Origin: a virus
Reading direction: 5' to 3' (one strand)
DNA: 20,993 bases
IMG/VR virus record: IMGVR_UViG_3300027621_000046
Coordinates: 1-20,993 of that record
The position numbers and the translations under genes were made by a program. Each line of letters starts with the position of its first letter. The stretch's first letter is position 1. This document shows positions 1-20,993 of this stretch, piece by piece. The notes beneath the pieces were generated by a model, which did no database searches, was not told where the DNA came from, and saw nothing but the letters and a program-made list of their open reading frames with translations.

Positions 1-2
1 AT

Positions 3-950
3 AGACCAGATACTTTGCGAGGAGTGTCGCTCACCTACGCTGTGCTTGACGAGGTTGCAGACATCAAACCTGAAGCATGGGAACAGGTTATTCGTGCTTC
101 TCTGTCAGACAAAAAGGGCAGAGCAATGTTCATCGGCACTCCCAAGGGTCGCAACTTCTTCTATGACATCTTTAAACTTGGTCAGTCAGAGGAAGATGAA
201 GATTGGAAAGCATGGCATTTCACCACCAAAGACAACCCTTTAATCGACCCTAGTGAAATCGAAAGTGCGAAGAAGACCCTAAGTTCATTCGCTTTCAAAC
301 AAGAGTATATGGCTTCTTTTGACAATGCGGGAAGCGATGTATTCAAAGAAGAATGGATTAAGTACGGAGAAGAACCTGACTATGGTTCTTACTTTGTAGC
401 TGTTGACTTGGCTGGATTTGAGGAAGTAGCTAGACAGGCGGCTAACTCTAAGAAAAGGCTAGACCAGACAGCCATTGCGGTGGTCAAGGTGACTGACGAG
501 GGCAAATGGTTTGTCAAAGAGATTGTTTTTGGTCGTTGGGATATTCGGGAGACTGCCGCTACGATTTTGCTCAAGATGCGGGAATACCGCCCTTTGAGTG
601 TTGGAATTGAGCGAGGTGCGTTAAAAAACGCTGTTTTGCCTTATTTGAGTGACCTAATGAGGAAAAATAATGTATATTCCCACATAGTTGACTTGACGCA
701 TGGCAACAGGAAAAAGACTGACAGAATTATCTGGAGTCTCCAAGGAAGGTTTGAGCATGGGCGTATTGTGCTGAACTCTGAGGAAGATTGGGATGAATTC
801 AAAGATCAACTCTTGATGTTCCCCGCCAACGGAGTTCACGATGACTTGCCTGATGCTCTTTCCTACATTGACCAACTGGCTGTTACCTCATACTTCCAAG
901 ATGATGATGAAGATGAGTGGGAACCGCTAGACATAATTTCAGGATTCTAA
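3..950 (+). CDS. terL: Terminase large subunit, C-terminal part (5' end outside window)
   Basis: This is the ATP-driven motor and headful nuclease that pumps phage DNA into the procapsid through the portal. The frame is open to the left edge, so the N-terminus with Walker A is missing. A Walker B motif (YAVLDEVAD, nt 36-62) is followed by a FIGTPKG coupling motif (nt 129-149). The RNase H-like nuclease domain has its acidic residues in VAVDLAG (D near nt 405), GIERG (E near nt 609) and HDDLPDALS (from nt 837). Walker B, coupling and nuclease motifs come in the order expected for phage large terminases. The apparent TTG at 15 is an internal codon. The stop abuts the portal ATG, so the two genes are probably translated together. 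Confidence 0.95.
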   Translation, partial: RPDTLRGVSLTYAVLDEVADIKPEAWEQVIRASLSDKKGRAMFIGTPKGRNFFYDIFKLGQSEEDEDWKAWHFTTKDNPLIDPSEIESAKKTLSSFAFKQEYMASFDNAGSDVFKEEWIKYGEEPDYGSYFVAVDLAGFEEVARQAANSKKRLDQTAIAVVKVTDEGKWFVKEIVFGRWDIRETAATILLKMREYRPLSVGIERGALKNAVLPYLSDLMRKNNVYSHIVDLTHGNRKKTDRIIWSLQGRFEHGRIVLNSEEDWDEFKDQLLMFPANGVHDDLPDALSYIDQLAVTSYFQDDDEDEWEPLDIISGF

Positions 951-2987
951 ATGGCAACTGACAAACTAGAACAAAGCGAATTTTATGAGCCTACTGAGGC
1001 TGATAAAGAGTTGACCGATTTCATTACTAGCCACTGCGACAAGTGGAGAGATTGGCGAGATACAAATTTCTTGCCTGATTACCTAGAGTATGAGCGCATT
1101 TTCCGTGGTCAATGGGCATCTGAAGACAAGACCCGTGAGTCTGAGCGTAGCCGTATTGTTACCCCTGCTACCCAACAAGCTGTTGAGACTCGCCACGCAG
1201 AGATCATGGAAGCCATATTTGGTCAAGGCGACTTCTTTGACATTGAAGACAATATCCAAGACATAGGTGGAAACCCTATAGATGTTGAGTTGATTAAGGC
1301 TCAACTGATGGAAGACTTTAAGAAAGACAAAATCAGAAAAGCTATTGACCAGATCGAATTGATGGCTGAAATCTATGGTACAGGCATTGGCGAGATTGTC
1401 GTAATGACTGAGACAGAGTATGTTCCCTCTACTCAAGCTATTCCTAATATGCAGGGTCAGGCAGCTATTGGTGTAATGCAGAGAGACAGGATTGCAGTCA
1501 AGATTTCCCCTGTAAACCCAAAGAACTTTTTGTTTGACCCGAATGGTGTTTCTGTAAACGACTGTATGGGCGTGGCTATTGAGAAATACGTCTCAATCCA
1601 CAAGATTGTAGAGGGAATCGAAAAAGGCATTTACCGCAAGGTAAACATCACGCCCACCTACGAGGACACTGACTTAGAGGCTACCCAAGAGGTATCACAG
1701 TACCAAGATGAGAAGGTTCTGTTGTTGACGTACTACGGGTTAGTACCCCGTGAGTATTTAAACAACATGAAGGAAAACAAAGACATTGTTGAGTTGTTTC
1801 CTGAGAATTCAGCGGCAGAAGATTACTCGGACATGGTTGAAGCCATTGTTGTAATCGCCAATGATGGTATGTTGCTCAAGGCTGAAGAAAATCCTTACAT
1901 GATGAAAGATAGACCTGTGTTGTCGTACCAAGACGATACAGTTCCAAACCGCCTGTTGGGGCGAGGTACAGTGGAAAAAGCCTTCAATATGCAAAAAGCT
2001 ATTGATGCTCAGACTCGCGCTCACTTGGATTCGCTTGCTTTAACCACTGCCCCTATGGTTGCGATGGATGCAACAAGACTTCCAAGAGGTATGAAGTTTG
2101 AAGTTAAGGCTGGTAAAGCCATTCTTACCAATGGCAACCCAAGTGAGATTATTTACCCATTCAAGTTTGGTCAGAGTGACCCCAATAACCTAGCAACTGC
2201 CAAAGAGTTTGAGCGTATGTTGTTGCAAGCAACGGGGACTCTTGATTCACAGGGCATGGTTAGTAACGCATCCCGTGATGGTGGCGGTATGTCGATGGCT
2301 GTTGCCTCAATCATCAAGAAATACAAGCGCACTTTGGTGAATTTCCAAGAAGATTTCTTGATTCCATTCATCAAACAAGCGGCTTTTAGGTATATGCAGT
2401 TTGACCCAGAGCGTTACCCTTCAGTGGACATGAATTTTGTGCCTACAGCTACCTTGGGCATCATTGCTAGGGAGTATGAACAGCAGCAATTTATTGGTTT
2501 GCTTCAAACTCTGGGTGCAAATACACCTGTTCTGCCTATTTTGCTTAAAGGCATCATTGGAAACAGCAGCTTGTCCAACAGAATGGAGTTGATTGCTAAG
2601 TTGGATGAGATGATGCAACCCAATCCTCAACAGCAGCAGATGCAACAGATGCAAGCAGAGTTGGCTATGCAAGCAGCACAAGCTGGTATTGCTGTTCAGA
2701 CTACCCAAGCTGAAGAAAACAAGGCAAATGCTATCAAATTGGCTGTTGAGGCTCAGTTAATGCCGCAAGAAGTTCAGGCTAAGATGAGTTCATCTTTAAC
2801 CAAAAATTTACCTACTGAAGATGATGCTAATCAGAGAGAATTTGACAAGAGAGTCAAGATTGCTGACCTGATGTTGAAGGAAGCAGACATCAAGAACAAG
2901 TCTAAGATTGTTGAATTGCAGATGGCAGACAAGCAATCTAAGACTGAAAGTGATTTTTTAGATAGATTGTCAAGGGAACTTTCATAA
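951..2987 (+). CDS. Portal protein (head-tail connector)
   Basis: The product is 678 aa and is predicted to form the dodecameric ring at the capsid vertex through which DNA enters and leaves. It lies directly after the terminase, the usual place for a portal, and its length suits a podovirus-type portal. The N-terminal third is acidic and helical. A conserved-looking segment, LGRGTVEKAFNMQKAIDAQ (residues 336-354), resembles the portal pattern of a glycine-rich turn followed by an E/Q-rich helix. The last ~130 residues hold a glutamine- and methionine-rich stretch (PNPQQQQMQQMQAEL) and charged helices, likely the barrel or crown reaching into the head. AGGA at 941-944 serves as ribosome binding site. 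The family call rests on position, length and pattern, without a search. Confidence 0.88.
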   Translation: MATDKLEQSEFYEPTEADKELTDFITSHCDKWRDWRDTNFLPDYLEYERIFRGQWASEDKTRESERSRIVTPATQQAVETRHAEIMEAIFGQGDFFDIEDNIQDIGGNPIDVELIKAQLMEDFKKDKIRKAIDQIELMAEIYGTGIGEIVVMTETEYVPSTQAIPNMQGQAAIGVMQRDRIAVKISPVNPKNFLFDPNGVSVNDCMGVAIEKYVSIHKIVEGIEKGIYRKVNITPTYEDTDLEATQEVSQYQDEKVLLLTYYGLVPREYLNNMKENKDIVELFPENSAAEDYSDMVEAIVVIANDGMLLKAEENPYMMKDRPVLSYQDDTVPNRLLGRGTVEKAFNMQKAIDAQTRAHLDSLALTTAPMVAMDATRLPRGMKFEVKAGKAILTNGNPSEIIYPFKFGQSDPNNLATAKEFERMLLQATGTLDSQGMVSNASRDGGGMSMAVASIIKKYKRTLVNFQEDFLIPFIKQAAFRYMQFDPERYPSVDMNFVPTATLGIIAREYEQQQFIGLLQTLGANTPVLPILLKGIIGNSSLSNRMELIAKLDEMMQPNPQQQQMQQMQAELAMQAAQAGIAVQTTQAEENKANAIKLAVEAQLMPQEVQAKMSSSLTKNLPTEDDANQREFDKRVKIADLMLKEADIKNKSKIVELQMADKQSKTESDFLDRLSRELS

Positions 2988-4438
2988 TGGACATTCTTGA
3001 CCTAGAACGCAAGTTAGGCATTGATGGTATGTCTGCTGATGAGCAGATGGCTTTAATCGTTGCGTTGCAAAAGTCTGCTGAAGAAAAAGCTGAACAAGCC
3101 AGAGAAGAAACCATAGGCAAGAGTGCTGATTTGGTGATTCAAGGCTTAAAACGCATCAAATCTGACATAGAAACTAGGTTTTCTGAACTGAATTCAGCTA
3201 TCCAAACAAAGTCATCTAGCCTAAGAAATGGCATTGATGGCAAGGATGGGCGTGATGGTAAGGATGGTCGTGACGGAGTCGGAATTAAGGGAGACAGAGG
3301 TCTTGATGGTCAAGCGGGTCGTGACGGGATTGATGGAGTTGATGGTGTATCAGTAGTCAACGCAAACATTGACTTTGATGGCTCTTTGATTGTTACTTTG
3401 TCTGATGGCAGAGAAATAAATGTTGGTGAGGTTGTTACTCCTGACATTGCTGAAAAGATCAACGTCATCAGCACTATGTCTACCAATGCGGCTATTGCTA
3501 TCAAGGATGAAGGTACATCTATAACCAGTGCAGTTAAGAACATTAACTTTGTTGGTGCAACAGTTACTGCTACCAACTCAGGGGATGATGTAACTGTTAA
3601 TGTGAGTGCTGGTACAGGCACAGTCACAAGTGTGGCGGCTAGTGGTGGCACAGGTATTAGCGTAAGTGGTAGCCCAATTACAACTACTGGTACTTTGACT
3701 ATTACTAACACTGCACCAGATCAGACTGTTAGTCTGACTGCAAGCACAGGTATATCAACAAGTGGGACTTATCCTATTTTCACTATTACCAATACCGCAC
3801 CAGATCAAACAGTAGTGTTGACTGCTGGCACAGGCATCAATACAAGCGGAACTTACCCTAGTTTTACTGTAACTAACTCAGCACCAGACCAGACTGTTGC
3901 GTTAACTGCTGGCACAGGCATTAGCACTAGTGGGACTTATCCTAACTTTACTGTTACCAATTCTGCGCCAGATCAAACTGTTGCTTTGACCCAAGGTGGG
4001 ACAACAACAATCACTGGAACTTATCCCAACTTCACTATTTCCTCTGCTGACCAGTTCCAAGGAACAGTTACCTCTGTAACAGGTACTTCTCCTGTTGCGT
4101 CTAGTGGTGGTGCTACTCCTGCTATATCTTTGTCTGCTGGTTATGGAGACACGCTAAACCCTTATGCGTCTAAGACTGCAAACTTTGTTTTAGCCGCACC
4201 TAATGGTAGTGCTGGAGTGCCAACATTCAGGGCAGTTGTTGCTGCTGATATTCCTACTCTGAATCAGAACACTACGGGTACGGCGGCATCAACACCCAAG
4301 TTATTAACTACCAATTTTACTATTGAGGAATCAGGCGGTAAATTGATATTTAAGAATGGAGCAACAACAATTGCATCAATGTCATCAACGGGAATCATTA
4401 CATCTGCGGCAAATATTGTTGCAAATGGAACACCTTAA
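2987..4438 (+). CDS. Tail-fibre-like protein with collagen-like triplets and 28-residue repeats
   Basis: The product is 483 aa. The N-terminal ~80 residues are charged and helical, probably a coiled coil. Residues 82-120 are collagen-like Gly-X-Y triplets rich in Lys-Asp and Arg-Asp, with one two-residue interruption at 97-98. A Thr/Ser-rich beta region follows, with four 28-residue repeats at 242-353 (core APDQTV...TGI.TSGTYP.FT). The C-terminus ends in ANIVANGTP. Coiled coil, collagen stem and beta repeats are typical of trimeric phage fibres, so a virion fibre is the best reading. The receptor-binding end is not identifiable. The ATG overlaps the portal stop by 1 nt. Finding a fibre between portal and scaffold is uncommon and may point to a head or portal-vertex fibre instead of a distal tail fibre. 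Confidence 0.75.
   Translation: MDILDLERKLGIDGMSADEQMALIVALQKSAEEKAEQAREETIGKSADLVIQGLKRIKSDIETRFSELNSAIQTKSSSLRNGIDGKDGRDGKDGRDGVGIKGDRGLDGQAGRDGIDGVDGVSVVNANIDFDGSLIVTLSDGREINVGEVVTPDIAEKINVISTMSTNAAIAIKDEGTSITSAVKNINFVGATVTATNSGDDVTVNVSAGTGTVTSVAASGGTGISVSGSPITTTGTLTITNTAPDQTVSLTASTGISTSGTYPIFTITNTAPDQTVVLTAGTGINTSGTYPSFTVTNSAPDQTVALTAGTGISTSGTYPNFTVTNSAPDQTVALTQGGTTTITGTYPNFTISSADQFQGTVTSVTGTSPVASSGGATPAISLSAGYGDTLNPYASKTANFVLAAPNGSAGVPTFRAVVAADIPTLNQNTTGTAASTPKLLTTNFTIEESGGKLIFKNGATTIASMSSTGIITSAANIVANGTP
3230..3346 (+). repeat. Collagen-like Gly-X-Y coding repeat
   Basis: This stretch encodes twelve Gly-X-Y triplets (KD, RD, ID and VD are common fillers) with one two-residue break after the first five. 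The DNA repeats loosely as a GGN-NNN-GAN pattern. Such segments form triple-helical stems in phage fibres. The interruption could act as a kink. Confidence 0.85.
3710..4045 (+). repeat. Four tandem 84-bp coding repeats (28 aa each)
   Basis: The units begin at 3710, 3794, 3878 and 3962. Each starts with T/S-A-P-D-Q-T-V and ends with a G-T-Y-P-x-F-T-[IV] strand. A degenerate half unit (GTGISVSGSPITTTGTLTIT) precedes them. Spacing is exactly 84 nt throughout. Synonymous differences between units indicate old duplication, not an assembly artefact. Confidence 0.92.
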
Positions 4439-4451
4439 AGGAAAGTAAATC

Positions 4452-5549
4452 ATGGCAACCTCAACACTAGGGTCTGGAACAGTTGTTCTTGCGGGAACAA
4501 CATCAGGGACTACAACAGTCACAGCAACTGCTGTAGCTGGCACTACAACTCTTACGCTTCCAGCGGCTACAGATACATTGGTTGGTAAGGCTACAACCGA
4601 TACCCTGACTAATAAGACGCTAACAAGTGCAACTCTAACTGGTGTTGTAACTTTTGATGCTGGAACAGCAGCAGCCCCTGCCATTACCACTACAGGCGAC
4701 ACCAACACAGGTATCTTCTTCCCTGCCGCTGACACCATTGCTTTTTCTGAGGGTGGTGCGGAGGCTATGCGTATCGACTCCTCTGGTAATGTGGGGATTG
4801 GTACTACTTCGCCTTTAAACAAACTGGATGCCCGTGCCGCAAGTGCTGTTATTGCCAACTACCAAACCATCCAAGCATTCAGCACTGATTCGGCGGCTAT
4901 TGATTTAGGTGGTGGTATTGGTCTTGGTGGGTTTTATTCTACAACTTCTGCAATTGCAGTATTTGGCAATATTGTTGGACGCAAAGAAAACGCAACTGGT
5001 GGAAACTTTAGTGGATATTTAGCATTTGGAACTAACAACAACTCTACTGGTATTGTAGAACGTATGCGTATCGACTCCAGCGGTAACATTATATACACCC
5101 AACCTTCTTTAGCTTGTTATGTATGGACTGCGTTTAATCCAACAAATACATCTGGCACAATCACCAATGCACCCGCTACTGGAACTGCTTACGATACTGG
5201 GTTTGTGACAATGGTCAATTCATCTGGCACTCTTACCATTACTTTTGATATTGCTGGAAAATATCTTGTAAGCACAAATTTACAAACATCACACGCAAAT
5301 ACTTATACAAATGAACGCTCAACATTTACTTTGGGTGGAACGGCAACGGCAGCAACAGGAACACAAAACCCATCATTTTCTGGGATTGATTCTGTAGATG
5401 CAAATACAACTGGAACATATCCAATATATGTGTCTGCAACAGCGGCGCAAACAACAACAATATTGCCGACATACGAGTTAACTGGTAGTGGCACAACGGC
5501 GCAGCATACTTGTAGACCATCTGTAACTGTTCAATACTGCGGAGGATAA
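4452..5549 (+). CDS. Tail-fibre/tail-spike-like protein with C-terminal beta domain
   Basis: The product is 365 aa. The N-terminal ~70 residues are almost pure Thr/Ala/Val/Leu beta sequence including DTLTNKTLTSATLTG, a motif frequent in aquatic phage fibres. Two copies of MRIDSSGN occur at residues ~106 and ~205, the first followed by VGIGTTSP. That block commonly sits in phage and bacterial adhesins ahead of a C-terminal chaperone domain, but no such self-cleaving peptidase domain is visible. Residues ~221-365 form a separate beta-rich domain (TFDIAGKYLVSTNL) reminiscent of C1q/TNF-like jelly rolls, a possible receptor-binding head. The last codons (Cys-Gly-Gly) contain GGAGG, which is the ribosome binding site of the next gene. 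Fibre identity is well supported. The domain assignment is inference. Confidence 0.72.
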   Translation: MATSTLGSGTVVLAGTTSGTTTVTATAVAGTTTLTLPAATDTLVGKATTDTLTNKTLTSATLTGVVTFDAGTAAAPAITTTGDTNTGIFFPAADTIAFSEGGAEAMRIDSSGNVGIGTTSPLNKLDARAASAVIANYQTIQAFSTDSAAIDLGGGIGLGGFYSTTSAIAVFGNIVGRKENATGGNFSGYLAFGTNNNSTGIVERMRIDSSGNIIYTQPSLACYVWTAFNPTNTSGTITNAPATGTAYDTGFVTMVNSSGTLTITFDIAGKYLVSTNLQTSHANTYTNERSTFTLGGTATAATGTQNPSFSGIDSVDANTTGTYPIYVSATAAQTTTILPTYELTGSGTTAQHTCRPSVTVQYCGG

Positions 5550-5552
5550 ATA

Positions 5553-5783
5553 ATGTTATACGACTCAAACACACTTGCTCAATTTGAAATGCGTAAATTG
5601 CGTAATGTTTTTTTAAGAGCATCTGATTGGACTCAAATGGCTGATTCGCCTTTGACTTCCGAAAAGAAAACAGAGTGGTCAATATATCGACAATCACTTC
5701 GTGACTTGCCAAACAATAGCAATCCAACACTTGATGAAAATAAAAATCTTGTTGGTGTAATTTTTCCAACGCAACCGCAATAA
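5553..5783 (+). CDS. Small tail assembly chaperone-like protein
   Basis: The product is 76 aa. It carries DWTQMADSPL (residues 25-34) and YRQSLRDLP (45-53). This pairing matches the small phage tail assembly chaperone family (APC type, as I recall Pfam 16778), whose genes usually sit just after a fibre gene. A role in folding or attaching the preceding fibre is likely, though not proven for this family. A strong GGAGG at 5541-5545 lies 7 nt before the ATG, inside the end of the fibre gene, which couples the two. No membrane segment or signal peptide is seen. Confidence 0.75.
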   Translation: MLYDSNTLAQFEMRKLRNVFLRASDWTQMADSPLTSEKKTEWSIYRQSLRDLPNNSNPTLDENKNLVGVIFPTQPQ

Positions 5784-5789
5784 AAAATC

Positions 5790-6077
5790 ATGACCACAAC
5801 TTACACAATCAACCAACTTGACCGCAACACCTCTGACAACTTTGTAACGACAGTGCATTACAACGTCACAAAAGTAGATGGTGAATTCTCTGCATCCACC
5901 TATGGCACTGTCAGCTTTGAAGCTGGTACGCCAACAACCCCCTACGCATCTTTGACCAAGGCTCAAGTAATTGAGTGGGTTAAAGACAAGCTAGGCGAGG
6001 AAACAGTTGAGGCTTCTTTGGCCGCACAGATTGCTGCACAGAAGAACCCAACAACTGCAACAGGAGTGCCTTGGTGA
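5790..6077 (+). CDS. Conserved small phage protein, function unknown
   Basis: The product is 95 aa. The first half is beta-like and threonine-rich (TYTINQLDRNTSDNF, then VHYNVTKVDGEF). The second half is helical (KAQVIEWVKDKLGEE) and ends in an Ala/Gln helix and VPW. It resembles a small conserved family of aquatic phages placed near fibre or capsid genes, but I cannot assign a role. No convincing Shine-Dalgarno precedes the ATG, only A-rich sequence, so expression may rely on coupling to the gene 6 nt upstream. Confidence 0.7.
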   Translation: MTTTYTINQLDRNTSDNFVTTVHYNVTKVDGEFSASTYGTVSFEAGTPTTPYASLTKAQVIEWVKDKLGEETVEASLAAQIAAQKNPTTATGVPW

Positions 6078-6313
6078 CACCTGAACTTGACAAATACTAT
6101 TCAGAACGATTCTCCATGATGAGTACGGAGGGTTGGAAGGATTTGTGCATGGATATTGACATTATGATAGAGTCACTCAATAATCTGAGCGTGATTCCTG
6201 ATGAAAAGACTTTGATGTTTAAAAAAGGTGAACTTTCCATCTTGACTTGGCTGAAAACCTTGAAAGAAGTCAGCGAAAGAGCCTACGAGGAATTGAATGA
6301 AAAGAATGTTTGA
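6074..6313 (+). CDS. Small acidic helical protein, unknown function (GTG start)
   Basis: The product is 79 aa. It is mostly helical, with MSTEGWKDLCMDIDIMIESL near residues 16-36 and LSILTWLKTLKEVSERAYEEL near the C-terminus. The GTG at 6074 overlaps the previous stop (GTGA) and has AGGAG at 6062-6066 with a 7-nt spacer. It was therefore chosen over the TTG one codon upstream. No known domain is recognised. The position just upstream of the scaffold region suggests a structural or assembly role, but that is a guess. Confidence 0.7.
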   Translation: MTPELDKYYSERFSMMSTEGWKDLCMDIDIMIESLNNLSVIPDEKTLMFKKGELSILTWLKTLKEVSERAYEELNEKNV

Positions 6314-6524
6314 TTTTGCCTGTGCAAACGGGCATAAAACTGAAAGACTTGTTGATTATGAGACAACGAGTTTTAGATGTGAGTGCGGAGAAACAGCCAA
6401 TCGCACTTTATCTGCTCCAAACTTCAAGTTAGAAGGGTGGTCTGGTTCTTTCCCATCAGAACATGGGAAGTTCGAGAAAAAACACCTAGATCAGCTTAAG
6501 TGGGAGCAAAAGCACAACTCATAA
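6297..6524 (+). CDS. Small zinc-ribbon-like protein (FmdB-like)
   Basis: The product is 75 aa. An FDFACANGHKTE segment gives C9 and H13, and FRCECGETANR gives C28 and C30, a plausible four-ligand zinc site of C-x3-H ... C-x-C form. The following segment, APNFKLEGWSGSFPSEHGKF, resembles the tail of the small FmdB-like zinc-ribbon proteins often found in phage structural clusters. Role unknown. A second ATG at residue 4 (6306) is an equally possible start. The gene overlaps its upstream neighbour by 17 nt. Confidence 0.72.
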   Translation: MKRMFDFACANGHKTERLVDYETTSFRCECGETANRTLSAPNFKLEGWSGSFPSEHGKFEKKHLDQLKWEQKHNS

Positions 6525-6578
6525 GCGTAAGCCGAGTTGAATGTCCTAGAACCGATAACGGCAGGAAAAGGAAGAAAT

Positions 6579-7334
6579 ATGTTGATTGACAATGAAGATG
6601 AGACGCTAAGTGAGTTAGATGCAGTCGAGCAAAAGAAGCAACTACCTGTTGTAGAACCCTTGTCCGAGATGCCTGAGAAATACAGGCAGAAATCTTTGGA
6701 AGAAGTGGTCAAGATGCACCAAGAAGCTGAGAAGCTGATTGGAAAGCAAGCGCAGGAAGTTGGGGAAGTGCGAAAGCTAGCAGATGAACTCATAAAGCAA
6801 AACCTCTCCTCTAAGCAGCAACCTATTGAAAAAGAGCCAGAAGTAGATTTTTTCGAGAATCCACAAGAGGCAGTTCGTAGAACAGTTGACAATCATCCTG
6901 ATGTACTTGCGGCTAGACAAGCTGGTCAAGAGTTTAAAAAGATGCAGATTCAGCAAAAGCTGGCGGCAGAGCATCCTGATTTTGGTCAGATTGCTCAAGA
7001 TACAGACTTTGTGAATTGGGTGAAATCTTCACCTATTCGCCTTGGTTTGTACGCAAAAGCTGATGGTGAGTTTGATTACGACAGTGCAAACGAGTTGCTG
7101 AGTACCTATAAGCAGTTGCGTGGTGTTAAGGCTAAACAGACTTCAGATGCAGGGGAAACCCAGCGAAAGTCAAACCTTAAGGCGGCGGGAGTTGATGTAG
7201 GTGGAAGTGGGGAGTCTGGAAAGAGGGTCTACAGAAGGGCTGATCTAATTCGGCTGAAAATGACCGACCCAGATCGTTATGAGCAGCTTAGCGGAGAAAT
7301 CATGCAAGCGTATCAAGACGGACGGGTCAAATAA
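6579..7334 (+). CDS. Capsid scaffolding protein
   Basis: The product is 251 aa, highly charged and helical, and lies just before the major capsid gene, the standard place of a scaffold. It is acidic at the N-terminus, with a long coiled-coil region at about residues 40-80. A central part contains NHPDVLAARQ and HPDFGQIAQDTDFVNWVKS. A basic C-terminal helix, RRADLIRLKMTDPDRYEQL (219-237), is the part of such scaffolds that usually binds coat protein. The ATG at 6579 has GGAAGA a few bases upstream. An in-frame TTG at 6537 would add 14 residues but lacks a comparable site. The protein guides procapsid assembly and is expected to leave before or during packaging. Confidence 0.85.
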   Translation: MLIDNEDETLSELDAVEQKKQLPVVEPLSEMPEKYRQKSLEEVVKMHQEAEKLIGKQAQEVGEVRKLADELIKQNLSSKQQPIEKEPEVDFFENPQEAVRRTVDNHPDVLAARQAGQEFKKMQIQQKLAAEHPDFGQIAQDTDFVNWVKSSPIRLGLYAKADGEFDYDSANELLSTYKQLRGVKAKQTSDAGETQRKSNLKAAGVDVGGSGESGKRVYRRADLIRLKMTDPDRYEQLSGEIMQAYQDGRVK

Positions 7335-7363
7335 TTTAACCTATCGTTTTTTGGAGATTCAAA

Positions 7364-8317
7364 ATGGCAACCTCATTTTCCCCCAGTAATTCAGTTACTG
7401 TAACCACAGCAGAAAAATTCATCCCTGAAATTTGGAGTGATGAAATTGTAGCTGCCTACAAGAAAAACTTGGTTCTTGCGAACCTCATTATGAAGATGAA
7501 CTTCAAGGGCAAGAAGGGTGATGTAATTCACATTCCCGCACCTACCCGTGGTTCTGCTTCTGCTAAAGCCGCTGAAACAGCAGTCACCTTGATTGCCGCT
7601 ACAGAGTCTGAAGTTCAAGTTTCTATCAACAAGCATTACGAATACAGCCGTTTGATTGAAGATATTGTCGAAGCCCAAGCCTTGAACAGCTTGCGTAATT
7701 TTTACACTTCTGACGCTGGTTACGCTTTGGCTAAGCAGGTCGATACTGACTTGGTTCAGTTAGGTCGTTCTACCAATGGCGGTGCTGGTACAAACGTGTA
7801 TGCAACTGGTGCTTTTATTGGTGGTGATGGTACTACTGCTTATGTTGCCGCAAACAACAATGAGTCAGCATTGACCGATGCCGCTATTCGCCGCACCATT
7901 CAGCGTCTCGATGACACTGATACCCCAATGGATCAGCGTTTCTTTCTGATTCCTCCCTCAAGTCGCAACACTTTGATGGGTTTGGCTCGTTACACTGAAC
8001 AAGCCTTTGTTGGTGGTACAAACAGTACTATCCGCACTGGTGAAATCGGTAACTTGTATGGTATCCCTGTCTTTGTATCGTCTAACTGCGACACAGGTTC
8101 AGGCACTAATAACCCACGGGTTTGCTTGATGGGTCACAAGGACTCACTGGTTTTGGTTGAACAAATGGCTATTCGCTCACAAGTTCAGTACCAACAGCCC
8201 TACCTTGCAACTCTGTACACAGCGGATACGTTGTATGGAGTGCAAATTCTGCGTAATGCAGCAAGCACTGGTGCGGCTAAGTCTGCATCTATGTTTGCTT
8301 TGTTGGTTCCTGCCTAA
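7364..8317 (+). CDS. Major capsid protein
   Basis: The product is 317 aa. The segments PEIWSDEIVAAYKKNLVLAN (residues 21-40) and FKGKKGDVIHIPAP (47-60) are typical of the N-terminal arm and early strands of HK97-fold coat proteins in aquatic podoviruses. A central Gly/Asn/Thr-rich stretch (GGAGTNVYATGAFIGGDG) could be a surface loop. The C-terminal half includes a DTPMDQRFFLIPP strand, often seen in this family. GGAG lies about ten bases upstream of the ATG. The gene follows the scaffold and ends just before a strong terminator, fitting the most abundant structural product. No protease gene is seen nearby, so maturation cleavage is not indicated. Confidence 0.92.
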   Translation: MATSFSPSNSVTVTTAEKFIPEIWSDEIVAAYKKNLVLANLIMKMNFKGKKGDVIHIPAPTRGSASAKAAETAVTLIAATESEVQVSINKHYEYSRLIEDIVEAQALNSLRNFYTSDAGYALAKQVDTDLVQLGRSTNGGAGTNVYATGAFIGGDGTTAYVAANNNESALTDAAIRRTIQRLDDTDTPMDQRFFLIPPSSRNTLMGLARYTEQAFVGGTNSTIRTGEIGNLYGIPVFVSSNCDTGSGTNNPRVCLMGHKDSLVLVEQMAIRSQVQYQQPYLATLYTADTLYGVQILRNAASTGAAKSASMFALLVPA

Positions 8318-8328
8318 TTGCAGTTGCG

Positions 8329-8359
8329 CCCCCTGCCCTAGTGGTGGGGGGACTTTTTT
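8329..8359 (+). terminator. Intrinsic terminator after the major capsid gene
   Basis: A nine-pair stem (8329-8337 with 8343-8351, two G-U pairs) closes a CTAGT loop (8338-8342). Two bases then lead into six T residues (8354-8359). It lies 11 nt after the capsid stop and before the ribosome binding site of the next gene, so it would end or reduce transcription from the capsid gene. Confidence 0.9.
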
Positions 8360-8381
8360 AACCTAATTAGGAGAAACAAAA

Positions 8382-8705
8382 ATGGCAGCAGCAACAGCAG
8401 TTGTTTTAAACAGAGACAACGATTCTTTTCGGGGTTTGTTCAGTGATACATGGACAGTTACTTGCACTTTGGATTCTGCATCTGTTGCAGACCAAGCCGC
8501 TGGTACTGATACTGTGACCATTTCTGGCGTTGCCCTTGGCGATATGGTTATTGGTATGTCGGCTGGTGTAGATGAGGCGGGTTTAGTTCGCCGTGCTTAC
8601 GTTTCAGCGGCAAACACAGTGACTATTGCAACAACTAATACAACTGGTGGGTCTGTTAATTTAGCATCCACTACTGTTAAATTGGTTATTGCTCGAATGG
8701 TGTAA
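8382..8705 (+). CDS. Small beta-rich protein, candidate capsid decoration protein
   Basis: The product is 107 aa, rich in Thr, Val, Ala and Ser, with alternating strand patterns (TWTVTCTLDSASVADQAAG, TVTISGVALGDMVIGMS, NTVTIATTNTTGG). There is no signal peptide or membrane segment. Size, composition and position directly after the capsid gene fit a decoration or head-stabilising protein, but no family motif proves it. A strong AGGAG lies 5' of the ATG. Terminator-like hairpins flank the gene on both sides, so it may be its own transcript or be subject to graded read-through. Confidence 0.75.
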   Translation: MAAATAVVLNRDNDSFRGLFSDTWTVTCTLDSASVADQAAGTDTVTISGVALGDMVIGMSAGVDEAGLVRRAYVSAANTVTIATTNTTGGSVNLASTTVKLVIARMV

Positions 8706-8710
8706 AGATT

Positions 8711-8730
8711 GGGGGGCTAGTCCCCCCTTT
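8711..8730 (+). terminator. G/C hairpin, probable weak intrinsic terminator
   Basis: Six G (8711-8716) pair perfectly with six C (8722-8727) around a CTAGT loop (8717-8721), followed by TTT then CTC. The T tract is short, so termination may be partial. The loop is identical to that of the terminator at 8329-8359. Confidence 0.75.
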
Positions 8731-8746
8731 CTCATTTAAGGGTTTT

Positions 8747-8959
8747 ATGGCTACTTTTCGTTGTCTTCAAACAGGTAACACTGTGAGTTTTACATACCAG
8801 CACGACATTGACTCTATGAGGGGTCATCAGGGATATGTGAGAGTAGACGAACCAGAAGTAACCATAGAATCAGAAGTTAGAACAGATACCGCATTTCGTG
8901 CGCCTGTCATTCCAACAATTAAGCGTATGGGAAGACCCCGAAAGGTAGCAAATGGCTGA
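8747..8959 (+). CDS. Small hypothetical phage protein
   Basis: The product is 70 aa. It begins MATFRCLQTGNTVSFTYQHD and ends in a basic tail, KRMGRPRKVANG. The C-terminal GRPRK is AT-hook-like in appearance, but a single short motif does not establish DNA binding. It could equally be a small head-completion or minor structural protein given its place between capsid and tail genes. AAGGG stands about 5 nt before the ATG. The end overlaps the next gene by 8 nt. Confidence 0.7.
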   Translation: MATFRCLQTGNTVSFTYQHDIDSMRGHQGYVRVDEPEVTIESEVRTDTAFRAPVIPTIKRMGRPRKVANG

Positions 8960-9155
8960 AATTGACGCAAGAGATTTTGGTAGATTAGAGGCTCAAGTTG
9001 ATTCTCTACAACTTCAAGTATCTCAATTGAGTACAGATGTAAAAGCATTGCTTGAACTTGCCAATAAAGGCAAGGGTGGGATTTGGATTGGTATGACTAT
9101 CGCTTCATTTATGGGCGGTGTGATTACTTTTTGTGCTGATCGACTGTGGAAATAA
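8952..9155 (+). CDS. Coiled-coil protein with C-terminal membrane segment
   Basis: The product is 67 aa. Residues ~4-38 form a heptad-like coiled coil (LEAQVDSLQLQVSQLSTDVK). A lysine/glycine linker (NKGKGG) and one hydrophobic helix, IWIGMTIASFMGGVITF (about 44-60), follow. The protein should be anchored in the inner membrane. Small phage proteins of this plan are often listed as holin-like or lysis-associated, but this one lies far from the lysis module. A role in virion or membrane assembly is also possible. AAAGG precedes the ATG inside the upstream gene. Confidence 0.68.
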   Translation: MAEIDARDFGRLEAQVDSLQLQVSQLSTDVKALLELANKGKGGIWIGMTIASFMGGVITFCADRLWK

Positions 9156-9165
9156 GGAGAACACT

Positions 9166-9336
9166 ATGTACGGAAAAATGATGGGTGGTAAGGCTAAAGA
9201 GACTACAAGCAAGGGCAAGAAAAAGGGCGTACCTGTGACCATTATGGTTGCGGTTGGTAAGCCAAAGATGCCTATGCCTATGAAGGGTAGCAGGACTGCT
9301 ACCAACATGATGAAGAAATCCTCAAGAGGTAAATAA
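9166..9336 (+). CDS. Small basic lysine/methionine-rich protein
   Basis: The product is 56 aa with 13 Lys, many Met and Gly and few acidic residues. A short hydrophobic core, GVPVTIMVAVGKPKMPMPMK, separates basic ends. The ATG at 9166 was chosen because AGGAG at 9155-9159 fits it. An in-frame GTG at 9133 lies inside the upstream gene. It is the first of six lysine-rich small genes in this stretch. Role unknown. Binding to packaged nucleic acid is a reasonable hypothesis from charge alone. Confidence 0.65.
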   Translation: MYGKMMGGKAKETTSKGKKKGVPVTIMVAVGKPKMPMPMKGSRTATNMMKKSSRGK

Positions 9337-9620
9337 TGTCAGCCCTAACCACTCCCGTCACTCTATTGAGTGCTGTTGTCGCTACAGGTGCTTCTAAATC
9401 TGTACAAGCAGATGCTGGACAACCCGCATTCTTGCAAGTTAGTGGCATTACAACCGCAACTGTTGCATTCCAAGGTAGCTTGGATGGGACAACCTTTGCC
9501 ACAATTGGTACTGCTTTGACCGCTGATGGCATTGTCACCATAGCCAATGCTCCTAAGTATTTGCGGGCAAACTGCACTGCTTACACCTCTGGAACTATCA
9601 CAGCTAAAGTATTGTATTAA
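9336..9620 (+). CDS. Small beta-sandwich-like virion protein
   Basis: The product is 94 aa, nearly free of charge and rich in Ala, Thr and Val. ASKSVQADAGQPAFLQVSG, TATVAFQGSLDGTTF and LTADGIVTI are followed by KYLRANCTAYTSGTITAKV. This succession of short strands (substance-like start, SLDGT turn, YLRAN...SGTIT end) is common in small phage surface or head-fibre proteins with a beta-sandwich fold. The start overlaps the previous stop (TAATG). Function in capsid decoration is likely but unproved. Confidence 0.72.
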   Translation: MSALTTPVTLLSAVVATGASKSVQADAGQPAFLQVSGITTATVAFQGSLDGTTFATIGTALTADGIVTIANAPKYLRANCTAYTSGTITAKVLY

Positions 9621-9621
9621 C

Positions 9622-9771
9622 ATGAAAAAGACTAAAGCACAAGCCAAGATTAGCAAGGTAATGACTGAGTTTGGCAAGGGTAAGTTGACATCCAACAAAA
9701 AGGTTGTCAAAGACCCAAAGCAAGCGATGGCAATAGCTTTATCTGAAGCTGGTAAGGCTAAGAAAAAATGA
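9622..9771 (+). CDS. Small lysine-rich protein (DUF6496-like)
   Basis: The product is 49 aa, of which 15 are lysine. The core VMTEFGKGKLTSNKKVVKDP and the end KQAMAIALSEAGKAKKK match, from memory, a family of unknown function (DUF6496). It follows the preceding stop by one base and lacks a clear Shine-Dalgarno, so it is probably translated by coupling. The pattern of a basic N-terminus plus an Ala/Leu helix ending in a lysine run suggests nucleic-acid or capsid-interior contact. No experiment on the family is known to me. Confidence 0.7.
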   Translation: MKKTKAQAKISKVMTEFGKGKLTSNKKVVKDPKQAMAIALSEAGKAKKK

Positions 9772-9947
9772 AAACCAAATCCAAGGTCAACCAAGCAGGG
9801 GTTTACACCAAACCCACCATGCGAAAAGCCTTGTTTGAGAAGATCAAAGCAGGGTCATCAGGTGGGGATTCTGGTGAGTGGTCAGCAAGAAAAGCACAAT
9901 TGCTTGCCAAAGAGTACAAAGCCAAAGGCGGGGGTTACAAGACATGA
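9768..9947 (+). CDS. Small basic protein of conserved phage type
   Basis: The product is 59 aa. KPTMRKALFEKIKAGSSGG is followed by GEWSARKAQLLAKEYKAKGG, a pattern I recognise from other aquatic phage genomes, though without a named function. It has 12 Lys and 2 Arg. The start overlaps the previous stop (ATGA) and its own stop overlaps the next start in the same way. The tight chain of overlaps and the conserved-looking core support a true gene despite its short length. Confidence 0.72.
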   Translation: MKTKSKVNQAGVYTKPTMRKALFEKIKAGSSGGDSGEWSARKAQLLAKEYKAKGGGYKT

Positions 9948-10096
9948 GCAAAGACAAGCCACATTATTTGCCTGATGGCAAGCTGTACAAGGGTGATACT
10001 CACAAGGTGGGTTCAACTTTGATGACGGGTGCAAAGCATTCTGCATCTAGCAAGGTCTTGACGCACACACCATCTAAGCCAAAGGCTAAGAAGTGA
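9944..10096 (+). CDS. Small basic protein, unknown function
   Basis: The product is 50 aa. It starts MSKDKPHYLPDGKLYKGDTHK and continues GSTLMTGAKHSASSKV before a lysine/proline tail (KPKAKK). It has eleven Lys and several His. The ATG at 9944 overlaps the upstream stop (ATGA). Longer in-frame starts would run into the preceding gene. It has no membrane segment. It shares the basic tail and glycine/serine-rich middle of its neighbours, but no sequence repeat links them. Confidence 0.68.
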   Translation: MSKDKPHYLPDGKLYKGDTHKVGSTLMTGAKHSASSKVLTHTPSKPKAKK

Positions 10097-10326
10097 AAGA
10101 CCCACAACAATCTCTCAAGGATTGGGGTAAGCAGAAGTGGCGTACCAAGTCAGGTAAACCCTCATCCCAGACGGGTGAGAGGTATCTGCCAGAGGCGGCA
10201 ATTAAGTCTTTGAGTGCTGCTGAGTATGCGGCAACTACCAAAGCCAAGCGCAAAGGTACTGCATCTGGTAAACAGTTTGTTGCCCAACCAAAGAGCATTG
10301 CAAAGAAAACGTCAAAGTTTAGATGA
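10093..10326 (+). CDS. Small basic protein (DUF5872-like), GTG start
   Basis: The product is 77 aa. SLKDWGKQKWRTKSGKPSSQ and TGERYLPEAAIKSLSAAEYA, followed by a basic tail (QPKSIAKKTSKFR), match a family I remember as DUF5872, found in phages and some large viruses. GTG at 10093 overlaps the previous stop (GTGA) and begins VKDPQQ. The two aromatic/basic patches (DWGKQKWR) and the GERYLP motif suggest a folded domain, not just a charged tail. Function unknown. Confidence 0.75.
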   Translation: MKDPQQSLKDWGKQKWRTKSGKPSSQTGERYLPEAAIKSLSAAEYAATTKAKRKGTASGKQFVAQPKSIAKKTSKFR

Positions 10327-10334
10327 GGTAAAAG

Positions 10335-10637
10335 ATGAAAACACCCACTTGGCAAACAAAAGCTGGTCAAAATCCAAAAGGCGGCTTGAATGCCAAGGGC
10401 AGAGCGTCTTATAATGCAGAAACTGGTGGTAATCTGAAGCCGCCAGTAAAGTCGGGGGATAACCCTCGCAGAGCAAGTTTCTTGGCTCGTATGGGCAGCA
10501 ATGCTGGTGCAGAGTACAAGGATGGTGAACCAACAAGACTGCTTCTTTCGCTCAAGGCATGGGGTGCAACCTCAAAGGCTGACGCAAAGGCAAAAGCTAA
10601 AGCTATATCCGCAAGGAACAAGGCAAAAGCGAAATGA
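10335..10637 (+). CDS. Small basic protein (DUF6321-like)
   Basis: The product is 100 aa. NPKGGLNAKGRASYNAETGG, NLKPPVKSGDNPRRASFLAR and GEPTRLLLSLKAWGA are the recognisable core of a family I recall as DUF6321. The last 25 residues are a Lys/Ala repeat (KADAKAKAKAISARNKAKAK). Such K/A tails resemble those of bacterial histone-like proteins, but the core is distinct. GAGG at 10325-10328 overlaps the previous stop and serves the ATG. Best reading: small virion or DNA-associated protein of unknown role. Confidence 0.77.
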   Translation: MKTPTWQTKAGQNPKGGLNAKGRASYNAETGGNLKPPVKSGDNPRRASFLARMGSNAGAEYKDGEPTRLLLSLKAWGATSKADAKAKAKAISARNKAKAK

Positions 10638-10969
10638 GAGCATTATCAGTTGGAGTTAGTCCCACAGCGGCAGTAGACACTACAGTCTATACCTGTCCTA
10701 GAGGCTATTACTCAAAATTTACTGTAATGTATATCCACAACACTGGTGGCTCTACCAAGCATATAACTGTTCAGTGGTTTGACTCAAGTGCTAACTCTAC
10801 GCTTGATATATTGACTGCTCTTGATTTCAGTACAAAAGAATATTTGCAGTTTGATGGTAATGCCTATATTGTTTTTGAAGAAGGCGATAAGTTAAAAATT
10901 ACAACACAATCTGCAAGCACATTTAGTTTTATAGCCACATTTGAAGAAGAAGGGTTGACTAGAACATGA
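10634..10969 (+). CDS. Small beta-rich structural protein
   Basis: The product is 111 aa. Segments TVYTCPRGYYSKFTVMYIHN, GGSTKHITVQWFDSSANST and KEYLQFDGNAYIVFEEGDKL alternate strands and turns, as in small phage structural proteins of aquatic podoviruses and myoviruses. No signal or membrane segment is seen. It overlaps both neighbours by ATGA. It directly precedes the adaptor gene, so it may be a head-completion or head-surface protein. The exact role cannot be read from the sequence. Confidence 0.75.
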   Translation: MRALSVGVSPTAAVDTTVYTCPRGYYSKFTVMYIHNTGGSTKHITVQWFDSSANSTLDILTALDFSTKEYLQFDGNAYIVFEEGDKLKITTQSASTFSFIATFEEEGLTRT

Positions 10970-11613
10970 CCTACCTTGAACTTATCAACGATGTTCTGAT
11001 TCGACTCAGAGAACCTGTCGTTACCGCAAACAATCAAACTGCCTATTCAACACTGATTGGCAAGTTTGTCAATGATGCAAAACGTCAGATTGAAGATGCT
11101 TTTTCTTGGAATGTTTTGGGTCAGACAATTACTGTTACCACTGCATCATCTACAGCATCTTATTCTTTAACAGGTGCTGGTCAGAAGTTTCAAGTCATGG
11201 ATGTAATCAATACCACAAGTAATGTTGGACTCATAAACATCACTTTTGTGGACATGAATCGCAAGTTAAACTTTACGCCACTTGTCAATTCAATACCCAC
11301 AGAATTTGCTTTTGATGGTGTTGATGCAAGCTACGACACTAAGGTAAATCTGTACCCAATACCTGATGGTGTATATACGATCAAGTTTGCCCTAACAGTG
11401 CCACAAGCAACCTTGTCATCAGATGTAACTGTTGTATCTGTACCTGATGTACTAGTGGCTCAGAATGCTTATGCAAGGGCTTTGATAGAACGTGGTGAAG
11501 ATGGTGGTACTTCATCATCAGAAGCATTCTTGCTTTACAAGGCTATGTTGTCTGACCACATTGCTTTGGAAAGCACTCGCTATCCTGAGAACCAAGAATT
11601 TGTACCCGTATGA
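10966..11613 (+). CDS. Head-tail adaptor / tail tubular protein A-like
   Basis: The product is 215 aa. An N-terminal helical part (LELINDVLIRLREP, then FVNDAKRQIEDAFSWNVLGQ) leads into a beta domain (TVTTASSTASYSLTG; KVNLYPIPDGVYTIKFALTV). Helices then return (AYARALIERGEDGG, ALESTRYPENQEF). This helix-beta-helix plan, the length and the order before a nozzle-like protein match podovirus adaptors (T7 gp11 or P22 gp4 type), which form the ring below the portal. ATGA overlaps tie it to both neighbours. Confidence is good for the role and moderate for the exact family. Confidence 0.8.
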   Translation: MTYLELINDVLIRLREPVVTANNQTAYSTLIGKFVNDAKRQIEDAFSWNVLGQTITVTTASSTASYSLTGAGQKFQVMDVINTTSNVGLINITFVDMNRKLNFTPLVNSIPTEFAFDGVDASYDTKVNLYPIPDGVYTIKFALTVPQATLSSDVTVVSVPDVLVAQNAYARALIERGEDGGTSSSEAFLLYKAMLSDHIALESTRYPENQEFVPV

Positions 11614-13169
11614 CACAGGCACTGCGATTATTTAGCGTTTCAGCCCCAGGATTTTATGGACTGAATACCCAAGACTCACCGCTAGATTTAGCGAGTGGTT
11701 TTGCGGCTATTGCTACTAATTGCGTGATTGACCAGTATGGTCGGGTTGGTTCTCGTAAAGGTTTTTCAAGAGTCAATGCTTCTTCAGGAAACTTAGGCGC
11801 AAACGACATTAAAGTCATCCATGAGTTAGTGCAACTTGATGGGACTTTGACTACATTGTTTGCTGGCAACAACAAGCTGTTTAAACTTGATGGAAGCAAT
11901 GCTGTTGTAGAACTCACCTATGGCGGTGGTGGTACAGCACCCACTATCACCACAACTAATTATCAATGTGCATCCCTAAATGGGATTACATTTTTCTTTC
12001 AATCAGGCAATGACCCGTTGATCTATGACCCTGCTGTTAGCGTTACAACTTTCCGCAGAGTTAGTGAGAAAACTGGCTACACAGGTACTGTTCCTTTAGC
12101 AAATGTTGCTATATCTGCTTTTGGTAGGTTATGGGTTGCTGAGACTTCAGCAGACAATGTGACTATCACTTTCTCTGATTTGTTGGCAGGACATAACTGG
12201 TCAGGTGGTACATCAGGTACTTTAGATGTTTCTAGAGTTTGGCCTAATGGCTCAGACCAGATTGTTGGTTTGGGCGCACATAACGGGTTCTTGTTTATCT
12301 TTGGTAAGCGTCAGATATTAGTGTACTCGGGTGCTACAACACCATCCACAATGGCTTTGCATGACTCAATTGCTGATATTGGTTGCTTGTCTAGGGACTC
12401 TATTGCTACTGCTGGCACAGACATTATTTTCTTGTCAAACAGTGGTGTTCGCAGCTTGTTGCGTACTATTCAAGAGAAGTCAGCACCTTTGCGGGACTTG
12501 TCTAAGAATGTTCGTAATGACTTGATGACTAATGTTGGTGGTGAGACTTTATCAAACATCAAGGCTGTTTACTCTGAAAGCAATGCTTTTTATCTTCTAA
12601 ATTTGCCTACTGCCAAACAAGTATATGTGTTTGATACAAAGGCGCAATTACAAGATGGCAGTGCTAGGGTAACAACTTGGGAGAGTATTGAGCCTACTTG
12701 TTTTTTTTCAAAGCGCAATGGTGATTTGCTTCTTGGTAAGAATGGTTTTGTGTGCAAGTATGGTACTTTTCTTGACCATGCTTCTACCTATCGTTTCCAG
12801 TATTTCACCAACTATGCAGACCTTGGTGATGTAAATATTACATCTATTCTGAAGAAGATTTCTGTTGTTGTCATTGGTGGCTCTAATCAAGGATTCATCA
12901 TCAAGTGGGGCTATGACTTTTCTGGTCAATACTATGCTCAAACATTGCAGATTCCTGTTACTACTGTTGCTGAGTATGGGATTGCTGAGTATGGAGACAA
13001 TGGAGTACCAGTTGCAAACTATTCTGCTGGTATTCAGTTGAGTACATTGGTTGGTCAAGCAAGTGGCTTTGGTAAGGTTGTTCAAACAGGCTATGAGGTG
13101 CAGATCAATGGTGCGCCCATAAGCATTCAGAAGATTGAAATTCAAGCCAAAAACGGCAAAATGGCGTAA
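11610..13169 (+). CDS. Tail nozzle / packaged-DNA-stabilisation-like protein
   Basis: The product is 519 aa, slightly longer than P22 gp10 and shorter than T7 gp12. The N-terminus contains GFYGLNTQDSPLDLASGFA and NCVIDQYGRVGSRKGFSRV, the characteristic start of podovirus nozzle proteins. Repeated blade-like units follow (LFAGNNKLFKLDG, GRLWVAETSADN, GFLFIFGKRQILVYSG), consistent with a beta-propeller. It would form the tail below the adaptor and retain the packaged DNA until ejection. The gene overlaps the adaptor by ATGA. Confidence 0.85.
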   Translation: MTQALRLFSVSAPGFYGLNTQDSPLDLASGFAAIATNCVIDQYGRVGSRKGFSRVNASSGNLGANDIKVIHELVQLDGTLTTLFAGNNKLFKLDGSNAVVELTYGGGGTAPTITTTNYQCASLNGITFFFQSGNDPLIYDPAVSVTTFRRVSEKTGYTGTVPLANVAISAFGRLWVAETSADNVTITFSDLLAGHNWSGGTSGTLDVSRVWPNGSDQIVGLGAHNGFLFIFGKRQILVYSGATTPSTMALHDSIADIGCLSRDSIATAGTDIIFLSNSGVRSLLRTIQEKSAPLRDLSKNVRNDLMTNVGGETLSNIKAVYSESNAFYLLNLPTAKQVYVFDTKAQLQDGSARVTTWESIEPTCFFSKRNGDLLLGKNGFVCKYGTFLDHASTYRFQYFTNYADLGDVNITSILKKISVVVIGGSNQGFIIKWGYDFSGQYYAQTLQIPVTTVAEYGIAEYGDNGVPVANYSAGIQLSTLVGQASGFGKVVQTGYEVQINGAPISIQKIEIQAKNGKMA

Positions 13170-13178
13170 GGAAACATC

Positions 13179-13454
13179 ATGGCAAATTACACAAAAACCA
13201 CCAACTTTGCGGCAAAAGATGCCTTGATTTCTGGCAATGCGGCAAAGGTTGTTAAGGGAACTGAGATTGATACTGAGTTCACCAACATCCAAACTGCGAT
13301 TACTTCAAAGGCAGATGGTGACTTCACAAACTTTTCGTTTGTAGAGACAAGCAATGTTTTGTACATCTACAACTCAGCGACTGCTGTTGCCAAGATAGAT
13401 TCTTCAGGTAATTTCACTGTGTTGGGCAATGTGATTGCCAATGGTACTGTTTAA
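13179..13454 (+). CDS. Stand-alone fibre-anchor-like small protein
   Basis: The product is 91 aa. NYTKTTNFAAKDALISGNAA and VVKGTEIDTEFTNIQTAI form an N-terminal block that usually begins much longer tail fibres in aquatic podoviruses. Here it is followed only by a short beta tail, AVAKIDSSGNFTVLGN, ending IANGTV. There is no receptor-binding region. The ending resembles that of the fibre-like gene that stops at 4438 (ANIVANGTP). It may cap or adapt the nozzle for a fibre encoded elsewhere. A degraded fibre is the alternative. AGGAA precedes the ATG. Confidence 0.72.
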   Translation: MANYTKTTNFAAKDALISGNAAKVVKGTEIDTEFTNIQTAITSKADGDFTNFSFVETSNVLYIYNSATAVAKIDSSGNFTVLGNVIANGTV

Positions 13455-13465
13455 GGAGTAAGAAA

Positions 13466-15502
13466 ATGGCAAGCATTTTGAATTTTTCTGGGTACAGTCC
13501 TACTCCAGTAGTTAAACCTCCAAAGGTTTTAGGTAAAGCATTTAATCCTGATTTATTAAAAGATGTTCCTGCCGAGTTAGAAAAAAACTTCATTCAAGGA
13601 GTAAAGTCTTTTGGAAAAAGCGGAACTGGCGGTTCTGCTGATAGTTATCAAGTGCTACCTGAGTATGCAAAATATGCAGTAAAAGTTCCTTACATTGGTA
13701 AGAGTGGTGGAGGAGGACAAACTAAATACTATGAAATTCCAACTGGCAAGACTTATCAAGATAAGCCACTAGTTGCGCGTTATGACACACAAGGTAATTT
13801 CCAATTTGTTACCTTTCCAGAAGATCAATTTTTACGGATTGACCCTAGCAATCCTGATGTAATTTCTCAACCAAAGATTAACAAAAATGGCGAGATTATT
13901 GACTATGGCATCAATGTACAAGGTGACTTTGGTGGTAGTGGAATAGGTGGATTTGTAAGCGATATAGCCAAAGACTTCAGCCCGATGATTTTGGCGGGAT
14001 TTGGTGCTGATGCCCTTGCTGGTAGTGGTTTGTTTACTGGTGGTGCTGGTGCGGCGGCGGCTGGAGGAGCTAGTGCCGCTGAAATTGCTGCTTCAAATGC
14101 ACTCGCTTCAGCTAATCTTGCTGGTTATGCAGGGACAGAGTTAGCCGCAACTGCTGCTGGTGCGGGACTATTAAGCGGTGGTGCTACTGCGGCAGATATT
14201 GCAGCATCAAATGCTTTAGCCCAAGCCAATCTTACTGGTTATGCAGGAACAGCATTACCAGCAATACCTATTGAAGCAGGACTGTTAAGTGGTGCTGGTG
14301 CAGACTTAGCGGCTAGTGAAGCATTAGCAAATAATACTTTAGCCCAAGCTAACATGGCGGCTCAAGCATCAGGTGGTTTTACAGCATCAGGTGCGGCTGG
14401 AACTGGTGTTACTTCAAGTATGCTGTCTGCTATTTCAAAAGCAACTGGAATTGATGTAGATACTTTAAAGACTTTTGCGCCATCTGTTATTCAAGGGTTA
14501 ATAGGTGCTGGTGGTTCTTATCTAACATCTGAGCAAGCCAAGGAATCTGCTCAAACACAATCTGATGCACAGATTCGTGCAGCACAAATTGCTGCTGATG
14601 CGGCAAGGTTTAGACCTGTTGGCGTAACTACTCGCTTTGGTTCATCCAACTTTACAACTGATGCCGCTGGTAATGTCACTGGTGCAGGATATACACCTAG
14701 TGCTGAAATCACAGGTTATCAAGATAGATTGAGAACTGTTGCTGGTCAAGGCATGACTGATATAGAGGGTGCTAGAGCCGCTTATCAGCCTTTAACTGGT
14801 GCGGCACAGAGTCTGTTTGGTTTGGGTCAAGGATACCTTGCTAAAACACCTGAACAGGCGGCACAAGACTACATTTCCAAGCAACAGGCTTTGCTTGCAC
14901 CTAGCCAACAGAACAGGCTTGCAGAGGTTCAAAACAAGTTATTCCAACAAGGTCGAGGTGGTGCTGCTACTGCTCAAGGCGGTAACTTGATGGCTACAAG
15001 TCCTGAACTTGCTGCCTACTACAACTCTATTGCTCAACAAGATTTAGTGCTTGCGGCACAGGCAGATGAAGAAGCAAGAAGGCGCATAAGCTATGGTGCT
15101 GGATTGTTTGATACTGGTGCTAACTTGCAGGGTAGGTTCTACACAGGTCAAACAGCGGCTTACTCACCATTTGCTACTGCAATGGATACCTCATCAGGAC
15201 TTGAACGATTAGCCCAACAACCTTTGGATTTAAGCACTTCTATTGGTCAAAAGGTCAGTACAGCTAATGCTAATGTTGGTAGATTAACGAGTCAAGGCAT
15301 TACCAGTGCTGCACAAACAATGGCTCCAGCAAATGCTTATTCTTTAGGTGGAAATCTGTTTGCTGGTGCGGCAAACAGTCCTAATGTGAGTGGCGCATTG
15401 AACAAGGCATTTGGTGTAACGCCAGATCAACCAACTTACACACAACAACAATTGATAGACATATTGCTCGGCAATAAACAAAAATCAGTTTTTGCAACAT
15501 AA
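13466..15502 (+). CDS. Large internal virion / ejection protein 1
   Basis: The product is 678 aa. After a ~160-residue N-terminal domain comes an Ala/Gly-rich region with near-repeats (IAASNALASANLAGYAG, IAASNALAQANLTGYAG). A helical region follows (DAQIRAAQIAADAARFRPVG, then GVTTRFGSSNFTTDAAGN) and a C-terminus rich in Gln, Ala and Ser. This low-complexity, Ala-rich build and its place after the tail genes fit P22- or T7-style ejection proteins, which travel in the head and enter the host with the DNA. AGGAG lies 8 nt before the ATG. No lysozyme or transglycosylase motif was seen. Confidence 0.72.
   Translation: MASILNFSGYSPTPVVKPPKVLGKAFNPDLLKDVPAELEKNFIQGVKSFGKSGTGGSADSYQVLPEYAKYAVKVPYIGKSGGGGQTKYYEIPTGKTYQDKPLVARYDTQGNFQFVTFPEDQFLRIDPSNPDVISQPKINKNGEIIDYGINVQGDFGGSGIGGFVSDIAKDFSPMILAGFGADALAGSGLFTGGAGAAAAGGASAAEIAASNALASANLAGYAGTELAATAAGAGLLSGGATAADIAASNALAQANLTGYAGTALPAIPIEAGLLSGAGADLAASEALANNTLAQANMAAQASGGFTASGAAGTGVTSSMLSAISKATGIDVDTLKTFAPSVIQGLIGAGGSYLTSEQAKESAQTQSDAQIRAAQIAADAARFRPVGVTTRFGSSNFTTDAAGNVTGAGYTPSAEITGYQDRLRTVAGQGMTDIEGARAAYQPLTGAAQSLFGLGQGYLAKTPEQAAQDYISKQQALLAPSQQNRLAEVQNKLFQQGRGGAATAQGGNLMATSPELAAYYNSIAQQDLVLAAQADEEARRRISYGAGLFDTGANLQGRFYTGQTAAYSPFATAMDTSSGLERLAQQPLDLSTSIGQKVSTANANVGRLTSQGITSAAQTMAPANAYSLGGNLFAGAANSPNVSGALNKAFGVTPDQPTYTQQQLIDILLGNKQKSVFAT
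14027..14365 (+). repeat. Ala/Gly-rich imperfect coding repeats in ejection protein 1
   Basis: Three imperfect units (residues ~188-231, 234-271, 272-300) share GL-(F/L)-(T/S)-GG-A start and IAASNALA.ANL.GYAG body; the third is shortened. DNA similarity between the first two is high (AATGCA/T ... GGTTATGCAGG), so they arose by duplication. Confidence 0.75.
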
Positions 15503-15514
15503 GGAGAAAAGACA

Positions 15515-17098
15515 ATGGCGGCATCAGAAATCTTAGGATTGTTCACTACTCCTGAACAGTACCAACAAAACCAGTTAGCACAGGCTCGTAGTCGTGCGTT
15601 TCAGGAAGTGCAGTTAGACCCGTTTCAACAAGCGGCTTTAGGTGCTAGGACTGCTGGTTATCAGTTTGGTCAAGCAGTTGGCGGTGCTTTGGGTGGTCAA
15701 GACCCACAGTTGCAGAGGATTACGCAACGGCAACAGTTGCTTGGGATGATTGACCCTAGCAACCCTGATTCTTATGCACAAGCCATTCAAGCGGCATTGC
15801 AAACAGGAGATCAAGAAGCTGCATTCCTTTTGCGTAATGAGATGATGAAGGTTAGAGAGCAATCTGCTGTTGCAGAGGCTCGTGGCTTTGAGCGTGAGCA
15901 GCGTTTGATTGATCGTGGTACTGGAATTCGAGATCGTGGAATGGCGGCGAATGCTCTTGAGTTGTCTAAAGGTCTTATTAAGGAAGATGGCACTGTTGAT
16001 GAGACTGTTTACAACCAATTGCTAGGTTTTGGAAAGATTGGTACTGACGTTATTGAGCAACGTCTTAAAGCATCTAAAGGACTTGAGTCTCAAAAGGTTG
16101 AAAACCTTGCTAAAGGTCTTTTTAAGGAAGATGGAACTCGTGACCCTGAAGTTGAAAAACTCTTATCAACAACTCTTGCTGGTCGTGCAATTCTTAAACA
16201 GTTTGCACCTGAAACAAGGGAACTTAAAAATCGTGAAAAACTACTTGAAAGAACTCCATCTGGAACATGGAAACTTATTACGCCAGAAGGTCAGCCAGCA
16301 CAAACAGTTTCATCTGACAATGCAATTCAATCATTGATTACTAGCAAGGCAATTCATCCAACGATATTGCCTTACGCTAACCAAGTTTCCAAAAACTTTG
16401 TAAATCTTGATTTTGAAGATCAAAATGCATTGCTGGAAAAATTGACAAAGTTAAATAGCGATGCTCAAAGATATGAGTCTGATAAGAGTGCTAGAGATCA
16501 GTCAAGAGCTACAAGCAATGTTCTTAGAGATTTGAATGTTCAAATGGTTCAACTCAAAATTGAACAAGCAAGAAGTGAGGCTGAAAAAGCTAAAGATGGA
16601 AAGCCAGTTAACTTTGGCGACTCAACAAAACTTGCAGACAGAGCAACAGGAGTTGACAAACTTGTTGGTCTTTATGACACCTTTAAGCCAGAATACGCTG
16701 GTTATGGAACTAATGCAATTGGAGAAATTGCAGTTTTTGCGGCTGGCAAGCAAAGTGATGAGAAAAGTGTTGCCTTATATCAATGGTGGCAAAATTATCA
16801 AAACAATGTCAACAAGGTCAGAAACGATTTGTTTGGTGCAGCTTTGACTGCGCCAGAGAAGGCTGAGTTTGACAAAGCAATGGTCACCAAAGGGATGGAC
16901 TCTGCTCAAGCTAAAGCGAACTTGCGGAGACAAGCAGAGGAAGCCTCTAAAGCCTATGACAAGTTAGAAAAAGTTTTGCGTGTTGGTGGTTTTAGCAAGG
17001 CGCAACTAGATGCTTTAAAACCTATACCACCTTTGTCTAGCTTTGTGGTTGAAGGTGTAAATACAAACCCAAATAACTTAACTGGCGGCAGGAGATAA
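15515..17098 (+). CDS. Large internal virion / ejection protein 2
   Basis: The product is 527 aa, almost entirely helical and charged, without signal or membrane segment. It starts with EILGLFTTPEQYQQNQLAQA and carries a Gln-rich coiled-coil-like region (LQRITQRQQLLGMIDPSNPD, FLLRNEMMKVREQSAVAEAR). Two related helical units begin KGLIKEDGTVDE (residue 152) and KGLFKEDGTRDP (residue 200). The fit is to the middle member of a podovirus ejection-protein trio. AGGAG precedes the ATG. The assignment rests on position, composition and the company of its two neighbours. Confidence 0.7.
   Translation: MAASEILGLFTTPEQYQQNQLAQARSRAFQEVQLDPFQQAALGARTAGYQFGQAVGGALGGQDPQLQRITQRQQLLGMIDPSNPDSYAQAIQAALQTGDQEAAFLLRNEMMKVREQSAVAEARGFEREQRLIDRGTGIRDRGMAANALELSKGLIKEDGTVDETVYNQLLGFGKIGTDVIEQRLKASKGLESQKVENLAKGLFKEDGTRDPEVEKLLSTTLAGRAILKQFAPETRELKNREKLLERTPSGTWKLITPEGQPAQTVSSDNAIQSLITSKAIHPTILPYANQVSKNFVNLDFEDQNALLEKLTKLNSDAQRYESDKSARDQSRATSNVLRDLNVQMVQLKIEQARSEAEKAKDGKPVNFGDSTKLADRATGVDKLVGLYDTFKPEYAGYGTNAIGEIAVFAAGKQSDEKSVALYQWWQNYQNNVNKVRNDLFGAALTAPEKAEFDKAMVTKGMDSAQAKANLRRQAEEASKAYDKLEKVLRVGGFSKAQLDALKPIPPLSSFVVEGVNTNPNNLTGGRR
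15968..16138 (+). repeat. Duplicated KGL(I/F)KEDGT coding segment
   Basis: A nine-codon block starting at 15968 recurs at 16112 with three base differences seen by eye, encoding KGLIKEDGT and KGLFKEDGT. Both copies are followed by an acidic helix and an LL motif, suggesting a 48-residue duplicated helical unit. Confidence 0.7.
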
Positions 17099-17101
17099 AG
17101 C

Positions 17102-18709
17102 ATGGCAACCATTAATCGTCAAGCCGCTAAAGCGGCAGGGTACACAGATGCACAAATTGATGCTTACGAGCGTGAGCAAGGCTTAGCCCCATCAAGCCAA
17201 CCAAGTCAACCAAGCCAAGTGCAAACAGCACAGAATCAAAAGCCTTTGTCAACAACTGAAGTCGTGACTGGTGCAATTGTCAACTTCCCAAGTTCTTTGT
17301 ACAACATGGCAACAGATGTATTTAAAGCTGTTTCAGACCCTATAAAAACAGCAAGTGACTTAGGAACTTTGTTTGTTGGGACAACATCAAAGGTTCTTGG
17401 TGAGCCTTTCTTTGAGTCTGACTTAGCAAAGCAAATGCGTCTGAAAGGTGAAAAGTCTGCTGAACAAGTTGGTGCTTTTATGCTTAACAGATATGGAAGT
17501 GTAGAGAGTGCAAAACAAGCATTAGCTACAGACCCTGCTGGTGTTTTATCTGACGCATCACTTATCTTTACTGGTGGTGCTACTGCTCTGCCTAAAGCAA
17601 GTACAGCTTCTAAAGTGTTGTCAACAGCCGCAGCGTATACAGACCCTTTAAAAGTTATTACTAAACCAGTTGCTTTTGCCGCTAAAGGAATTGCTCCAAC
17701 TTTAGGCATGACTACAGGTGCTGGTTCAATGGCTATTGAAGAGGCATACAAAGCTGGCAAAGAAGGCGGCGCAAAAGGCAAGTCTTTCACTGGAAACTTG
17801 CGTGGTACTGCTGACCAACTTCAAGTTCTTGAGGATACAAAATCTAACTTGCAAGCAATGATTCAAGAGCAACAGAATTTATATCGTTCTGGCATGGTTA
17901 ACATTAAGGCGGACAAATCTGTTTTAAATTTCAATGATATTGATACAGCATTGCAAAAAGCAAATGATCGTGTTTACTTTAAAGGAGTGGCAAGAAGTGA
18001 AGATGCTGCTGGATACCTTACAAAAGCAAACAAAATTATTGATGATTGGAGAAAACAAAATCCAGCAGAATTCCATACACCTGAAGCACTAGATGCTTTA
18101 AAGCAAAAAATCTATGATGATGTTTTATCTAATATTCCAATAAATCAAAAAAGTTCAACTGGAATCATTGGAGACATTTACAACTCTGTAAAGTCAACCA
18201 TTCAAAGACAAGCCCCTACTTATGCAGACACAATGAAGGCTTATGCTGATACAGCAGAGCAAGTTCGTGAGATTGAAAGATCATTGTCTCAAGGTAAAAA
18301 AGCATCTGCTGATGCTGGTTTGCGTAAACTTCAAACTGTATTGCGTGATAACGCAAGCACAAACTACGGGCAACGAGCCAACTTGGTGAGTCAACTTGAG
18401 GCTACATCACCTCAATTTGGTGGTGGTATCCCGATCAAGCCAGCACTTGCTGGTCAGGCTTTAAACAAGGTAACTCCTAGAGGGATTACAGCAGTTGGAA
18501 CTCTTCCAGCGGCTGGTGCTGTTGGTTCATTGTTTTCATCAACTCCAGCTGGTTTGTCATATCTAGCCGCATCTTCACCCCGATTAGTTGGTGAGGCGGC
18601 ATATATGGCTGGCAAAGGCTCAAGACAAGTTGGCAAGGTTACTGGTCTATTCCCTGAACTTGACTACCCATTGATGTTCAATCTTTTGTCTAAAGCACAA
18701 ACCGAATAG
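17102..18709 (+). CDS. Large internal virion / ejection protein 3, hydrophobic segments
   Basis: The product is 535 aa. The N-terminus is polar and contains a SQPSQPSQVQTAQNQ linker. Ala/Gly-rich amphipathic stretches follow (AFAAKGIAPTLGMTTGAGSM), then a helical middle (DIDTALQKANDRVYFKGVAR). A hydrophobic C-terminal part (VGTLPAAGAVGSLFSSTPAG, LSYLAASSPRLVGEAAYMAG) could insert in a membrane during channel formation. Together with the two preceding genes it forms a plausible ejectosome set. AGGAG precedes the ATG. It ends at a TAG, one of only two amber stops in the window, and the reading frame stays open after it. Confidence 0.7.
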   Translation: MATINRQAAKAAGYTDAQIDAYEREQGLAPSSQPSQPSQVQTAQNQKPLSTTEVVTGAIVNFPSSLYNMATDVFKAVSDPIKTASDLGTLFVGTTSKVLGEPFFESDLAKQMRLKGEKSAEQVGAFMLNRYGSVESAKQALATDPAGVLSDASLIFTGGATALPKASTASKVLSTAAAYTDPLKVITKPVAFAAKGIAPTLGMTTGAGSMAIEEAYKAGKEGGAKGKSFTGNLRGTADQLQVLEDTKSNLQAMIQEQQNLYRSGMVNIKADKSVLNFNDIDTALQKANDRVYFKGVARSEDAAGYLTKANKIIDDWRKQNPAEFHTPEALDALKQKIYDDVLSNIPINQKSSTGIIGDIYNSVKSTIQRQAPTYADTMKAYADTAEQVREIERSLSQGKKASADAGLRKLQTVLRDNASTNYGQRANLVSQLEATSPQFGGGIPIKPALAGQALNKVTPRGITAVGTLPAAGAVGSLFSSTPAGLSYLAASSPRLVGEAAYMAGKGSRQVGKVTGLFPELDYPLMFNLLSKAQTE

Positions 18710-18721
18710 GAGAATGAAATT
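18708..18721 (+). promoter_or_regulatory. Ribosome binding site deciding an ATT start
   Basis: AGGAG overlaps the preceding TAG stop (18707-18709). Spacing to ATT at 18719 is six bases. The nearby ATG at 18714 is one base from the AGGAG and opens a different frame, whose product looks like a shadow. Confidence 0.55.
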
Positions 18722-19408
18722 GACCCAATCTCTATTTGTCTTCTTGCGGCTGGCTTGGTCAAAAACATCCAAGCTGGTTGTGAACTCTATAAGCAAGCTA
18801 AAGAGTCTTTCGTTGAGATTAAGCGAACTGGTGAAGAAGTTGTTGCCATTGGTAAAGAACTTCATGGATTCTGGAATCAGCTACTTGGGTTCTTTGGTAG
18901 CAAGACAAAGCCTCAAGCTGCAAAGCCTATTGGCAAGAGTAAAAAATCTGATTACGTTGCAGTTGATGAAACTCAAGTCAAAACAGAAATCGTAAAGAAT
19001 TTAAGTGAGTTCTTTAAGCTGCAGTCCATGCTTGAGGAACACATAAGGGAAGCTGAACTTAAAGCAAGAACTGTAGTCTTTGATGAAGATGTGAACCTGA
19101 TGGAAGAAGCCCTAAACAGGGTTCTTGCACAGCAGGAGATGGATAGGTTGGTAGTTCAGATCAGAGAGTGCATGGTCTATCAGTCTCCACCTGAGATGGG
19201 TGCTTTGTATTCTGAAGTGTTCAGCATGAGGGACATCATTGCTGAAGAACAAGCAAAAGCAAGGAAAATGCGGGATGCAGAACAATGGCAACGAAAGGAA
19301 AGAGAGCGACTCCTAGCAGAAAAGCAAGCGTATCTTCTATTGACTATCCTTTGCCTCCTTTATATATGGCTTCTGATAGGGTTCATAAGCAAGATTGGGA
19401 GAGCGTAG
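18719..19408 (+). CDS. Membrane-anchored coiled-coil protein, probable ATT start
   Basis: The product is 229 aa from ATT at 18719. The start reads (M)DPISICLLAAGLVKNIQAG. AGGAG at 18708-18712 lies 6 nt upstream, ideal for 18719 but only one base from the ATG at 18714, which is in another frame. The next standard start in frame (TTG 18755) has no ribosome binding site and would cut the IDPISI start. The protein has a charged helical middle (FKLQSMLEEHIREAELKART), a long Lys/Arg/Glu coiled coil and a C-terminal membrane helix (AYLLLTILCLLYIWLLIGFI). Similar proteins occur beside lysis genes in aquatic phages. The function is unknown. It ends at TAG. Confidence 0.72.
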   Translation: MDPISICLLAAGLVKNIQAGCELYKQAKESFVEIKRTGEEVVAIGKELHGFWNQLLGFFGSKTKPQAAKPIGKSKKSDYVAVDETQVKTEIVKNLSEFFKLQSMLEEHIREAELKARTVVFDEDVNLMEEALNRVLAQQEMDRLVVQIRECMVYQSPPEMGALYSEVFSMRDIIAEEQAKARKMRDAEQWQRKERERLLAEKQAYLLLTILCLLYIWLLIGFISKIGRA

Positions 19409-19563
19409 TGGGATGGATTGCTGCTTGTTTGCTTGTAATAGTGTTGTTGCCTATTTTGGGTATGCTATACATAGATGTTTTGCAAGCCAAGCATGAAGCC
19501 AAACAACAACAGGAAAAAGTGCAAAAGCTGATTAAACAACTTGAAAGGGAGAAGCAGGAATGA
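19285..19563 (+). CDS. Membrane/coiled-coil protein, i-spanin-like plan
   Basis: The product is 92 aa. A basic, proline-containing N-terminus (MATKGKRATPSRKAS, YPLPPLYMASDRVHK) is followed by one membrane helix, VVGWIAACLLVIVLLPILGM (about residues 41-60), and a Gln/Lys coiled coil to the end (KQQQEKVQKLIKQLEREKQE). Positive-inside charge suggests the C-terminal coil lies in the periplasm, the plan of an inner-membrane spanin, though the coil is short. Its first 124 nt overlap the end of the upstream gene in another frame. A shorter start at 19366 has no ribosome binding site. A lipoprotein gene follows with an ATGA overlap. Confidence 0.68.
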   Translation: MATKGKRATPSRKASVSSIDYPLPPLYMASDRVHKQDWESVVGWIAACLLVIVLLPILGMLYIDVLQAKHEAKQQQEKVQKLIKQLEREKQE

Positions 19564-19742
19564 ACATTTACTGTATTTGGGGTTTATCAGTTTTGTTGGT
19601 GTTGCTAGTGGGTTGTGATGACCGCTACCGCTATCCTTGCCAAGACCCAAACAATTGGGCTAATGCTGAATGCAAGCCCCCAATTTGTACCGCATCTGGC
19701 ACTTGTCCAGATATGTTAGTTAAACCAGAGGAGAAGAAGTAA
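19560..19742 (+). CDS. Small lipoprotein, Asp at +2
   Basis: The product is 60 aa. A hydrophobic signal (IYCIWGLSVLLVLLVGC) ends in a lipobox L-V-G-C with the lipidated Cys at residue 19. The mature part, DDRYRYPCQDPNNWANAECK, and PPICTASGTCPDM hold four further Cys that could form two disulfides in the periplasm. Asp follows the lipidated Cys. In Escherichia coli Asp at +2 keeps lipoproteins in the inner membrane, so an outer-membrane spanin role is doubtful. The DDRYRYPCQDP motif looks conserved in aquatic phages, from memory. GCAGGA precedes the start. Confidence 0.78.
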   Translation: MNIYCIWGLSVLLVLLVGCDDRYRYPCQDPNNWANAECKPPICTASGTCPDMLVKPEEKK

Positions 19743-20065
19743 TGGCAACCATTGGATATAAACCAAACAGCCGCCTGACAGCAGATGAGATTGAGGTCAG
19801 AGTATGGGCATTCGTCATTGTGGTCTTGGTGAGCATTTTGTTGGCTTCTATGGGGATGTTCTTGTACTCAGTTTCGTTTGTTACTCAACCAATGAACGGC
19901 AGTATGGCGGCAATAGACAAGGTGTACACCCAACAGATTAGCACCATCATGGTGTTCATCACTGGTGTACTTGGTGGTGTAGCTGGTAGGTCTGGAGTCA
20001 AGGCAATAGCAACTGCTACAGCCAAGGCAGAAGCCACTGACACTGATGAACCCCCAAAGCCATGA
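19742..20065 (+). CDS. Two-helix membrane protein, holin candidate
   Basis: The product is 107 aa. Helix 1 spans about residues 21-47 (VWAFVIVVLVSILLASMGMF) and helix 2 about 66-83 (ISTIMVFITGVLGGVAG). The linker is short and the C-terminal tail is soluble, Ala/Thr-rich and mildly acidic. Size, two helices and the location just before Rz/Rz1 and the endolysin fit a class II-type holin that times membrane opening. The start overlaps the lipoprotein stop (TAATG) and follows GAGGAG. No sequence signature proves the role, and another small membrane protein at 8952-9155 is a rival candidate. Confidence 0.65.
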   Translation: MATIGYKPNSRLTADEIEVRVWAFVIVVLVSILLASMGMFLYSVSFVTQPMNGSMAAIDKVYTQQISTIMVFITGVLGGVAGRSGVKAIATATAKAEATDTDEPPKP

Positions 20066-20526
20066 GCCTGTTTAATCCTTGGGTCTTGCTAGGCATTCTG
20101 ATGGCTGTTTTGGGCGCTTTTAGCGGTGGTTATTACAAGGGTAGCGAGGATGAGAATGCTCGGCAACAGGCTGAAATAGCCTCTTTGAATGCCAAGGCAA
20201 GGGAGACTGAGAAGAACATGGTAAACGTAGCAAACACCTATGCTGAAACTTTAAGGAAGTCACAAAATGCTGCTAGAACTAAAGAAACTAAGTTGCGGGC
20301 TGATGTTGCCTCTGGTGCTTTGCGCCTGTCAATCCCCACCCAAAGCCCCGTATGTTCCACCTCAGTTACCCCCGTTGCCGTTGGAGATAACGCTGGAGAA
20401 GCACGAACCGAACTTAGTGGACAGGTTAGTGAGGCTCTTATCGCCATCGCCAGCGAAGGAGACTCAGCAATTAGAAAACTCAACCAGTGCATCCAAACCT
20501 ACGAAACCCTGAAAGGAACAAAATGA
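20062..20526 (+). CDS. Rz: Inner-membrane spanin subunit (Rz-like)
   Basis: The product is 154 aa. One N-terminal membrane helix (WVLLGILMAVLGAFSGGYYK, residues 7-26) is followed by a periplasmic coiled coil (ENARQQAEIASLNAKARETE). The C-terminal part contains CSTSV and a helical end, IRKLNQCIQTYETLKGTK, as in lambda-type Rz proteins. It would bridge to the outer-membrane lipoprotein encoded inside it and fuse the membranes at the last step of lysis. ATGA overlaps couple it to the holin candidate and to the endolysin. Confidence 0.85.
   Translation: MSLFNPWVLLGILMAVLGAFSGGYYKGSEDENARQQAEIASLNAKARETEKNMVNVANTYAETLRKSQNAARTKETKLRADVASGALRLSIPTQSPVCSTSVTPVAVGDNAGEARTELSGQVSEALIAIASEGDSAIRKLNQCIQTYETLKGTK
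20267..20512 (+). CDS. Rz1: Outer-membrane spanin lipoprotein (Rz1-like), nested in Rz
   Basis: The product is 81 aa, read in the +1 frame wholly inside Rz. AAGGAAG lies 7 nt before the ATG. A lysine-bearing signal (LKKLSCGLMLPLVLCAC) ends in the lipobox L-C-A-C with Cys 21 lipidated and Gln at +2, compatible with outer-membrane sorting. The mature part, QSPPKAPYVPPQLPPLPLEI, and the rest hold 13 prolines in about 61 residues, the hallmark of Rz1. It pairs with Rz across the periplasm to complete lysis. A fully embedded Rz1 is the lambda-like arrangement. Confidence 0.88.
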   Translation: MLLELKKLSCGLMLPLVLCACQSPPKAPYVPPQLPPLPLEITLEKHEPNLVDRLVRLLSPSPAKETQQLENSTSASKPTKP

Positions 20527-20987
20527 ACTTATCTGCCAACTTTACCCTCAAAGAATTAACAAAATCTGACACTGCTACCCGTCTTGGTATCGACAATACA
20601 CCTGATGATGAGGCATTGGAGAACCTAAAGACTCTTTGCGAAAAAGTGCTTCAGCCTGTGCGTGAACATTTTGGTACGTCTGTTACTGTTAACTCAGGTT
20701 ATCGTAGCCCTGAGTCCAATGCGGCTGTTGGCGGGTCTAAGACCAGCGATCATTGCAAGGGTCAAGCTGCTGATATAGAGATTGTTGGCGTTGCCAATGC
20801 TGATCTAGCCCAATGGATTATGGACAACTTGGACTATACACAGCTTATCCTTGAGTTCTACACACAGGGTATCCCTGATTCGGGTTGGGTTCATGTGTCG
20901 TATGACCCTAACAACCTCAAGAAGCAGGAAATGACTGCTGTCAAGGTGGCAGGGAAGACTCAGTATCTGAATGGACTACAGGCTTAA
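20523..20987 (+). CDS. Endolysin, M15-type D-Ala-D-Ala / L-Ala-D-Glu peptidase
   Basis: The product is 154 aa. It is a zinc peptidase predicted to cut peptidoglycan peptides. VNSGYRSPESNAAVGG precedes the zinc motif SDHCKGQAADIE (H77, D84). A likely catalytic Glu lies in LILEFY (E111), and the last zinc His in WVHVSYDP (H124). This set matches the M15 family (VanY-like, single-domain, no wall-binding module). It has no signal peptide, so it would need the holin to reach the wall. ATGA overlap with the Rz stop supports 20523. An upstream ATG at 20487 would lengthen the overlap without need. Confidence 0.92.
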   Translation: MNLSANFTLKELTKSDTATRLGIDNTPDDEALENLKTLCEKVLQPVREHFGTSVTVNSGYRSPESNAAVGGSKTSDHCKGQAADIEIVGVANADLAQWIMDNLDYTQLILEFYTQGIPDSGWVHVSYDPNNLKKQEMTAVKVAGKTQYLNGLQA

Positions 20988-20993
20988 TTAGGC

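Follow-up and report, generated by a model that had tools for sequence, protein, structure and literature searches.

Small lysine-rich genes between the capsid and tail genes of a podovirus include a split DUF5872-type pair and a DUF6321 protein

The closest described counterparts of the genes considered here are the internal head proteins IPI, IPII, and IPIII of phage T4. In both cases, a tailed phage produces a group of small basic proteins together with the products of its head genes, and the proteins described here, designated K1–K6, would likewise sit in the head with the DNA; the two sets have no known sequence relation. The T4 prohead protease gp21 cleaves after the motif L/I-X-E (PMC9026906). 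When the K1–K6 families were inspected for a conserved N-terminal L/I-X-E targeting peptide of the T4 internal-head type, none was found. Another point of comparison is cluster GC119 (phrog_727) of the T4-like cyanophages, in which a DUF6321 domain stands C-terminally after lysine-rich modules. GC119 joins its modules into a single chain several hundred residues long, whereas the locus studied here has one gene per module, with K6 representing the full DUF6321 domain. A further related family, DUF5872 (PF19197), has been recorded for the alga virus CpV-BQ1 (PMC12085832) and appears as an annotation in Azospirillum. Literature searches for a published function of DUF6321, DUF5872, or DUF6496 gave one table entry, and DUF6321 was named in no paper found; the phage records searched included 497 with relatives of DUF6321.

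The window, i.e., the whole stretch of DNA analyzed, is a record of 20,993 bases from an uncultured virus of microbes, carrying terminase, portal, tail-fibre-type, major head, tail, spanin, and endolysin genes, all on the + strand. Its portal and tail families place the virus among the podoviruses, and its capsid protein shares 30–34% identity with the capsid proteins of freshwater cyanopodoviruses. The coordinates of the main features are summarized in Table 1. As the preliminary description of this DNA had claimed, six genes of 49–100 aa at positions 9166–10637 are rich in lysine (15–31%; net charge +8 to +15) and sit between the capsid and tail genes, and all six open reading frames (ORFs) were recovered at the starts assigned to them. 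Its account of the junctions as mostly ATGA or GTGA overlaps was also accurate: ATGA joins K2/K3, K3/K4, and K6/B2, and GTGA joins K4/K5, while K5/K6 are separated by an 8-base gap and K1/B1 meet at TAATG. The two small genes said to interrupt the run (B1) and to follow it (B2) are both present, and their products are near neutral or slightly acidic. A relative of B2 adjoins K3 in HMO-2011 (L082:5535-5873, E = 6.4e-10). Beyond the interval, the gene at 11610 encodes a tail/virion-type protein.

Table 1. Positions and properties of the lysine-rich genes, their small neighbors, and the bordering capsid and tail genes
Feature	Position	Strand	Properties
Major head (capsid) protein	7364..8317	+	phrog_267 major head protein, E 1.4e-49
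K1	9166..9336	+	56 aa, K 23%, net +14; no Pfam/PHROG match
B1	9336..9620	+	94 aa, small neutral protein, optional; dN/dS 0.11
K2	9622..9771	+	49 aa, K 31%, net +12; DUF6496; phrog_2423
K3	9768..9947	+	59 aa, K 20%, net +10; phrog_17747, E 3e-34
K4	9944..10096	+	50 aa, K 22%, net +8; contains lysine and histidine; between K3 and K5
K5	10093..10326	+	77 aa, GTG start, K 19%, net +14; phrog_14910, E 2e-37
K6	10335..10637	+	100 aa, K 15%, net +15; DUF6321
B2	10634..10969	+	111 aa, slightly acidic; phrog_1276, E 7.7e-4
Tail protein, adaptor-type (closes the interval)	10966..11613	+	phrog_10775 tail, E 5.2e-11

K1–K6 are real genes under purifying selection. A filter for lysine content and charge (ORFs of ≥ 45 aa, lysine ≥ 15%, net charge/length ≥ 0.145) was passed by six of the 74 ORFs in the window, compared with none in 20 shuffled windows. 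The dN/dS values of K1–K6, calculated with up to 39 relatives, were 0.26, 0.17, 0.05, 0.14, 0.10, and 0.11, respectively, comparable with the capsid gene (0.13) and the tail gene (0.15); with a median dS close to 1 or higher in most cases, these values are approximate. The filter result and the low dN/dS together argue that the run did not arise by chance.

Several features of the surrounding sequence were also observed. Strong terminator-like hairpins occur at 8329–8351, after the capsid gene, and at 8711–8727, after the gene at 8382, and the region 8200–11100 contains 11 terminator-like sites versus 2.5 expected. Because the lysine-rich run is downstream of both hairpins, its expression may be separate from that of the capsid gene. 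Immediately upstream of K1, positions 8952–9155 encode a 67-aa protein that begins with a coiled-coil-like stretch and probably has a membrane helix at its C-terminus; it is holin-like by appearance only. Genes of the tail-fibre and tail-fibre-assembly types (phrog_18345 and phrog_4912; 4452–5783) precede the capsid gene and lie between the portal gene and the gene at 6537, which occupies the usual scaffold position; this placement of fibre genes is unusual.

Three of the proteins had been likened to DUF6496, DUF5872, and DUF6321. This was correct for K2 and K6, but the DUF5872 likeness is shared between two genes and falls below the Pfam cut-off. K6 matched DUF6321 (PF19846) with 80.4 bits against a cut-off of 28.5, over positions 2–72 of the 72 in the profile; it lacks the usual cysteines of the FCARM motif and the C-terminus, having FLARM and AWG. 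K2 matched DUF6496 (PF20106) marginally, with 25.3 bits against a cut-off of 24, and its likeness to that family consists of this profile match just over the cut-off. None of the window proteins matched DUF5872 (cut-off 27.5 bits) directly, with no hit for K3 or K5 at E ≤ 10, and the closest K3–K5 relative (L444) reached 26.4 bits, under the cut-off. DUF5872 spans 116 positions, of which 1–52 are matched by gp70 of Roseobacter phage CRP-207 and 55–112 by gene 22 of P-SCSP2; the families built from these first-half and second-half proteins are referred to as D1 and D2. In profile comparisons, K3 matched D1 (P = 1.9e-4) and K5 matched D2 (P = 1.7e-3), i.e., the first and second halves in order, whereas the 18 other pairs all had P ≥ 0.095. 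An earlier comparison with just two DUF5872 second-half sequences found nothing; the full sets gave the matches. Furthermore, K3 and K5 are fused in some phages and bacteria, and such fusions align along DUF5872 itself, at positions 2–107 in Dehalococcoidia (E = 0.011) and 2–71 in Pseudoroseomonas (E = 1.1e-5). Based on these profile matches and aligned fusions, K3 and K5 are distant homologues of the N- and C-terminal halves of DUF5872, i.e., a split and diverged protein of that type. The window version is divided between two genes and is related to DUF5872 at the profile level alone, and K3–K5 is a relative of this family, not a filed member. K3–K5 and D1–D2 were found in the same locus in none of 506 loci.

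The preliminary description had made its case depend on co-occurrence in relatives, and both co-occurrence and gene order proved to be strongly conserved. The order MCP-HDEC-Z1-HOL-K1-B1-K2-K3-K4-K5-K6-B2-tail was kept in 91 of the 96 loci that spanned the interval from the capsid gene to the tail gene, and in the other five only the HOL gene had moved. Dereplicating these loci at 97% capsid identity left 38, in which K6 was present in 38, K1 in 36, K2 in 31, B2 in 28, B1 in 22, K4 in 14, and K3 and K5 in 13 each; these frequencies are not population values because the loci were fetched using K2, K4, K5, and K6 as queries. K3 and K5 were both present in 13 of these loci, both absent from 25, and never apart (Fisher p = 1.8e-10), and this pairing is little affected by the choice of query genes. 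Similarly, K3 was accompanied by K5 in 206 of 206 cases among the 506 loci, while 14 loci had K5 without K3, many of these being close to the end of a contig. In all 81 loci of a first scan, K3 preceded K5 in the same orientation; these include Pelagibacter phage Hodr, in which K3–K5 form a single ORF. Relatives of K3 and of K5 were each found in 17 phage records, with 16 records common to both sets, and these records span Pelagibacter, Roseobacter, SAR116, and OM43 phages. Cultured carriers include Roseobacter phage CRP-13, Methylophilales phage MEP401, and Pelagibacter phage HTVC033P. The idea of a six-gene cassette therefore stands for the genes and their order but not for its unity: K1 and K6 form a core, K3–K5 are inseparable, and K2 and K4 are optional. 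One obligatory six-gene complex is rejected, since K2, K4, and K3–K5 can all be missing. In CRP-207 (L095:4506-5066), a relative of K4 follows both DUF5872 halves, so K4 accompanies the D1–D2 version of the pair too.

A trio consisting of the DUF5872 halves and DUF6321 recurs beside the head or packaging genes of unrelated phages. In P-SCSP2, it consists of D1, D2, and DUF6321; of 80 loci retrieved using gene 22 of this phage, 61 had all three side by side. In P-SCSP2 and HTVC022P, the trio, or DUF6321 alone, separates the scaffold gene from the capsid gene; it is located between the two terminase genes in S-SM1, the S-P4 region, S-CREM1, S-CREM2, and S-SZBM1, and immediately before the terminase gene in MEP401. 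In several marine podoviruses, in contrast, the K3–K5 pair lies near lysis genes, not head genes. While Hodr carries K3–K5 in one ORF, SAR11 contigs carry K5–K3 in one ORF, and fusions in these two orders indicate that the two halves work as one unit.

In the T4-like cyanophages, the GC119 chain adjoins the terminase genes and combines a D1-like module, further lysine-rich modules, and the C-terminal DUF6321. The modules of this protein (L090:2657-4246, L099:4759-6246, L107, L121, and L135) contain lysine and cysteine, and their number and order vary between phages. A glutamate immediately precedes 59 of the 71 starts of four module types, compared with 7.6% glutamate among all residues, but none of the 17 starts of a fifth type. 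Glutamate at the module borders is as expected for prohead-protease sites; it was observed in this chain protein only. Some of the border motifs fit L/I-X-E (INE, LNE, and IAE) and others do not (TNE, QNE, and QME), so prohead processing is a lead and not a result. The GC119 of S-SM1 alone has seven cleavage-like motif matches versus 2.5 expected in shuffles, which is supportive but weak, and a matching site was not found in the S-SM1 capsid precursor, which likewise leaves the protease idea as a lead. In HMO-2011 (L082:5879-6238), the K3 domain carries an N-terminal extension, YGEKKGEQVFYAAANKG, that resembles the first module of the chain protein (YGxRDKEVMYATANKLA).

Published virion data bear on DUF6321. 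The protein gp137 of S-CREM2, which carries this domain (40.8 bits), was found in purified virions with four unique peptides and 4.1% coverage (PMC10665884 Table 3), and these peptides may fall outside its C-terminal DUF6321 part. Its basic neighbor gp136 (17% lysine, net charge +23) was also found in virions, with eight peptides and 24.1% coverage (PMC10665884 Table 3). The DUF6321 protein SSZBM1_192 is absent from the list of 30 virion proteins of S-SZBM1 (PMC9146016). The GC119 protein of S-P4 was annotated by its depositors as "structural protein." Cyanophage P-SS2, for which peptide counts per gene exist, encodes neither domain, and small head proteins are not reported in the cryo-EM paper on P-SCSP1u, a structure paper without a proteome. 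AlphaFold2 predicted compact helical folds for K5 (pLDDT 89.9, pTM 0.71, 22 sequences) and K6 (pLDDT 92.4, pTM 0.76, 17 sequences), although this high confidence may be optimistic given the shallow alignments. In a fold search of the two models against solved structures, there was no match below E = 7 and no DNA-binding fold was identified, and a sequence search of the Protein Data Bank returned nothing for K6. For K5, it returned only 13-residue matches to the designed "Cake" proteins, which were set aside.

The relatives of K3–K5 extend to bacterial chromosomes. In four bacterial isolates, Aureimonas among them, the K3–K5 protein has a Rho_N-type domain at its end (E = 1.3e-8, 1.1e-4, 0.0016, and 0.099). 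In SAR11 single-cell contigs, the K5–K3 fusion, 138 aa in most of them, adjoins a short-chain dehydrogenase gene and, in several, a TspO/MBR gene; upstream of it are genes for DUF1365, a cyclopropane-fatty-acid-synthase-type enzyme, and DUF3833. The fusion is encoded at L437:7986-8402 and also in L423, L429, L430, L432, L433, L435, L438, and L440. The DUF1365 protein UfaO is encoded in the RSP1087-1091 operon of Rhodobacter, which was studied in chrR-deleted cells (PMC7380195). Judged by its gene content, the SAR11 cluster may represent photo-oxidative stress genes or a singlet-oxygen regulon. DUF6496 and DUF6321 were present in few of the K3–K5-bearing bacterial genomes in which they were sought, so the bacterial link is one of K3–K5 alone. 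The chromosomal relatives in SAR11 and other bacteria indicate that these domains also serve cells and that the families are not virion-specific.

The explanation that we favor, tentatively and with somewhat less than even confidence, is that K1–K6 are DNA-binding proteins, most likely packaged in the head. They would be made late as compact, positively charged proteins that bind phage DNA, with K3 and K5 acting as one split DUF5872-type unit beside K6. They would enter or line the prohead, where they would neutralize and organize (condense or shield) the packaged DNA, as a counterpart of the basic T4 internal head proteins, and they would remain inside the head with this DNA and might be delivered together with it. 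The proposal of DNA-condensing internal head proteins in the preliminary description thus finds indirect support: the charge, purifying selection, K3/K5 pairing, fusions, and Rho_N domains all favor it, as do the trio beside head and packaging genes, the virion detection of S-CREM2 gp137 and gp136, and the glutamate borders. It is weakened by the absence of SSZBM1_192 from its virion list and the low coverage of gp137, by the K3–K5 pairs near lysis genes and the cellular relatives, and by the fifth module type and the fold search. The main rival is protection of DNA in the cell, in which the virus would have copied K3–K5 from a cellular protein of the photo-oxidative or general stress response, to guard or organize nucleic acid late in infection, in the infected cell and not in the virion. 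We consider this unlikely, though it draws on the stress-like neighbors of the SAR11 fusion and the UfaO precedent (PMC7380195), on the Rho_N fusions in other bacteria, and on the placement near lysis genes; the DUF6321 protein in S-CREM2 virions opposes it, as does the fact that several phage groups repeatedly place these genes next to those for the head or packaging, and the stress role of the SAR11 cluster is read from gene content alone.

The charge might instead bind the scaffold or the inner capsid wall, making the proteins head-assembly factors such as core, capsid-lining, or scaffold-helper proteins. The trio between scaffold and capsid genes, the near-constancy of K1 and K6 in the lineage, and the compact predicted folds are consistent with this, but most relatives that keep all the neighboring head genes lack K3–K5, which are thus not needed for that capsid, and the same families occur with unrelated capsids and in bacterial chromosomes, so that we regard this role as improbable. 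More improbable still, it seems, is a regulatory role in RNA binding or host takeover, with the proteins either produced late or injected when infection begins: the bacterial relatives do have a Rho_N-type domain, and T4 packages into its head proteins that target the host, among them Alt and IPI (PMC9026906), yet no enzymatic or regulator family was matched and the association is with late structural genes. There is very little likelihood that these are unlinked selfish or mobile small genes that have gathered where the late region tolerates insertions. In its favor, K2, K4, and B1 are optional and come and go, but the strong purifying selection, the order and K3–K5 pairing, which exceed chance, the fusions in both orders, and the recurrence of the trio in unrelated phages make it hard to sustain. 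A broader speculation, which we consider quite unlikely, is that the split DUF5872, DUF6321, and their companions constitute a portable nucleic-acid-protection kit that passes between unrelated phages and has a core shared with bacterial proteins of photo-oxidative or general stress; wrapped around the viral genome, it would shield the DNA in sunlit water, and T4-like cyanophages would carry it as a single chain that is cut up in the prohead.

Hundreds of phage records from aquatic habitats contain these families, which have no published function. If the K-type families pack or protect phage DNA, a role would be assigned to much viral dark matter of aquatic habitats. The strict pairing of K3 and K5 defines a testable two-protein unit, and through the SAR11 relative this pair is tied to a gene on the chromosome of hosts that abound in the sea.
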